A stretch of 64,000 bases of DNA, taken from contig NZ_BBCC01000007.1 in assembly GCF_001311845.1 (NCBI RefSeq), positions 1 to 64,000 on the forward strand. Direction: 5' to 3'. The first letter of the stretch is position 1. Each line of letters opens with the position of its first letter. The translations under genes were made by a program, and so were the position numbers. Below are positions 1 to 64,000 of the stretch, piece after piece. The DNA is from Desulfosarcina cetonica JCM 12296 (lineage in GTDB: Bacteria; Desulfobacterota; Desulfobacteria; Desulfobacterales; Desulfosarcinaceae). Under the pieces are notes generated by a model. The model was not told the DNA's origin. It did no database searches and saw only the letters and a program-made list of their open reading frames with translations.

Positions 1-765
1 GGACTCGGCCGGACCGCCGCAACAGTGGGTGAATGCACCGGATTGAGACACCGGTTGGCAGCGGACCCCGAGGCGCGCCAGCTTTTCCTCGGGAACATCC
101 GACAGCCCAAGATACCGACCATAGAAGCAGGGATCGTGGAGGGTCACCGTGCGCGTGCCGTCGGCCTGGGGAAGGTCGATTTTTTCGAAGTAGGGAGTGA
201 CCTCAAAACTTGCGCCGGTATACTTGGGGTAAAGCTCCTTGAGGGCATAGGTGGTATGCGGATCCACCGTGATCAGTCGTTTGATGCCGGCGGACTGCAG
301 CTTTTTTGCCACCCAGCGGGCATGGCGCACGAAGCTTTTCTGGTCCCCGAGATCGTAGAGCAGTACGCCGCTGTACTGGTCCAGGCGGGGATCATAGAAG
401 AAATCGACCTTCGAGGCCGTCAGAATCTTTACGATGTCAAGCAGGATCCGGTTGTATTTGCGTTTCTCCCGGTTGGGTGTCATCAGGGCCAGGCCCAGCC
501 CAGAGACGAAGCCGGGAACATGGCGGGCATAGCGCAGATAGTCGGCCCACTCGGTGTCTTCATACTTTGCCAGGACCTGCGTGGAGGCTTCGATGTAGGG
601 GATGAACTGGTACATCATGCCGGTGAATAAAAGCGTCTCCCCCGTGTATGGCAGTTTGCTGTCCCGCCACCAGCGGTTGACCAGGGCATTGGGAATGCCG
701 AAGGGGTTGCGGGTTTGCCTGAGGTTCGCGGCGATGGTTTCGATAATGTCTCGGGGATTATACAT
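1..765 (-). CDS. hdrB: HdrB/HdrD-like CCG-domain iron-sulfur protein, 3' end beyond window
   Basis: Reading leftward from an ATG at 765 gives an uninterrupted protein of about 255 residues that runs off the window. It begins MYNPRDIIETIAANL and ends in the cysteine motif THCCGGPAES. That CCG motif marks the HdrB/HdrD/GlpC family, whose CCG domains bind the non-cubane 4Fe-4S clusters that reduce disulfides in heterodisulfide reductase. An upstream LHDPCFYGR stretch, about 50 residues before CCGG, is the usual partner motif. The start overlaps the stop of hdrC (ATGA), so the two are translationally coupled. Only one CCG domain is visible in the window. The subunit is probably the disulfide- or thiol-reactive end of the Hdr-like complex. 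The real substrate is unknown; CoM-S-S-CoB is not expected in a bacterium. Confidence 0.85.
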   Translation of the reverse strand, partial: MYNPRDIIETIAANLRQTRNPFGIPNALVNRWWRDSKLPYTGETLLFTGMMYQFIPYIEASTQVLAKYEDTEWADYLRYARHVPGFVSGLGLALMTPNREKRKYNRILLDIVKILTASKVDFFYDPRLDQYSGVLLYDLGDQKSFVRHARWVAKKLQSAGIKRLITVDPHTTYALKELYPKYTGASFEVTPYFEKIDLPQADGTRTVTLHDPCFYGRYLGLSDVPEEKLARLGVRCQPVSQSGAFTHCCGGPAES

Positions 766-1067
766 CAGGACGCCCTCCAGTGATCGACCACCATACGTTT
801 CAGGGAGAGGATGATCTCTCCGGGGTTGGCCTCCCGCGGGCAGGTCTGGGTGCACAGACCGCAGTGAAGGCATTTCCAAAGTTCGTCGGCATGCTCCAGG
901 ATCCGTTCCCGCGCGCCGATCTGGATGTAGCGGATCATTTTGCGGGGGAAATGTTCGTGGAGCAGCGGGCAGATGGCGGCACAAGTGCCGCAGTTGAAAC
1001 AGGCCAGAGCCGTATCTTCGCCATATTTCATCATCTCCTGGGAAAAATCCGGGATGAGCGTTAGCAT
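765..1067 (-). CDS. hdrC: HdrC-like 4Fe-4S electron-transfer subunit
   Basis: This is a 100-residue protein starting MLTLIPDFSQEMMKYGED. It has two classical 4Fe-4S motifs, CFNCGTCAAICP near residue 24 and CLHCGLCTQTCP near residue 64. The size and spacing fit HdrC, which carries electrons between HdrA and the CCG-domain HdrB. I chose the ATG at 1067 because GGGAGATCACCC lies just upstream and the family starts there; a longer frame to 1157 has non-homologous codons. It lies between a small winged-helix gene and hdrB, overlapping hdrB by ATGA. The family assignment is firm; the physiological partner is inferred from the operon. Confidence 0.88.
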   Translation of the reverse strand: MLTLIPDFSQEMMKYGEDTALACFNCGTCAAICPLLHEHFPRKMIRYIQIGARERILEHADELWKCLHCGLCTQTCPREANPGEIILSLKRMVVDHWRAS

Positions 1068-1086
1068 GGGTGATCTCCCGTTGGTC

Positions 1087-1377
1087 TTATGCATGGGTCG
1101 AGGCCATGGTGTAGCGGTAGTAGCCGCCATCCTTGCCGTCTTCGACGATCTGGCCATATTTTTTCATGGTGGCCAGGAACCAGAGGACCCGGTCGGTGGG
1201 CATGCCGGTATGCTCGGCGATTTCAGGTACCGTGGCCGCGCCCATGGCAAGCCTTTCTTTAATGGCCGTAAGGGTTTTGCGCTGGGTTTTCACGGCCGCC
1301 GTGGCCCGCAGGATCGATTCCCGGCGCTGATGACGCAGCGCTTTGAGGGCTGCTTTGGGGTCTGTATCGGAATGCAT
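1087..1377 (-). CDS. small winged-helix protein within the Hdr operon
   Basis: A 96-residue basic protein starting MHSDTDPKAALKALRHQR. An N-terminal helix rich in Arg and Lys is followed by a winged-helix-like stretch (TVPEIAEHTGMPTDRVLWFL), then a wing ending GGYYRYT. This resembles MarR/ArsR-type DNA-binding folds, but I do not recognise a named family. It sits between hdrA (ends 1419) and hdrC (starts 1067) in the same orientation, so it is co-transcribed with the catalytic subunits. It may be an operon regulator, or the winged helix may have been recruited as a structural or assembly subunit. I cannot tell which from sequence. Confidence 0.75.
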   Translation of the reverse strand: MHSDTDPKAALKALRHQRRESILRATAAVKTQRKTLTAIKERLAMGAATVPEIAEHTGMPTDRVLWFLATMKKYGQIVEDGKDGGYYRYTMASTHA

Positions 1378-1418
1378 GACAATTCTCCCGGTTGGGGTGC
1401 ATTGGGCGGGTAGCGTCG

Positions 1419-3342
1419 TTACGCCGCCTCGGTTTCGGCAACGATCATGTCGACCATCGCCTCGTACTGTTTCAGGGTCATGCCGTTGATATTGATGGCA
1501 TTCTCCGGGCAGACGGCGACGCAGGCGCCGCATCCCAGACACAGGGCCGGCGTCACCTGGGCGCGTTGCACGGTTTGGCCTTCCACGTTGGTGTCGACCA
1601 GGGTGAGGGCCCCGTCGTTGAGGCAGGCGGCAACACAGTTGCCGGTGCCGTTGCAGCGCGACAGGTCAACCTCGGCCACGAAAGGATCCAATTCCACATG
1701 GCCGCGGGCCAGAAGGGCTGCTGCCTTGGCCGCTGCGGCCCCGGCCGCGCTGACCGATTCACCGATGTCGAAAGGGGCCTGGCAGGTGCCGGCCAAAAGA
1801 ACGCCGCCCACGGGCAGTTCCACCGGCCGCAGCTTGGATGGACCTCCAACAGGAAGCGGTCGGCGCCGACCGGCAGTTTCATCATGTCGACCAGATCGGT
1901 TACACGGGTGGCTCCATGCCGGTGGCCAGAACGACCAGGTCCGCCGGCACGCCGATGGTCTCACCGAAGGTCAGGCCGTCGGTGACGCTAACCGTCAGCG
2001 GGTAGTCGCCGGTCGCGTCGTTCCGGTTGACCGCGGGGGCGTCGTCGGCCTCGAAGCGGGCGAATACCACGCCGCTTCTCGCCGCCGCCTCATAGACCGC
2101 TTCCTGTCCGCGACCATAGGTGCGGATATCCCGGTACATGTCGAACACTTGGGTGCCGGGACAGGTTTCACGGATGCGATTGGCCGTGGCCAGGGTGGCC
2201 GTGCAGCAGGTGCGCGAGCAGTATTCGTTCAGGTGGCCGGATTCGTCCTCCGGATGAATTCCCGGAATCTGGCGGCTGCCCACGCAGTGAATCATGACCA
2301 TGCTGCGAATCCGGCGACCGTCGATTTCAAGGCAGTTGCGACCGGCCGGCTGATCCGCCATCTTTTCGATCAGTTGGGGCAAGGTGATCACATGCGGTGA
2401 CTCCCCGAAGCCGTATTCGCCGTGCCTGGGCGTATACGGCGTGAACCCGGTGGCCAGGACGATCATGCCGGTCTCTAGGCTGATCGTTGACGGCTTGGCC
2501 GGTGGCGAGGCGGGCAGCATGCCGATAAAGGGGATCGTGCGGGTGGTATCGATCTTCTCGTCATCGATCCGTTTCAGGCGCTCGATGGTTTCGGCGTCCG
2601 TCGGCGGCGTCTGCCGTACGGAGAGGCGAAAATTGCCGATGTAGCCGCCGAATCCGTCGACCTGGGCGCAGGTGAGCACCGTGATGGATGGATGGGCAAG
2701 TACCTGACCTACCAACGCGTCGAGCAGGTCGGTGGCCTTTTCTTGGGTCGGCGCGATGCGATCCAGGCGGGATACCTGGCCGCCGAGAAAGGGCGAGCGT
2801 TCGATGAGGCTCACCGGAAACCCCCGCTGGGCGATATCGATGGCGGTGCGCAGCCCGGCCACGCCGCCGCCGATAACCGTGGCGTGCTGGGTGGCGTTCA
2901 CCTGGATTGGCTGCAGCGGTTTGAGTTGTTGTGCTTTGGCGGCGGCCGCGGCCACCAGACGGGTGGCCTTTTCCGTGGCCAAATCGCCATGGTGCACCCA
3001 ACTCACCTGCTCGCGGATGTTGGCGTGTTCGTAGATAAAGGGGTTCTCGCCGGCGCGTTCGATGGCGCTGCGGAAGGTGGCCTCGTGAAGGCTAGGCGCG
3101 CACGAAGCCACCACCACCCGGTCCACCGTTCCGCTTTTCAGGTCCTCCATGATCAGTTCCTGGCCCGGATCCGAGCACATGAACATATTGGTGCGGGCCA
3201 CGGCCACGCCGGGAAGTGAGGCCACCCGTTCACGCACCGCCTCCACATCCACGTGGTCGGAAATATTGCCGCCACAGTAGCAAAGGTAGATGCCGACTTT
3301 CTTATTTGCATCAGGGGTTGATGATCGTTTTTCGTCCGTCAT
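1419..3342 (-). CDS. hdrA: HdrA-like FAD/4Fe-4S flavoprotein (reading frame broken twice)
   Basis: The start is ATG at 3342 (MTDEKRSSTPDANKK), with GGGAGA eight bases upstream. In order come the HdrA N-terminal module (CYCGGNI near residue 23, then CSDPGQ and SCAPSLHE), the FAD-binding loop GGGVAGLRTA, the HdrA cysteine cluster YCSRTCC, and a C-terminal ferredoxin domain. The frame breaks twice. Near 1905 an extra C gives ATGMEPTRVTDLVDM, and near 1832 an extra A gives VHPKLRPVELPVGG. Repaired length is about 641 residues, normal for HdrA. The first C-terminal cluster motif reads CNGTGNCVAAC, with Thr where the second Cys is expected; the second motif, CLGCGACVAVCP, is complete. HdrA is the flavin (bifurcation) subunit of Hdr complexes. 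Both breaks look like sequencing undercalls. Confidence 0.88.
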
Positions 3343-3388
3343 CTGGATGTCTCCCAATGAACGCTTGCGCTGCCGCCGTCGATCGCCG

Positions 3389-4696
3389 TCAGGCGGCGGC
3401 CGTTTTGCGGGATCGCGCGGTAAGGTAATTGGCCGCTTCGGTGGCGGCGCTGCCCGCTTCGGTGATGGTGTCCACGATATCCTTGGGACCGGCACCGGCA
3501 CCGGCCGTGAAAACGCCTTCCACATCGGTCAGGGTGGGGGCGATTTTGGGCCGGATGGTATTAATGAAGTGATCGGACCCTATGGACACCGGACAGATGC
3601 CGGCGGGATTCCACGACGGAAGCATGCCCATGGAAAGCACGGTCAGGTCGTGCTCGGCCGTCGTGATGCCCCCGCCGAGCTGATCCTCGTAATGCAGGAC
3701 CACATTGCCGTTGTCGCCGGCTTCGATATAGGCAACTTTGGCCTTGACGAAATTGATCCCCATGGCCTTGGCGTTCTGGTAGAACTGCTCATAGCCTTTG
3801 CCGAAGGCCCGGATATCCATATAATAGATGGTGATGTCCGCCAGGGGCAGGGCGCCGGAGAGCAGCATGGCCTGTTTGATGGCGTACATGCAGCACACCC
3901 GCGAGCAGTAGGAAACGCCCATGCTCTTGTCGCGGGAACCGGCACATTGAATGTAAGCGATGTTGTCCGGTTCCATTCCGTCGGAAGGCCTGAGCACGCG
4001 GTTGTAGGGGCCGTGGGGGGCGAGCAGACGTTCCATCTGCAGGGCGTCGATGGCGTTGGGGATGGTTCCGCGCCCGTACTGGGGCTTGTCCGTCATGGGG
4101 CTCAAGTCAAAGCCGGTGGTGAGGATGGCGGTGCCCGCCTCGATGACAAAGGGCTGCGGCTGCTGGAAGTAGTCGATGGCCCCGGTGGGGCAGACGGAGG
4201 CGCATTTCCCGCAGAGCATGCAGTGATCGGTGTCGAGGATGGCGAGCTGGGGGATGGCGTTGGAAAAGGGAATCGCAATGGCCTTGGTGGCGCAAAAGCC
4301 GCCCTGCTCCGCATCGGCAACCAGTACCGGGCAATTATATTCGCATTGGCGGCAGCCGATGCACTTGTCCGCATCCACGTATCGGGGACGCTGAACGACC
4401 TTGGCGCTAAATTCGTCGCCGTTTCGATCCAGGGACTTGAGATCGCAGTAGGTGAACAGGGTGATGTTTGCATGATGCGCCGCCGCCGCCATTTTGGGGG
4501 TCGTGATGCAACTGGCGCAATCCAGGGTGGGAAACACCTTGGACAGGCGAATCATCTTGCCGCCGATGGATGCGTCTTTTTCGACAATCGCCACGCGAAA
4601 TCCCTGGTCGGCCAGATCCAGGGCCGATTGCAGGCCGGCGATGCCGCCGCCGACAACCAGTGCGTCGAAACGCTTTACCGTGCCGGATTCCATCAT
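3389..4696 (-). CDS. QmoA/HdrA-like FAD flavoprotein with internal ferredoxin domain
   Basis: A 435-residue intact protein. A Rossmann FAD loop (VVGGGIAGLQSALDLA) lies at residues 13-28. It is followed by the HdrA signature FPTLDCASCITTPKM, two 4Fe-4S motifs (CIGCRQCEYNCP and CMLCGKCASVCP) around residues 110-180, and the cysteine cluster SYCSRVCCMYAIK. Length and architecture match QmoA, the short HdrA paralogue of the sulfate reducers' quinone-interacting complex. Here it is paired with a second, longer HdrA and a free MvhD. Canonical QmoB instead fuses HdrA to MvhD, and no QmoC or membrane subunit is visible in the window. AGGAAAG precedes the ATG. It probably shares electrons with the neighbouring HdrA in one heteromeric complex. 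Confidence 0.85.
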   Translation of the reverse strand: MMESGTVKRFDALVVGGGIAGLQSALDLADQGFRVAIVEKDASIGGKMIRLSKVFPTLDCASCITTPKMAAAAHHANITLFTYCDLKSLDRNGDEFSAKVVQRPRYVDADKCIGCRQCEYNCPVLVADAEQGGFCATKAIAIPFSNAIPQLAILDTDHCMLCGKCASVCPTGAIDYFQQPQPFVIEAGTAILTTGFDLSPMTDKPQYGRGTIPNAIDALQMERLLAPHGPYNRVLRPSDGMEPDNIAYIQCAGSRDKSMGVSYCSRVCCMYAIKQAMLLSGALPLADITIYYMDIRAFGKGYEQFYQNAKAMGINFVKAKVAYIEAGDNGNVVLHYEDQLGGGITTAEHDLTVLSMGMLPSWNPAGICPVSIGSDHFINTIRPKIAPTLTDVEGVFTAGAGAGPKDIVDTITEAGSAATEAANYLTARSRKTAAA

Positions 4697-4709
4697 TTTA
4701 CTTTCCTTT

Positions 4710-5132
4710 CTAGGCTGCCGATTTGAAAGTCGGTGGCCCCAGTTCCTGCACCAGGGCGTTCATATCGTTGACTTCCTTTAAAAACGCCCGGTTGCAGACC
4801 GTACAGATGGCGGTCAACCGCAGGCGGCGGATGTCGATATCGGCTGTCTTCATCATCTGGTAGACTCGGTCGAGGCGTTTGGCCAGGGCGTGGTAGGCCC
4901 CTTCGTAGGGACACTCCTCGCCGCAGGACATCACCAGGATACCGCTGATGCCCTTTTTGAAGCAGTCCAGGTAAAACTGCTCGGGGAACAGCACCGGGGC
5001 GCGGACCCGGAGAATATAGGTGTTGGCCGGATAGCTGGCGTGGGCCTGGCCCACCGAGTTGGCGCCCGGGTAGGCGCAGCTCTCGGTGGCCAGGATCAGG
5101 ATTTTGCCGGTGCGATTGGCATTGGCAGTCAT
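4710..5132 (-). CDS. MvhD/HdrF-type iron-sulfur subunit
   Basis: A 140-residue protein from ATG 5132 (MTANANRTGKILILATES). It shows the conserved cysteine blocks of the MvhD/FrhD family: SCAYPGANSVG near residue 16, CGEECPYEGAY near residue 73, and ICTVCNRAF near residue 112. In known systems MvhD is a 2Fe-2S adaptor passing electrons from a hydrogenase, formate dehydrogenase or NADH module into HdrA. No such dehydrogenase is encoded here, so the electron donor is unknown. It lies 13 bp upstream of the qmoA-like start and 10 bp downstream of tusA. The family call is good; the specific partner is inference. Confidence 0.82.
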   Translation of the reverse strand: MTANANRTGKILILATESCAYPGANSVGQAHASYPANTYILRVRAPVLFPEQFYLDCFKKGISGILVMSCGEECPYEGAYHALAKRLDRVYQMMKTADIDIRRLRLTAICTVCNRAFLKEVNDMNALVQELGPPTFKSAA

Positions 5133-5142
5133 TGTCGCCCCA

Positions 5143-5394
5143 CTATTTCTTGCGGCAGATGAAGTGTTTGTCATAGCCGTCGGCTTCGACGACGCCCAGG
5201 TAATCGTGGCCGACTTTCTTGGCCCAGGCCGGAATATCCGTGCGGGTGCCGCTGTCGTTGGAGTAAATCTCGAGGACTTCACCGACTCTGACCTTGCCGA
5301 TGCCTTTTTTGGCTTCCAGCAAGGGGCCAGGACAGGCACTTCCCCGGGCGTCAACAGTACTTGCGGCGGTAAGGGCGGAGAGATCTTGTGACAT
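5143..5394 (-). CDS. tusA: TusA-family sulfur carrier
   Basis: An 83-residue protein with the TusA/SirA motif ARGSACPGPLLEAKKG at residues 17-32. The CPxP cysteine is the persulfide-carrying residue in this family. AAGGAGT lies seven bases before the ATG, giving a strong ribosome binding site. The second half (SNDSGTRTDIPAWAKKVGH) also matches TusA. It is second in the operon, directly upstream of the MvhD and HdrA genes. In sulfur-oxidising bacteria TusA delivers sulfane sulfur to Dsr or sHdr complexes. By analogy it may bring sulfur to, or take it from, the Hdr-like complex here. The direction of flow is unknown. Confidence 0.9.
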   Translation of the reverse strand: MSQDLSALTAASTVDARGSACPGPLLEAKKGIGKVRVGEVLEIYSNDSGTRTDIPAWAKKVGHDYLGVVEADGYDKHFICRKK

Positions 5395-5429
5395 GGTGTG
5401 ACTCCTTCTTGTTTATGGGTTTGGGGTGA

Positions 5430-5690
5430 TTATCGTTTTTTCAACCTGAGTTGAATCGCAGGCGTATCGCTCGTTATGATTTTTTTGCCGATCAGTTCGT
5501 AGGCAGACGCGGGAAGAATTCGCATGAGATCGTTGAAAATCTCGGTTTCCGTTTGATTGATGCCACAAAGCAGTTCCATCTCTTCTCCGGGTTGCATGGC
5601 ATTGAACGCGTTGGTGATCTGCAGCAGCGAAAACGGAATCAATGTTCGGCGAAGATCGAAGGTTGCCATGCTGGTGCCTATTGTTGTCAT
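5430..5690 (-). CDS. degenerate TusA-like protein lacking the CPxP cysteine
   Basis: An 86-residue protein, first gene of the operon. The stretch FDLRRTLIPFSLLQITNAF followed by PGEEMELL has the helix-strand pattern of TusA (xDxRGxxCPxPLLxxKKA...PGExLE). The CPxP is replaced by IPFS, so it cannot carry a persulfide there. Its only Cys is in MELLCGIN. The start is uncertain: ATG 5690 lies about 20 nt from the predicted sigma-54 transcription start, and an in-frame ATG at 5669 gives MATFDLRR. It may be a structural partner or dimerisation mate of the active TusA, or an unrelated protein with a similar fold. Confidence in a real gene is good; in the TusA relationship, moderate. Confidence 0.7.
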   Translation of the reverse strand: MTTIGTSMATFDLRRTLIPFSLLQITNAFNAMQPGEEMELLCGINQTETEIFNDLMRILPASAYELIGKKIITSDTPAIQLRLKKR

Positions 5691-5721
5691 GGTGTTGATC
5701 AGCCAGTTACCAGGCTTAAAA

Positions 5722-5736
5722 GCAATGGTGATGCCA
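5722..5736 (-). promoter_or_regulatory. sigma-54 (-24/-12) promoter of the Hdr-TusA operon
   Basis: On the minus strand the sequence reads TGGCATCACCATTGC, against the sigma-54 consensus TGGCAC-N5-TTGC. Only one defined position differs, and the invariant GG and GC are spaced by the required helical turn. Predicted initiation is near 5711, about 20 nt before the first ATG of the operon. A sigma-54 activator gene is divergent and adjacent. Confidence 0.78.
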
Positions 5737-5850
5737 GGGCGTCAAAGGAAAATATGAATGTTAAAATTTATTAATAATAACAAATATTAAATGTTTATCT
5801 GAGAAAAAAACCGGCGAGAAAAAGAGATGTCCTGAGGATTAAGTGTTGCC

Positions 5851-5866
5851 TGTGAAGGTGTTCACA
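5851..5866. promoter_or_regulatory. palindromic site, CRP/FNR-like (TGTGA-N6-TCACA)
   Basis: The sequence TGTGAAGGTGTTCACA is a perfect match to the CRP/FNR-superfamily half-site pair, also the consensus reported for HcpR-type regulators of sulfate reducers. It lies about 147 bp upstream of the predicted sigma-54 start, a normal distance for an activator site, and about 50 bp upstream of the activator gene. It could bind a CRP/FNR protein or be the enhancer of the adjacent activator. Confidence 0.55.
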
Positions 5867-5907
5867 TGTTAACTTTATTTACGCAAAAAACGTCAACATA
5901 GTTAACA
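5867..5907. promoter_or_regulatory. inverted repeat TGTTAAC ... GTTAACA next to activator start
   Basis: Arms at 5867-5873 and 5901-5907 are exact reverse complements separated by 27 nt. The right arm abuts the ATG at 5908, so a bound protein would cover the activator's translation start and probably its promoter. This suits autoregulation or an enhancer for the sigma-54 promoter. It may also favour translation from the downstream ATG at 5920. Confidence 0.45.
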
Positions 5908-7283
5908 ATGGTAGGGCCGATGAACGATTTGGATTTGAATGCATATTGGAAATCCATTGTCGACACGATTCAGGATGGCGTCATGGTGGTGAGCCCCCAG
6001 GGAATTATCATCTCGGTCAATCGCGCCTTTGAAGAGATCACCGGGTATCCCCATGGTGAGATTGTCGGCCGTGCCTGTACGACGCTCAACTGCACCTCTT
6101 GCGAAATCGCCCGGGAGAAACCGGGGTGCCATTGGTGCGTGATGTTCGAGAAAGGCCAGCTCAAAAAGCAGCGCTGCACGATCGCCCGCAAGGATGGGCG
6201 GTCGGTCCAAATCCTCAAGAACGCATCGGTATTGAAGGACCCTGGCGGGACCGTTTGTGGTGCCGTGGAGACCATTACCGACATCACCGACCTGGTCGAA
6301 AAGGAGACCCAGATCGCAAGTTTCCGGCGGGAACTGGCCGCCGAAGACCGCTTTCATGGCATGATCGGTGTCAGCCAGCCGATGCAGCGGGTGTTTGAAT
6401 TGATTGGCAATGCGGCGGTTTCCGACGCGCCGGTAATTATCTACGGGGAGAGCGGGTCGGGCAAGGAGATGGTCGCCCAGGCGATCCACGAGGCCGGCAG
6501 CCGGCGCAAGGGGCCCTATGTGAAGGTCAACTGTGCCGCGCTGAACGAATCCCTTTTGGAAAGCGAGCTTTTCGGTCATGTGAAGGGCGCCTATACCGGG
6601 GCCCACAAAAGCCGGGAAGGCCGATTCGAGGCGGCGGATAGGGGTGACATCTTTCTGGACGAAATCGGTGACCTGCCCCTTTCCACCCAGGTCAAGCTGC
6701 TGCGGGTGTTGGAAGAGAAGGTGATCGAGCGCGTGGGAGACCACCAGCCCATTTCCGTTGATGTGCGCTTTATTTCAGCCACCAACCGCGATCTGCCGGC
6801 ATTGATCGCCGCCGGTGCGTTCCGGGACGATTTTTATTATCGCATTAACGTGATACCCATCCGGATTCCCCCTTGCGGGAACGGGCCGAGGATATCCCGT
6901 TGCTGGCGCGTTCGTTTTTCAACCGCATCCTGCTCAAAAGCGAAAAGAAGCTTGATGGCATATCCAAGGCGGCCATGGACCGCATCATGGCCTACCCCTG
7001 GCCGGGCAATGCGCGCGAACTGAAAAGCGCCTTCGAGTTTGCCTTTGTCAGCTGTCCCGGCGGCATGATCGGGCCCGAGCATCTGCCGCCCCAAATCACG
7101 GCGCAACCTTCCGTATGCATCGAATCGCCGCCGGGCAACACCGGGCAGAGCTTGGACGAGATCAAGCGCCAGCGCTTGGTTGACGCCCTGGCGCGTGCCG
7201 GTGGCAATCGTACCGAGGCCGCCCGACTGCTGGGGCTTTCACGAACCAGTGTATGGAAGCAGATCAAGCGGTACAACCTGTGA
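5908..7283 (+). CDS. PAS-AAA+-Fis sigma-54-dependent activator (one frameshift)
   Basis: The domains in order are: a PAS domain (residues ~10-125) with a dense cysteine group (C-x4-C-x2-C-x8-C-x2-C in GRACTTLNCTSCEI onward); an AAA+ domain with Walker A GESGSGKE, the sigma-54-contacting loop GAYTGA, and FLDEIGD; and a C-terminal Fis helix-turn-helix (GGNRTEAARLLGLS). The frame breaks near 6870, where ATTCCCCCTTGCGG needs one more C to give RIPPLRERAEDIP. Repaired length is about 458 residues. ATG 5920, preceded by TAGGG, is an alternative start. It is divergent from the Hdr-TusA operon with its sigma-54 promoter, so that operon is the obvious target. The PAS cysteines suggest a redox, metal or sulfide/persulfide signal, but this is inference. 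Confidence 0.9.
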
Positions 7284-7291
7284 ACGGAGAA

Positions 7292-7687
7292 ATGATGATG
7301 GAAATGGATATTACCTTTGCCGGTGGCAAGAAGGTCAATGCCCAGTACAAGGGCTTCACCCACCATACCGATCAGTCGGCAAGCGAAGGTGGCGGCGGAT
7401 CGGCGCCCGAACCCTTCGACCTGTTCCTGGCGTCCATGGGCACTTGTGCCGGCGCGTATGTGGTCTACTTTTGCGAAAGCCGCAACATCTCCACCGATGG
7501 CATCCGCATGACGATGCGCATGCTCCAGAACGAGAAAACCCACTTGATGGAAACCATCGACATCGATCTTTTTTTGCCGCCCGAATTCCCGGAGAAGTAC
7601 CGCAAGGCCGTGGTCCGTGCCGCCGGCATGTGTACGGTCAAGCGGACGCTGGTCAACCCGCCGGTGGTTAAAATTCATGCGCGATGA
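7292..7687 (+). CDS. OsmC-family protein
   Basis: A protein of about 131 residues starting MMMEMDITFAGGKKVNA. CGGAG lies at 7285-7289, so one of the ATGs at 7295 or 7298 may be the real start. It starts 9 nt after the activator stop and is probably co-transcribed. It has the OsmC/YhfA fold signature EPFDLFLASMGTCAGAYV, with the paired cysteine in GMCTVKRTL near residue 112. Family members are thiol peroxidases or persulfide- and thiol-reactive proteins, and they often occur beside TusA and Hdr genes. A role in handling reactive sulfur alongside the divergent operon is plausible but unproven. Confidence 0.85.
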   Translation: MMMEMDITFAGGKKVNAQYKGFTHHTDQSASEGGGGSAPEPFDLFLASMGTCAGAYVVYFCESRNISTDGIRMTMRMLQNEKTHLMETIDIDLFLPPEFPEKYRKAVVRAAGMCTVKRTLVNPPVVKIHAR

Positions 7688-7876
7688 TGGTTGTGCATTG
7701 GCTGGCCAGTGGCCGGATTCCGCTTTGGCGCCGGCTATATCGGGTTGCATGCCGGAGACGGGTCAGGTATAGAGATCGTGTAAGATCGGCACATCGAAAG
7801 GCTTTGTTCACGCATTTGCGTTTAATCGAAAGCGGACGGCGGCAGATGACAGCCGCAGCCATCTCAGCGGATAACC

Positions 7877-9088
7877 ATGAAAACAATGCACACAAGTAAA
7901 ACGGCCTACCGCGTGGGGTGGCTCATTGACGGGAGTGGACAGCCAGCCCTTGCAAATCGGATCATCATAGTGGACGGCGAACGATTCGAAGCCGTTCTCG
8001 AACCCGATGAAGCGCTGCCGTCGGAGGTGGGCATTGTCGATCTTTCCGACTGCACGGTCTTTCCGGCGCTGATCGACAGTCATGCGCACCTGCTCATGTC
8101 CGGTTCCACCGACCCGGTCGTGCGCAAATATCAACTGGAGAATACGCAGTGTTATGACGACCGCGCCACCATCATTGCCGAGCATCTCGCCCAGCACCTG
8201 TCCTGCGGCGTGCTGGGCGTTCGTGACGGCGGCGATCAGCAGGGTGATGTTCTGCGGTACAAAACGGATTCCACCCAACCGACTTCCCCCGTGACGATTG
8301 CCGCCCCCGGTCGGGCCCGTCACGCGCCGGGCCGTTATGGCAACCTCATCGGCATTCCCGTGGAGGCCGGCATGAGCCTTGCCCAAAGCCTTTTCAGCGG
8401 CAATACCCGGCGAGATCATGTCAAGATTGTCAACTCCGGCCTTAACAGCCTTACCCAGTTCGGCATCGAAACCCCACCGCAGTTCGATGCCGACGATCTG
8501 CGTGGTGCCGTGGCCGCAGCGCGCGAGCATGGACTCCCCACCATGGTGCATGCCAACGGCCACCTGCCGGTGAAGCTGGCCGTTGAGGCGGGGTGCAGCA
8601 GCATCGAGCACGGATTCTTCATGGGGCGGGAGAACATGCGCCGCATGGCCGATGAGGGGGTCGTTTGGGTGCCCACGACCGTGACCATGCAGGCTTACCA
8701 GGATTACCTGGCGAGCCAGGGGCATCGCAGTGACCCTTCCTTTGCCGAAGTCTCGCGGAAGAATCTCGAACATCAGCTGGAGCAGATCAACACCGCACGA
8801 CAGTTGGGGGTGACCCTGGCCGTGGGCACGGATGCGGGTAGCCCTGGCGTCCATCATGGCACGGCCATGCAAACCGAAATTCAGCTTTTTATCAAGGCGG
8901 GCTTTCGTGTGGAGGCGGCGATCCGCTGTGCCAGCCGCAATGGCGCCCGTTTGATGGGCTTGCTGGATCGGGGAAAAATCAGCGCCGGTCTGCGTGCCGA
9001 CTTTTTGGCCGTTCGCACGCCGCCCCAAACGCTTCCGCAAGCACTCCATGCGATTGTCTATCGGGTGGTCAACGGCCGACCGACTTGA
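7877..9088 (+). CDS. amidohydrolase-family metal-dependent hydrolase
   Basis: A 403-residue protein of the imidazolonepropionase/prolidase-like amidohydrolase family. Metal-ligand motifs appear in the expected order: DSHAHL (~residue 69), HVKIVNSG (possible carboxylated Lys), VHANGH, SIEHG, and the catalytic Asp in GTDAGSPG. The C-terminal ISAGLRADFLAV closes the beta-sandwich domain as in the family. No signal peptide is visible. The substrate cannot be read from sequence; cyclic amides or dipeptides are typical. It lies 190 bp after the OsmC gene with no clear ribosome site, so it may be a separate unit. The gap 7688-7876 holds nothing I recognise. Confidence 0.85.
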   Translation: MKTMHTSKTAYRVGWLIDGSGQPALANRIIIVDGERFEAVLEPDEALPSEVGIVDLSDCTVFPALIDSHAHLLMSGSTDPVVRKYQLENTQCYDDRATIIAEHLAQHLSCGVLGVRDGGDQQGDVLRYKTDSTQPTSPVTIAAPGRARHAPGRYGNLIGIPVEAGMSLAQSLFSGNTRRDHVKIVNSGLNSLTQFGIETPPQFDADDLRGAVAAAREHGLPTMVHANGHLPVKLAVEAGCSSIEHGFFMGRENMRRMADEGVVWVPTTVTMQAYQDYLASQGHRSDPSFAEVSRKNLEHQLEQINTARQLGVTLAVGTDAGSPGVHHGTAMQTEIQLFIKAGFRVEAAIRCASRNGARLMGLLDRGKISAGLRADFLAVRTPPQTLPQALHAIVYRVVNGRPT

Positions 9089-9149
9089 TTTAAAAGATGC
9101 CTGCACTGACGTCCCATTTGATGATCCGAACCGTGCAATTCAAGCAGGT

Positions 9150-12100
9150 TTACTCATCAATTGACCGTCTGCGATTGCCGATCCGTTCTTTTTGCCGACA
9201 GACTTTGTTGAAAAGTCGCCTGAGGGGGGTGGTCACCCTATTCATGGTCGACTCCCTGCTGCGGAAAATTTCTTCCAGGGAGAGATGCGGATCCCGGGCC
9301 GGGCTTCTCAGGTAACGCCTGAGGGCCGTCAAGCGATTCTTGATCTCCTTTTCCGCGCGGAATCTGAGAATTTCCTTTTTCCTCAGAATGGTTTCCTTGA
9401 CCGCCTCGTCGGCACCGTCGCCTTGGTGTTTATCCAGCTTGTAGCGGATGCGGATGGTGATCAGCTCCTGAAGCAGCTGTTCATATTCCGGATCGAGGCA
9501 GATCACTTCGGGAACGAGATCCCCGAAATGGGTCACCCCCAAAATATCCTTGTCCTGGTTCCAGTAGTTCACCAAGAATTCCGGCTCCAGATCCATGTAA
9601 TTCTTCAGCGGCATGTACATGCGCCGCAGATACATGAGCACCTTCTCGGTCTTTTTGCGTTGACCGCCGATAATCACCGAGCCGCCCACCTCGCCGCGCT
9701 TGACGCCCTTGGTCCATGGGGCACCGGTGATGCCGAAGTCATTGTATACCGGGATGTGCATCAGCGCCGACAGGGTATTGAGGGCCAGCGCGTAGCCGGC
9801 CGAAGGGCCGCCGACATTGTACGATGCCGAGAGCAACTGGTGATGGATGGTATAATTCTCCAAAAATTCGCCCAACAATCGTGCCGTGCTGACCTTGGGA
9901 TCCATGTCCTGCAGATAGTTCTTGACCATGGTCAGGGCTTCGTGGGCGCTCTGCTGGGTCATTTGCACCGCCATCTCCATCTGTGCGCCGGCGGATGAAG
10001 AGGAGGAAACCGCACCGGTAACCATGACCTTTTCCGCGGAAAGGCTGTAGGTCAAGCTGGTGGCGATGGGCAGCAGCACACCGGTGACATCGTTGGCCCC
10101 CACACCGATGATAAATCCCACCTGCGGCTCCTGGCTCAGTTCGGCCTCCAGGAACTCGTCCAGCACGACCTTGCCTTTTTTGGTGGGGCTTTCGGAAATT
10201 TCATGACGCGCCGACCTGAGATGGCTGGGCACCATCGGATAGTCGCCGGGTTGCTGGATCGGCGCCAACAGGTCCAGCATGGCGGCGTAGTGGTCGATGA
10301 AGCGATCCGGCGCATTGCGCACGGTGGTTTTCAACTGGTTGTGGGTATCGATGGCCTCCAAAATGCCTATCAGTGTCTTGAAGTTGAACTTGAAAAAATT
10401 TTGGCGGGTTTTGGCCGGTTCGTGATGGATCTGGCGCAGGCGCTGGATCACCTCGAACTCGGTGTTTCGCAAGGCGCGAGCCTTTTCCACAAAGGCGGTA
10501 TAATCGGCCGGTGTGTTGCAAACGCCCTTGGCCGCCTCGACGATGCTGGCCGTATTCAGGTCAGCGGAAAGCGGCATGCCGTCCAGCGCGTTATCGATGA
10601 TCCGGATGATATCGTCCTTGTTCAAGAGCCCCTTGATTTCCATCACCTTGAGGCGCTTGGAACGGATCAGGGCCGGATCCAGAATGTCCAGGCGGTTGGT
10701 GGTCAGAACGGTGAAGACCTTGTGCAGGGGGGTCTCTCCGTCGATGAGGTTGAGGAACTTGTTGGTCAGCTTGTCCGACGGGTTGCCGCCCGTGTCGCTA
10801 CGCCTGGGCGCCAGGGCATCGCCTTCATCAAAAAAACCACCGTTGGTGCGATCATCTTGGCGATGTCATAAACCCGTTCAAGGTTGTCCACGGCACCGTC
10901 CACGGGATTGGACGGATCCTGGAGCGCGCTGGCGCTGGTGGCGATGTCATGCACATCGGTATTTTCACTCAGCCAGGTGCGCACCAGGAAGGTCTTGCCG
11001 CTGCCCGGCGGCCCGTTGAGCACAACGCCTTTCTCCTCACTGACATTGTAATACAGGCAGTTGTTGGACATTTCCGAAAACACGTCCTTGACGCCGCCCA
11101 CATAGCTTCCCATTTAACGTCACGGTCCATGCGGCCGACAATTTTTTTATACAGATCGCCATAGGAGTTCTGGGCCACCAGTTCAAAGGCCTTTCTGACC
11201 AGCATGGCATCGTCCAGATAGGCGGCGGCAAAACCGCCCCTGATCTGGATGATCGAGTGAATCAGCTTGCGCACATAGGAAGGGATTACCTTGAGGGTCC
11301 GCTCCTTGAAAATCGCGTAGAGCTTGTCCACGGTTTTCGAGATATCCTCGGGGAAAAGACATCCCCCGCGTTCGCAGACATCGCCGTTTTGCTGGGACAA
11401 TACCAGGATATCATTGCGCAACAGCTCCAGGCGCACCACCTCGCGCAGGTTATCCGGGTTGGTCCAGTAGTCGGAGATGTTGATGATGCTGCCCTTTTCG
11501 ACAAAGCGACGGTAAATGGCGCCATCGAAGCGCTCGGGTTGATCCGTCGTAGCGATCAACAGGCAATCCCGTTTGCCGCTGATAATCTCATCCAGCACGA
11601 TATTGGAGGTATCCACCAGCGTGCGCTGCTGGCGGGTGACCCCGGAATCCCGACCGGTGGCCTTGCCGAAGGCACTGTGGGCCTCCTCGATATGGCGAAT
11701 GGATGTGCGCCGCGGATCCCCCAAGGCCTTTTTGAAATAGTTGCCCGGTTCGCCGGCCAGGGCCGTCTGGAAGTCATTGGGGGTGACCATGGCGTAATCC
11801 ACCCAGATCCCCTGTTCCTCGAGTTGGGAAAGGCCCCGGCCGATTTTGCCTTTGAGAATCCAGCGCAGGATCGGAATCCGTGACAAGCGCTTGTAATTTC
11901 GGATTCGCTGACGTCGGGAAATTTCGACGGCCAGGGTGGGATCGATCTCCTCGATGGTCTTCCAGAAGGGTTCGCTGGCCAGGGCTTCCTCTTTTTTGCG
12001 GCGCAGGTCAATCTCCGGGCGGACGTCGTTGCCGAAGATGATCCGCTCGATGGCCTGGTTTACCGTTGAGGTCTTCCCGCTGCCCGAAGGGCCCACAAAC

Positions 12101-12579
12101 AGCAACAGCGCGGCTTTGGGAACGCTCGGATCCGAGATGTACTCCTTGCGCAAGTGGGCGCGATAGACTTTTTCGAAAAGCGCGTAAAGCTCCACCGGAA
12201 TGTGAACATCCACCAGTTCTTTGTCGAGCAGGGAGAGCAGGTAGCGATAATCCTTGGACGAGACCTCTTTCTCGAGGATCCGGTTCCAAGCCTCCTGGGG
12301 ATTGGTATGACCCGAAATTTCGAATCGTTTCTGCCAGTCGGTGAGGATGTCCGGATCCTTGAGCACGTCAAAATGTTTTTCCGGCGCATCCATGAAAATC
12401 GAGAGAACCGCTTCCAACAGGCTGTTGAGGAGTCCCATGGGCGGCCGGTACTGATTCAGCCGGGCCCGCATGAAGGATTTGGTCTCCTGGGGCCAGGCGG
12501 AAACCAGTTCGTTGATTTCACGAATCCGGTTTTCTGGCAGCTGGACGTAGGTGATCTCTCTAGTTAGCCGTCTGGCCAT
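9150..12579 (-). CDS. tandem AAA+ ATPase with C-terminal Lon-type (S16) protease domain, two frameshifts
   Basis: From ATG 12579 (MARRLTREITYVQLP, preceded by GGGAGGAA) the repaired protein is about 1,142 residues. AAA module 1 has Walker A GPSGSGKT at ~161 and sensor LLIATTDQ. Module 2 has GPPGSGKT at ~521, Walker B VVFFDEGDA and sensor VLTTNR. The C-terminal third is a Lon P-domain: the catalytic Ser is in GGPSAGY (~926) and the dyad Lys probably in GGQRKK (~976). Two frame breaks are each cured by one base, near 11,110 and in a T run near 10,830. Classical Lon has one AAA module and ends DGPSAG, so this architecture is unusual. It overlaps the upstream SPFH gene by 20 nt, implying coupling: a membrane-anchored ATP-dependent protease or unfoldase. 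Confidence 0.88.
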
Positions 12580-13501
12580 GGGTTCCTCCCTTGGGCCGGT
12601 TTTTAGCGGCATCGAATGCGGGAAGGGCGATTGCCGGGGTGTTGCCCTGGGTGTTCTGGATAACGACGGTGTTTTGTCCCTGTTGCTGCTTTTCGTAGGC
12701 CGTGGCCCATTTCTGCTGGGTGAGGAATTCCAGCAGCGCCGCATTGGTCGCGTCGTCCTTACCGCCCACGGCATGCTGCAGGTTTTTGATGCCGTCCAGG
12801 TATGCCGCATACAACTTGCGGATACGGCTGGCTTCCTGATCGGCCGCGTAATTTTCGGCTTCGGCGATCAATTCACGCCTTTTTTTCTCCTCCGAGGCTT
12901 CCACCAGCTTGTCGCCAAAGCGGCTCTCCTTGAGCACGAAGCTGACCACTTCAATGCCGTATTTCTTTTCCAGGGTCGGTCCGCCGACATTGATGGGACG
13001 GGATTTCAGCGCCTTGAAGATCGCTTCCTTGATGGTCTCCCGGTCACTGATCAAACGGTCCACGTCCTGGGCCTGGAGAATGTCCTTGACGATGCCGTCG
13101 TAGTCTCCCTGGAGCAGTTCCAGGGGGTTCAGATTCTCGATGGCCCAGCGGTGCAGGTCGCGAATCCGGTAGGTCAACACGCCCGATGTCCACAAGGCCA
13201 CATTGCCTTTGGAGATGATGCGCATGGGCGCCGGGCTGCCACCCAATGGCATGGTCTGGTTCATTAGGGGGACTTCCTGTTCGATCCGGGTGAAGTAGGG
13301 CAGTCGCGCATGCCAGCCGACCTCGGTCACCGCCTGGCGTACGCCGCCGAATCGTTCGAGCACCACGGCATAATTCATTTTGACTTTGAAAATCGTTTTG
13401 GTGGCATAAATCGCGGCAGCCAGTCCGTAAATCAATCCGACGACCGTGATCAGGGCAAGCAGGCGGCGCAAGATGGTTTTTACAAAGGAACGCCGCAACA
13501 T
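12560..13501 (-). CDS. SPFH/prohibitin-like membrane protein (HflC-like)
   Basis: A 313-residue protein with one N-terminal membrane helix (ALITVVGLIYGLAAAIYA, residues 15-32). A Band-7/SPFH domain follows (NYAVVLERFGGVRQAV onward), then a charged coiled-coil region (EASEEKKRRELIAEAENYA). SPFH proteins form ring assemblies that hold or restrain membrane proteases, as HflKC does for FtsH. The real start may be ATG 13524, which has AAAGGAGCTGAC in front. It becomes in-frame if the C run at 13508-13514 (read on the minus strand) had eight bases instead of seven. The C-terminus overlaps the AAA-Lon gene by 20 nt. Confidence 0.85.
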   Translation of the reverse strand: MLRRSFVKTILRRLLALITVVGLIYGLAAAIYATKTIFKVKMNYAVVLERFGGVRQAVTEVGWHARLPYFTRIEQEVPLMNQTMPLGGSPAPMRIISKGNVALWTSGVLTYRIRDLHRWAIENLNPLELLQGDYDGIVKDILQAQDVDRLISDRETIKEAIFKALKSRPINVGGPTLEKKYGIEVVSFVLKESRFGDKLVEASEEKKRRELIAEAENYAADQEASRIRKLYAAYLDGIKNLQHAVGGKDDATNAALLEFLTQQKWATAYEKQQQGQNTVVIQNTQGNTPAIALPAFDAAKNRPKGGTHGQTAN

Positions 13502-13541
13502 CGGGTTGGGGGGGAATTGGGCATGTCAGCTCCTTTGGTTT

Positions 13542-14762
13542 TTACAGATTTCCGGCCAACGCCAGTTGGTTGCGATTAATCGCGATGTGGAAATCCGGCT
13601 GAACGAGATCGTGGTGGTGAACCTCAAAGGGCAGGTACACCAGAAGGTAGCGGAGCGCCTTGACCTGAATCGCGGGAAGATCCGCTTCCACCCGCTTCTG
13701 GGGCCGAATGAAACCGGCTATGTTCAGCTTGAGGGATTCCACCGATTCGGTGACCGGCAAATTGACCGGATGCATGGGACCTTTGGGGACTTCGGGAACC
13801 AGGTGCTCCCGAGGTTGGGAAAGCGTGGTTTGGTGTGTCAAACGCAGAAAACTCTGCGGACGGACCTTGAACGCCGGCCCCCAAAAATAAAAGGGGATCT
13901 TTTCCCAGCCGGGCTGAGGAATTTTGGGCAGGTTGGCGGTTTTGATCAAGTCGGCATAGCTGTCAAGAAGGATGCCGGATGCCCGGGCCCGGATTCGCCA
14001 GAAGGGTAGATACAGGACTTCGTTCGCCGTTGTCGTGGACATATGGGCGACATTGACCCGGCTTAAGCCTTGTTGGGTGGCTTGCCACATGGAGGCACAA
14101 TTGGTGCAATGTAACACCAACGCATCCCGGCTGCGTCGAGATCCCAGCCGCATGCGGGACACAAGGTGGGGATGAATTGGATTTGCCACCGGGCCGGCCT
14201 CCGGGGTATTGGCCGGGATCGAAAGGCGCTTCCATTTCTGCCGATACCGGCTGGTTCAGGACAGCGTCCATGATCTTCCGGTCGGCATAAAAAGGGGCGT
14301 AGATCAGACTCAGGGACTCGCCGATATGGGCCTGGTGTAAAATTCTTGGACCCGAACGATTGTTGAAACGCGACAGAAAGGTGTCTTTAACCGCCCGAAA
14401 GGAAGGTTGGGTTTGATGAACCACCCGTCGGTATCAGGGTTGACGAATTTCAGTGCCATGGCCTGGCTGCGCAGGCCGACGGAAACCGGAAAGAGCGGTG
14501 CGGCGACCGCCTGCTGGCTGGCATCCAGAAACCGGTTCTGAATGCCAGCGGGCAGGCAGGAGAACAACATTCCCTTGAAACGCCAGTAAGGAAAGTAGAT
14601 CAGCGCTTTGCCGGCCGGTGCATGGTGAGGTAAACGATAACGGAAATAGGGGTGCGCCACCAAGTAGGATTTAACTTTGCAGAAAGCGCACGTCACCAGC
14701 CGGTCTGTCTCTTGGAGTTCGGCCGGAGCACCACATTGGGGACATTGATGGGCGATGAAAAA
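13542..14762 (-). CDS. zinc-ribbon protein of the SPFH/AAA-Lon cluster (multiple frameshifts)
   Basis: Pieces in three frames form one protein of about 400 residues. The N-terminal zinc ribbon is CPQCGAPAEL...CAFC. A middle part (YFPYWRFKGMLF, SLIYAPFYADRKIMD) follows, then a second ribbon, CPACGWDLD in one frame and CTNCASMW in another, and a C-terminal part ending LALAGNL. The repeated aromatic motif (FPYWRFKG, YLPFWRIRA) suggests an internal duplication. At least three one-base breaks are needed. The start is unresolved: the open frame begins just after the stop of the upstream SPFH gene with no ATG, GTG or TTG before the first CPQC. I do not recognise a named family. Conservation of the ribbons across frames argues that the breaks are sequence errors. 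Confidence 0.65.
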
Positions 14763-15905
14763 TTAATATTTCTCTCCGCACTGGGTACAGAAACGGGCGC
14801 CGGTCAGATTTTCGGCACCGCATTTGGCGCAATGCACCGGTTTGGGCTTCTCTTCCACAGGGTGGCCGCATCGCGAGCAGAATCGGGCGTTGGGTGTCAG
14901 GTTTTTCCCACACTTGCTACACTGGGTGAAAACCAGTTGCTGATGCCCGCACATGGGGCAGAACTTGGCGGCCAAAGGGATGCTGGCCTGACATTCGGGA
15001 CACATCGTTTCCTGCGAAACGGGGGACGGTGGCCCGCCTGACGGGGATGGACGACCCGTAGCGTTAAAATACTGGGCAAACATCGCCGGCATCATCAATC
15101 CCAGACTCGTTCCCATGCCCGATGAGCCATTCCCTTCACCTTCGGCGGCCTTCTCCATGGCCATGGCCGCTTTCATCTGCATGAGTTTGTTCATGTCGTC
15201 GATGACACCCATGCGACTCCGGTCGTCGATGGCTTTCTGCACATCCGGCGGCGGGGTGATGGCATTGGTGTAAAGGTGGGTCAAACCCAGGCCGAAATGC
15301 TTGAAATCCTCCTGCAACCGTTGGGTCAAACCCGCTGAAAGTTCGTCGTATTTTGCCGGTAGGTTCAAAATTGAATCAATGGTTTCCCCCATGAAATCGT
15401 TGAACCGTGAAACGATGACCCGATTGAGGTATTCTTCGATCTCCTCGGTGGTGAACATGCCCTGGGTTCCCACCATGGTATTGATGAAAAGCACCGGTTG
15501 AACCACCTGCAGGTTAAAAACGCCGAAAGCCCTGAGGCGCACCAATCCCAATTCGGTATCCTTAAACGCGACTGGATCACGGGTGCCCCATTTGAGATTG
15601 GTGAACACCTTCATATTGACAAAGTAAACCTCTGCCCGCAATGGACTCTTCATCCCCCAGGGCAGACTGGCGATCTTGGTGAGAATGGGGATGTTGCCGG
15701 TTTTCAGGGTGTGACGGCCTGGGCCAAACGCTTCGATGGCCCGGCCTTTATAGAAGAAAATGCCCGCTTGGCTTTCCCTTACGGTCAACTGGGCGCCCCA
15801 CTTGATTTCGCCGGAACCTTTTTCCGGCAACCGATGGACAAATTCACGGCCGCTTTCGTCAAACCATTCGAGGTTTTCAAGAAAGACGCGATTGTCGGCT
15901 TGCAT
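14763..15905 (-). CDS. SPFH-domain protein with C-terminal double zinc ribbons
   Basis: A protein of about 380 residues starting MQADNRVFLENLEWFDES, with AAAGGAG before ATG 15905. Residues ~10-250 form a cytosolic SPFH/Band-7-like domain of the YdjI or virion-core-protein-like type. A Gly/Met-rich linker (MGTSLGLMMPAMFAQYF) follows, then zinc-ribbon pairs: CPECQASIP...CPMCG, CSKCGKNL...CSRCG and CAKCGAEN...CTQCG. No membrane helix is evident, unlike the other SPFH protein of the cluster. The stop codon touches the start of the zinc-ribbon gene. It may be a soluble scaffold or substrate adaptor for the AAA-Lon protease. The family call is firm; the role is inferred from context. Confidence 0.87.
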   Translation of the reverse strand: MQADNRVFLENLEWFDESGREFVHRLPEKGSGEIKWGAQLTVRESQAGIFFYKGRAIEAFGPGRHTLKTGNIPILTKIASLPWGMKSPLRAEVYFVNMKVFTNLKWGTRDPVAFKDTELGLVRLRAFGVFNLQVVQPVLFINTMVGTQGMFTTEEIEEYLNRVIVSRFNDFMGETIDSILNLPAKYDELSAGLTQRLQEDFKHFGLGLTHLYTNAITPPPDVQKAIDDRSRMGVIDDMNKLMQMKAAMAMEKAAEGEGNGSSGMGTSLGLMMPAMFAQYFNATGRPSPSGGPPSPVSQETMCPECQASIPLAAKFCPMCGHQQLVFTQCSKCGKNLTPNARFCSRCGHPVEEKPKPVHCAKCGAENLTGARFCTQCGEKY

Positions 15906-16139
15906 GGTTTGCTCCTTTATGTCTGTTTCATGTAGCGATGGGATGTGACGCATTCCTCGATTTCAGTTGCCATATCGGTCCAAGTATCGTCAGGATATGA
16001 AAAAACCTAAGCCCTTCTGGTGGGGAATACGTCAATCCCGAGGGAAACGACTGAAAGCGCAAACGATCATGGGGCAATGGAGGTCTTGTGGGCCTGTAAA
16101 TGGCCAACAGGGGCTTTTGTACGCATGGTAAACGGTAGG

Positions 16140-16541
16140 TCACGGGTGATCCGTGGGGATGGACGTTAGCTGATCGATCTTCTGGTTGGCACGATTCAAT
16201 TCATTTTTTGCTTGTTGAAGATCATCCATAACGGCGGAGAGTTGTTTGCGTAATCGTTCGGAAGACGCTTTTTCCGTTTTAAGGTTTTTCCGAATGGCTT
16301 CAAGGCTTGCGGTCACCTTTTCCATCTCACCTTGCAGGTTGCCGATGGCGTCTGTTTTCGATGAAGATTTTGCCTTTGTTGCCTGCAACGCCTGATCATA
16401 CAACGAGAATGCCCGGTTGCCGGTAATCAGGGCACAAATCGCAAAAAAAATCGCCATTGCGATACAGACCATCGACAATACCGGGAGCTTTTGACGCCAG
16501 AAAGTGTAAGTTTGCAGCCCGTTTGTCACGTCCGAGGCCAT
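16140..16541 (-). CDS. single-pass membrane coiled-coil protein
   Basis: A 133-residue protein. A short cytosolic start leads to a membrane helix (LPVLSMVCIAMAIFFAICAL, residues ~19-38). A long heptad-like helix follows (GNLQGEMEKVTASLEAIRKN through NELNRANQKIDQL). AAGGAAACC precedes the ATG. It lacks similarity that I can name. It resembles its upstream neighbour (16602-17483) in layout, and both read into the SPFH/AAA-Lon group, so the two may form a membrane pair. The 15,906-16,139 gap downstream holds no gene I can support. Confidence 0.7.
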   Translation of the reverse strand: MASDVTNGLQTYTFWRQKLPVLSMVCIAMAIFFAICALITGNRAFSLYDQALQATKAKSSSKTDAIGNLQGEMEKVTASLEAIRKNLKTEKASSERLRKQLSAVMDDLQQAKNELNRANQKIDQLTSIPTDHP

Positions 16542-16601
16542 GGTTTCCTTTCTATAAGAATCGCGCAGTGTTGTATATTTCGGTTTGTTGTCGTCAGTGG
16601 A

Positions 16602-17483
16602 TTAGTCGTCAAAAATACCAACAATGACGGACAATGACCATTCCCGATATTTCTTGTCAATCTTTGCCGACACAGGCAATCCGATCGTGGCCAGCACCCG
16701 TTGCAGAAAAGATGCGTAGGATGGCGCGGTCTCTTTACTGTTGACCACTAAAACGATCCCTTGGGGAGGATCCGCAAAAGCGCTTTTTGCCACGCCATTG
16801 GTTTTCCAACCGTCAGCAGCCAGTGTTTCATCGATCTGCTTGGCCGTCAGCTCCGAGCCTTCGTCGCCGAGCACACAGAAAATGTCGATGTTGCCTTTGG
16901 GGCCTGGGTCGAGCAGATCAATGAGTTGTCCCTTCTGGCTTTCTGACAACCCACCCTCGATTTCAAGATCGATATCAAGGGTCACGCCATCGATGCCATC
17001 GTTCACCGACTCCAGCTCAAGAAAATCCGTTACACGGTCCAATTCGTCCGGTTCATGGTCCAAGGCAGCGACTTCGTTGTCCTGGGGCGGGATCATCTCA
17101 CTTGTCTGGGGCTCCTGGGGGTCATGGGCTTTAATGGCGGCTTCGGCAATTTTCAGCCGCTTTTTCGCATCAAGGAGTGCTTGACGGAGTTCTTCTGCGG
17201 AGGATTTGGTGCTCTTTAGCTTGAGTTGGTTGATATCCTGATGCTGCTGTGTTTCAAGCAGCTCCTTACGAATGGATTCAGCAGCCTTCTCAAGGCTTCG
17301 AATCTGTTTGCTAGCGGCTTCCAATCTTTCGGTAAGCCGTCGATTCTCTTTATTGGCCTTATTCGTGCCAAGCACCCACAGAATTCCGGCCAGAATTGCG
17401 AAAGCGACACTCACCAGTAACATCGAACCATGCAGCGCGATCAGGGATTCCAAATGGGTCCACCATGACAACATTGTCGGCAA
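16602..17483 (-). CDS. membrane-anchored coiled-coil protein with conserved C-terminal domain
   Basis: A 293-residue protein. A membrane helix (SMLLVSVAFAILAGILWVLG) lies at residues 20-39, then a coiled coil to ~120. An acidic linker (DHEPDELDRVTDFLELES) follows, and then a compact alpha/beta C-terminal domain (NIDIFCVLGDEGSELTAKQI ... QGIVLVVNSKETAPSYASFL). I do not recognise that domain. It is first in the leftward cluster and diverges from the TerB-DnaJ gene across ~200 bp, so promoters for both lie in 17484-17684. A sensing or tethering role for the protease cluster is a guess from topology. Confidence 0.7.
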   Translation of the reverse strand: MPTMLSWWTHLESLIALHGSMLLVSVAFAILAGILWVLGTNKANKENRRLTERLEAASKQIRSLEKAAESIRKELLETQQHQDINQLKLKSTKSSAEELRQALLDAKKRLKIAEAAIKAHDPQEPQTSEMIPPQDNEVAALDHEPDELDRVTDFLELESVNDGIDGVTLDIDLEIEGGLSESQKGQLIDLLDPGPKGNIDIFCVLGDEGSELTAKQIDETLAADGWKTNGVAKSAFADPPQGIVLVVNSKETAPSYASFLQRVLATIGLPVSAKIDKKYREWSLSVIVGIFDD

Positions 17484-17684
17484 CCTTTCGGGGATGGGGA
17501 AAGCATTCTATGCTTGCCAGCAACTATTGATATTACAAATGAAATAACTATAGTTCAAGGTATTTCTGGGGTACTGGAAGAAGAACCCATACCTTTTCAG
17601 GGATGGTTGGCAACCCTGCGGTTTTATGCTACGGGGTAAGCCGCTTTTTCCAAATCCGTCAAGCATATACTGGAGGTAACCCGT

Positions 17685-18440
17685 ATGGGATGGATGGGTA
17701 AAATTGTCGGTGGGACCATCGGTTTTGCCATTGGAGGGCCGCTGGGCGCCATTTTCGGCGCAGCTTTTGGTCATGCTTTCGATACTGGCGCAGAAATCGA
17801 CGAAAAAGCAGCCCACCAACGATTGTCAAGCACGGAGCAGCACCAGCTGACCTTTTTTGTGGCGGCTTTTTCCATGTTGGCCAAACTTTCTCAAACCGAC
17901 GGGCATGTCACCCGTGAAGAGATCGACTCCATCGAAACGTTCATGGAGAGGGATCTGCATTTAACCCCCCAAAGCCGTAACGTGGCGGTCAATATCTTCC
18001 GCACCGCCCTTAATGCACCGGGGACATTCGATGATTTTGCCCGGCAGTTTTACGGCCAATTTCAGCTTAAGCCCCAGATGCTGGAGTTGATGATTGATAT
18101 CCTCATTCGGGTCGCTGTTGCCGATGGCCAAATGACGGCTGGAGAAGAAAACTTAATCCTGTCGGCCGTAACCATCTTCAATTTCAGCCATTCCCGCTAC
18201 GAACAGCTGAAATCCCAGTACGTCAAAACCGCTGACAAAGCCTACGCCGTGTTGGGGTGCAGCCCGAACGATTCTGATGAACAGGTAAAACGATGTTATC
18301 GCCAGCGCGTTCAGGAATACCATCCGGATAAGATCGCCGCCAAAGGATTGCCGGAAGAGTTCACCCGCTTTGCCCAGGACAAGTTCAGGGAGATCCAGGA
18401 TGCATGGGAACAGATCAAGGACGCCCGTGGAATCAAATAA
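17685..18440 (+). CDS. TerB-like and DnaJ-domain co-chaperone (DjlA-like)
   Basis: A 251-residue protein with three parts. The first is a glycine-rich N-terminal hydrophobic segment (VGGTIGFAIGGPLGAIFGAA), a glycine-zipper membrane association element. The second is a TerB/DjlA-type helical domain with paired acidic motifs (QTDGHVTREEID, VADGQMTAGEENL). The third is a C-terminal J domain with the HPD tripeptide in EYHPDKI. J domains stimulate DnaK ATPase, and DjlA is a membrane-anchored co-chaperone. GGAGG precedes the ATG. Its divergent position next to the SPFH/AAA-Lon cluster supports a shared proteostasis function at the membrane. Confidence 0.88.
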   Translation: MGWMGKIVGGTIGFAIGGPLGAIFGAAFGHAFDTGAEIDEKAAHQRLSSTEQHQLTFFVAAFSMLAKLSQTDGHVTREEIDSIETFMERDLHLTPQSRNVAVNIFRTALNAPGTFDDFARQFYGQFQLKPQMLELMIDILIRVAVADGQMTAGEENLILSAVTIFNFSHSRYEQLKSQYVKTADKAYAVLGCSPNDSDEQVKRCYRQRVQEYHPDKIAAKGLPEEFTRFAQDKFREIQDAWEQIKDARGIK

Positions 18441-18800
18441 TCTACCGGCACGGAAAAAAATGCCCATGGGAAAGATCAAAATTGCCCCGGTGCGCTGCAT
18501 TTGAAAGCCGGGCACCGCTTTCGTCAATGATGAACCAAGGACCCGGATCATTCGGCAAAATGAATCACCGGTTCCCGGCGAACGCTAAAAAAATCTATAA
18601 AATACAGACTGTTTATATGTATTGAGACAAACCCGGATTGGTTTTTAGGAGGTGGCTGCCCAGTCGGAAAGGGAACTGAATAACGACGTTGTTAATCCAA
18701 TTTGTTCTTGTTGCACAGTGCTTGCATAAGACGTTGACATCCTTTTTGACGGATTCCTAAAAAAGGATGTCGTTTTAACGCGCTTATTATAGGAGATGAA
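18441..18800. other. intergenic stretch without a gene
   Basis: No convincing coding frame. It holds a weak stem (CGGTGC 18488-18493 with GCACCG 18512-18517) after the TerB-DnaJ gene. The perfect 12-bp stem-loop at 18736-18771 is listed separately. An AGGAGATGAA ribosome site just before 18801 belongs to the next gene. Confidence 0.6.
18736..18771. repeat. perfect stem-loop, 12-bp arms
   Basis: GACATCCTTTTT (18736-18747) pairs exactly with AAAAAGGATGTC (18760-18771) around a 12-nt loop, followed by GTTTT. It may be a weak terminator or an operator for the gene starting 30 nt downstream. Confidence 0.55.
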
Positions 18801-19265
18801 ATGATAACCCTTGATCCTGAAAAATCCATCCTGAACATCGCCGACCGAAAAAAAGGAGACAAGCGGGAGGAAACAGGAACTGCTGAATTTGATTCTCTTT
18901 TCAAGGACTTGATCAAAACCGAGGACGCTTCGAATACGGTTTCTGGGCAGGATACGGCCGTTTTTGATATCCGACCGGTGCGCTTTTCAGAACCCACGCC
19001 ATCGTCACAAGCGACGACCGTCGATCATGTTCAGCAATTGATTGAAACCATGGATGTGTATCAGCAAAAATTGAGCGAACCCCGTGCAACATTGAAGGAG
19101 ATCGAACCTTACCTTGAGGACCTGGCTTCCCACGCCAAGTCCCTTGAAGACCATTGCAACTCGGTGTCGGATGACGATGAACTGAAAGCCATTGTCAATC
19201 AGTCACTGGCCCTCGCATCCATGGAAATCGTTCGGTATAGAAATGGTGAGTACAATAATCCGTAA
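18801..19265 (+). CDS. conserved-looking hypothetical helical protein
   Basis: A 154-residue soluble acidic protein (MITLDPEKSILNIADRKK). A low-complexity, probably disordered first half leads to a helical second half (VQQLIETMDVYQQKLSEPRA, then YLEDLASHAKSLEDHCNSVS) with amphipathic periodicity. There is no signal peptide or membrane segment. I do not recognise the family. AGGAGATGAA lies just upstream. It converges on an orphan receiver gene 32 bp away, so a signalling link is possible but not shown. Confidence 0.7.
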   Translation: MITLDPEKSILNIADRKKGDKREETGTAEFDSLFKDLIKTEDASNTVSGQDTAVFDIRPVRFSEPTPSSQATTVDHVQQLIETMDVYQQKLSEPRATLKEIEPYLEDLASHAKSLEDHCNSVSDDDELKAIVNQSLALASMEIVRYRNGEYNNP

Positions 19266-19297
19266 TCCTGATATATTGTACGCCATTCTGGCTGGAA

Positions 19298-19747
19298 TTA
19301 GAAATTGGCAATGTTTTTTGCGAACTCGGGATCGTTAAACAGTCGCTTTGCAAATTTAAGGTATTTTTCAGCAATGGCGCGGACAGCCAATTGCAGTGCA
19401 TATGGTCTCACCGGTTTTTCGATTAAATGATTCACATCGGACGCGATGCACATGTTGACCACATCATCGCTGGCATTCCCCGTTACGATAATGGCGTCGG
19501 AATGCGCGGTGGGGAACTTTTCCTCAATGGTATCCAGGAAATAGAATCCGCTCGACCCGCCTAAAAAAACATCGACCACAAAAATTGCGACACCGATATC
19601 TCTACCCAGGCAATAATAGGTCGCTTCCTCAGGATCGGTGAAGGACAAAACTTTGCCCCATGCGTAAAAACGTTCAATGGTCGTTGAGATCAGTTCACAC
19701 ACATCTGGGTCGTCATCGACAATGATTACATCCAGCCCATCACTCAT
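19298..19747 (-). CDS. stand-alone response-regulator receiver protein
   Basis: A protein of 149 residues from ATG 19747 (MSDGLDVIIVDDDPD). It has a complete receiver domain: the acidic pocket VDDDPD, phospho-Asp in FVVDVFLGG (~residue 57), switch Thr in IIVTGNA (~84) and conserved Lys in IEKPVRP (~106). No output domain follows, only a short helical tail. GGGGAGATAAG precedes the start. The gene for a sigma-54 response regulator lies 56 bp upstream in the same direction, so the two are likely co-transcribed. No histidine kinase is in the window. It may act by protein contact, as CheY or Spo0F do. Confidence 0.85.
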   Translation of the reverse strand: MSDGLDVIIVDDDPDVCELISTTIERFYAWGKVLSFTDPEEATYYCLGRDIGVAIFVVDVFLGGSSGFYFLDTIEEKFPTAHSDAIIVTGNASDDVVNMCIASDVNHLIEKPVRPYALQLAVRAIAEKYLKFAKRLFNDPEFAKNIANF

Positions 19748-19803
19748 ATGCTTATCTCCCCCCATCGGAAAAAAGTGCATTCTCGCATAATTTACCGACA
19801 CCC

Positions 19804-21153
19804 CTATATATGGGTATCCCCAATGCCGTATTTGGCTATCTTCCGATAAACCGTGGTGATGTTGATACCCAATAATTTGGCCGCTTCTGCCTTGTTCCCA
19901 CCCGTCTTTCCCAGCGCTTGCATAATCACTTTTTTTCGATTGCCTGCAGGTTGAAGGTGCTCTCGGCTGAGAAGTCGGTGGTCGTCTTTTGTGCGATTTC
20001 AGGAGGGAGATCGTCGACATCCAACACCTCCTTGACACCCATGGCAAAGGCACGTTGAATCACATTTTCGAGTTGGCGGATATTCCCCGGCCAATGATAC
20101 CCCATCAGTTTACCCATTGCCTCCGGAGTGACCACCCATCGTGTTGTCGCCTTTAAATTTTGAAATGAAATGGTTCACCAATAAAGGAATGTCTTCCATG
20201 ATTTCCCGTAAAGGGGGCATGGTGATGGAGATCACGTTGAGGCGGTAAAAAAGATCCTCCCGAAATGTTTTGTTTTTTATGGCCTCATCAATATTTTTAT
20301 TCGTAGCGGCAATCACCCGAACATCGACCTCTTGCTCCCTTGTATCACCCACCGGGCGAACTCTTTTTTCCTGCAGTACACGTAAAAGGCTTACTTGGAC
20401 GGCCGGTGAGACTTCCGCGATTTCATCCAGAAAAATGGTCCCCCCATCAGCGGCCTGGAATAGGCCATCGGCATCCTTCGAAGCCCCGGTGAAAGCGCCC
20501 TTAATATGTCCAAAGAGTTCTCTCTCCAGCAAGCTTTCGGCAATGGCACCGCAGTTTACCGGTATAAAAGGGCCATCTCGGCGGTCACTGTTGTTGTGAA
20601 TGATATTGGCGGTCAACCCTTTGCCGGTGCCGCTTTCACCCTCAATCAACACAGTGGGGCTACCAAAGCTGATCTTGTCGATAACATCGTATATTTCTTG
20701 CATTTTTGGGGACATTCCGACAAGTTCATCATATTTAAAATGCTCTTTTAGACGGCCGCGAATCCTTAAATTTTCTTCTTTTAAGCGCTGCTTTTCAATA
20801 ATTCGTTCGATCAGGATTTTAAATCGATCAAAATTGATCGGTTTCTGAAGAAAATCGTAACTACCCAATCTCATGGCCTCAATGGCCGATTCAATGGTGC
20901 CATAACCGGAAACGATGATGACTTCGGTCTCGGGGGAGGCTTCTTTGATGCGTCGAAGGAGTTCCATCCCGTTGATTTCGGGCATGATCAGATCACTAAA
21001 GACCACACTGAAGTGCTGGTTACGAACCCTTTCGATGGCCTTAAGACCACTCGATTCAGTTTCCACCGCAAATCCGCAGCGACTTAAGAATTGTTGAACG
21101 ATAGATAAGATTTGTTGATCATCATCAACAAAAAGAACTTTATGATTTTTCAT
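19804..21153 (-). CDS. NtrC-family sigma-54 response regulator (two frameshifts)
   Basis: In order: an N-terminal receiver domain (VLFVDDDQQ; phospho-Asp in VVFSDLIMPE; Lys in FLQKPINFD); an AAA+ domain with GESGTGKG, the GAFTGA sigma-54 loop and IFLDEIAEV; and a C-terminal Fis helix (GGNKAEAAKLLGI). The frame breaks near 20,130 (one missing G before VTPEAMGKLMG) and near 19,930 (a run of seven A needs eight to give IEKKVIMQALGK). Repaired length is ~450 residues, typical of the family. It ends 56 bp before the orphan receiver. The target promoter is not obvious; I saw no strong -24/-12 element nearby. Confidence 0.88.
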
Positions 21154-21532
21154 ACTTTCTTTTAATCAACAGTCCACAAAAGAATACAAAGAGAAAAGGG
21201 GGTTAAAAAAAATATGTTGGAGTCAAATCCTCCCTGAACCGCACGTATTATTCTATAAATCCAATATTTCTATATATGTCTGAACGTTGCGGGAAAGTCA
21301 AGTGAGAGGTGGTGTGTTTTCAATGGTTCTGTCGAAATGCATTGGCATCCATTCTGCTACAGCATGTGCCACTTGGTTTCTGCAAATGTCGTCACCATTG
21401 ATTCACAGCCCTGGCAGTATCTTGATGCTGACTTGAATGAGCCTCCTGTTCTACCGGTTGAATGTTGTTTGCGATAAATGATGTGCCATTAAGGTATGGT
21501 ACAACTCTACAACCCAACTTCATGGAGGTTCT
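21154..21532. other. intergenic stretch between divergent genes
   Basis: About 380 bp, visibly A+T-rich near 21,160-21,270. It contains the divergent promoters of the response regulator and the secreted HhH protein. I see no coding frame, hairpin or repeat worth naming, apart from GGAGG at 21522-21526, which serves the next ATG. Confidence 0.55.
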
Positions 21533-21814
21533 ATGAAAAGCACAATTCAGAAAAACTTTTATCAAACGATTTGCATCGCGCTTCTGGTCATTTTTGTGGG
21601 TGCCTATTGCGCCGCAGCAGCGGAAACGATCAATATCAACACCGCAACGGTCGAGGACTTGGTCAAATTGGATCGTGTGGGCCAAAAATATGCCGAACGA
21701 ATCGTCGCGTACCGGAACGAATTTGGTCCTTTCGAAAAACCAGAGGACATCATGAACGTCAAAGGAATTGGTGAAAAGACCTGGGAGGTCAACAAAAACC
21801 GCATTACCATTTGA
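21533..21814 (+). CDS. secreted ComEA-like helix-hairpin-helix protein
   Basis: A 93-residue protein. A signal peptide (KNFYQTICIALLVIFVGAYC, then AAAAE, with a possible AAA-E cleavage) is followed by two helix-hairpin-helix motifs: ININTATVEDLVKLDRVGQK and FEKPEDIMNVKGIGEKTWE. ComEA-type proteins bind DNA in the periplasm during uptake, and short single-domain versions are common in Desulfobacterota. GGAGG lies seven bases from the ATG. It is monocistronic, with its own terminator directly downstream. Confidence 0.85.
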   Translation: MKSTIQKNFYQTICIALLVIFVGAYCAAAAETININTATVEDLVKLDRVGQKYAERIVAYRNEFGPFEKPEDIMNVKGIGEKTWEVNKNRITI

Positions 21815-21829
21815 TATTTGATAAAGGCA

Positions 21830-21870
21830 TGGTGGGCACCCCGTTGATCTGTGTGACGGGGTGCCCACCA
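21830..21870 (+). terminator. intrinsic terminator after the HhH gene
   Basis: TGGTGGGCACCCCGT (21830-21844) and ACGGGGTGCCCACCA (21856-21870) form a perfect 15-bp G+C-rich stem with an 11-nt loop, followed by TTAAATTT. It starts 16 nt past the stop codon. Confidence 0.8.
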
Positions 21871-22090
21871 TTAAATTTGGATCCCGCAATATTTTTACTT
21901 AGCTGCCTACCGTATTTCTGCAATACTCTTCTTATAAAATAGAGGTTGACCCTCAATCAATTTTATGTTCAATAGCTGAACGCTCAAACTCTTATTCCCC
22001 AAACATCCCTATACACCGATTCCGGCGATTTTTATTGCTCCATGCCTAAAACCGCTTGTAACTCACCCGGCGGAGCTATATCCAAAACAA

Positions 22091-22672
22091 ATGGAATTGA
22101 AACGTTTAAAGACGTTCTTCATGCTTGAAATGATTGCCGAAAATCGTCCTCGGTCCCAACGCGAATTTTCCGATTCGCTCGACATTTCCTTGGGGCTGGT
22201 CAATACTTTTATTAAACGGCTCATTAATAAAGGGTATTGTACGGTAAAGGCATTGCCCAGAAAGCGAATCCGATATGTACTGACACCGCTGGGCGCCACC
22301 GAAAAGACCAAGCTTGCATATGAATATATTTCGAGTGCCTATCAATCCTTCAAAACAGTTTGTTGTCGTCTGGAACGATTTTATGCGACTATCGAAGATG
22401 AAGGATTCCGCCGAATTGTGTTTTACGGGGCAGGGGAGATGAGTGAGATCGCCTTGCTCGCATTGAAAGAAACGAATCTCAACGTAATTGCCGTTGTCGA
22501 TCCCGTTAAAGCAGGAGAACGATGGGCCGGTCACGTCGTAAAGCCCATATCCGATCTTGATGGCCTGGATTTTGATGCTGTTTTGGTCACAACGACAGAC
22601 AACCCTGAAAAAGTGATCGAAACACTCGGAAAAAGCCGTTTTTCCCTGGATCGGGTCCGTTTTTTCGGTTGA
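22091..22672 (+). CDS. winged-helix and Rossmann-like regulator at head of polysaccharide locus
   Basis: A 193-residue protein. Residues 1-75 form a MarR-like winged helix (SQREFSDSLDISLGLVNTFI). Residues ~105-190 form a small Rossmann-like domain (RRIVFYGAGEMSEIALLALK; VIAVVDPVKAGERWAGHVV) like the CoA- or NAD-binding domains of sugar-acyltransferase and CapD-type proteins. The combination is seen at the front of O-antigen and EPS loci in Deltaproteobacteria, where it probably senses a nucleotide-sugar or acyl-CoA pool. The ligand is not identifiable. ATG 22121 is a possible later start; the GGAG before 22091 is rather far away. Confidence 0.75.
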   Translation: MELKRLKTFFMLEMIAENRPRSQREFSDSLDISLGLVNTFIKRLINKGYCTVKALPRKRIRYVLTPLGATEKTKLAYEYISSAYQSFKTVCCRLERFYATIEDEGFRRIVFYGAGEMSEIALLALKETNLNVIAVVDPVKAGERWAGHVVKPISDLDGLDFDAVLVTTTDNPEKVIETLGKSRFSLDRVRFFG

Positions 22673-22793
22673 AGAGCCGTTGGCAATGTTTTGAATCGTC
22701 GCTGCATAGAAATCGGCCAATTTTCCTCCGACTTCCTTGACGCCGCCGTTCTCTTTTTGACAGAAATCAATTGATGTCATAAAATCATATCAA

Positions 22794-22818
22794 AATGATT
22801 GCCTTAAATGAAATCATT
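22794..22818. promoter_or_regulatory. inverted repeat, candidate TA autoregulatory operator
   Basis: AATGATT (22794-22800) and AATCATT (22812-22818) are exact reverse complements, 16 bp before the antitoxin start. Ribbon-helix-helix antitoxins usually bind such short palindromes in their own promoter. Confidence 0.5.
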
Positions 22819-22833
22819 GATTAGGAGGCTTTT

Positions 22834-23094
22834 ATGAAAGCTGTTACCATCAGGGGGGTGGAACCTGAAATTGCTGAAAAGCTAAAATCAAAAGCCGCGA
22901 ATGAGGGGAAAAGCGTAAATCAACTAATTCTCGAAATTATCAAGACGAATCTTGGATTAAAAAAAGAAAAGAAATATTCCCGTGAATATGATGATTTGGA
23001 TAGCTTGTTTGGCAGCTGGACAAATGAAGAATATATGGAAATACAATCCGCTATCGATCAATCACGCCAGATCGACCAGAAACTCTGGAAATGA
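22834..23094 (+). CDS. ribbon-helix-helix antitoxin
   Basis: An 86-residue protein. The N-terminal 40 residues (MKAVTIRGVEPEIAEKLKSK ... GKSVNQLILEII) fit the FitA/Arc-type ribbon-helix-helix fold. The acidic, aromatic tail (DDLDSLFGSWTNEEYMEIQS) is the usual toxin-neutralising segment. GGAGG is at 22823-22827. Its stop overlaps the toxin start by ATGA, a typical toxin-antitoxin coupling. Confidence 0.85.
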   Translation: MKAVTIRGVEPEIAEKLKSKAANEGKSVNQLILEIIKTNLGLKKEKKYSREYDDLDSLFGSWTNEEYMEIQSAIDQSRQIDQKLWK

Positions 23095-23492
23095 AGAACG
23101 TTTTGATTGACACTAATATCTATTCCCTCGCCATGAAAGGCGATGAAAAAGTTGTCGCTGAATTGAGAAAAATAGACTGTATCGGGTTTTCTGCAATAAG
23201 CATCGGAGAGCTTTTTTCCGGCTTCAAGGGCGGGCGCCGCGAAAGCAAAAACCGGCAAGAACTGGATATATTCCTAGATTCGCCACGGGTTCGCGTACAC
23301 ACGATCGATGAGGAGACCGCTGACTTTTATGCTGCTATTGTAAATGACCTAAAAATGGCGGGAACTCCCATTCCTACTAACGATGTCTGGATTGCGGCCT
23401 CTGTTTTTCAGCATGGGTATAAAATTTATTCCATGGATAGGCATTTCCAATTGATTCCCGGACTTTTGAGATTCGAAGCATCTGAACGTTGA
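23091..23492 (+). CDS. vapC: PIN-domain toxin, VapC/FitB-like
   Basis: A 133-residue PIN nuclease. Acidic catalytic residues are in place: LIDTNIYS (Asp-7), SAISIGELFSG (Glu), and PTNDVWIAA (Asp ~98), with a final MDRHF motif. VapC/FitB toxins cleave tRNA or rRNA and are held by the upstream antitoxin. Its position at the entry to the polysaccharide locus suggests a stabilising or passenger module. Confidence 0.87.
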   Translation: MKNVLIDTNIYSLAMKGDEKVVAELRKIDCIGFSAISIGELFSGFKGGRRESKNRQELDIFLDSPRVRVHTIDEETADFYAAIVNDLKMAGTPIPTNDVWIAASVFQHGYKIYSMDRHFQLIPGLLRFEASER

Positions 23493-23532
23493 AAATGACC
23501 GACGACAAAAAAGCTCACATGGAGGAGCACCG

Positions 23533-24710
23533 GTGCGATTCATTGATTTAGGGGCTCAGCAGAAACGGATTCGGAAACAAATCGAGGCCAGCATTAGCGA
23601 CGTGTTGGATCATGGAAGCTATATCATGGGCCCGGAGGTTGGTCGACTGGAAGAAGTGCTTGGTAGGTATTGCGGTGTCAGGCACGCTATTTCCTGTTCA
23701 TCGGGCACCGACGCCCTGCTACTGGCACTGATGGCGTACAACGTTGGTCCAGGGGACGCCATTTTAACATCACCGTTCACTTTTATTGCCACTGCCGAGG
23801 TTATCCGGATCCTCGGTGCGACACCTGTGTTTGTCGATATTCACCCGGATACCTTCAACATCGATCCTTCAAAAATCAAGCTGGCATTATCAGCCTGAAA
23901 GCCGCTGATAATGCCCAATATCCACTCCCTGAGGGTTCAACCCGCTTGAAAGTGAAGGGAATCATTGCGGTGGACCTCTTTGGGTTGCCAGCGGATTACG
24001 ATGCGATTACAGCCATCGCGAAAGACAATAACCTGTTTGTCATCGAGGATGCAGCACAATCATTTGGTGCGGACTATCATGGAAGAAAAGCGTGCAGCCT
24101 TGCCGATGTAGCCTGCACTTCATTTTTTCCTGCAAAACCATTGGGGGGGTATGGCGATGGGGGGATGTGCTTCACGGATAACGATGATTTGGCCGATTTA
24201 ATCAAATCATTGCGTATTCATGGCAAGGGCATTCATAAATACGATAACGTCCGCATCGGCATTAACGGTCGATTGGACACCCTTCAGGCGGCGATTTTAA
24301 AGGCCAAGTTTGAGATTTTTCCAGAAGAGGTTGAACTCCGTCAGCAGGTGGTTCAACGTTACAACGAGATGTTGGTTTCTCTTCAGCCGGACTTAGCCGA
24401 AATTAAAACGCCCATGGTTCCAGATGGGATGCGCTCCGTATGGGCGCAATATTCTCTGTTGGCCAAAGATACCGAACACCGCACCAAAATCCAGGAGAGA
24501 TCAAACGCAGCGGGGATACCCACTGCCATTTATTATCCGATTCCTCTGCATCTTCAGGCGGCATTTTCCAATCTGGATTATACGAAAGGTGATTTCCCAG
24601 TGAGCGAAGATTTTTCGCAACGTATCTTCAGTCTTCCCATGCATCCGTACTTGACGGCAGAGGATCAAAAACGGATTTCCAATGTAATTCTATCGACTGG
24701 TAGAGAATAA
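23533..24710 (+). CDS. DegT/DnrJ/EryC1/StrS sugar aminotransferase (one frameshift), WbpE-like
   Basis: A GTG start at 23533 with GGAGGAG upstream gives MRFIDLGAQQKRIRKQIE. Hallmarks are SCSSGTDALLLALMA (PLP phosphate site), VIEDAAQSFGADY, and the Schiff-base Lys in SFFPAKPLGGYGDGG. The frame breaks near 23,896; one more C gives LSALKAADNAQ. Repaired length is ~393 residues, normal. These enzymes make amino sugars from 3- or 4-keto nucleotide sugars. Remnants of WbpB- and WbpD-like genes downstream suggest it belonged to a UDP-2,3-diamino-hexuronate pathway, which is now broken here. Confidence 0.88.
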
Positions 24711-25658
24711 ATACCGATCACTCAAACAAGCTTTAAGGTATTGAAAAATGGCTGAACATCATGGAAATACCACAAGCGGAAAATCAATATATTGAATTCA
24801 AATCCGAGAAAGTGTCCGCAAAAAATCTTGCAGAAGAGATTGTTGCTTTCGCCAATGCCGAAGGTGGTGAGATATGGATAGGCGTGGAAGACGACCTTCA
24901 AATTACGGGAATATCCCGTTCTTATGAAGAAGATATTATAAACATATGTCGCAGTGCAGTAATCCCGCCTCTGCAGCCGACATACGAGGAGGTGGATAGC
25001 GAAATAAAAGGAATTAAAATTGCGCGAATTTCCATCCCCAAAGGCGTTGACAGGCCCTATTACACGTCAAAAAATCAATATTATATTCGAGTCGGATCGA
25101 CAAAGCGCATCGCTTCCAGAGAGGAACTGATTCGACTTTTTCAGGCTTCCGGTCTGTTTCATTACGATCGGGTCGAAATCGATGGGACGAGTGTTTCCCA
25201 TTTGGATTTTTCTGCAATTTCCGATTATTTCTCCAATTATCAAATCAGTTTCGCCACTGAATCTGAGGATGAAAAAATACGATTATTGACTGCCAGCGAT
25301 GTTCTGGGGCCCAACGAGAAATCAACCTTGGGCGGGATGTTGGTATTTGGGATTAGTCCTGAAAAAATATTACCGCAGGCCGGAATCGCTTTTGCTCATT
25401 TTTCAGGCAACCATCTGGATGCCGAGCTCCTTGATAAAAAGAATTTTGGCGGTAGTCTGCCGCGTCAGGTCGACAACGCACTTGCAGCCATTAAAGCGAA
25501 CAGGCCTGTCGCCTCGACAATTCAGGGTGCCAAGCGTGTGGAGAGCCCCCATTATCCGGATAAGGTGTTTCGAGAACTATTGGTTAATGCCACGGTACAT
25601 CGAAATTACAGCGTTGTTGGGTCTCAAATACGGGTTTTTATGTTCAATGACCGTATTG

Positions 25659-25666
25659 AATTTATC
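25659..25666 (+). repeat. left target-site duplication of the IS
   Basis: AATTTATC, immediately outside the left inverted repeat, is identical to 27100-27107. It lies inside the Glu-Phe-Ile codons of the interrupted gene. Confidence 0.9.
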
Positions 25667-25794
25667 CTGCTTATAACGGATTTAGGGGAGCTTGATTCAA
25701 ATGAACTGAACATGCTGTGACCATGCCGCATGAAAAACACAACATGTTGATTTTACAGTAAATTTTCAAGTCTAGATTTTTTGCTAATAATTTT

Positions 25795-25840
25795 ATATAG
25801 TTAGAGACACATCCCCGCCAAAGGAGGTCTCTAACTATAT
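25795..25840 (+). promoter_or_regulatory. hairpin enclosing the transposase ribosome binding site
   Basis: ATATAGTTAGAGAC (25795-25808) pairs perfectly with 25827-25840. The AAGGAGG ribosome site is at the loop/stem border, and the A and U of the start codon lie in the stem base. Such structures in IS10 and IS50 block translation from read-through transcripts entering the IS. Confidence 0.7.
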
Positions 25841-27095
25841 GGGAATAGCAGATTCAACATCCGCTAACCGTAACAACAGAACCATATGCCTGCCCTTTTC
25901 TCAAGACAATTATGAATGCAACATCCTTAACCCAGAAGATTTCAGGCTTTGCATCGACCAACGAATCGAGCTGTTCCCGGAACTGTTTCCCGATGCGATC
26001 GCAAATGGATATCAGATGAAGGACATTTACCGTTCAAAAAAGCAGTCCATTTTGATCCGTCGAATAAAAATTGCTGGTGTCAACTACACCATCCGGCCTT
26101 CATTCATTATGCCTTACCTCGTTGGATGGGTAGACGAAATCGAAACGGCACTTTTTTTCAGGAAGTTCAACATTCCCTTTTGGGCTTTGAGTTATGGTTT
26201 TGGAAAAGACCCCATGTATTGGTATCGCATCGAGCAATCGATTGGGAGAAACAGCATTGTCGGAACAACGATCAGACGAGCTAAAGATCTTCCCAAGCAC
26301 CTTGCCGCCGATGAAAAACATACTCGGATTTCAGGTGAAAAAACATATGTGGCCACGACGGTTGGCGGTGGCTGTATCCTGGGTGCCGATGTTTCCAGAG
26401 ACGCTGGTGAGCAAGCGTTAACGGATGCATATCAGGTCTATAAAAATGAAGCCCGGCATTTAAATACGGCTTACTCACCAGAGACCGTGAATATGGATGG
26501 ATGGAAAGCCACCCGAAAGGCATGGCAATCGCTTTTCCCGGCGGTGGTTATCATTTGCTGCTTTTTGCATGTGTTCATCAAAATCCGTGACCGTGCCAAA
26601 AAGAAATACCGGGATATCTACGAGAATGTCGCCTCGAAGTTCTGGGATTGTTATCGTGCCGAAAGCAAGGGATCGTTTTGTCAACGAATAAGAAGACTGA
26701 TCGAATGGTGCGAAAGCAACGATGCACCCTCTGTAATCATTGATCCCTTAACGAAGCTACGGAAAAACATTGCTTCATACCGAGTGGCCTATGACCATCC
26801 GAAAGCCCATCGAACCAGTAATATGGTCGATCGGTTAATGCAACGGATGGATCGGCACCTGTATAGTACCCAATATTTTCATGGATCAACGGATTCAGCC
26901 CAGTTGAGTATTCGAGGTTGGACTCTGATCAACAACTTTGCTCCGTTCAATCCTCGAACCGCAAATGCCTTCAATGGATTGAAAAGCCCGGCTGAACGAT
27001 TAAACCAATTCCGATATCACGATAACTGGCTGCACAATTTGTACGTTTCGGCTTCTTTGGGTGGGTACCGGAGCCCTCCCCAAAATCCGATATAA
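25839..27095 (+). CDS. transposase of the IS (family not assigned)
   Basis: An intact 418-residue protein. A basic N-terminal region is followed by a likely DDE-type core. Candidate acidic residues are in LAADEKHTRIS, ILGADVSRD and VNMDGWKATRKAW. The middle hydrophobic strand (AVVIICCFLHVFIKIRDR) and the C-terminal WTLINNFAPFNPRT block are typical of transposase C-termini. AAGGAGG lies before the ATG but within a strong hairpin. The final residues RSPPQNPI are encoded by the terminal inverted repeat. A decayed copy of the 3' end lies at 39,545-39,742. Confidence 0.85.
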   Translation: MGIADSTSANRNNRTICLPFSQDNYECNILNPEDFRLCIDQRIELFPELFPDAIANGYQMKDIYRSKKQSILIRRIKIAGVNYTIRPSFIMPYLVGWVDEIETALFFRKFNIPFWALSYGFGKDPMYWYRIEQSIGRNSIVGTTIRRAKDLPKHLAADEKHTRISGEKTYVATTVGGGCILGADVSRDAGEQALTDAYQVYKNEARHLNTAYSPETVNMDGWKATRKAWQSLFPAVVIICCFLHVFIKIRDRAKKKYRDIYENVASKFWDCYRAESKGSFCQRIRRLIEWCESNDAPSVIIDPLTKLRKNIASYRVAYDHPKAHRTSNMVDRLMQRMDRHLYSTQYFHGSTDSAQLSIRGWTLINNFAPFNPRTANAFNGLKSPAERLNQFRYHDNWLHNLYVSASLGGYRSPPQNPI

Positions 27096-27099
27096 TCAG

Positions 27100-27107
27100 A
27101 ATTTATC
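27100..27107 (+). repeat. right target-site duplication of the IS
   Basis: AATTTATC, directly following the right inverted repeat, duplicates 25659-25666. The interrupted gene resumes at 27108. Confidence 0.9.
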
Positions 27108-27481
27108 AGTCCCGGTCGACTGCCCAACACGGTAAGTATTGAAAAACTTTCCGTTGGCACCAGTTTCGCTCGCAATCCGCTATTGGTTCGACTGATGGAA
27201 AATCTTGGCTATATGGATAAACTCGGTCGGGGATTACCAATGGTCTGCCAGGAGGCAAAAAGACTAAACACAGATGTCATTTTTGAGGATTCCGGCGAAA
27301 CATTCAGGGTAACGCTACCATTTTCCTGAACATCGAGCATCCCACATTGAATGATGAAATCGCTTCTCCCATCGTTTGCCAAAAGGAAAAATATGGATCG
27401 ATTTGTTGCCGCCAGTGAATGCTCGTGGCGCAATAGAGCAATCAATCCTCTTTAACCGTCCACAGGGTTTTTAAGAGACGC

Positions 27482-27640
27482 ATGAAAGCATCCCCGTTAT
27501 ATATTCCACAAATCGGTGCATTGGGTCTCATTTGTGGCGAATCCGCAGACACGTTGAATAATTTTCGTGAGCAGTATACGGACGTAGAGACCTGCCTGAG
27601 CATACCAGATGTCCTCAAAGAGGACGCTATCCACGGGGTT
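27482..27640 (+). pseudogene. N-terminal remnant of a Gfo/Idh/WbpB-like sugar dehydrogenase
   Basis: About 50 residues: an amino-terminal part with GALGLICGESADTLNNFREQ, then [16 protein letters not shown]. This matches the first Rossmann beta-alpha-beta of Gfo/Idh oxidoreductases such as WbpB/WlbA, just before the expected VVIATPAE motif. The frame then jumps directly into an acetyltransferase sequence. A deletion removed the rest of the dehydrogenase and the start of the next gene. Identification rests on a short stretch, so it is moderately confident. Confidence 0.6.
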
Positions 27641-27916
27641 CACCATCGGCAAGGGATGCAAGATCCAGAACAATGTTTCCGTTTACAAGGGGGGCACGCT
27701 TGAAGATGGCGTATTCTGTGGCCCGAGCATGGTCTTTACCGCATCTATAATCCACGAGCTGAAATCCGCAAGATGGATCAGGTACGGCCGACACTGGTAA
27801 AGAATGGTGCGTGGCTGGGTGCCAATTCGACCATTGTTTGCGGGACGACTATTGGCCGCTATGCCTTTGTCGGGGACGGTGCTCTGGTGAATAAAAAGGT
27901 AGTCGCCATGAAGTAG
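27641..27916 (+). pseudogene. C-terminal remnant of a WbpD-like hexapeptide N-acetyltransferase
   Basis: Beginning mid-protein, [18 protein letters not shown] then [12 protein letters not shown] is followed, after a one-base shift near 27,745, by [20 protein letters not shown] and [19 protein letters not shown]. This is the left-handed beta-helix of WbpD/WlbB UDP-3-amino-hexuronate acetyltransferases. It stops early at TAG 27914-27916, without the usual VPAYALVVGVPA end. Joined to a dehydrogenase fragment, it is a deletion scar. The following 165 bp to gmd contain nothing I can name. Confidence 0.75.
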
Positions 27917-28081
27917 ATGTTGCCGTTGATCCCAAAAGTGGAATTGATGATGCATTGGTGTGCATCGAGTTGAAGATTAAACTGTACAAAAAAACTGAAC
28001 CTATTGTCAGCTTTCCTCATAACCGGCAGAGTCGGATTGAAACTGTATGATTTGACGTCTAACGAAAATGGTGGGATCAAA

Positions 28082-29169
28082 ATGACTAAAAAAAAGGCCC
28101 TAATCACAGGAATCACGGGGCAAGACGGCGCCTATCTGGCTGAGTTACTGCTTGAAAAAGGATATGAAGTTCACGGCATCAAACGACGTAGTTCCTTGTT
28201 CAACACAGATAGAATAGACCACCTTTACCAAGATCCCCATGAAAAAAATTGCCGTTTTGTTCTTCATTACGGAGATTTGACGGATTCATCCAGCCTGATC
28301 CATATCATCGAGAAGGTTAAGCCTGATGAGCTTTACAACCTTGCGGCACAATCCCATGTTGCCGTCTCCTTTGAAGAGCCGGAATACACCGCCAATGCTG
28401 ATGCACTCGGTACGCTCAGACTCCTGGAAGCCATCCGGATCCTGGGGTTTGCACATAAAACACGTTTCTATCAGCGTCCACATCCGAGTTGTTCGGCCTC
28501 GTACAACAGGTACCACAAGACGAGTTGACGCCGTTTTACCCCCGTTCGCCCTATGGTGTTGCCAAATTATATGCCTACTGGATCACGGTAAACTACCGGG
28601 AAGCATACGGTATTTATGCCTGTAACGGCATCCTGTACAATCACGAGTCACCATTGCGTGGGGAAACGTTTATCACCCGCAAAATTACCCGAGGATTGGC
28701 ACGGATCAAATTAGGACTTGAATCATGCCTCTATGTGGGCAATCTGAATGCCAAACGGGATTGGGGTCACGCGAAAGATTACGTCGAAATGCAATGGCTC
28801 ATGCTACAGCAGGATGCTCCGGCGGATTTCGTGATCGCCACGGGTCAGCAGTACAGCGTGCACGAATTCATCGACAAAGCGGCCGCCTGCCTGGATATCC
28901 GGATGACGTGGAAGGGCAGCGGAATTGACGAAAGCGGTTACGACCAGCACGGGAACCGTATTGTCGCCGTCGACCCGCGGTACTTTCGGCCCACAGAGGT
29001 TGAGTCCCTGCTGGGCAATGCGGCCAAAGCGAAAACGAGTCTCGGATGGCAGCCGAAAACCACCATTGATGAACTCATTCGTGAGATGGTTACCCACGAC
29101 CTCGAATTGGCCAAGCGCGACGATCTTGTCAAGCGCCATGGATATCGTGTTTTGGACCACAAAGAGTGA
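28082..29169 (+). CDS. gmd: GDP-mannose 4,6-dehydratase (one frameshift)
   Basis: The start [20 protein letters not shown] carries the GxxGxxG NADP site of extended SDRs. Further hallmarks are [31 protein letters not shown] (catalytic Tyr and Lys), [17 protein letters not shown] and [10 protein letters not shown]. The frame breaks near 28,472; one extra G gives [13 protein letters not shown]. Repaired length is ~362 residues, normal. It converts GDP-mannose to GDP-4-keto-6-deoxymannose, the precursor of GDP-fucose, and is followed 18 bp later by the fucose synthase. Confidence 0.93.
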
Positions 29170-29187
29170 CGCGTTGAAACAGATCCA

Positions 29188-30264
29188 ATGAAAAAAGAAA
29201 GCAAGATATTCGTCGCCGGGCACCGTGGCCTGGTGGGATCGGCCATCACTGAAGCCCTTGAGCGGCGAGGCTACAACAATCTGATTCAAAAAACGCATGC
29301 ACATTTGGACCTTGAAGATCAACGCGCCGTGGCTGATTTTTTCGCCAGCGAAAAGCCGGATTTCGTCTTTCTGGCCGCTGCCAAAGTGGGTGGCATTTTG
29401 GCCAACAACACCTATCCGGCAGACTTCATTTACCGGAATCTTGCCATTCAGAATCATGTGATTCAGAGTGCGTGGAAACATGGCGTGAAACGGCTGATTT
29501 TCTTGGGATCCTCATGCATCTATCCCCGTGATTGCCCCCAACCGATCAAGGAATCCTATTTATTGAACGGTCCCTTGGAACCTACCAACCGTTCCTATGC
29601 GGTGGCCAAAATTGCCGGTATCGAAATGTGCTGGGCCTATAATCGTCAGTACGGCACCCAATTCATGCCGGTCATGCCGACCAATCTGTATGGCCCCGGA
29701 GACAACTACGACCTGCAGACGTCCCACGTCCTACCGGCGATCATCCGCAAATGCCATTTGGCGAAGCTGGCTCAACAGGGCGACGTGACAGGTATCAAAG
29801 CCGATGAAATTTCCGTCGGACCAATTCCGGCGGAAGTTAAGGCTGCGCTGGGTGTCAATCCCGCTATCTCGCAAATGGATGTAGCCGTGTCACCAGCGCC
29901 GATATTCTGGGGAACCGGTAGTGTACGCAGAGAATTTTTGTATAGTGCGGATATGGCCGATGCTTGCATTCATATCATGTCCCTACCCGAACGCATTTTC
30001 CGGCAGTTCCTAAATGAAGCGGAACCGCCGCTGATCAACATTGGTTGCGGCACGGACCAAACCATCGCCGAATGTGTCGATCTGGTACGCGATGTGGTCG
30101 GCTACGATGGCGATGTTATCTGGGATCGCGACAAACCGGACGGTACGCCACAAAAACTGCTCAATACGAAAAAACTGACCGAATTGGGATGGCAGCCGCG
30201 AATCAATTTAAAGGAAGGGCTCAAAAGCGCTTATTTAGACTACTTGGATCGCATTGCGATATAG
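29188..30264 (+). CDS. fcl: GDP-L-fucose synthase
   Basis: 358 residues. The NADP loop is FVAGHRGLVGSAI, followed by AAAKVGGI, FLGSSCIYPRDCPQPI and the catalytic YAVAKIAG (Tyr and Lys). NLYGPGDNYD is diagnostic of the family. An insertion around residues 205-235 (KADEISVGPIPAEVKAALGV) makes it about 37 residues longer than the E. coli enzyme. It completes GDP-fucose synthesis with gmd. The insertion's effect is unknown. Confidence 0.93.
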   Translation: MKKESKIFVAGHRGLVGSAITEALERRGYNNLIQKTHAHLDLEDQRAVADFFASEKPDFVFLAAAKVGGILANNTYPADFIYRNLAIQNHVIQSAWKHGVKRLIFLGSSCIYPRDCPQPIKESYLLNGPLEPTNRSYAVAKIAGIEMCWAYNRQYGTQFMPVMPTNLYGPGDNYDLQTSHVLPAIIRKCHLAKLAQQGDVTGIKADEISVGPIPAEVKAALGVNPAISQMDVAVSPAPIFWGTGSVRREFLYSADMADACIHIMSLPERIFRQFLNEAEPPLINIGCGTDQTIAECVDLVRDVVGYDGDVIWDRDKPDGTPQKLLNTKKLTELGWQPRINLKEGLKSAYLDYLDRIAI

Positions 30265-30293
30265 GGTGACGATATTGAAACGAGTGCTCGAAA

Positions 30294-31372
30294 ATGAATA
30301 TTAAACGTGCCGTTATGGTTACCGGCGGGGCGGGTTTCATCGGTTCAAACTTTATCCATACATATTTGGAAGAAAACAGCAATGATATTATCGTCAATTT
30401 AGATAAATTGACTTATGCCGGTAATCCTGAGAATCTATATCACTTAATTAATAATCCACGCCATGTATTCGTTAAGGGAGATATAGGCGATCGAGGAACC
30501 GTCTCTCAAATATTAAGGGAACACCGTCCCTGGGCCATTATCAATTTCGCGGCCGAAAGCCATGTGGACCGATCCATTTCAGCGCCCGATGATTTCATTC
30601 ATACCAACATGGTTGGAACATTTAACCTGTTGCAACAGGTGCGGGCTTATTGGGAGAAACTGTCGAGCGGGGAACAATCCAATTTTCGATTCTTGCACGT
30701 ATCTACAGATGAAGTTTACGGTTCCCTGGAATATGACGATCCGGCATTCTCGGAAACGACCGCCTATTCCCCCAACAGTCCTTATTCCGCCTCCAAAGCC
30801 GCCTCTGATCATATAGTGAGAGCATATCACCACACATATGGCCTGCCCACCCTGACCACCAATTGCTCGAACAACTACGGCCCATACCAGTTCCCCGAGA
30901 AACTGATTCCTATGGTCATTCATAACGCGCTTAACGGCAGGCCGATTCCGGTCTATGGAGACGGCGCGAACATCCGGGACTGGCTGTATGTGGTCGATCA
31001 TTGCAAGGCCATCATCCAAGCGCTTCAAAAGGGCATACCCGGAGAGGTTTACAACATCGGCGGCAACAGCGAGAAAACCAATCTTGAAGTGGTGAACACG
31101 ATCTGTACCATTTTAGACGGAATTCGTCCGTTGACGGGCAACATGCACTACCATGATCTCATTAAATTTGTTAAGGACCGTCCGGGTCATGATCGGCGCT
31201 ACGCTATCGATGCTTCGAAAATCCGAAAGGTAATCGGCTGGATGCCTGAAGAGACGTTTGAATCAGGCATCCAAAAACCGTGAGGTGGTATCTGGATAAT
31301 ACCCAGTGGGTGGAAAACGTTACCAGCGGGTCCTACCAGCAGTGGATCGAAACCAATTACGGGAGACGATGA
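30294..31372 (+). CDS. rmlB: dTDP-glucose 4,6-dehydratase (one frameshift near 3' end)
   Basis: The N-terminus has [18 protein letters not shown], then [32 protein letters not shown] (catalytic Tyr and Lys) and [14 protein letters not shown]. All are RmlB signatures. Near 31,277 a run of five A needs six: the true end reads [16 protein letters not shown] to stop TGA 31370-31372. That stop overlaps the rmlA start (ATGA). Repaired length is ~359 residues. It makes dTDP-4-keto-6-deoxyglucose for the Rml branch. Confidence 0.93.
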
Positions 31373-32288
31373 TGCAACGCAAAGGAATCATTCTGGCTGG
31401 TGGCAGCGGAACACGCCTTTACCCGATCACGATTGCCATTTCCAAGCAATTGCTGCCCATTTATGACAAACCGATGGTCTATTACCCGCTTACCACGCTC
31501 ATGCTGGCGGGCATCAGGGACATCCTGGTCATCTCCACCCCCCAGGATACGCCGCGGTTCGAACAGCTTTTAGGTGACGGTACGCAGTGGGGGATCAATA
31601 TTTCCTATGCAGTTCAACCGAATCCCGGGGGAATCGCACAGGCATTTATCATCGGCAGCGATTTCATTGGATCGAATCCCAGTGCCCTGGTCCTTGGGGA
31701 CAATATTTTCCACGGGCATGATTTGGCGAAGCATCTGTCTGTTGCCAATCAAAAGACGGACATTTCCACCGTATTTGCTTATCAAGTTACCGATCCCCAG
31801 CGATATGGTGTGGTGAATTTTGACGCCGAGGGCAGAGTTATCGGCATAGAAGAAAAACCGAAACGGACCAAATCGGATTTTGCCATTACCGGTCTTTATT
31901 TTTATGACAATCAAGTTGTTGATATTGCCCGCGAAACAAGGCCGTCGGCAAGGGGCGAACTGGAAATCACCGATATCAACAGACATTATTTGGAACTGGG
32001 GAAACTGGAAGTCGCCTCATAGGAAGAGGGTATGCCTGGCTGGATACCGGTACCCATTCATCCCTCCTCGAAGCGTCCCGGTTCGTTGAAATTCTGGAGC
32101 GCCGGCAGGGGCTCAAAATTGCCTGCCCGGAGGAAATCGCATGGCGCTTGGGTTACATCTCCGACGACCAGTTGGAAACTTTCGGCTGCGCAATGAAAAC
32201 CAATGGATATGGTCAATACCTCTTGAAAATTTTGAAGAAGAAATCGGGCGATGGTGATTGCCTGATGTTTTCTGCCATAGAAGAGTGA
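31369..32288 (+). CDS. rmlA: glucose-1-phosphate thymidylyltransferase (one frameshift)
   Basis: The start [20 protein letters not shown] holds the nucleotidyltransferase signature. Next are [27 protein letters not shown] (metal-binding Asp) and [13 protein letters not shown]. The frame breaks near 32,017; one added base joins KLEV to [20 protein letters not shown], the expected C-terminal half. It ends FSAIEE at 32288; repaired length ~306 residues. It activates glucose-1-phosphate as dTDP-glucose. The start overlaps rmlB by ATGA. Confidence 0.92.
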
Positions 32289-32295
32289 CTATCTA

Positions 32296-32844
32296 ATGAA
32301 TGTCGTACAAACTGAAATTGCTGATGTTCTCATCCTGGAGCCAACGGTTTTCGGCGACGAGCGGGGATTTTTCTTCGAGAGCTTCAACCAAACCGTTTTC
32401 CAGGAAAAGACCGGTCTCACAGTCGATTTTGTCCAAGATAACCACTCTCGCTCGACGAAAAACGTCCTTCGCGGACTTCACTACCAGATCAAACAACCCC
32501 AGGGTAAACTGGTTCGCGTGATCAGCGGCGAGGTCTTCGACGTGGCTGTGGACATCCGCAGGTCATCGCCGGCTTTCGGAAAATGGTTCGGCCAGGTTCT
32601 TTCCGCTGAAAACAAGAAGCAGCTGTGGGTACCGCCCGGGTTCGCCCACGGCTTTCTGGTATTAACTGATTATGCAGAGTTTTTGTACAAAACGACCGAT
32701 TATTACGCACCTGAACATGAACGCTGCATTCGCTGGAACGATCCTGATCTAAACATTCAATGGCCAATCAATAATGATGCACCCCTTATTTCAGCAAAGG
32801 ATGCAGATGGCGTTTTGTTCAGGGATGCCGAGGTGTTTGCATGA
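32296..32844 (+). CDS. rmlC: dTDP-4-dehydrorhamnose 3,5-epimerase
   Basis: A 182-residue cupin. FGDERGFFFESFNQ, QDNHSRSTKNVLRGLHYQ (the catalytic His is in RGLHYQ), EVFDVAVDIR, and VPPGFAHGFLVL are all RmlC landmarks. It is intact and starts 8 bp after rmlA. It epimerises C3 and C5 of the keto-sugar for L-rhamnose. The next step, RmlD, is truncated in this locus. Confidence 0.94.
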   Translation: MNVVQTEIADVLILEPTVFGDERGFFFESFNQTVFQEKTGLTVDFVQDNHSRSTKNVLRGLHYQIKQPQGKLVRVISGEVFDVAVDIRRSSPAFGKWFGQVLSAENKKQLWVPPGFAHGFLVLTDYAEFLYKTTDYYAPEHERCIRWNDPDLNIQWPINNDAPLISAKDADGVLFRDAEVFA

Positions 32845-32944
32845 TGGTCTGCTCCTACCTTATACCTTTGATCTTTCTTTGTATGACCATATCAAATAAT
32901 CGGACTTGATTGATCATATTTAGCGGGTGGGCAGGGTGTTTTAT

Positions 32945-32973
32945 AGAAAGGCCTGATTGCTGCAATCCTTTCT
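32945..32973. terminator. possible terminator hairpin after rmlC
   Basis: AGAAAG ... CTTTCT encloses a second stem GATTG-CTG-CAATC, with a 4-nt bulge, 100 bp past the rmlC stop. The downstream sequence TTAAAAAG is only weakly U-rich, so termination efficiency is doubtful. Confidence 0.35.
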
Positions 32974-33047
32974 TAAAAAGTAAACATACCCTTAACCCCT
33001 TGTGCCCTCAAGCAAAGCGTGGGAGATAAAAAAATACAGGAAAGAAA

Positions 33048-33383
33048 ATGAAAATACTCATCATTGGCGGGAAGGGCCAGTTGGGGCGAACGCTTTCTGA
33101 AACCGCACCTGAATATTTTGACTTAAAATCATTCGATCTGCCGGAATTCGATATTACGAACTGGGAGAACGTTGAAACGATCGTTGAGCGTGAAAAACCA
33201 GAGGTAATCATCAATGCTTCTGCCTATACCGCCGTGGACCGAGCTGAAGAGGAGCCCGATCTTGCCTATGCAGTCAACGCCACCGGCCCGAAAAACTTGG
33301 CTGTTGCAGCTCAAAAAACAGGCAGCCGGTTGATTCACATATCCACGGATTATGTCTTCGATGGAACGGCCTGCAAACCCTAA
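33048..33383 (+). pseudogene. rmlD: truncated dTDP-4-dehydrorhamnose reductase (N-terminal third)
   Basis: The first ~110 residues of RmlD are intact: MKILIIGGKGQLGRTLSE, INASAYTAVDRAEEEPDLAY, and STDYVFDGT. The catalytic YGxxK region and the remainder are gone. At 33,380 the sequence runs straight into an oppositely oriented transposase fragment. About 110 of ~290 residues remain, so it cannot be functional. Another rmlD elsewhere in the genome, or a different use of the keto-sugar, would be required. Confidence 0.88.
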
Positions 33384-33691
33384 CTCGCGGCGCCACAGCC
33401 GCACGCGGTTCCCGTTACTGCCACCGCAGTCGCGGTAATCAAAAGACGCCGAGCATCAGGGTAGGCCGGCGATCCCATCTCCCGCCACCATCGCCGAATG
33501 CTTTCCACTGCAAACTCCGCGGTATCGTGGTCAATGCCCACGCTGACCCATCCGTTGTTGGCCGTGACATCGTAAACGCCATATGGCGCCACTTTACCCA
33601 GTTCGCGATCAATGAAGTCATGAACCCTGACTTGTTCCGGTTCGCCCTGAGGCTGCCATTCACGGCCAGTATTCTTGAAATCGCCGATCAA
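33380..33691 (-). pseudogene. fragment of ISAzo13/Rhodopirellula-type DDE transposase
   Basis: On the minus strand, FKNTGREWQPQGEPEQVRVH, GVYDVTANNGWVSVGIDHDT and RRWWREMGSPAYPDARRLLI match the DDE core of ISAzo13-type ('Rhodopirellula') transposases. Only ~85 residues remain in frame; the end (after LLITA) is shifted, and both termini are missing. It abuts the broken rmlD, so this element or its excision probably caused the truncation. Confidence 0.75.
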
Positions 33692-33711
33692 CTCCTTTTT
33701 GTTGGTATTGA

Positions 33712-34047
33712 CAGGGCGGCCTTGATGAAATCAGAAAAGTCAATTTTCGCCGTCCTCAAAGTGAACTTGAAAAATATAGCGATTCGATTGAACAGTATTT
33801 TCGGGAGAATCCGGTTGCCAATATTGCGCAAGCTGCTGCTGAAATCGAAAGGCTGACCGGAATTCGACGCAGCAAGACCAAAGTTGGTGTATTTCTAAAA
33901 AAGCTTGGCATGAAGTACCGCAAAGTCGGATCAGGGTCGATTCTACAGTGCCTTGCTGAGACGAGCGGCGATTACAAAAAGGAGTTGGACGCCTTACTGG
34001 CGTTAAATTTTCAATCATTTTCTAAATCACAAATTATAACCGTCTAA
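33712..34047 (+). pseudogene. N-terminal fragment of an IS630-like transposase
   Basis: An open stretch without a start codon encodes LDEIRKVNFRRPQSELEKYS, then FRENPVANIAQAAAEIERLT and GIRRSKTKVGVFLKKLGMKY. This is the winged-helix DNA-binding module of IS630-type transposases. The catalytic domain is absent; the frame ends at 34047 after a divergent tail. Together with the neighbouring ISAzo13-type piece it marks the left edge of the A+T-rich glycosyltransferase block. Confidence 0.65.
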
Positions 34048-34096
34048 AGTATATAAGCAGCATTTTTTACGTTTTAATAGAACAACCAGATAATTT

Positions 34097-34146
34097 ATTG
34101 AGGTCTGGAAAGCCATGCACAAAGGGCATGGCTTTCAGACCTCAAT
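34097..34146. repeat. long near-perfect inverted repeat before the methyltransferase
   Basis: ATTGAGGTCTG-g-AAAGCCATGC at 34097-34118 pairs with GCATGGCTTTCAGACCTCAAT (34126-34146), giving 21 base pairs with one bulged G. The right arm ends at a possible ATG (34145) in frame with the methyltransferase. It may be a terminator or read-through barrier for the upstream debris, or a translation-control hairpin. Confidence 0.6.
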
Positions 34147-34171
34147 GAGGCTTACAGAAGGAACACTTGTG

Positions 34172-35287
34172 ATGTCACATACTGAGCAAATAGATTTCTG
34201 TAGAAGGGTTCGTGAACGCTTTGCGAAATACTTCGAACGTGTATTTGTTTTAGATGCCGGTTCATTGGACATTAATGGGAATAATCAGTACTTATTCAAA
34301 GATGCCTTGTATCTGGGGGTTGATATTGGGTGCGGGAAGAATGTTGATGTGGTACAAAAGATACACGAATTACGTCTACCAGATAATACGTTTGACACGA
34401 TTATCTCTACAGAAGTATTTGAGCATGATATGTTTTATGCAGAGAGTATTGAAAACATTTATAGAATGTTAAAGGCGGGTGGGATGTTCCTATTTACATG
34501 TGCTACAGAGGGGAGACCTGAACACGGAACAGAACGAAACCGACCGCAAGATGCACCATTGCTGCAGGGACATTATGAATGGTCACAGTATTATAAAAAC
34601 TTGACTGAAGAAGACATATGGAAAGTAATTAATGTTGAAGAAAAATTTAGCCAATATAAATTCGAGAAAAACACATCCAATCATGACCTCTATTTTTGGG
34701 GAATCAAGAATGGTGTCTACGAGGCGAATGAAAATTATTCTATCTTGATGAAGAACTCCATCTCTCGTGTTGCAAAAGATGCAGAAATAAAAGAAATTAT
34801 AAAGGTGTCACATAGAAGAGCCCATATCATCGAATCATTAGAAGCACATCTTAAAAGCAAAGAAAAAATGATGTGCGAAACCGAAGATCAATTCATGCGC
34901 GAAAGGGAAACATGGGCTTTTACAGAGTCTGACCTGAAGAAAAAGATATCAAGCCTTCAGGTCGAACGAGAGCAGCAGAAGGGAATGATCGCAGCTCTGG
35001 AAAATAGTCTTGAAAAAATACGAAGTGAACAACAGCACCAATATGGGATCTTATTTGAGAGAGAACGTGCAATCGAAGTGCTTAGTATTGAAAGAGATAA
35101 ACAATTTCAACAGGTCATACAGCAAAAAGACAAAATTGATGACCTGCAAACACAGATAGATGGATATAAACAAACGATTCATGAACATCAACAGCGGCTG
35201 CAGAATGCTACTAGTGAGCTCGATTCTATAAAACTTGATATTGATGCATTCCTGTCTTTGGATTATTTGACAAAGAGAAAACAATGA
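34172..35287 (+). CDS. SAM methyltransferase with long C-terminal coiled coil
   Basis: About 371 residues from ATG 34172 (MSHTEQIDFCRRVRERF), with AGAAGGA upstream; ATG 34145 is a possible earlier start. Residues ~35-120 hold a class I methyltransferase fold: VLDAGSLD, LGVDIGCGKNVDVVQ, and FDTIISTEVFEHDMFYAES. The second half (~220-365) is almost entirely heptad coiled coil. The layout recalls WbdD-like chain-terminating enzymes, where a coiled coil acts as a molecular ruler for glycan length, but no kinase domain is present. It overlaps the next gene by ATGA. A+T content is far higher than in the rml genes. Confidence 0.78.
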   Translation: MSHTEQIDFCRRVRERFAKYFERVFVLDAGSLDINGNNQYLFKDALYLGVDIGCGKNVDVVQKIHELRLPDNTFDTIISTEVFEHDMFYAESIENIYRMLKAGGMFLFTCATEGRPEHGTERNRPQDAPLLQGHYEWSQYYKNLTEEDIWKVINVEEKFSQYKFEKNTSNHDLYFWGIKNGVYEANENYSILMKNSISRVAKDAEIKEIIKVSHRRAHIIESLEAHLKSKEKMMCETEDQFMRERETWAFTESDLKKKISSLQVEREQQKGMIAALENSLEKIRSEQQHQYGILFERERAIEVLSIERDKQFQQVIQQKDKIDDLQTQIDGYKQTIHEHQQRLQNATSELDSIKLDIDAFLSLDYLTKRKQ

Positions 35288-37088
35288 AACGTAATGATTT
35301 GTTAAGACAAAAAGGCTTGATATACGCAACAAAGATAATCAACCTTGAAAACAAGATTAAAGTACTGCAAAAACAATTGCAGACACGACATATTGAAAAT
35401 AGGAACATTAAAAGAAAAAATGGTAAGTTTGAAGTCAATGCCATTGAGCTATACAAAAAGATGAAGAGTAATAAAAGACTTCACACATACCGGCTGTATA
35501 AACAAATTGCGAGAACTCAACTATTTGATACAAACTTCTATATTGAACAATATACTCATACAAAGACAAACGCCAAGCGCGCTATATGGGATTACATACA
35601 AAACGGAGTTCTTGAAAATAGAAAGCCCAATACTTTTTTTAATCCCCAATTCTATCTCTCAGAGAATATTGACGTAGCACTGTCTGGAATGGAACCGTTG
35701 TTGCACTACGCTTTGTTCGGCTGGAAGGAAGGGCGTAACCCTTCAACAAAATTTGATACTAAGAAATATTTGGTGAATCACCCAGATGTGGCCAGAAGTG
35801 GCATGAACCCCTTGTTGCATTATCTAAAATATGGTCGAGAAGAGAACAGAAAGGTTTATAACGTCCATAATGCTACTGTACCTATATCGTCTGAAACATT
35901 TTCGAGCCCTTCGGTGGTTTTTCCACAAAATGAGGAAAGTACCGGCAGCTGCATTCTGAATGATGTAGTCTTTTCTAGCATAAGACGATTTCACGGGTTG
36001 TCTCCGATAATACAGAGGGAACGTCTTGATTTGGTGGTTCTCAACGAATCCAATTTCTTTGAGGTGTTACCATTTATAACACAACGAAAGGGAAAATTAA
36101 TTGTAGAGCTTGAAATAGAAACGAACTCCCCTGGGCTGATTAATCTTCAATATATCACGGTCAACGATCAAAAATATAATGCTTCAAAATGTTTAACGAA
36201 AAAATTGTCAGAATCTGCCAATAGTGTACGATTTGAATTGGGTACTAAGTATCTAACTGGCTTGCAGCGTATCAATCTATCCAAGCTTTCCGGAAAAGTT
36301 TCCATCAAAAGAATTACACAGAGTTTTATTGAGAATGTTGACGAATCAACGGATCCTATTATGAGCTTTATTGTGCCGTGCTACAACCATGGTGAATACC
36401 TTGAAGAGACAATCAACAGTATTCGGGCAATTGAAGAAGACGAGCTCTATGAAATTATTGTCGTCGATGACGGCTCAACGGATCTGCACACGAAACAGGT
36501 GTTTAATAAGCTGCAAAATGATGGCATTACAATATTAGCTCAGCCTAACAAAGGGCTTGGCGCTGCCAGGAACAATGGAATTTCTCTGGCACGGGGTAAA
36601 TATATCTTTCCGGTAGATGCGGATAACAGGATACGGACAGTCCACTTTTACAGAGCCGTAGAGATTATGGAAACGGACGAGACTGTTGGAGTCGTTTATG
36701 GGGATGTTCAGTCTTTGGGACGAAGAAATACCTCAATCGGGTACCCGAGTTTGAACTGAAACAACAGTTTATACAAAACAAAATTGATGCGTGTGCTGTC
36801 TACCGAAAATGCATCTGGGAAGAAGTCGGCGGATATGAAGAGCACATGATAGGTTACCAGGACTGGGACTTTTGGACATCCGTCGGCGTTTTAACTAAGT
36901 ACAAATTTTACCATATGCATGAAGCCGGATTCGAATATCGCACAAGTGATCACTCAATGGTGTCGAATACAGTAATGTATCATAACGAGATTCTCAATTT
37001 CATCATCTCAAAACATTCGGGTGCGGTTCGAAGAGAGTTCAAAAAATGTATCCTGTGGTTGATCAATCAGTCAGCCCTACCGATATGA
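35284..37088 (+). CDS. GT2 glycosyltransferase with N-terminal repeat module (one frameshift)
   Basis: An N-terminal coiled segment leads to two tandem copies of a glycosyltransferase-associated repeat: FNPQFYLSENIDVALSGMEP and FDTKKYLVNHPDVARSGMNP, each followed by LLHY...G. A beta-rich linker follows, then a GT-A domain (MSFIVPCYNHGEYLEETINS; IIVVDDGSTD; FPVDADNRI). The frame breaks near 36,720; one added G gives FGTKKYLNRVPEFELKQQ and then YQDWDFW. Repaired length is ~601 residues. Its stop overlaps the next GT gene (ATGA). The sugar donor is unknown. Confidence 0.85.
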
Positions 37089-38059
37089 AACGGATCATTA
37101 GCTCTTATAACTCTAATGGCAAGCCGCTGGTGTCTGTGATTGTTCCAAATTATAATAAAGAATCTTTTTTGCCCATACGGCTGAATAGTATTTTTAAACA
37201 GACCTATCGAAATTTCGAAGTCATCTTGCTTGATGATGCTTCAACGGATGAAAGCATTACTGTCATTGAAAAATATCGCAAGAGATCAGATAAAGTTGCT
37301 CATGTCGAGTACAACGATAAAAATAGTGGAGGGGTATTCTACCAATGGGAGAAAGGGTTAAAACATGCCAAAGGGGAGCTCATTTGGATCGCAGAAGCTG
37401 ATGATTATGCGGATACTGCATTCCTGGAACGAATCATCCCTAATTTAAATGATGCATTGAATGTCAAGATTGGATATGCTCAGTCCCATTTTATTAATTC
37501 GGAGGGGGATATTTTCGGAAATCATATCAACGTTCTTCAAGGATTAGATGCACGGTTGTGGAAAGATAACTTTATACATCCTGGCAGACAGTACGTAAAA
37601 AAGTTTATGAGAAGGATGAATGTTTTACCTAACGCAAGCGGGATTGTTTTCAGTAAAAGCTTGCTTAAAGATATTGATTGGTCTGAAATTCAAAGTTTTA
37701 GCGTCTGTGGGGACTGGATGTTATGGACACAGCTTTTGCACAAAACAAATATCTACTTTCATGCGGATTCGTTAAACTATTTTAGATTCCACAAAGATAC
37801 CATGAGGAGTAAGAAGTCGAAGGATTTGACAAGAATTCATGAGCACTTGCGTGTTTTAAATTATATTAATGACCATTTTCACCTTACAAATGAGCAGCTA
37901 GAGGATGCTGTCAGTGGTTTTTTAAAGGGGCTGAAAAAACACCTAATAGAAAATGGACATGAAAGAAATGAATTGTTGAACCTATTGTTTGATCTAAAAA
38001 AGATTAGTAATAATTTATCCATAGCGATTGCGAAACAAGGACAGAATAATGCTGGATAA
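37085..38059 (+). CDS. GT2 family glycosyltransferase
   Basis: A 324-residue protein from ATG 37085. The GT-A fold has VSVIVPNYNKESFLPIRLNS, VILLDDASTDES and the metal-binding IAEADDYAD. The C-terminal part (WMLWTQLLHKTNIYFHADSL; YFRFHKDTMR) matches family 2 enzymes that act on polysaccharide chains. It is coupled by ATGA to the upstream GT and overlaps the downstream gene by 11 nt. No membrane segments are seen. Confidence 0.87.
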   Translation: MKRIISSYNSNGKPLVSVIVPNYNKESFLPIRLNSIFKQTYRNFEVILLDDASTDESITVIEKYRKRSDKVAHVEYNDKNSGGVFYQWEKGLKHAKGELIWIAEADDYADTAFLERIIPNLNDALNVKIGYAQSHFINSEGDIFGNHINVLQGLDARLWKDNFIHPGRQYVKKFMRRMNVLPNASGIVFSKSLLKDIDWSEIQSFSVCGDWMLWTQLLHKTNIYFHADSLNYFRFHKDTMRSKKSKDLTRIHEHLRVLNYINDHFHLTNEQLEDAVSGFLKGLKKHLIENGHERNELLNLLFDLKKISNNLSIAIAKQGQNNAG

Positions 38060-39044
38060 AATGAGACAAGACAGTATTCGATTCGTGTTATCATTATGGG
38101 ATGAAGAGCGAGGTGGTTTTAGATTTGCCCATGGTAACGAGGTAACTTTGATGGGCACGGCATATGCGTTACACGCTTTGGAGTTTTTAGGTCATTTGAA
38201 TCAAGTAACAGATGCAGATAAGAAAAAAATGATTTCATTTATTATGTCTGGTTGTCAAGGTGACGGAACCTTCCGTGACATGCTTTTCAAAGAAGAGATG
38301 ATAGCTACTCAGGAGCACGATGTAGAATATTTTGAAGGCGAGACAACATGCTTTTGTCAGCAAGCACTTGATATTTTGGGACATATTTCTCCGTCGAGAA
38401 AGTTTCCCAAGAAAGTCTTGAGCAAAAAAAAATTACTGTCAGAGTTTGATTCGTACGACTGGAAAAACCCTCACTTAAATTCCAATCGTGTAATGTTTTG
38501 GTTGGCTCAATTTGTATTCGAAATAGAAAGACATTCCAGGAATGAACTGATTCCTCTTGTTGATGCTGCGCTGGATTGGATTGATGACAATCAAAGCAAA
38601 TTGACAGGATTGTGGAAAGGCAATCTTCCTGTCAGCCTATCGGCTGCTATGGCTGGGACTTTCCATTTTACATTCTTCTATTTTTACAGACATCGTCCGC
38701 TTCTGTTTTTAAATCGAATTATTGATTCATGCATTAAACTTCAGCGTGATGATGGACTGTTTTCTCGAAACCAGGATGTTGGGCAGACATGCCTGGACTA
38801 TGATGCATTGGATTTATTGGCTAAAGCTTCCTTAGTGAGCGATTATCGACAAGATATTCTTGACAATGTATTTCAAAAGGCGCGGGAGCCATTGAAAGAG
38901 TTATTAAATAGTGATGGCGGCTTTGCCAATTGTAAGTTCAGAACCCTCAAAAATCAAAAGCAGACGTTTGTGGCTAAGTATCACACTGCTGGAGATTTGT
39001 TCGTGCGATACTTCGGAAAGCAACTCGTTCTCAACATGGTTTAG
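38049..39044 (+). CDS. alpha/alpha-toroid (terpenoid-cyclase/prenyltransferase-like) protein
   Basis: A 331-residue soluble protein of repeating helix pairs with GG turns: DEERGGFRFAHGNEVTLMGT, TTCFCQQALDILG, QRDDGLFSRNQD, and SDGGFANCKF. This pattern is the alpha/alpha toroid shared by squalene cyclases, prenyltransferases and some polysaccharide lyases. Classic cyclase DxDD or lyase catalytic residues are not obvious. It sits inside a glycosyltransferase block, overlapping the upstream GT by 11 nt. It may process a glycan or lipid-linked intermediate; the function is unknown. Confidence 0.7.
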   Translation: MLDKMRQDSIRFVLSLWDEERGGFRFAHGNEVTLMGTAYALHALEFLGHLNQVTDADKKKMISFIMSGCQGDGTFRDMLFKEEMIATQEHDVEYFEGETTCFCQQALDILGHISPSRKFPKKVLSKKKLLSEFDSYDWKNPHLNSNRVMFWLAQFVFEIERHSRNELIPLVDAALDWIDDNQSKLTGLWKGNLPVSLSAAMAGTFHFTFFYFYRHRPLLFLNRIIDSCIKLQRDDGLFSRNQDVGQTCLDYDALDLLAKASLVSDYRQDILDNVFQKAREPLKELLNSDGGFANCKFRTLKNQKQTFVAKYHTAGDLFVRYFGKQLVLNMV

Positions 39045-39045
39045 A

Positions 39046-39465
39046 ATGCTGGCATTGGTTCTGACTTACAGTGAAAATGAGATCAAAAAAAGTTCCTTTG
39101 TCTTTAGAAGACTACCATGGCTCGGATACCACGATATTGATGCCATAAAAAGATCATATAGAGGCAACTCCACCAACAATAAAGCCAATGTTATAAAAGG
39201 ATTCCAAAACATTAAATTGGTTGAAGGGTTAAACCGTATTTATACAGATAATAATTCGAACGAAATGATTGTAACTTTTGATGTAAAGACGTGCGATCAG
39301 ACATGGGTACAGATCAACACCGGAACGGAAATATTGAGCGAAGAAATATGTTCGAATTCGACGCTGTTTTTTATGTTCGATATCAACCGAAGTTTTGATA
39401 TTGAATTGATTAGCGAGGGGTCTTATCGTATTGCCAACTTCGAAGCGATCCCTAAAATAGGATAA
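39046..39465 (+). CDS. small hypothetical protein
   Basis: 139 residues from ATG 39046 (MLALVLTYSENEIKKSSFVF), starting one base after the stop of the toroid gene. Predicted mostly beta (LNRIYTDNNSNEMIVTFDV; WVQINTGTEIL; RSFDIELISEGSYRIANF), suggesting a small beta-sandwich or carbohydrate-binding-like fold. It could also be the displaced C-terminal domain of the preceding protein. I do not recognise a family. Confidence 0.5.
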   Translation: MLALVLTYSENEIKKSSFVFRRLPWLGYHDIDAIKRSYRGNSTNNKANVIKGFQNIKLVEGLNRIYTDNNSNEMIVTFDVKTCDQTWVQINTGTEILSEEICSNSTLFFMFDINRSFDIELISEGSYRIANFEAIPKIG

Positions 39466-39544
39466 GAAAATGCTTTTTGTGTAAGCGTTCACGGGGCGGT
39501 TGCTTGAACCAGAGATTAGATCCAGCTCACATCAAATAATGGAG

Positions 39545-39742
39545 CAGTGGATTAAGCATAGTTGCGTGTTCTCGGTTGGGCTTTGGTCAACAATTTTGCT
39601 TCATTCAATCTTTGAACCGTAAATACGTACAATGGATTGCAAAGTCCGGCTGAACGGTTAAACAAATTCAGATATAACGACCTATTTGTTTCGGCTTCTT
39701 TGGGAGGGTACCAGGGGGCTCCCCAAAATCCGATATAATCAG
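39545..39742 (+). mobile_element. decayed 3' remnant of the same IS type as at 25,667
   Basis: About 200 bp align with the last part of the intact transposase gene and run to the identical right end, CCCCAAAATCCGATATAAT then CAG. The frame is interrupted by stops and small deletions, with no left end nearby. It marks the right edge of the A+T-rich block, opposite the transposase fragments at 33.4-34.0 kb. Confidence 0.8.
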
Positions 39743-39771
39743 AAAATTAATATATGCCGTTTGAGCGGTTC

Positions 39772-39810
39772 ACAATTCAAGCCTCCGGCTTTGTCGGAGG
39801 CTTGAATTGT
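39772..39810. terminator. 16-bp perfect hairpin before the ABC exporter genes
   Basis: ACAATTCAAGCCTCCG (39772-39787) pairs exactly with 39795-39810 around a 7-nt loop, followed by TTACATAATTT. It can terminate transcription out of the IS remnant. Its left half is part of a 25-bp exact repeat also found at 48324-48348. Confidence 0.6.
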
Positions 39811-39830
39811 TTACATAATTTGGTGAACTA

Positions 39831-40667
39831 ATGGAACAAATCTACATCGGTACCGAGGACCCCAACAGGTTGAGCAAACGCTGGTGGTCGGCCATCGCAA
39901 GGGATGTGCGGGTGGTATTCGCATATCGGCATTACATATACTTCTCCCTCGCCGCAATGCTCAAGGTTCGTTATCAACGGAGCGTTCTGGGGTTTTTCTG
40001 GACGGTTCTCAATCCGCTGGCGAGCCTTGTGATTCTCTCAGTTGTCTTTGGCAATATCATAGGCCAGAATATCCCCAATTACCATATCTATCTGTTTTGC
40101 GGTATGGTTCCATTCTCATTCCTGCAGCAAACCGTCATGGGTTGCAGCAAGAGCCTGATCACGAGTCAATCGGCAGTCAATCAAACAAACATGCCGCTAA
40201 TCATCTATCCCTTAATCACGGCATGTTTCCAGTTGGTCGATTTTTTGTGCACTCTGATCGGGGTCTTCATTACTCTTTTATTTATGGGCGGAAAGGTTCA
40301 TCTCCCCATCGTCCTGATGCCGCTTAACATTGTCACTCTGGCGCTGTTCGCCTTCGGACTTTCGCTGGTGGTTATGACGTTGACCACTTATTACCGGGAT
40401 GTCGAATACTTTGTCTCCATTTTTTTTCGGGGGCTCTACTTCATCTCGCCGGTGCTGCTGACTCCCAATATGTTGGGAAAGTACAGTTTTCTCATGACTA
40501 TTAATCCAGTTACCTATTTTCTGAATCTATTTCGGAGCAGCATCTACCATGGGTATTGGCCGGCATCGATAACCTGGCTGATTACCTTGACGATGAGCGT
40601 GGCAGCGATGATTGTAGGCTACGCGACTTATAAATGGTTTGAGAAACGATTTATTTTTCATCTATAA
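39831..40667 (+). CDS. wzm: ABC-2 polysaccharide export permease
   Basis: 278 residues with about six membrane helices: SLVILSVVFGNIIG, LIIYPLITACFQLVDFL, TLIGVFITLLFMGG, PLNIVTLALFAFGLSLVV, GLYFISPVLLTPNML, WLITLTMSVAAMIVG. The TM family signature before helix 1 (MLKVRYQRSVLGFFWTVLNP) is that of ABC-2 exporters for O-antigen and capsule. The ATPase follows 21 bp later. It exports undecaprenyl-linked or otherwise lipid-anchored glycan across the inner membrane. There is no good ribosome site in front of the ATG. Confidence 0.92.
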   Translation: MEQIYIGTEDPNRLSKRWWSAIARDVRVVFAYRHYIYFSLAAMLKVRYQRSVLGFFWTVLNPLASLVILSVVFGNIIGQNIPNYHIYLFCGMVPFSFLQQTVMGCSKSLITSQSAVNQTNMPLIIYPLITACFQLVDFLCTLIGVFITLLFMGGKVHLPIVLMPLNIVTLALFAFGLSLVVMTLTTYYRDVEYFVSIFFRGLYFISPVLLTPNMLGKYSFLMTINPVTYFLNLFRSSIYHGYWPASITWLITLTMSVAAMIVGYATYKWFEKRFIFHL

Positions 40668-40688
40668 TGAAAATGGCGCCGCATCGTG

Positions 40689-41468
40689 ATGTCTAAGTTA
40701 AAAAGTTCAATTGATATGGAATCGGTTTCCCTGCGTTTTCGATCTTATGGTACCAGCCAAAATGGGAAGGGGCCAAAATTGCTCCGCCGGATCCTGCGCA
40801 ACCAATACTCTAGATCGGAGGAACGCTGGATTTTTAGAGACTTGACAGTCCACATCACCAATGGCGAGCGCATCGGTATCGTGGGGCGTAATGGTGCCGG
40901 GAAATCGACGCTATTGAAGCTGATTGCCGGCGTCTACCCACCCACCCATGGCCGCATCCGGGTCGTCGGCCGGACATCTCCACTGATTGGTTTAGGGGCG
41001 GGTATGCAACCCGAGCTCTCTGGCGTCGAGAACGTCATTCTCATGGGGACCATGATGGCGATCCCCGTCGATGAGATGACCCGGCGGCTGAACCCGATCA
41101 TCGAATTTGCCGGACTGGCAGCCTATGCCAATATGCCGGTAAAATACTACTCATCTGGCATGCGTCAGCGCCTCGCTTTTGCGACGGCAACGGAGATAGC
41201 ACCTGACATTTTGCTAAGTGACGAGGTTTTTGCCGGCGGTGACGGAGAATTCAAACAGCGTGCCGAAAAACGCATTTCCGACGCTATCGACCAATCCAAT
41301 ATCTTCATCTTTGTCAGCCATAGCACCAATCTGCTGCATACCATCACCCAACGCACTTTATGGATCGAAGCGGGACGGATCGTTGGCGATGGCCCGACCA
41401 AGACGATATGCGGCCAGTACACCGATTTTCTCAAGCAAATCAAAAATGGCAGCGTCCCCAGGAAATAA
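40689..41468 (+). CDS. wzt: ABC polysaccharide export ATPase
   Basis: A protein of 259 residues from ATG 40689 (a GTG three bases earlier is possible). Walker A is GRNGAGKST, the signature is YSSGMRQRLAFA, Walker B is ILLSDEVFAGGD, and the switch is FVSHS. The N-terminal strand precedes a Wzt-type insertion. It lacks the extra C-terminal carbohydrate-binding domain of O9a-type Wzt, so it resembles the short capsule/teichoic exporters. It pairs with the permease upstream. Confidence 0.92.
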   Translation: MSKLKSSIDMESVSLRFRSYGTSQNGKGPKLLRRILRNQYSRSEERWIFRDLTVHITNGERIGIVGRNGAGKSTLLKLIAGVYPPTHGRIRVVGRTSPLIGLGAGMQPELSGVENVILMGTMMAIPVDEMTRRLNPIIEFAGLAAYANMPVKYYSSGMRQRLAFATATEIAPDILLSDEVFAGGDGEFKQRAEKRISDAIDQSNIFIFVSHSTNLLHTITQRTLWIEAGRIVGDGPTKTICGQYTDFLKQIKNGSVPRK

Positions 41469-41500
41469 TTTCCCAACGCTCCCGAATCGATAAAAAAAAT

Positions 41501-44500
41501 ATGACCCATCCATCAACTTTAACCGAAAAGGCTGCCATTACAGCCACAACCGGAATTATGCGTATTTGTCGTGATAATATCGCCAGCCTGCTAACCAACG
41601 GCGAACTCTTCTTGGAGGAAGATCGCCTAACGGCTGGCAGTGGTGACGGCCGGTTGACCCTTACCTTTAGAAAGACAGTGTCTTTTCTGAAAGTCGTTAA
41701 ACGGCTGACTTCAGCTGATTCAGGACGACTAATCCGCTTTCACTATCAGTACGGGCCTCACAATGATTTTACCGACGCGCAAACGATTTCGCTCGGGTAT
41801 GCCGACGGTGTCCGTCACATCTACTTCTTTAAGTTCGACCCGGCAATCCGAAACCTTGCCTACCTTACCTACGACGGGTGCGGCTCGCTTGTTATCGATA
41901 AACTGGAATTCGTTCGGTTAGGCCGCATCACGTATTATTGTCAAAAACTCTGCTATCTCGCATTTCGCCTGGTGGAATTAGCCTATTCCCATCGGGGGCG
42001 TTTTATGGACGTCCTCCAGCAGATTAAAAGAGGCGGGATCCGTAATATCCTTCGTAAAGTCAAAGGGCGTATCTTTAGCTACGGCCTACCAGATTTCAGC
42101 GGGCTGCCAGATATCGGTGATCCATCGGCGCAGAGGCTCAACCGCCGATATAATTTTCCGGACCATAGCGGTGTGGCGACAGTCAGCAACGTTCAATCAT
42201 CCTCACCGGGTGCGGCACCCCACTTCACGGTGATCGTTCTCGCGGAAAATGGAGCCACTCTGGAAGATTTGCAGGGTACGCTGACCTCTATCACCCATAC
42301 TTCATACCCGAATTACGAGATCTTTGTCGGCAGCGGACACGAGAACAGTGAAGTTTTACGGGTGGCAGAGGCCGAAACGGTGGGACGCAATCTATCGTTC
42401 CACATTGCACCAGGTGCCGCCCCGGCGTCGATCCTCGACGCATTATTACAGCGAATTGACAGTGATTATTTTATCTTCCTGCTGGCCGGCGATCAGCTCA
42501 CCGAAAACACCCTGCGACTCCTGGCAGCGCCCAGGACGGTGCACGTATCATCTATACCGATCATGATCACATTACACCGGGCGGGACCTATGCCCACCCG
42601 GCCTTCAAACCAGATTTCGATGAGGAACGTCTTTACTCCCACGACTATTTTTCCCGGGCCGTTGCTTTGTCTTCGATATTCATCCAGGGATTGGTGAGCT
42701 GTGATGTCCTGCTGAATGAAAACTATCTATACGACTTGTCGCTGCAGTGTCTCTTTTCAGCCCAATCGGTCCCTATTCACTTACCCTATGTACTGTTCCA
42801 CCTGCATGATCCGTTAAATATCGTAACTGTTACCGCAAATGATGCTCTAAATGCTGCCTGGGTTGAGCGCTGCCAGGTACTTGAAAGACATTTCAAGCGC
42901 CATCAGATGGACGTGACCATCCGTCGGGGAAATTTTTTCCCGATTACCCACGTTCTACCGGTGTGGGACGAGAGTCCGCTGGTGAGCATCATCATCCCAT
43001 TCCGCGATCGGGCTGACCTTCTGGAAACTTGTATCATGTCCATCCTGGAGAAGACCAGCTACCACCGTTTTGAGATCGTCGGGGTGGACAACCGCAGCCA
43101 GACGCCGGAAATAAAAGCCCTCAAGGCAGATCTTATACGCAATCATGCGCGAATCCAATTCCATGACTACGACGAACCGTTCAACTATGCAGCTATTAAT
43201 AATCGGGCGGTGGAATCTTGGTGCCAGGGCGAATTCATTGTTCTGCTTAACAACGATATCGAAATCATTTCGCCGGACTGGATTGAAAGGCTGCTTGACC
43301 ATGCCCGGCGCCCCGGCGTAGGGATTGTAGGGGCGAAGCTTTACTATCCCAGTGGTGAAATTCAGCATGCTGGTGTCGGCCTGGGGGTTAACGATCTGGT
43401 CGCTCATCTGCACCGCGGCTACCCATCGGATGCACCGGGTTACCTGTATGAGCCGCACATCGTGCATAATGTCAGCGCCGTAACGGCAGCGTGTCTGATG
43501 ATCCGCCGATTACTCTATCAGGAAGTCGGAGGGATGGATGCCGTGCACTTGAAAGTTGCTTTCAACGATGTCGATCTGTGCCTGCGATTGAGAGCGAGAG
43601 GTTTCAAGATAATTTATACCCCCCTGTGCCAAGCCAGCCACCACGAATCCGTAACCCGTAAAATTCCGTCGACGCCTGAAGCAAAAGCCCAGTTCCAGTC
43701 TGAAGTGGCTTTCATGCAGCGCGCCCACCGACGACTGATCACTGACGGCGATCCATTTTACAACCCGAACCTTGCCCGACACCTGAATACACCTACTGCC
43801 GACGTTGCGATTTTGACGATCCGAATGAAAAGCGGTTATGGTGTCGACGTGGTCGTCGATGTCCAGGCTTGCGAACTGGTTCAAGCCGGATACAAAGTGA
43901 CAGTGTACGCCATTGACTGCGATACGGAGCGATTCGCCGAGCGACCCTATTACCTGGTGAGGATCAATTCAGGGAAATTGGATACGTTTGTCGCAAGGTT
44001 GAACACATCGCCGCATACATATATCATCGCTCACTCAACACCGTTTTTCGAGATTCTGCCGCGCATCGATAAGCGCAAGGTGACCATCGCCTATGAACAC
44101 GGTGACCCCAATCCTGATCTTTTCGACACCCACGAGCGTGAAACACGTCTTGCCATTAAGGCTTACAAACACGACGTCGTCTATGGGAGCTGCAATGCAG
44201 TGGTGGCCATCAGCCGTTTCATCCGCCGGGATATCGACTGGCCGGATGCCGTCGTCATTCATAACGGGGCCGACCACCTGCAAAACCGCTGTCCTCCAGC
44301 CGACGACGGCGAACCGTCGCCGGCCTTCTCTTCCAGCAAGATCAACATCCTGTGCGTTAGCCGGCTGGGATGCGGCGAATGTAACTACAAAGGCTATGAC
44401 CAATTCATCGCTTTTAGCGACCTGATCGACACGGATCGCTTCACCTGCGTCCTCTTGGGTGCCGGTACCCGTGCGGACAAGCGCGCAATCGAGCGAGCGG

Positions 44501-45913
44501 GTATAAAGGTCATTCTTAACGCGTCGGACCGAGAACTTGTTAGAAGCTATCTGGCCTGCGACGTGTTTATCAGCTTCTCCAAATGGGAAGGGTTCAATCT
44601 GCCGCTGGTGGAGGCGCAGTATTTCGGCAAACCGGCCCTGGCGTTGGACCACAGCTCTCATCGGGAAGTCACGCCGCTCGTCTTCGACAGTCTGGATCAG
44701 ATGGCGCAATTTCTAAGCGGCTGCAGCCACGAGGATCTGGTCGCTTACGGCCGTCGCGCCAAGGAGTTCGTTGGCCAATATTTGTGGTCGTCAAATGTTG
44801 CACAGCTGCGGCAGTTGATGCACGGTTTGATTTCGGGATTCGATTTTTACGCCGCAGCTGATGGCACGCCAGAGGCACCCCAAACGAGGACCCGCTTTGC
44901 CCGGCGCCGCGCCAGCACGATTCGGGAAGGGTATCGATTTGTATCCTCTCCAAAGACAAAATCGATTTCATTCGACCCTGCATCGAGTCGCTAATTCAGC
45001 ATGTAGACACCCGCCAGGTCGAGATTCTGATCGGCGACACGGGCTCCACCGATCAGTCTGTCATAGAGTTTTATAAAAATCTGCCTGAGGTCGTGCAGGT
45101 ATTTTATCTGAAGAATTACCATTTCTCCGCAAACAATAATCAGCTGGCTGATTGTGCTACAGGCGAATATCTGTTCTTCCTGAACAACGATACCCAAATC
45201 CGGTCGGCCCTGCTACCCAACCTGCTGCTGCCGTTCATCTCCGAAAAGGTGGGCGTTGTCGGCACCAGGCTACAGTTTCCCGACGCCACCCTGCAACACG
45301 CAGGTGCCGAGATATTCACGCGAGATCCTTACCGTTACGTCGGCTGGCATCCTTACGCCGGCTTTCCTGCGGATTTTACGGAGCCAACCGGATCAAGGAG
45401 ATGCCCGGCGTTACCGGTGCGGCGCTCTTGATCCGGCACGACCGTTTTGATGCTGTCGGCGGTTTCGACGAAAGCTACAACGAAGAGTGCCAGGACATGG
45501 ACCTGTGCATGAAAATCTGGGAGGCGGGCTACAAAGTCGTCTATTACCCCGATACCGATATTATTCATTACGAGAATGGCACCCGGACGATCGGCGAAGA
45601 CAACAATGATCGGGCAACTTTCAGAACCAAATGGGCCAGGTTTATCGACGGGACGTTTTTCAATAGCGACACCCAGAGCCAGGACTGGGAACTGCACGTC
45701 TGTTTATCACTCAACGACGTGCGAAAAAACAAAAAGATCGAACATTTTTTACAAGAAATCGAACCGATCAAAACCAATTTGCGGCTGACCATTAAAACCT
45801 CAACTGGCTTGTTGGGCACTGGTAGCTTACCGGAGAGCGCATTAAGGGACGTGCGATACAGGGTCATTAAGAACGACTATGAAGATGGAATAAAATACGA
45901 TGTCTTCCTATAA
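41501..45913 (+). CDS. giant multi-module glycosyltransferase (three frameshifts)
   Basis: Repaired, one protein of ~1,470 residues. An N-terminal domain (~1-240) is followed by four catalytic modules: a GT2-like module (FTVIVLAENGATLEDLQGTL ... IIYTDHDHI); a full GT2 (LVSIIIPFRDRADLLETCIM, VLLNNDIEIISPDW, FNDVDLCLRLRARG); a GT4/GT-B module (HNGADHLQN, CVSRLGCGE, FSKWEGFNLPLVEAQYFGKP); and a final GT2 (EILIGDTGSTDQS, FLNNDTQI, NEECQDMDLCMKIWEAG). Breaks near 42,530, 44,938 and 45,380 are each healed by one base (unplaced, G and T respectively). It may assemble a whole oligosaccharide repeat unit. Separate proteins remain an alternative if the breaks are real. It overlaps the sulfotransferase start by 14 nt. 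Confidence 0.82.
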
Positions 45914-46793
45914 AAAAGCTGAAAAATTCCCGCCGACGAATACTATACTCAAAGCGATTGTCTGCGGCTATGAACGAGGAGGCACCACCCTGATCAACGA
46001 ACTACTGCGTGCACATCCCGAACTGGATTCGGGGTTTGAGTGTGGTTTTTTACTGGCCACTTCTCCGCGTGACTATCTGAATCCTGAATTCAACGAATTC
46101 AACGGATCGTTGATTAGAAACGGTTGGAAGATCACACAGGAAGAACTTGTCGATTATATTTGTACGTCGGATAGCTGGTCGACAGCGTATCGACGATTGC
46201 GTGAGAAATCCAGGGTTATCTCGGATAAATCGGTCTTGCTTTTCGACAAGACACCAAAGTACCTCTTGCACCTTGATAGTGTTCTGGAAAAGGTACCTGG
46301 TGTTCCCTGTATCGTGATCGCCAAGGAGGCCAAGGGGGTTATCTGGTCATGGATTAAAAGGAGCCATTTGACCAGGGAAGCGGCGATAGAGAGCGATCAG
46401 CTATTTGCGTATGCCAACCGTTACGTTTCATACTTCAACGGATACAAGCGGGCGATGCGACTATACTCTGATCGTATTCTGCTGATTCATTACGACCGAC
46501 TATGCCTGCAGCCGCATCGTGAGGTGAAGCGCATCTTCGATTTCCTCGGATTGAACTATTCCAGAAAATTATTGAAATTCGAGCCCAATTACGGTGTCCA
46601 TGGATCGAAAGTGTCTATAAAGTACATGAATGAGTATAAGGACTATCTGCCTGAGCCGATACTTAACCGGATCGACGAACTGACGAAAAAGGCCTGCTGG
46701 GAGTTCGATGAGCCTGACAAAAGCAGAAAGCTTGCGCGATTGGCAGATCGCTGCCTGTCTTCGTTGAAAAACGTGATGAATGCAATCCGATAA
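45900..46793 (+). CDS. PAPS-dependent sulfotransferase
   Basis: 297 residues. The 5'-phosphosulfate loop is GYERGGTTLINELLRAHP, and the 3'-phosphate-binding region is LLIHYDRLCLQPHREVKRIF, with the family DFLGL helix. There is no membrane segment, so it acts in the cytosol on a glycan or lipid-linked intermediate. It starts within the 3' end of the giant GT gene. A Sat-APS kinase fusion at 59,277 could supply PAPS, so sulfated polysaccharide is the natural prediction. Sugar and position are unknown. Confidence 0.85.
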   Translation: MSSYKKAEKFPPTNTILKAIVCGYERGGTTLINELLRAHPELDSGFECGFLLATSPRDYLNPEFNEFNGSLIRNGWKITQEELVDYICTSDSWSTAYRRLREKSRVISDKSVLLFDKTPKYLLHLDSVLEKVPGVPCIVIAKEAKGVIWSWIKRSHLTREAAIESDQLFAYANRYVSYFNGYKRAMRLYSDRILLIHYDRLCLQPHREVKRIFDFLGLNYSRKLLKFEPNYGVHGSKVSIKYMNEYKDYLPEPILNRIDELTKKACWEFDEPDKSRKLARLADRCLSSLKNVMNAIR

Positions 46794-46841
46794 ATGACGT
46801 GCAGCGTAGGGCTTTGATGGTTCAAGGCTATCGAAGGATGC

Positions 46842-47833
46842 ATGACCATGCATGACGGGCGGGTAGACATCCTGTTGGCGACCCACAACGGTGCCCACTT
46901 TCTCGACGATATAGTGGTCTCAATTGTCGCCCAGCGGTATCCGTCGTTTGCCATTCTTGTCCGCGATGACGGATCCGTCGACAGTACTTTGAATCGTCTC
47001 GCATCCCTTTGCCAAGCTTTTCCTGATCGGATCAGGGTCGTGGAACGGGATGTCCGGTCCCGGGGGCCGGTGCAAAGCTATGCACGTCTGCTCGATCAGT
47101 CGACGGCCGACTATGTCATGTTGTGCGACCAGGACGATGTCTGGCTCGAATCGAAAATCGAGCGATCGATGCGGCGGATGAGGCAGTTGGAGGCGGCCTA
47201 CGGGAAGCAAACGCCAATTTTGGTGCATTCGGATTTAAAAGTCGTCGATGAGCGGCTCGTGCCGATCTGTGACTCCTTTGTTGCCAGCCAAGGCTGAATC
47301 CGCGGTGCGTTGATCTCAATCGGTTGCTGGTCAAGAATGTCGTCACTGGTTGTACTATGACCTTCAACCGTTCATTGAAAATCATGGTCGGCGAGATTCC
47401 AGGTGAAGCGCGTATGCACGACTGGTGGATCGCTCTGGTTGCGGCTCTGTTCGGTGTCGTTGATTTCATTGAGCAGCCAACAGTGCTGTATCGCCAACAT
47501 GGCCGCAATCATGTCGGCGCCCGTCCCTTAAATGGGAAGTCGATTCTGACCTGGATGGGCCAGTGGCCTCAGTTGGCCGATGATTTCCGAAAGACCCTAT
47601 GCCAGACAGAAGTTTTACTGTGCCGCTACGGCGAGGCCATGACCGCTAACGATCGCCGATTGTGCCAGACCTTTCTTTCGCTTCCCTCGGAAACTGCAGC
47701 CGGGCGAATCACCACCGTGCTTTCCCATCGTTTTTTCAGTCACGGCCTGTGGCGCACGATGGGACTGATGGCCATTATCGCCACCATGGCGAGGCGGTTT
47801 TCCCTCCCCCGCGGCAAAGCCGGTGACCGTTAA
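46842..47833 (+). CDS. GT2 glycosyltransferase, rhamnosyltransferase-like (one frameshift)
   Basis: The first part has RVDILLATHNGAHFLDDIVV, VRDDGSVDST and MLCDQDDVWLESKI. Near 47,297 one added C joins VASQG to LNPRCVDLNRLLVKNVVTGC and then the acceptor-side motif HDWWIALVAAL and YRQHGRNHVG. This is the pattern of WbbL/RfbF-like glycosyltransferases with a C-terminal HDWW. Repaired length is ~330 residues. Confidence 0.87.
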
Positions 47834-48422
47834 ACGTCTAAATTTACTAAATTAGTAGCTGTGCTACGATTGAATTGAGAATATATTCAGCATGTTATTT
47901 TTTATATGTTGCCTCAAAATCAACATCTCCGATACGGCCGTCTCCGCCGAGGGGATTAAGCCAAGGGCTTCGATTTTCGCTTGAATCGTGAGAAGGAAAA
48001 ACGCCATGGTGGCGATCATGTCCACAGCTACCTTCTATGCCTTGGTGATCCTTTTGAAGCTGGCATGTGATAACTGGGTTTGGCAAGTATAACCTGTGTC
48101 ACATAAAACCTAAGTTGGATTACTATAGTTCGGTGGTATGTTCAAACATAAATGGATATGAGTATCACATGACTTTCAAGCAACTCAATTACTTTTTACC
48201 GACACAAATTCCGAATGATCGATCCGATTTTTTTCTTGAATTTCCCGCAAATCGTCTCTTGCTGGCACTTCGATACAAATACGGTGTGATAGCGGTTAGT
48301 GGTCTTAAATACCGCTGGGGTTTGTTCACAATTCAAGCCTCCGGCTTTTCCAGAGGTTAGTGACTTGCTGAAATTAATTGATTTAATTCAGATGCTGAAC
48401 TTTAACAGTAAAGGGGACTATT
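47834..48422. other. 589-bp stretch without a recognisable gene
   Basis: Two short open frames (47,895-48,086 minus; 48,067-48,360 plus) have no family features and poor codon structure. A minus-strand segment around 47,880-48,025 could encode MIATMAFFLLTIQAKIEALG, possibly the end of a decayed mobile-element gene. The stretch also contains one copy of the 25-bp repeat. It looks like a junction scar between two glycosyltransferase blocks. Confidence 0.5.
48324..48348 (+). repeat. second copy of the 25-bp repeat
   Basis: Identical over 25 nt to 39768-39792 (GTTCACAATTCAAGCCTCCG, then GCTTT). The partner arm present at the first copy is only partly retained here (CAGAGGTTAG), so the hairpin is weak. 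Confidence 0.75.
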
Positions 48423-49148
48423 ATGGTACCTGAAATTGATAGGTCTCTATTTGATAGGGATGCTATGTTGCTGTGCGGAGACGAGGCATATGTCTCACAG
48501 TATTTCCGAGTCGGTAAGCAGGCCTGGGATATTATTCAATGGGCACTGTCTACCTCCAAAGGCAGGAACACCCCCAAAGATATCCTTGACCTACCATGTG
48601 GGGCCGGTCGTATTACACGCTGGCTGCGCGCCACATGGCCAGATGCGAGGATATTTGTCAGCGATATTAGCGACGACGAAATGCGTTTTTGCGCTGAGCA
48701 CTTTTCCGGCCTGCCGGTCAAGGCGCATAATGATTTTAGTAAAATCAATATTCCTTCACATGTTGATGTCGTATGGTGTGGCTCTCTGATCACACATATT
48801 GATGCTAAACGAACAAGCCAACTACTGAACTGGTTTATGGAGCAACTGAACCCGGGTGGCGTGCTTATCGCCACAACTCATGGCCGGCAACGGATCAAAT
48901 TGTTGGAAAAAAGTCCATCAGGTTTATCAGCTGATCAGCTCCATAAGGTTTTATCAGATTACCACGAGTATCAGTTCGGCCATCACGCTTATAATATAAA
49001 TAGCCAAGGGTACGGTTTCTCACTGACATCATTACAATGGTTGGCATCTTGGATCGAAAACAGAAAAGATGCGAAGTTAATAGCTTTACAAGAAGCCGCG
49101 TGGGCTGATCGTCAAGATGTGCTCATAGTTCAGAAAACAACTATTTAA
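48423..49148 (+). CDS. class I SAM-dependent methyltransferase
   Basis: 241 residues. Motif I is DILDLPCGAGRITRWL (~52-67), with an acidic loop in RIFVSDISDDEMRF. Post-motif II is VDVVWCGSLITHIDAKR, and motif III is LNPGGVLIATTHG. The gene is bounded by a scar upstream and an A+T-rich GT block downstream. It probably methylates a sugar or a glycan end. No exporter-type coiled coil is present. Confidence 0.83.
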   Translation: MVPEIDRSLFDRDAMLLCGDEAYVSQYFRVGKQAWDIIQWALSTSKGRNTPKDILDLPCGAGRITRWLRATWPDARIFVSDISDDEMRFCAEHFSGLPVKAHNDFSKINIPSHVDVVWCGSLITHIDAKRTSQLLNWFMEQLNPGGVLIATTHGRQRIKLLEKSPSGLSADQLHKVLSDYHEYQFGHHAYNINSQGYGFSLTSLQWLASWIENRKDAKLIALQEAAWADRQDVLIVQKTTI

Positions 49149-49252
49149 ACCTGATATGGTTGAATATTTGTCAACAGAAACACGGATATTTCCCCGAAAG
49201 GGGTGAACTGCTTTTTACGAATCCGTCATGATTTACCGTAGAGAGTTAAATT

Positions 49253-50335
49253 TTGATACTATTTGATGTCATTTATGTTAATTTTAATAGTACTGACTGT
49301 CTTATTAACTCAGTTGGTTCAGTGCTTAAGTTTAAGCATGCCGAGGATTTTTTAAATATTATTGTTGTTGACAATCATTCTACCGATCAAATCCACCGAA
49401 TAAAAGCATTGTATCCAAATATAAAGTTGATTCTTAATCCTAAAAATCGTGGATTTGGTACGGCAGTTAACCAAGCATTAACATGCGGAAGCTCAAAATA
49501 TATCATCTTGCTCAATCCAGACTCTATTGTTCCTAAAGTTTTTATCAAAGATTGCTTATGCTTTATGGAACAAAATGAGCAAGTTGGAATCATGGGACCC
49601 ATGGTTCTTAATGCAAATGGAAGTGTTCAGGGATCAGCTAGGAGTTTTCCCACTCCACTGACATCCTTATTCGGCCGAAACTCTCCAATAACTAAATTGT
49701 ATCCTAATAATTCCATTACTCGCTCGAATATTCTGACTTGGCGAAGTTTCAACAACCAACCCGTCGAAGTCGACTGGGTATCAGGCGCGTGCATGGTTGT
49801 CAGAAGGGCGGCTTTGGAGACTGTCGGCGGGTTTGATGAACGTTTTTTTCTGTATTGGGAAGACACTGATCTTTGTCGTCGAATTAAGAATGCCGGATGG
49901 AAGATCATCTATTTTCCAAAAATCAAGGTTACCCACTTTGTGGGGAAAAGCAGTAAATATGCTCCTTACCATTCAATTTATCAATTTCATAAAAGTTGCT
50001 ATTATCTTTGGTCTAAAAATACAAAATTACCATTGAGTATCCTTCTGCCATTTGCATTCTTATCTCTTATGATAAGAGGTCTTATTGCTGTGCTATATCA
50101 CTACCTCAATTATATTCGATTCAGAATAATAGATAAAAAAGGATACAGTCTTTCATTGAAAAATATTATTTTTAAAATCTATTGTCTATTTGTTATGAAA
50201 AAAGGTAATATAAATGAAAAAAGATTAACATCTGATCAAAAAAAAAGTTTTGCATATAATCACCCGACTTATCGTTGGTGGTGCCCAAGAAAATACGATC
50301 TATTCTGCGGAATTGATGGATGGAAAAGAATATAA
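49253..50335 (+). CDS. GT2 glycosyltransferase, rhamnosyltransferase-like
   Basis: A TTG start at 49253 gives MILFDVIYVNFNSTDCLINS. The core has IIVVDNHSTDQ, LNPKNRGFGTAVNQAL, LLNPDSIVPK, VDWVSGACMVVRRAAL and FFLYWEDTDLCRRIKNAGW, the N-glycosyl/rhamnosyltransferase set. A C-terminal hydrophobic stretch (PLSILLPFAFLSLMIRGLIA) may be membrane-associated. The last ~30 codons, after ~50,240, are read out of frame with the next gene, so the true stop is probably earlier. An A-run indel near 50,240 is likely. The gene is strongly A+T-rich. Confidence 0.83.
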   Translation: MILFDVIYVNFNSTDCLINSVGSVLKFKHAEDFLNIIVVDNHSTDQIHRIKALYPNIKLILNPKNRGFGTAVNQALTCGSSKYIILLNPDSIVPKVFIKDCLCFMEQNEQVGIMGPMVLNANGSVQGSARSFPTPLTSLFGRNSPITKLYPNNSITRSNILTWRSFNNQPVEVDWVSGACMVVRRAALETVGGFDERFFLYWEDTDLCRRIKNAGWKIIYFPKIKVTHFVGKSSKYAPYHSIYQFHKSCYYLWSKNTKLPLSILLPFAFLSLMIRGLIAVLYHYLNYIRFRIIDKKGYSLSLKNIIFKIYCLFVMKKGNINEKRLTSDQKKSFAYNHPTYRWWCPRKYDLFCGIDGWKRI

Positions 50336-51389
50336 CGTTGATGTTTTAAGCGGATCCCAGACCGGACCAGAGGGCAGCCTTATTGAAAATGCAATAAAAC
50401 GCGGCGTTCGGCTCACCATCCAAGATAGCCTTGTTCGTGAAATCAGTCCACTAAAAGACATTGTTGCCTTTTTGCAGCTGTTAAAATTTATACGGTACAA
50501 CCGGTATGACATCGTTCATACTCACAGTTCTAAAGCCGGCATTCTTGGACGTTGGGCTGCATGGTTAAATGGGGTTCCAATAATTGTTCATACAGTGCAT
50601 GGATGGGGATTTCACAGATATCAGCACCCGGTGGTCCGGCAGTTTTATATTCTGGCCGAAAGACTTAGCGCACTTATTACGGACCGATTAATTGCCGTGA
50701 CGAAAAAAGATATTGAAAAGGGTGTTGCGGCGGGTATCGGCGTGAGAAAACAATATGCATTGATTCGCAGTGGCATCGATTTGAAACAGTTTTCCGTTAA
50801 TGATTCTCGAAAAGCAGCGATTCGGGCCGAATTAGGGATTCCTGAAAATGCGATCGTAATTGGTACGGTTACGCGGCTATCTGTTCAAAAGGCACCCCAT
50901 GTTTTTATTGAAACGGCGGCAATCGTCAACGAACGATCTCCGGATACATTCTTTGTCATCGTCGGTGGAGGGCCCTTGCAAGATGAGCTTGAGCGGTTGG
51001 CTGAAAAATTAGGTATTAGCGGGCGGGTTTTATTTACAGGGATCAGAGATGACGTTCAGGATGTGTTGCATGCTTTTGATATTTTCATGCTGACCTCTCT
51101 CTGGGAAGGCTTGCCTAGAGTTATTCCTCAGGCGATTGCCTCCGGGGTGCCCGTAATTGCCAGCCGGGTAGATGGCAATGCAGAAATTATTAACCATAAT
51201 GAGAACGGTTTACTTGTGGAGCCAAGAGATGCCAATGGTTTTGCGGAAGATGCCATAGATCTGATCAATAATAGAGAAAAAGCCCTTCGGATACGGAATA
51301 ATGCGACGAAGAATATTGGCGAATACAATGTTCATAAAATGGTCGGAAATATAGAAGATCTCTATAAACTCGAGTTCTCGAAAAAATAG
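50250..51389 (+). CDS. GT4 family glycosyltransferase
   Basis: 379 residues with a TTG start as read. IIKKKVLHIITRLIVGGAQE is the expected family start, so a missing base in the A run near 50,240 may hide an upstream ATG. The GT-B fold has HTHSSKAGILGRWAAW, IRSGIDLKQF, IGTVTRLSVQKAPHVFIE, VGGGPLQDEL, and SLWEGLPRVIPQAIASGVPV (E-x7-E). It transfers sugar from a nucleotide donor in the cytosol with retention. Confidence 0.9.
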   Translation: MHIITRLIVGGAQENTIYSAELMDGKEYNVDVLSGSQTGPEGSLIENAIKRGVRLTIQDSLVREISPLKDIVAFLQLLKFIRYNRYDIVHTHSSKAGILGRWAAWLNGVPIIVHTVHGWGFHRYQHPVVRQFYILAERLSALITDRLIAVTKKDIEKGVAAGIGVRKQYALIRSGIDLKQFSVNDSRKAAIRAELGIPENAIVIGTVTRLSVQKAPHVFIETAAIVNERSPDTFFVIVGGGPLQDELERLAEKLGISGRVLFTGIRDDVQDVLHAFDIFMLTSLWEGLPRVIPQAIASGVPVIASRVDGNAEIINHNENGLLVEPRDANGFAEDAIDLINNREKALRIRNNATKNIGEYNVHKMVGNIEDLYKLEFSKK

Positions 51390-51423
51390 TACGGAACATT
51401 CTGTCGGTTTTGTTTGACAAAGG

Positions 51424-52272
51424 ATGCTGAATATTAAAAAGACTTATGCTCAATCAATGAAAAATTCTTCGGTTCCTGTTTCGGTGATCATCCCTTGTTA
51501 TAAATGCCAAACCACACTGCGCAGGGCATTGGTATCCATCGAGCGACAAAGTTTACAACCCGCTGAAATTATAGTAGTTGATGATGGGAATACACTTGAA
51601 GTCAGACAGCAAATAGTAACAATCTGTACGGAAAGTTCGTTGGCCGATAAAATATTCCTTATTCATTTAGCACCAAGAAGTGGACCCGCTGAAGCCAGAA
51701 ATGCCGCTTGGAATGAAGCTTCGAATAAGTTTATCGCTTTCTTGGATGCTGATGATGATTGGCACCCAAACAAAATTGAGATTCAGTACCGTTTTATGAC
51801 GAGCCATCCAGAAATCTCAATATCTGCTCATCAAATTAAAAAACATAAATCAAATGATCAGATTGTTTCATCCGTTAATCGAGCCACTGCTCGTCAAGTG
51901 ACTTTTCCCAGAAAGCTAATCATCAATGAATTTAGCACGCCAACGGTAATGCTGAAAAAGTCGATACCTATACGTTTTGATTCTGGCAAAATGCACTCGG
52001 AAGATTATTTCCTGTGGCTGGAAATTTTGCGTAACGGATATAAAGGCGCTTATATATCGATGACGCTTGCCTATACCTATAAATCTTTTTATGGGGAAGG
52101 AGGGTTAAGCAAGGATCTATGGCAAATGGAAAAAGGGGAAATCGATACCTATATAAAGTTATACAAAAAAAGGTATATTCCTTTCCTCATTCTCAACGCT
52201 CTCCTCATCCTGTCAATTGCAAAATATCTTCGGCGAGTTATTGTCGTCAAGTTGGACTTATCCAGGCATTGA
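51424..52272 (+). CDS. GT2 glycosyltransferase with C-terminal hydrophobic tail
   Basis: 282 residues. VPVSVIIPCYKCQTTLRRAL, IIVVDDGNTLE, AFLDADDDWHPNKI (DxD) and SEDYFLWLEILRNG are standard GT-A landmarks. The last 35 residues (KRYIPFLILNALLILSIAKY) form a probable membrane helix with a basic tail. It ends directly against the Wzx gene. The donor sugar is unknown. Confidence 0.87.
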   Translation: MLNIKKTYAQSMKNSSVPVSVIIPCYKCQTTLRRALVSIERQSLQPAEIIVVDDGNTLEVRQQIVTICTESSLADKIFLIHLAPRSGPAEARNAAWNEASNKFIAFLDADDDWHPNKIEIQYRFMTSHPEISISAHQIKKHKSNDQIVSSVNRATARQVTFPRKLIINEFSTPTVMLKKSIPIRFDSGKMHSEDYFLWLEILRNGYKGAYISMTLAYTYKSFYGEGGLSKDLWQMEKGEIDTYIKLYKKRYIPFLILNALLILSIAKYLRRVIVVKLDLSRH

Positions 52273-53579
52273 TTGCCAAATCCAAATAGGCGCGAAGTCC
52301 ACTTGAAAGCCTTCAAAAATATATCTTTCCTTTGGGCAAGCAGCATCAGTGGTGGAGGCCTCGTATTCATTGCGCAAATCCTTTTTGCGAGGCTTCTCAC
52401 ACCTTTTGATTTTGGAATATTATCAACATCACTGGTGTCGGTCACTATGCTCAGTCCCATAGCAGGCTTCGGTATCGGTCCCTTCTGGTTAAAAGTATTC
52501 GGCTTAGAAGGATGGCAGGGCAAACGCTGGTTGATTCCTTCCTTACAATTTGTCTGCATTTCAAGCTTGATGGCTGTTATTATCCTCTATTTTTACTCAC
52601 GCACGGATACCTATTCAGGCAAGAATTCGATTATTTTATGGTTACTGCCTTTAATCTTCGCCTTTGTCATCATCGAACTGGTAACAGCCAGATTACAGCT
52701 GGAGGAGCGGTATACGGCGTTGAGCTTGTGGCAGATGATTCCCCAGGCCGGACGTTTGGTGGTCGCACTGGCGGCGATATTTTTCTCGGGGGAATTATAC
52801 CTAATTGGTGCAGGATTCTTTATCCTCGCATTGGTCATCATCTTCATTGGACTTCCATTTATCATCGGGATGGTAAATAGCAACATGGTACTGGCTGGCC
52901 ACGATCGGTCCTTAGCCGAATCGGTAATAGTTTCACCAACAATACCGGATGTCTTCCATGAGGCCTGGCCATTTGCTATCGCAGGATTTTCATTTCTGAT
53001 TTATTTTCAAAGCGATTTAATCCTACTCAGGTGGATGCGAGGTGCGGAAGCGGCAGGCCAGTACAATGCCGCCTATACGATCATGGTGGCCGTCTATATG
53101 CTTCCCAGTGTTGTTTATCAGAAATATCTTCTGCCCAAGCAACATCGCTGGGCAGAACACGATCGCGAACGTTTTATCACCGTGTATCGATTCGGTTGTG
53201 GCGTCATGCTAATAACCGGATTGATCGTCATGGCTGTTCTTTTAGCTTCTTCTCTCTGGGCCGTACCGCTCGTTTTCGGCAACGCCTATTTTATAGCCGG
53301 CCGGATTCTTTTATTATTATCCATTTGCGTGCCCGTGCATTTTTTGGCCACCAGTGTCGGCGGAACCCTGGTAACCCAGAACCATATGCGCCATAAAGTC
53401 CGTTATATGGCATTGCCGCCGTTGTGAATATCATCCTGAACATCTTGCTCATTCCTGTCTTCTCGTATTATGGCGCAGCGGCCGCAACGGTCGTCAGTGA
53501 GACCTTGATACTGGCTATCTACCTGGTGGCCGTCAAAAAAGGGTGTTTGGAGCTGATGCCTGGCGAGGCTGGACATTGA
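52273..53579 (+). CDS. wzx: Wzx-like polysaccharide flippase (one frameshift)
   Basis: About 435 residues with 11-12 membrane helices. The first is FLWASSISGGGLVFIAQILF then ARLLTPFDFGILS, the MOP/Wzx opening. The frame breaks near 53,410; one added G gives YMGIAAVVNIILNILLIPVF and a last helix ending at 53579. As read, it starts at TTG 52273 immediately after the previous stop. The locus therefore has both an ABC exporter and a flippase, implying two lipid-linked products or a mosaic of two systems. No Wzy polymerase is visible in the window. Confidence 0.85.
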
Positions 53580-53597
53580 GATTCAGACCATTCCATC

Positions 53598-54995
53598 ATG
53601 AAGATGAAAAGTAACGTCGTAACGTCGATCGTCGATCATGGGCTTTGTGTTGGCTGCGGGATATGCGCGGGTTGCTGCCCTTCCAGTAATCTGACAATGC
53701 AGTGGCTGCAAAACGGTGATCTGGCTCCCTCAGTAACGGGTGCGTGTCCCTCACAATGCAGAGTCTGCCTTGATGTGTGTCCATTCGGAGAGCACAGTGC
53801 CAGTGAAGACCGGTTGGCGAAATCAATGTTTGAAAATGTCAGCGGTATCACCAACGATAAGGAAATCGGTTATATTCTAAAATCCTATGTTGGATATTCC
53901 CGTGTTAAAAAGCAGCGAGAAAGTGGCTCCTCCGGCGGCATCGCGACATGGCTGCTAAAATCACTACTTGAAACAGGTGACGTCGATGCTTGTATTTGCG
54001 TCGCGTCTTCTGAAAGTGATGATCGCCTGTTTGCATATCAACCGGTGGACAATGCTCAAACGCTGAAGCGTACCGCTGGTTCGCGGTATTATCCGGTAGA
54101 CATGGCCAGCATTCTTGCCATCCTGAATGCGCGTGATGTTGAACGCCGCTACGCAATTATCGGTTTGCCTTGTTTCCTCAAAGGCTTGCGCCTGGCGATG
54201 GAACGTTTTCCGCGCTTGCAACGGCGTATAATTTATACGATAGGCTTGGCCTGTGGTCATCTGCCGAACCGCTTTTATACCGAATATCTCACCCGTCTTT
54301 CTGGACTGAATCCAGCCGATGTGGTTTCTGTGCAGTATCGGCTCAAGACAGGGACGACGCGAGCCGGCAACTATCGTTTTCAGGCGGTTGCAAAAAGCGG
54401 TCGGAAGGGGTGGGCCATCCCCTTTTCGAAAATCAATGCCATATGGCAGGATGGCTTCTTTATGTTGAATGCCTGCAACTACTGCGATGACATTTTTGCT
54501 GAAGTCGCCGATATCGCTTTAATGGACGCCTGGTTGCCGGAGTACGAGTGTGATCCCAACGGCCACTCGCTGATCGTGGTCAGAAACCCGGATCTTTGTA
54601 CGGTGCTTGAAAAGGGCCACGAAAATGGCACATGCCGTCTCAAAGCGATTTCCAAGGATAAAATTCTTGAGAGTCAGCAGAGCGTTATCGAAGATAAACG
54701 CAAGATGATCACCGGCCGGCTGTATCGCGCCACGATCAAATCCATAAGCGTCCCAACAAAGCGTGCCATTCCAAACGGGCAGGTTTACCGCAAACACAAA
54801 CGGCGGATCGAGGCACGGTTCAAGGTCCAGTATCGAAGCAAGATGTACTGGTACCTTAATCGACATCGAGATTTAAAAGCATTTCAACGTAAATTTATGT
54901 TCACCACCCTGCCTTTTGTCCTTCACCGGGTCTCGGGCAGAGTTCGACGGGTGTTGCGCAACCCCTCAAAGCTGATGACCTTATTAAGAAGATGA
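53598..54995 (+). CDS. FrhB/FdhB-like iron-sulfur protein of pyruvylation loci
   Basis: 465 residues. N-terminal 4Fe-4S sites are CVGCGICAGCCP and CRVCLDVCPFGEH. A central F420-dehydrogenase-beta domain (ESGSSGGIATWLLKSLLETG; IIGLPCFLKGLRLA; CNYCDDIFAEVADIALMDAW) and a basic C-terminal tail follow. This type is regularly paired with polysaccharide pyruvyl transferases, as it is here, 4 bp upstream. Its biochemical role is not established; a flavin-dependent redox step on the sugar or pyruvyl donor is often assumed. Confidence 0.85.
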   Translation: MKMKSNVVTSIVDHGLCVGCGICAGCCPSSNLTMQWLQNGDLAPSVTGACPSQCRVCLDVCPFGEHSASEDRLAKSMFENVSGITNDKEIGYILKSYVGYSRVKKQRESGSSGGIATWLLKSLLETGDVDACICVASSESDDRLFAYQPVDNAQTLKRTAGSRYYPVDMASILAILNARDVERRYAIIGLPCFLKGLRLAMERFPRLQRRIIYTIGLACGHLPNRFYTEYLTRLSGLNPADVVSVQYRLKTGTTRAGNYRFQAVAKSGRKGWAIPFSKINAIWQDGFFMLNACNYCDDIFAEVADIALMDAWLPEYECDPNGHSLIVVRNPDLCTVLEKGHENGTCRLKAISKDKILESQQSVIEDKRKMITGRLYRATIKSISVPTKRAIPNGQVYRKHKRRIEARFKVQYRSKMYWYLNRHRDLKAFQRKFMFTTLPFVLHRVSGRVRRVLRNPSKLMTLLRR

Positions 54996-54999
54996 AGAA

Positions 55000-56240
55000 A
55001 TGATACGGTTTTATTTCACAGGCCAGCGATCCTTTGCCAATCGCGGGTGCGAAGCAATCGTTCGCAGCACGGTGGGCCTGTTGCATCAGGCGTTTGAATC
55101 GGTGCAGATACTGATTCCGAGCGACAATCAGACTCGTGACAGCGCACAGTGGCCGGACGCAGCGGGAAAAGGCGTTCGATTTGTTCCGGCCTATTTCCCG
55201 TTCTGGTCACGCTACTGGGTTAATCTGCAGCGGCTGCCGTTCGCTTTCCTGAAAAAGGCGGGCTGGCCGTTTATAATACCTCGCAGCATTCGGCAAACGT
55301 TTTCTCAGATTGACGCCGTGCTTTCAGTAGGAGGCGACAATTATTCCCTGGACTATCGTTTGCCCTCCCCGTTATTGGGCCTCGACCAAATGGCGATGGA
55401 TACCGGCAAGCCGGTGGCCTGTGGGGGGCTTCCGTTGGCCCCTTTGAAGCCGAACCTGATTTTGTACCGGTCATTCAAAAACATTTGGCACGAATGCGTC
55501 TGATTGCGGTAAGGGAATCGGTATCTGAATTCTATCTTGGCGATACGCTAGGACTAAAGAATGTCCTTCGCATGGTTGATCCTGCATTTACCCTTGTACC
55601 GGAAAAAACCGACCTTCGACCATTCTGGCCTGACAAAACCGATTCAGGACTGTTGGGTCTGAATATCAGTCCGTTGCTTGAACGGTATCGTAAAGGCCAG
55701 GACGATCTGATCTATGAGATAGCGCATTTTATCAAATTCGTAGTGAACACTCTGGATCTGTCTATTCTTCTCGTGCCGCACGTAATCGAATCGGATGGCT
55801 CGACCAGAAACGACGATGCCGCGTATATGCAGGCCGTGTTGCAGCAGACTGGGACTATGCATGGCCGGGTAAAAATGATGGATCCACGGCTCAATGCGGC
55901 CCAAATAAAATATGTGGTGGGGCATTGCCGCTACTTTATCGGTGCGCGAACCCACTCGACCATCGCGGCACTGAGCAGTGGTGTGCCGACGATTTCAATC
56001 GCCTACAGTATCAAGGCCAAGGGGATCAACAAGGACCTTTTTGGTCACTTGGACTACGTTCTGGAAACGCCGCAATTAAGTGCCGCATCGTTACAGGACA
56101 GGATGAAATTGATGATCGCCGGAGAAAGTTCAATAAAGTCGCATTTGGAGCGGAAAATGGGAACTGTGCATCGGCAAATAGAAACGGGGGTACACCGTTT
56201 GAAAGAAATGATTCACAGTACAGAAAGCGCTGAGAACTGA
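55000..56240 (+). CDS. polysaccharide pyruvyl transferase (one frameshift)
   Basis: Domain PF04230-like. MIRFYFTGQRSFANRGCEAI and LSVGGDNYSLDY open the N-terminal half. Near 55,421 one added C gives VALWGASVGPFEAEPDFVPV and joins LARMRLIAVRES. The C-terminal half has LLVPHVIES, RYFIGARTHSTIAALSSGVP (the donor-site GARxH motif) and SIAYSIKAKG. Repaired length is ~413 residues. It adds ketal-pyruvate from PEP to a sugar, giving the glycan negative charge. Confidence 0.88.
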
Positions 56241-56242
56241 TT

Positions 56243-58175
56243 ATGTGCGGGGTTGTGGGCTACTATTGTCAGCAGGAAAACGGCGACATGCGATCGTGGA
56301 TGCCGACCGCCCTGGATCGACTTCTTCCAAGGGGGCCTGATGACGGTGGGTCCTATTTTGATATGGAAGGCCGGCTCGGGCTCGGACACCGCAGACTGTC
56401 CATTATCGATTTGAGTCAGGCCGGACATCAACCCATGCAGAGTGCCGATGGGGATGCATGGATTGTTTACAATGGAGAGATATATAACTTTCAAGCGATT
56501 CGCAAGCAACTTTATAAACTGGATTACCAATTTAATAGCGACAGCGATACGGAAGTTATTCTGGCGGCCTATCGGCAATGGGGCGCGGCATGCCTGGATC
56601 GCTTTGTGGGGATGTTTGCCTTTGCAATTTGGGAGCATTCCAGGCAGAGGCTTTTCTTGGCCCGTGACCGTTTGGGAATCAAGCCGCTTTATTATTTTTT
56701 CGACGGACACATTCTGATCTTCGGATCCGAGCTGAAGGCGCTGATGGCGTTCCCTCAATTCCCGCGCGTGGTGGACCCGGATTCCTTTCAATTGTATCTT
56801 CATTATCAAGTATATCCCGGCCCCCAGAACTGTCTTTAAACAGACTTTTAAATTGGAACCCGGGCACTGCTTGTTTTTTGATGGAAAGATCTTAAAAAAA
56901 GAGCGATGGTGGAACCTGCCACAAAACGAAACCGACGCCTACATCTCAACACAGTGGTCTGAAAGTGAAGCGCTGTCAGCACTCGATGAGGTGCTGACCC
57001 AATCTGTGACTGATCGTCTGATCAGTGATGTCCCTTTAGGGGCATTACTCAGCGGTGGCGTGGATTCTTCCGTCGTTGTTGCCCTGATGCAAAAGGTCAA
57101 CCGCTCACCGGTACGAACCTTCAGTATTGGTTTCGGAGAAAAAGGGTATAATGAAGCGCCGTGGGCCAAAAGAATCGCAAACCACTTGGGCACCAATCAT
57201 ACAGAGCTTTATGTGTCATCTAAAGATGCCCTGAAAGTCGTCCCGACACTTCCTGAAATCTATGATGAGCCATTTGCCGATTCATCTGCGATCCCAACCT
57301 TTCTGGTCAGCCGATTAACCCGCTCGGCCGTTACCGTGGCCTTGTCCGGAGATGGAGGCGACGAGCAGTTCGCCGGCTATGTCCGGTACTGGATGACCGA
57401 ATCCATGGCACGATGGATGAAACCAATACCAATCGGCTTAAGGCGATCGATTAAACGGCTACTTGACAATATTCCGGCAAACTTGCTCCACCATACCTAT
57501 TCAAGTGTCCGCGACCGACTCCCTCAGCAGCTACAAGTTGAAAACTTTCAGGATAAATGGGGTAAGCTGGTCAGTCAGTTAAGCGAAACCGAATTGGCCG
57601 AATTGTATCGGCTGACCGTGTGCATATGGTCGAAAAAAGACGTCCAGCACCTAACCGGCGGGAACATTCCTGACAGCACATACGAACATATCTTCAATGA
57701 GACAGACAAGCTTAAACCGATAGTAAGATTGATGCGCGTGGATCAGCACACTTATTTGCCCGACGCCATGCTGACCAAGGTTGACCGCGCAAGCATGGCC
57801 GCCAGTTTGGAGATAAGGGTTCCTCTTTTAGATCATCGAGTCGTTGCCTTTACTGCTCGGCTTCCAAGTCATTTCAAATTTCGGAACGGAAAAGGGAAAT
57901 ATTTGCTCCGTAAATTACTGACGCGCTACATTCCGCGTGAGATGGTTGAACGTCCGAAGATGGGGTTTGGCGTTCCCATCGCGCTTTGGCTAAGGACTGA
58001 ACTGAAAGAACTGATCGCGGACTACCTGTCTCCCGCACATCTGCATCGGGAGGGCCGCCTCAACCCGACCTTCGTAAACGATGTGCTGCAACAGCACATG
58101 CGCGGGGCGAGCAACCACCAGCATCGGTTATGGACAATACTGATGTGGGAGATGTGGCGGGAACGTTGGCTATAG
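56243..58175 (+). CDS. asnB: glutamine-hydrolysing asparagine synthetase-like protein (one frameshift)
   Basis: The nucleophile Cys-2 is in MCGVVGYY. Further class II amidotransferase motifs are LLPRGPDDGGSY, LGHRRLSIIDLS, YNGEIYNF and SDTEVILAA. The frame breaks near 56,815; one added base gives YIPAPRTVFKQTFKLEPGHC. The synthetase half has PLGALLSGGVDSSVV, ALSGDGGDEQFAGY and KVDRASMAASLEIRVPLLDH. Repaired length is ~644 residues. AsnB homologues in polysaccharide loci often amidate uronic acids, so a hexuronamide is a possible product. Confidence 0.9.
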
Positions 58176-58280
58176 TCTGGTGGCGCTTCCTTGCGAATAA
58201 TCTCTCAATTGCCATCCCAAAGCTTTTAAGCTATTGAACCGTTAACAACGCAACAAATAGATCAAGACGATTGGAGCAAT

Positions 58281-59255
58281 ATGCGTATTCTAATCACCGG
58301 CGGTGCCGGTTTTATCGGATCTCACCTGGCGGAAAGCTGTCTTGAAAAGGGTGACGAGGTCTATATTATCGATGACTTGTCCACCGGAGACATTAAAAAT
58401 GTCCGCTTCCTGCAAGATAATCCCAATTATCGGGATCGTCTTTTTATCCATATCAACACCATCTTGAACCACGACCTCATGCTGGAACTAACCGGCATCT
58501 GCGATCAGGTCTATCACCTGGCTGCAGCAGTTGGTGTTCAGACGATTCTGGAAAAACCGCTGGAATCCATCATCACCAACATTCAGGGCACTGAAAAAGT
58601 CCTTGAAATGTGCAATAAGTTCAAGAAACGGGTGCTCATTGCATCCACTTCCGAGGTGTACGGCAAACACACCCACGCACCGCTGGTCGAGACCGACAAC
58701 ATCATCTACGGCCCATCCAGTAAATTCCGCTGGAGCTATGCCGCGTCCAAACTGATGGACGAATTTACCGCCTTGGCCTATCATCGCAAAAACGGCCTTG
58801 AGGTCATCATTACGCGCCTGTTTAACACCGTCGGGCCGCGTCAGACCGGTGCTTATGGGATGGTGATTCCGCGCTTCGTTGCCCAGGCTCTGAGAAATGA
58901 GCCCATTACGGTATATGGCGATGGCAGCCAAACCCGCACGTTTACTTATGTGAAGGATGTGGTTGATGCCTTGACGAAACTGATGGCATCCAATGCCTCC
59001 ATCGGGGAGGTGTTTAACATTGGCGGTGTGGAAGAGATCTCCATTTTGGATCTGGCCAACAAAATTATCGCGATGACCGCATCGACGTCCCGTATCCAAC
59101 TGATTCCCTATGATGAGGCGTTCGGAAAAGACTTCGAGGATATGCAACGTCGGGTGCCCAGCACGGAAAAACTGGCGCAAGTGATCGGCTCGGCACCGGA
59201 TAAAAGTCTTGACTTTATTCTCAATCAGGTTGTTGACTTTATTAAAAACCAGTAA
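58281..59255 (+). CDS. NAD-dependent nucleotide-sugar epimerase/dehydratase
   Basis: 324 residues. [20 protein letters not shown] is the dinucleotide fold; HLAAAVGVQTILEKP, STSEVYGK, and YAASKLMDEF (catalytic Tyr and Lys) follow. TRLFNTVGPRQTGAYGMVIP is typical of the UDP-GlcNAc/UDP-GlcA epimerase-decarboxylase branch. The acceptor specificity cannot be decided. It is 105 bp after asnB and 21 bp before the Sat-APS kinase gene. Confidence 0.88.
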   Translation: MRILITGGAGFIGSHLAESCLEKGDEVYIIDDLSTGDIKNVRFLQDNPNYRDRLFIHINTILNHDLMLELTGICDQVYHLAAAVGVQTILEKPLESIITNIQGTEKVLEMCNKFKKRVLIASTSEVYGKHTHAPLVETDNIIYGPSSKFRWSYAASKLMDEFTALAYHRKNGLEVIITRLFNTVGPRQTGAYGMVIPRFVAQALRNEPITVYGDGSQTRTFTYVKDVVDALTKLMASNASIGEVFNIGGVEEISILDLANKIIAMTASTSRIQLIPYDEAFGKDFEDMQRRVPSTEKLAQVIGSAPDKSLDFILNQVVDFIKNQ

Positions 59256-59276
59256 AGAGGGGATTCCCAAACAACC

Positions 59277-60992
59277 ATGAGCGACAGAGAGTACTCCGAC
59301 TATCATGGTGGTAAATGCATAAACCTGTTGGTGGACCCGGAGCGGTCTGCACTACTAAAAAAGATTTCCACCGAGCTTCCAAGCATTGCCATCAATGACC
59401 GACAGTTGTGCGATTTTGAGCTTTTGACGACGGGTGCCTATTCACCACTTGCTGGCTTTATGACCCGAAGCAACTACGAGTCGGTTCTTGATCGGATGAA
59501 GTTACAGGATGGCACCATCTGGCCAATGCCGATCTGCCTGGATGTGTCCGAGATTGTGGCGCGGCCGCTGGAGGGCGGCCAGTCCGTCGTGATTCGTGAT
59601 TCCGAAGGTTTTTTGCTGGCCATCCTGCATGTTGAAGATATCTGGAAGCCGGACAAGGCAAAAGAGGCAGAGCTGCTTTACGGAACGACAGATAAGAATC
59701 ATCCTGGTGTTGCTAATCTATTGAATGCTACCGGCGACTTCTATGTGGGCGGATCGCTGGAAGTGATGAATTTACCCTTGCATTTCGATTTTAAACAATT
59801 GCGCATGACACCGCCCGAGGTGCGGGGGATGTATAAAAAACTCGGGTGGAAACGTATCGTCGGATACCACACCACAAACACCCTCCACCGGTCTGAGTTC
59901 GAGATGGCCATTGGGGCGATGCGCAAAAGCCAGGCCAATCTACTGCTGATGCCGGGTGTAGGAATTTCCGGTCCCGGTGATTTCGACTATTACACAAGGG
60001 TACGCTGTTACAGGCATGTCCTCGGTTATTTCCCTCCTGAATCTGTGGTAATCAGCCTTTTACCAAATTCTACACGACAGGCCGGACCACGTGACGCACT
60101 TTTACAGTGCATTATTGGTAGAAATTACGGGTGCACGCATTTTATCATCGGGCCAAGACACGCCGATCCGAAATCCAAAAATGGTGAAACCCCTTATTAT
60201 GATAGTGATGATACCCAGGCCTTGGTGACCGAGCTGGCCGGCGACCTTGGTATGGGCGTGGTTTCCTCCAAGGAATTAGTCTACCTGCCGTTTGAGGATG
60301 AATTTGCCGTAAGGGATGAACTCGGAGAGGGTGTGGAGAACTTTAGCCTTTCGAGCCTCGACATCCGTGACAGGATTCGCGCGGGAAGGAAAATTCCCAG
60401 TTGGGCCACGTTTCCCGAGATTGTGGGCGAATTGAGAAAAGCGTACCCACCGCCTTCCAAACAGGGGTTCACCATTTTTTTCACCGGCTTGTCCGGTGCA
60501 GGCAAGTCAACCATCGCAAAAGTAATTTATGCAAAAATGCTGGAAATTGGCAAACGGCCGGTAACTCTTTTGGATGGTGATATCGTGCGTCAGAACCTTT
60601 CCAACGAGCTTTCTTTTTCAAAAGAGCATCGTGACATCAATGTGCGGCGCATTGGATTTGTGGCCAGTGAAATTACAAAGAATCGCGGCGTGGCCATTTG
60701 TGCGCCCATCGCGCCATACGCAGCCACACGTGCGGAGATTCGCGCCAACATCGAAGCCCTTGGTGGGTTTATCGAGGTCCATGTGGCTACGCCATTGGAA
60801 ATTTGCGAAAAACGTGACAGGAAAGGCATGTACGCCAAGGCCCGAGCAGGTCTCATCAAGGGATACACGGGTATTGACGATCCCTATGAAATCCCCGAAG
60901 CTCCAGAGGTTCGGGTGGATACCAGTGGGAAAACGCCGGACGAAGCCGCTCAGGAAATTTTGATTTTCCTGGGGCAGCGACGGTTTATTTAA
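59277..60992 (+). CDS. bifunctional ATP sulfurylase/APS kinase with altered sulfurylase site
   Basis: 571 residues. The N-terminal ~395 residues are ATP-sulfurylase-like (LTTGAYSPLAGFMTRSNYES; NSTRQAGPRDALLQC; FIIGPRHADP). The C-terminal ~175 are APS kinase (FTGLSGAGKST, LLDGDIVRQNLS, KGMYAKARAG). The sulfurylase substrate loop, normally QTRNPxHRAH, reads HTTNTLHRSE. The Arg and second His are replaced, which may cripple or retarget that half. The APS kinase half looks complete. In a sulfate reducer, APS is already made by the dissimilatory Sat, so this protein may mainly make PAPS for the sulfotransferase at 45,900. Confidence 0.9.
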   Translation: MSDREYSDYHGGKCINLLVDPERSALLKKISTELPSIAINDRQLCDFELLTTGAYSPLAGFMTRSNYESVLDRMKLQDGTIWPMPICLDVSEIVARPLEGGQSVVIRDSEGFLLAILHVEDIWKPDKAKEAELLYGTTDKNHPGVANLLNATGDFYVGGSLEVMNLPLHFDFKQLRMTPPEVRGMYKKLGWKRIVGYHTTNTLHRSEFEMAIGAMRKSQANLLLMPGVGISGPGDFDYYTRVRCYRHVLGYFPPESVVISLLPNSTRQAGPRDALLQCIIGRNYGCTHFIIGPRHADPKSKNGETPYYDSDDTQALVTELAGDLGMGVVSSKELVYLPFEDEFAVRDELGEGVENFSLSSLDIRDRIRAGRKIPSWATFPEIVGELRKAYPPPSKQGFTIFFTGLSGAGKSTIAKVIYAKMLEIGKRPVTLLDGDIVRQNLSNELSFSKEHRDINVRRIGFVASEITKNRGVAICAPIAPYAATRAEIRANIEALGGFIEVHVATPLEICEKRDRKGMYAKARAGLIKGYTGIDDPYEIPEAPEVRVDTSGKTPDEAAQEILIFLGQRRFI

Positions 60993-61037
60993 AGCAGCCA
61001 AATACTGTCGTCACAGTCAGTACCTATCTGAGTCAAA

Positions 61038-62933
61038 ATGATTTCATCGACACCATTGCTGTTCGGCACAGCCGCGTTTTTCATTACCCTTGTAATGACC
61101 CCGCTGATTCGTCTGCTGGCGATCAATAAGGCTGGGTCGCCCGGCCAAGGGAAGATCGCTGGCATAAAAAAAACGACGGCCCTGATGGGAGGGATTGCGA
61201 TCTTCCTGGGAATCGGCCTTTCCACGTTTTGGGTGGGCGATTCCGGATCCGTTTGGCGATATCTCCTTTCTCCCGGTGCGAAATACCCGGCGCCATCCAT
61301 TGCCATGGTCATTTTCGGCGGGTCGACGGTCCTTTTTCTACTCGGTCTGGTCGACGATTTCACCAACCTTAAACCGCAGTCCAAACTGATCGGGCAGATC
61401 ATCGTCGCCAGTGCTGTAATCTTTTTGGGATTCCGGCTGAACTGGTTCGTTTCCCTGACCCTGGACACCATGGTTAGCCTGGTATGGGTCGTTGGTATCA
61501 CCAACGCCTTCAATCTGCTGGACAACATGGATGGACTCTGCGCTGGCGTGGCGGGTGTGGCCGCCCTGTCCATGGCGGCCCTATACAGTCATATCGATAC
61601 GGAAGCATGTGCCGTTGCGCTGATCATCGCCGGTGCATGCGCAGCCTTTCTCGTGTATAACTTCAATCCGGCTTCCATTTTTATGGGGGATTGCGGGAGC
61701 CTGGTGATCGGGTTCAGTATTGCCGTATTGAGCATGCATCATGGCGGCTTTTCCCTGGACAATCGGCTCTCCGCATTTGCAGTGCCGTTACTGCTTCTTT
61801 TGGTGCCCCTTCTGGATACCACTCTGGTCACCACAGTTCGCCTGCTCAGCGGCCGCAAGGCATCCACCGGCGGGCGGGATCATACCTCCCACCGGCTGGT
61901 CTTGATGGGACTCAGCGAAAAGCATGCGGTGCTCTTTCTCTATGGCATCGGCGCCGTCTCCGGATTTTCCGCTGTTTTTGTCAACCGCAGCGACTCTTTT
62001 ACCTCGCCGGTGGTGATTGTTCCCCTGGTGCTGGCTATCGTTCTGATGATGATCTATTTGTCGCAGCTCAAGGTATATCCGGAAGAGGCGTTTTCCGCTC
62101 TGCGGGGGAAAAAATTTACGCCGGTCTTGATCGAGTTGACTTACAAACGGCAAATGGCCATGGTCATTCTTGATTTGGGACTGGTCGCGTTCTCTTATTA
62201 TCTCAGCTACCGAATTCGATTCAACGGGCCCGAATTCGGCCATTACTTTAAAGTTTTCCTAAAATCGTTGCCGGTCATCATTCCCATCAAACTGCTGGTT
62301 TTCTACTATTCCGGAATATACAAGGGGTTTTGGCAGTACATCAGTACAAGGGACGTTTTTTTATACATTCGCAGCTCAACCGTGGCGACCCTATTCGCCA
62401 TTACCGCTATAACCATACTGTACCGCTTCCAGAGCTTCTCAAAAGGTGTGTTCATTATCGACTGGCTGCTGACGACCGTATTTTTTCTGGGAACCCGCGG
62501 CTCGTTCCGATATTTCAAGGAAACCATCAAACGTAAAACCGTGGCCGGTGACCCGGTTCTCATTTATGGGGCAGGGCAGGGCGGCGAGCTCTTGCTGCGT
62601 GAGATCTTGAACAACAAATCCTTGAATATCAATCCGATCGGTTTTTTGGATGATGATCCGCTCAAGGCTGAAAAGCGGATTCAAGGTTATCCCATTTTCG
62701 GAAATTTCGACAAACTCGACGAATTGGAAAAAAAACACGCGATAAAAGGAATTCTGCTCTCGTTTAATGGAAACGGCAATCAAGATGCCTATCGGCAGGC
62801 AATACGCAGATGCCATGATAAGGGGATGTTTTTAAAGTTTTTTTCAATTGTGTTGACGGATATCGATCTTGAGTGCTCAGAGATTCCAACGATGCCGACG
62901 AAAACGGGTACCGGCAGAGCAATGAGAAGATGA
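61038..62933 (+). CDS. WecA/MraY-like phosphoglycosyltransferase fused to CapD-like N-terminal domain
   Basis: 631 residues. Residues 1-~355 are a polyprenyl-phosphate HexNAc-1-P transferase with ~10 helices: GLVDDFTNLKPQSK, FNLLDNMDGLCAGVAG, FNPASIFMGDCGS and GRDHTSHRLVLMG. Residues ~370-500 carry four more membrane helices like CapD/FlaA1 N-termini. A soluble Rossmann domain (VLIYGAGQGGELLLREILNN; PIGFLDDDPLKAEKRIQG) follows. The catalytic SDR half of CapD is missing. The first half initiates glycan assembly on undecaprenyl phosphate; the tail may sense or bind a nucleotide. The Rossmann tail resembles that of the regulator at 22,091. Confidence 0.88.
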   Translation: MISSTPLLFGTAAFFITLVMTPLIRLLAINKAGSPGQGKIAGIKKTTALMGGIAIFLGIGLSTFWVGDSGSVWRYLLSPGAKYPAPSIAMVIFGGSTVLFLLGLVDDFTNLKPQSKLIGQIIVASAVIFLGFRLNWFVSLTLDTMVSLVWVVGITNAFNLLDNMDGLCAGVAGVAALSMAALYSHIDTEACAVALIIAGACAAFLVYNFNPASIFMGDCGSLVIGFSIAVLSMHHGGFSLDNRLSAFAVPLLLLLVPLLDTTLVTTVRLLSGRKASTGGRDHTSHRLVLMGLSEKHAVLFLYGIGAVSGFSAVFVNRSDSFTSPVVIVPLVLAIVLMMIYLSQLKVYPEEAFSALRGKKFTPVLIELTYKRQMAMVILDLGLVAFSYYLSYRIRFNGPEFGHYFKVFLKSLPVIIPIKLLVFYYSGIYKGFWQYISTRDVFLYIRSSTVATLFAITAITILYRFQSFSKGVFIIDWLLTTVFFLGTRGSFRYFKETIKRKTVAGDPVLIYGAGQGGELLLREILNNKSLNINPIGFLDDDPLKAEKRIQGYPIFGNFDKLDELEKKHAIKGILLSFNGNGNQDAYRQAIRRCHDKGMFLKFFSIVLTDIDLECSEIPTMPTKTGTGRAMRR

Positions 62934-62945
62934 GGCTATCTTCAG

Positions 62946-64000
62946 ATGATTGAGCATTTAATTAAAAAAGGCGTGCAGATCACCAACCCGGAGAGTGTGC
63001 AGATTGGTGACGACGTTGACCCAAATAGAATTGCCGCCAAAGGCGTTACCATTCATACAAGCTGCAAAATTCTTGGCGCAAAGACGCTGATTTGCGAGGG
63101 CGCCGAGCTGGGATACGAGGCACCGGTTACGATCAAGAATTGTTATATCGGCCCCCGTGTGAAATTGAAGCGGGTACTTTGAGAACGCCGTCTTTCTGGA
63201 GGGCGCCGAAGCCGGCTCCGGTGCCCACGTCCGGGCCGGGACCATTTTCGAAGAACAGGCCAGCATTGCCCATACCGTCGGGTTGAAACAGACGATTCTT
63301 TTCCCGTTCGTCACCTTGGGCAGCTTGATCAATTTTTGCGATTGCCTCATGGCCGGTGGCACCAGCCGGGACAATCATAGCGAAGTCGGCAGTTCCTACA
63401 TTCATTTCAATTATACTCCCAACCAGGACAAGGCCACGGCTTCACTGATCGGTGACGTCCCGAATGGCGTCATGCTGAATCAAGCGCCAATTTTCCTGGG
63501 CGGACAGGGCGGTTTGGTGGGCCCCTGCCGGGTTGCCTTTGGCACGGTCATCGCCGCCGGGTCGATCTATAGAAAAGATCAACTCAAACCGGACCGCTTG
63601 GTTTTCGAGGGCGGGGGCAGGGGCGGCAGCGTGCCTTACACCACCGGCATTTACCGGAGTGTGAAGCGCCAAGTGATGAACAACTTTGTTTACTTGGGCA
63701 ACCTGGTGGCGCTGATGGCTTGGTACACCCATGTGCGTAGTCGATTTGTAGGAGATTTCTATCCGCTGGAACTTCACAAAGGGCTTGTCGACACGCTGAA
63801 TTCGGCCATCGCCGAAAGAGTCAAACGCTTTGGCAGCTTTTGTGAGAAGTTAGATTTATCCAAACAGCGGTATTTGGAACAAATGGGCGAGGGGGCATCG
63901 GCCACGCTCCTGCGACAAAAGGAAGCGCTATATACCCATCGCATTCGGGTCGATGAGACCATCGCCGCGTTTCTGGATCAGATAGCGCGGCATGGCAACC
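62946..64000 (+). CDS. GlmU-like left-handed beta-helix protein, 3' end beyond window (frame broken)
   Basis: Starts MIEHLIKKGVQITNPESVQI. Hexapeptide-rich coils follow (IHTSCKILGAKTLICEGAEL; VTIKNCYIGPRVKL). The frame is lost near 63,175; two added bases (A and T) give KAGTFENAVFLEGAEAGSGA and continue to the window end (TVGLKQTILFPFVTLGSLIN; FLGGQGGLVGPCRVAFGTVI). It resembles the beta-helical part of UDP-GlcNAc pyrophosphorylases. No N-terminal nucleotidyltransferase domain is present. A sugar acyl- or nucleotidyltransferase accessory is likely. Confidence 0.72.

Follow-up and report, generated by a model that had tools for sequence, protein, structure and literature searches.

The window, the whole 64,000-nucleotide stretch of Desulfosarcina cetonica JCM 12296 DNA that was analysed, contains a cluster of genes on the minus strand with the following features:

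9150..12579, minus strand: AAA-AAA-S16 (Lon-type) protease gene, with an ATG start at 12579, lying in three frames in the assembly
12579-10972, 11113-10769 and 10865-9153, minus strand: open reading frames, the pieces of the protease gene
12070..12093, minus strand: Walker A of the first AAA domain (GPSGSGKT), with the Walker B glutamate near 11686
10991..11014, minus strand: Walker A of the second, p97/Cdc48-like AAA domain (GPPGSGKT), with the Walker B aspartate at 10827-10829
9495..10130, minus strand: S16 proteolytic domain, approximate limits
9801-9803 (Ser), 9651-9653 (Lys), 9726-9728 (Thr) and 9843-9845 (His), minus strand: S16 catalytic residues, placed by alignment
12560..13501, minus strand: SPFH/Band_7 single-pass protein (Pfam Band_7, 6.3e-18), with one N-terminal hydrophobic segment at about 13462-13406
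13545..14762, minus strand: ZN2, the second zinc-ribbon protein, broken across frames here
14763..15953, minus strand: SPFHZ, an SPFH domain (Band_7_1, 2e-65) with zinc ribbons, in three double-zinc-ribbon stretches with six CxxC motifs
16140..16541, minus strand: CC2, a single-pass coiled-coil protein with one hydrophobic segment (coiled coil by eye)
16602..17483, minus strand: CC1, a single-pass coiled-coil protein with one hydrophobic segment (coiled coil by eye)

This gene content agrees with the initial annotation, which had described an SPFH membrane protein overlapping the protease gene, two zinc-ribbon genes, one of them with an SPFH domain, and two single-pass coiled-coil proteins. 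The overlap, between the end of the SPFH gene and the protease start, measures 20 nt. Its double-AAA Lon-type protease is supported as to domains, with AAA matches in each of the three pieces and a Lon_C match (Pfam, 6.9e-7), but not as a single reading frame. Scans for promoter-like sites (3 versus 4.9 expected) and terminator-like sites (14 versus 10.6 expected) were uninformative, and no Rfam, tRNA or tandem-repeat match fell on the locus.

Assembly or sequencing error is the likeliest source of the frame breaks in the protease gene, because other genes of the D. cetonica assembly, including two standard Lon copies, are apparently split likewise. With the protease gene in three frames and ZN2 in several, the locus could be read as a decayed pseudogene in D. 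cetonica; this is very improbable given that splitting elsewhere in the assembly, the continued high conservation of the pieces (86 % to the nearest relative), and a full-length protease frame in 44 out of 52 further loci. Of the other eight, seven run off the end of a contig or locus and L040 is irregular. Intact orthologues in relatives are about 1100-1220 aa long, and across the 44 full-length relatives 296 of 1140 columns are invariant, far beyond chance.

ATPase and peptidase domains of the protease

The Walker A lysine is identical in all sequences covering the site, both in the first AAA domain (55 out of 55) and in the second (59 out of 59). The Walker B D/E of the second domain is likewise identical in 62 out of 62 aligned sequences, and Walker B of the first domain reads Glu-Glu. 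The second domain is p97/Cdc48-like, with p97 chains as its best profile matches (1.8e-47), and p97 is also the best Foldseek match of the tandem AAA (2.2e-16); superposition of the whole protein on p97 gives only a loose fit (TM 0.24/0.34, rmsd 16). The likeness to p97/Cdc48 lies in the tandem AAA arrangement, the conserved Walker motifs and the profile of the second domain, whereas the fused protease domain and the divergent first AAA domain set the protein apart. For this first domain, the structural comparison gave a tie among p97, proteasome, FtsHi-motor and Rix7 chains, and between its Walker A and B lies a basic helical insert, with helices between 214 and 252 in the AlphaFold model and a net charge that ranges from +3 to +12 across 57 sequences.

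None of the Pfam or NCBIfam models listed spans the whole protease, and no M41 match is listed for it. NCBIfam scores are far below their cut-offs for CDC48 (TIGR01243, 78.9 versus 802.65 bits), lon (41.3 versus 608.05 bits) and the LonB models (34.6 versus 516.6 and 41.7 versus 723.3 bits). No family model among those listed combines a p97-type motor with a Lon-type peptidase in a single polypeptide, and no description of such a protein was found in the open-access literature. Archaeal LonB has a transmembrane anchor inside its AAA module. There is no anchor of the LonB type in the AAA module here, where the best 19-mer in residues 185-290 reaches at most 1.12 (54 sequences, hydropathy only), nor is there a clear membrane helix in the protease, no 19-residue stretch outside the S16 core exceeding 1.6 hydropathy in the 54 sequences.

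In the S16 domain, S927, K977, T952 and H913 (Desulfosarcina widdelii numbering) are identical in 62 out of 62 aligned sequences, and S679 and K722 of E. coli Lon align with S927 and K977. The dyad predicted initially, Ser at ~926 and Lys at ~976, was therefore right to within one residue, and the finding that the initial annotation had named as speaking against its proposal, an S16 domain inactive or absent in orthologues, was not made. An earlier candidate for the catalytic lysine, the second residue after GG, is K in 42, R in 16 and T, L, H or M in one each of the 62 sequences; this candidate and the apparent loss of the dyad in the window were dropped, since E. coli K722 corresponds to K977, at the fourth position after GG. 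The best 41 rows of the S16 structural comparison are all Lon (top 3wu4_A, Z 8.4, rmsd 3.8, 145 aligned). BrxL and RadA appear further down that list.

The protease shares with LonA and LonB the S16 fold and a Ser-Lys dyad C-terminal to an AAA motor. It differs in having two AAA domains, the second p97/Cdc48-like, and in the absence of a LON N-domain match (Pfam, E 0.01, in loci L030 and L136). The sequence around its serine, GGPSAG (VGGPSAG or similar), also differs from the PKDGPSA of LonA and the [E/D]GDSA[S/T] of LonB (PMC2605481), and the AAA-AAA-Lon_C order is absent from the Lon architectures in the available text of that paper.

The protease is likely to be active, since every relative that covers the active sites of the ATPase and S16 domains has the same residues there. 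A dead or assembly-only S16 domain, leaving a pure p97-like unfoldase, would fit the weak Pfam similarity (1.1e-6 in L030; in the distant member L136, a Lon_C match of 19.2 bits and 9.6e-4, below the cut-off of 21.1 bits), the missing LonA PKD and LonB motifs around the serine, the insertions in the domain and the low model confidence over it. The AlphaFold models (full-length pLDDT 70.1, with a poor S16 part; S16-only pLDDT 63.5) served for fold assignment and not for active-site geometry. However, had the domain no longer served catalysis, loss of some active-site residues would be expected, and the serine, lysine, threonine and histidine are retained throughout; loss of proteolysis is therefore decidedly unlikely.

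The SPFH-protease pair and its proposed function

The protease is present in 49 of the 242 genomes of the order, a further match in genome G078 (32 %, AAA part only) having been left out of what would otherwise be 50. The SPFH protein (E 1e-40) is present in 46, all of them among the 49, and the three protease genomes with no SPFH match are contig-edge cases. The two genes are adjacent, with -71 to +52 nt from SPFH stop to protease start in 52 out of 53 loci and +202 in one. The conserved unit is these two genes, SPFH and AAA-AAA-S16 protease, and the co-conservation proposed initially is borne out for them. This co-conservation and the correlation between SPFH and protease distances (r 0.84) would, however, be expected of any stable operon.

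Carriers of the two-gene unit are mostly Desulfo-type bacteria. In the phylum search 45 out of 395 genomes were listed, 33 of which match the AAA part only, so that the full protease is found in 12 (in the D. cetonica genome as two pieces). A scan of an 84,980-species collection, for close relatives only, gave 19 loci in Desulfo-, Delta- or, in one case, Proteobacteria. No description of an SPFH and AAA-AAA-S16 unit was found in the open-access literature. The earlier suggestion of a phage response is not supported: matches to defence models are weak and cover only AAA or coiled-coil parts (PADLOC best 8.4e-6, TRIP13; NCBIfam IteA 36.8 versus a cut-off of 510 bits, on the AAA part), none of 25 pattern matches among viral contigs is a relative, and no plasmid match covers 80 %.

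The window SPFH protein scores 17.9 bits against an hflK cut-off of 159.4 and has no HflC match; that of L030 matches neither. Based on charge, the N-terminus is inside in 49 out of 53 SPFH proteins, the orientation of HflK/C, although this is not certain because positive charge flanks the helix on both sides. M41 (FtsH-type) matches occur at four places in the D. cetonica genome, which also contains two pairs of neighbouring Band_7 matches.

On balance, the pair is probably an SPFH-tethered ATP-dependent protease of the HflKC-FtsH kind, additional to the FtsH-type genes of the same genome, with the SPFH and AAA-AAA-S16 proteins as its working unit. The AAA-AAA-S16 protein is predicted to form a ring, a hexamer by analogy, with two stacked ATPase tiers like those of p97/Cdc48, which would unfold proteins and feed them into a Lon-type Ser-Lys protease chamber on the C-terminal side. 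The single-pass SPFH protein, its basic N-terminus probably cytoplasmic, may build an HflK/C-like dome on the periplasmic face that holds or gates the cytosolic protease beneath in a physical complex, and membrane proteins in the patch under the dome would be drawn into the cytosol and degraded. Lacking a clear membrane helix, the protease would have to reach a periplasmic dome through the short cytoplasmic tail of SPFH or through the membrane. Membrane quality control, as suggested initially, is a reasonable inference for the role of the pair.

The same absence of a clear transmembrane helix would suit a membrane-associated unfoldase/protease for which SPFH is only a lipid-microdomain anchor, the substrates being soluble stress-damaged or regulatory proteins or peripheral ones, and the basic helical insert in the first AAA domain might reach lipid with no contact to SPFH. 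One-to-one pairing suggests more than a general anchor, however, and, apart from the two in the window, Band_7 occurs at seven places in the genome. This alternative is thought rather unlikely, and the tethered protease is preferred.

In the HflKC-FtsH complex, SPFH proteins are joined to an ATP-dependent protease with motor and peptidase in the cytoplasm and the SPFH part in the periplasm (PMC12048511). The pair shares an SPFH partner with an N-terminal membrane helix. However, FtsH combines a single AAA module with a zinc peptidase and spans the membrane with two helices, whereas the pair has no clear membrane helix in its protease, two AAA domains, an S16 Ser-Lys peptidase and one SPFH gene rather than two. 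SPFH genes are also found in operons with protease-domain proteins of the NfeD type, including NfeD1b (PMC2636767), although the domain of NfeD1b is ClpP-type and not AAA with S16. NfeD1b is not known to have a motor of its own. Lon as a whole word does not occur in the available text of either PMC2636767 or PMC13086221.

Studies of the way SPFH domes recruit and control AAA proteases, still an open question, have dealt mainly with FtsH-type enzymes (see also PMC12048511). A co-inherited SPFH protein and protease with a different motor layout and catalytic chemistry would reveal what is general in such partnerships. The pair appears to be a counterpart, of independent evolutionary origin, to the FtsH machinery for membrane quality control. 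It is tentatively suggested, with rather less than even confidence, that a p97-type double-ring motor fused to a Lon-type chamber, permanently partnered with its own SPFH dome, represents another class of energy-dependent membrane protease, with an origin separate from those of HflKC-FtsH and prohibitin-m-AAA; if so, docking on SPFH domes would be a general solution that unrelated AAA proteases have come to share.

The zinc-ribbon and coiled-coil genes

SPFHZ and ZN2 are a separate bicistron outside the conserved unit. ZN2 is present in 144 of the 242 genomes, in 102 of them without the protease, and it adjoins the protease in only 5 of the 42 genomes with both. In 16 ZN2 loci elsewhere, chosen from the 144 genomes to favour long contigs and variety, SPFHZ is upstream in 16 out of 16 and SPFH-Lon is in none of the stretches. 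Based on this distribution search and the 16 distant loci, a six-gene system was rejected. The role of protease adaptors that the initial annotation had given the zinc-ribbon proteins is not supported, and neither their genes nor the coiled-coil genes are co-conserved with the SPFH-protease pair. CC1 and CC2 were recognised in L029, L030 and the window only, although short coiled-coil proteins are easily missed.

Within the Desulfosarcina group, a wider complex of both SPFH pairs, perhaps with the coiled-coil proteins, might still have recruited the zinc-ribbon pair as an adaptor. Both bicistrons lie side by side in the same orientation in the window and in L029, L030, L031, L048 and L049, and ZN2 is commoner in genomes with the protease (42 out of 49) than in the others (102 out of 193; Fisher 1.7e-5, uncorrected for phylogeny or completeness). 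However, the rarity of ZN2 beside the protease, its many occurrences without it and the narrow distribution of CC1 and CC2 make such a complex unlikely.

YdjI and YdjG bear zinc ribbons, YdjI being an SPFH domain with C-terminal zinc ribbons. The available text of PMC8581546, in which the words zinc and ribbon are absent, describes the B. subtilis PspA-YdjGHI system, where a soluble SPFH protein acts with its operon partners. Compared by description only, the likeness, an SPFH protein with an operon partner, extends to the SPFHZ-ZN2 pair alone.

Conservation of the SPFH-protease gene pair

The conserved unit in this region is two genes, encoding a single-pass SPFH protein and a protease that combines two AAA domains with a Lon-type S16 domain. 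These are the last two of the six genes that the initial annotation had proposed as one system.

Gene layout of region 9150-17483 on contig C7, in order of transcription, with flanking genes
17483-16602, minus strand: CC1, single-pass coiled-coil protein (by eye)
16541-16140, minus strand: CC2, single-pass coiled-coil protein (by eye)
15953-14763, minus strand: SPFHZ, SPFH domain with zinc ribbons
14762-13545, minus strand: ZN2, second zinc-ribbon protein
13501-12560, minus strand: SPFH, single-pass
12579-9150, minus strand: protease, two AAA domains and Lon-type S16 domain
17685-18437, plus strand: flanking DjlA-type TerB-DnaJ gene
7877-9088: flanking amidohydrolase-like gene (named by eye)

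Among 242 genomes of the order Desulfobacterales, the protease query matched 50, reduced to 49 by the removal of G078, in which the match is to the AAA part only. The SPFH query (E 1e-40) matched 46 genomes, all within the 49. The three protease genomes without an SPFH match are contig-edge cases: in G200 the contig ends within the SPFH gene, leaving a recognisable fragment (E 4.7e-7); the protease frames of G060 and G104 extend beyond the start of their contigs. In G033, G102, G136, and G203, where the SPFH gene and the listed protease match are on different contigs, a protease gene begins after the SPFH gene, and the same holds for the second SPFH copy in G141. That genome apparently has two pairs (contigs C130 and C43, L140), the second cut by a contig end.

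The two genes are co-conserved and either overlap or are closely spaced, the SPFH stop and the protease start being separated by -71 to +52 nt in 52 of the 53 loci where both ends can be read and by +202 in the other. In the window the overlap is 20 nt, with a ribosome-binding-site-like stretch. The genes flanking the pair differ between families; an amidohydrolase (12 loci) and a hydrolase-like gene (10 loci) recur. SPFH and protease distances correlate (r 0.84, 53 loci), as expected for a co-inherited pair and as would be seen for any two vertically inherited genes. The search beyond the phylum comprised a close-relative scan, plasmids, and viral contigs; no plasmid match reached 80 % coverage, and no relative was found in viral contigs.

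The zinc-ribbon pair and the coiled-coil genes

SPFHZ and ZN2 are a unit separate from the SPFH-protease pair. Relatives of ZN2 are present in 144 of the 242 order genomes, and only 5 of the 42 genomes with both have ZN2 beside the protease pair (G000, the genome of the window, G029, G189, G203, and G216); in the others the two are on different contigs or 30 kb or more apart. In all 16 ZN2 loci fetched away from the protease (L113-L128), SPFHZ is directly upstream, and neither SPFH nor protease was found in any of these 8.6-13 kb stretches. Of the loci fetched, those in which SPFHZ-ZN2 adjoins the SPFH-protease pair are the window, L029, L030 (D. widdelii), L031 (D. alkanivorans), L048, and L049, with partial adjacency in L032 (ZN2, no SPFHZ match), L040 (irregular), and L141 (ZN2 fragment). 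ZN2 is present in a larger share of the genomes that have the protease (42/49) than of those that lack it (102/193; Fisher 1.7e-5, uncorrected for phylogeny or completeness). SPFHZ-ZN2 is a widespread bicistron, perhaps related to YdjI/YdjG of B. subtilis.

At E 1e-5, the window and loci L029 and L030 are the only places where CC1 and CC2 could be recognised, but such proteins diverge fast. The nearest named relatives found for the window's genome are D. widdelii and D. alkanivorans, and the six-gene arrangement amounts to a local neighbourhood within the Desulfosarcina group. The DjlA-type gene, divergent from the cluster, occupies the same place in L029 and L030.

Interrupted frames in the assembly

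The draft genome (7.09 Mb, 558 contigs, 86.8 % complete) has the protease gene spread over three frames and ZN2 over several; each is one frame in D. widdelii. The protease frame is full-length in 44 of 52 other loci (1103-1221 aa, counted from the conserved start), and the remaining eight comprise the irregular L040 and seven loci truncated where a contig or the locus itself ends. One stop lies within the matched stretch in four protease matches from the order and phylum searches (G002, G014, G104, and G364). A neighbouring gene of the window (5908-7283, by eye a sigma-54-type regulator) is in two frames, suggesting indel errors in this assembly, and two standard Lon copies of the genome (contigs C37 and C208) are each in two adjoining pieces. 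Assembly or sequencing error is the reading, unproven, adopted for the breaks in the protease and ZN2 genes, because relatives have intact frames and other genes of the genome are split alike.

At about 14762, the window's frame offers no ATG, GTG, or TTG from the SPFHZ stop to the first ZN2 zinc ribbon; either an unusual start codon or another frame error is involved. In L040, a Desulfosarcina MAG contig, the C-terminal portion of the protease comes immediately after SPFHZ and ZN2, with no SPFH match and no N-terminal protease part, reflecting either a deletion or a misassembly.

Protease domains and proposed mechanism

Across the 44 full-length relatives, 296 alignment columns out of 1140 do not vary, and no pair shares less than 53 % identity; nine members from elsewhere in the phylum have 51-66 % identity to the D. 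widdelii protease. By profile, the second AAA domain is p97/Cdc48-like, with p97 chains as its top solved relatives (1.8e-47). Against NCBIfam, CDC48 ranked first (2.6e-22), Lon models matched mainly the C-terminal part, and no Pfam or NCBIfam model among those listed spans the whole protein. The first AAA domain is divergent; its fold model matches p97 N-D1 (4ko8_B, Z 15.1, rmsd 3.8, 230 aligned), and proteasome, FtsHi-motor, and Rix7 chains match it equally well. The whole model fits p97 loosely (Foldseek 2.2e-16, TM 0.24/0.34, rmsd 16). The S16 domain aligns with two Lon proteins of the same genome (hhalign probability 92.8) and, in a profile comparison, matches archaeal Lon domains (1xhk, 6.8e-6); its low-confidence model (pLDDT 63.5) is closest to Lon domains, the best being E. 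coli 3wu4_A (Z 8.4, rmsd 3.8, 145 aligned).

The ATPase and peptidase residues are conserved. S927 and K977 (D. widdelii numbering) correspond to S679 and K722 of E. coli Lon, numbered from its gene. S927, T952, H913, K977, and Walker B2 are identical in all 62 aligned sequences, a set that also contains incomplete and near-identical sequences and the C-terminal piece from the window; the Walker A lysines are present in all sequences covering them (A1, 55/55; A2, 59/59). Because these residues are identical across the alignment, both AAA motors and the S16 peptidase are probably active, although the usual LonA/LonB motifs around the serine are not present in the protease and L136, a distant member, matches Lon_C with a score under the Pfam cut-off.

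We know of no SPFH-protease pairing with S16. Known examples of such pairing are HflKC-FtsH, prohibitin-m-AAA, and SPFH-NfeD (PMC2636767; PMC12048511). AAA-AAA-Lon_C is not listed in a 2008 survey of Lon architectures, which included only two deltaproteobacterial genomes (PMC2605481), and no description of an SPFH and AAA-AAA-S16 pair was found in the open-access literature searched. There is a real chance that this pair is a separate class of SPFH-docked protease.

Judged from their families, the protease would assemble as a ring, feeding unfolded protein into an enclosed Ser-Lys chamber, and the SPFH partner would form a dome. A single hydrophobic segment is present near the N-terminus of the SPFH protein, and net positive charge is higher before than after it in 49 of 53 sequences (reverse in 1, equal in 3), the orientation of HflK/C. 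The HflK/C-FtsH assembly extends into the periplasm, with the FtsH motor and peptidase cytoplasmic (PMC12048511). The dome may likewise be periplasmic, the two proteins may touch, and membrane proteins are putative substrates. No obvious membrane helix was found in the protease, no 19-residue stretch outside the S16 core exceeding 1.6 hydropathy in 54 sequences. In the protease's first AAA domain, a basic helical insert sits between Walker A and Walker B (residues 214-256 in D. widdelii; net +3 to +12 in 57 sequences), and it is a guess that this could touch lipid as a membrane-contact element. Since the genome also holds four M41 places and two adjacent Band_7 pairs, which could be HflKC-like, the SPFH-protease pair would be an additional machine.
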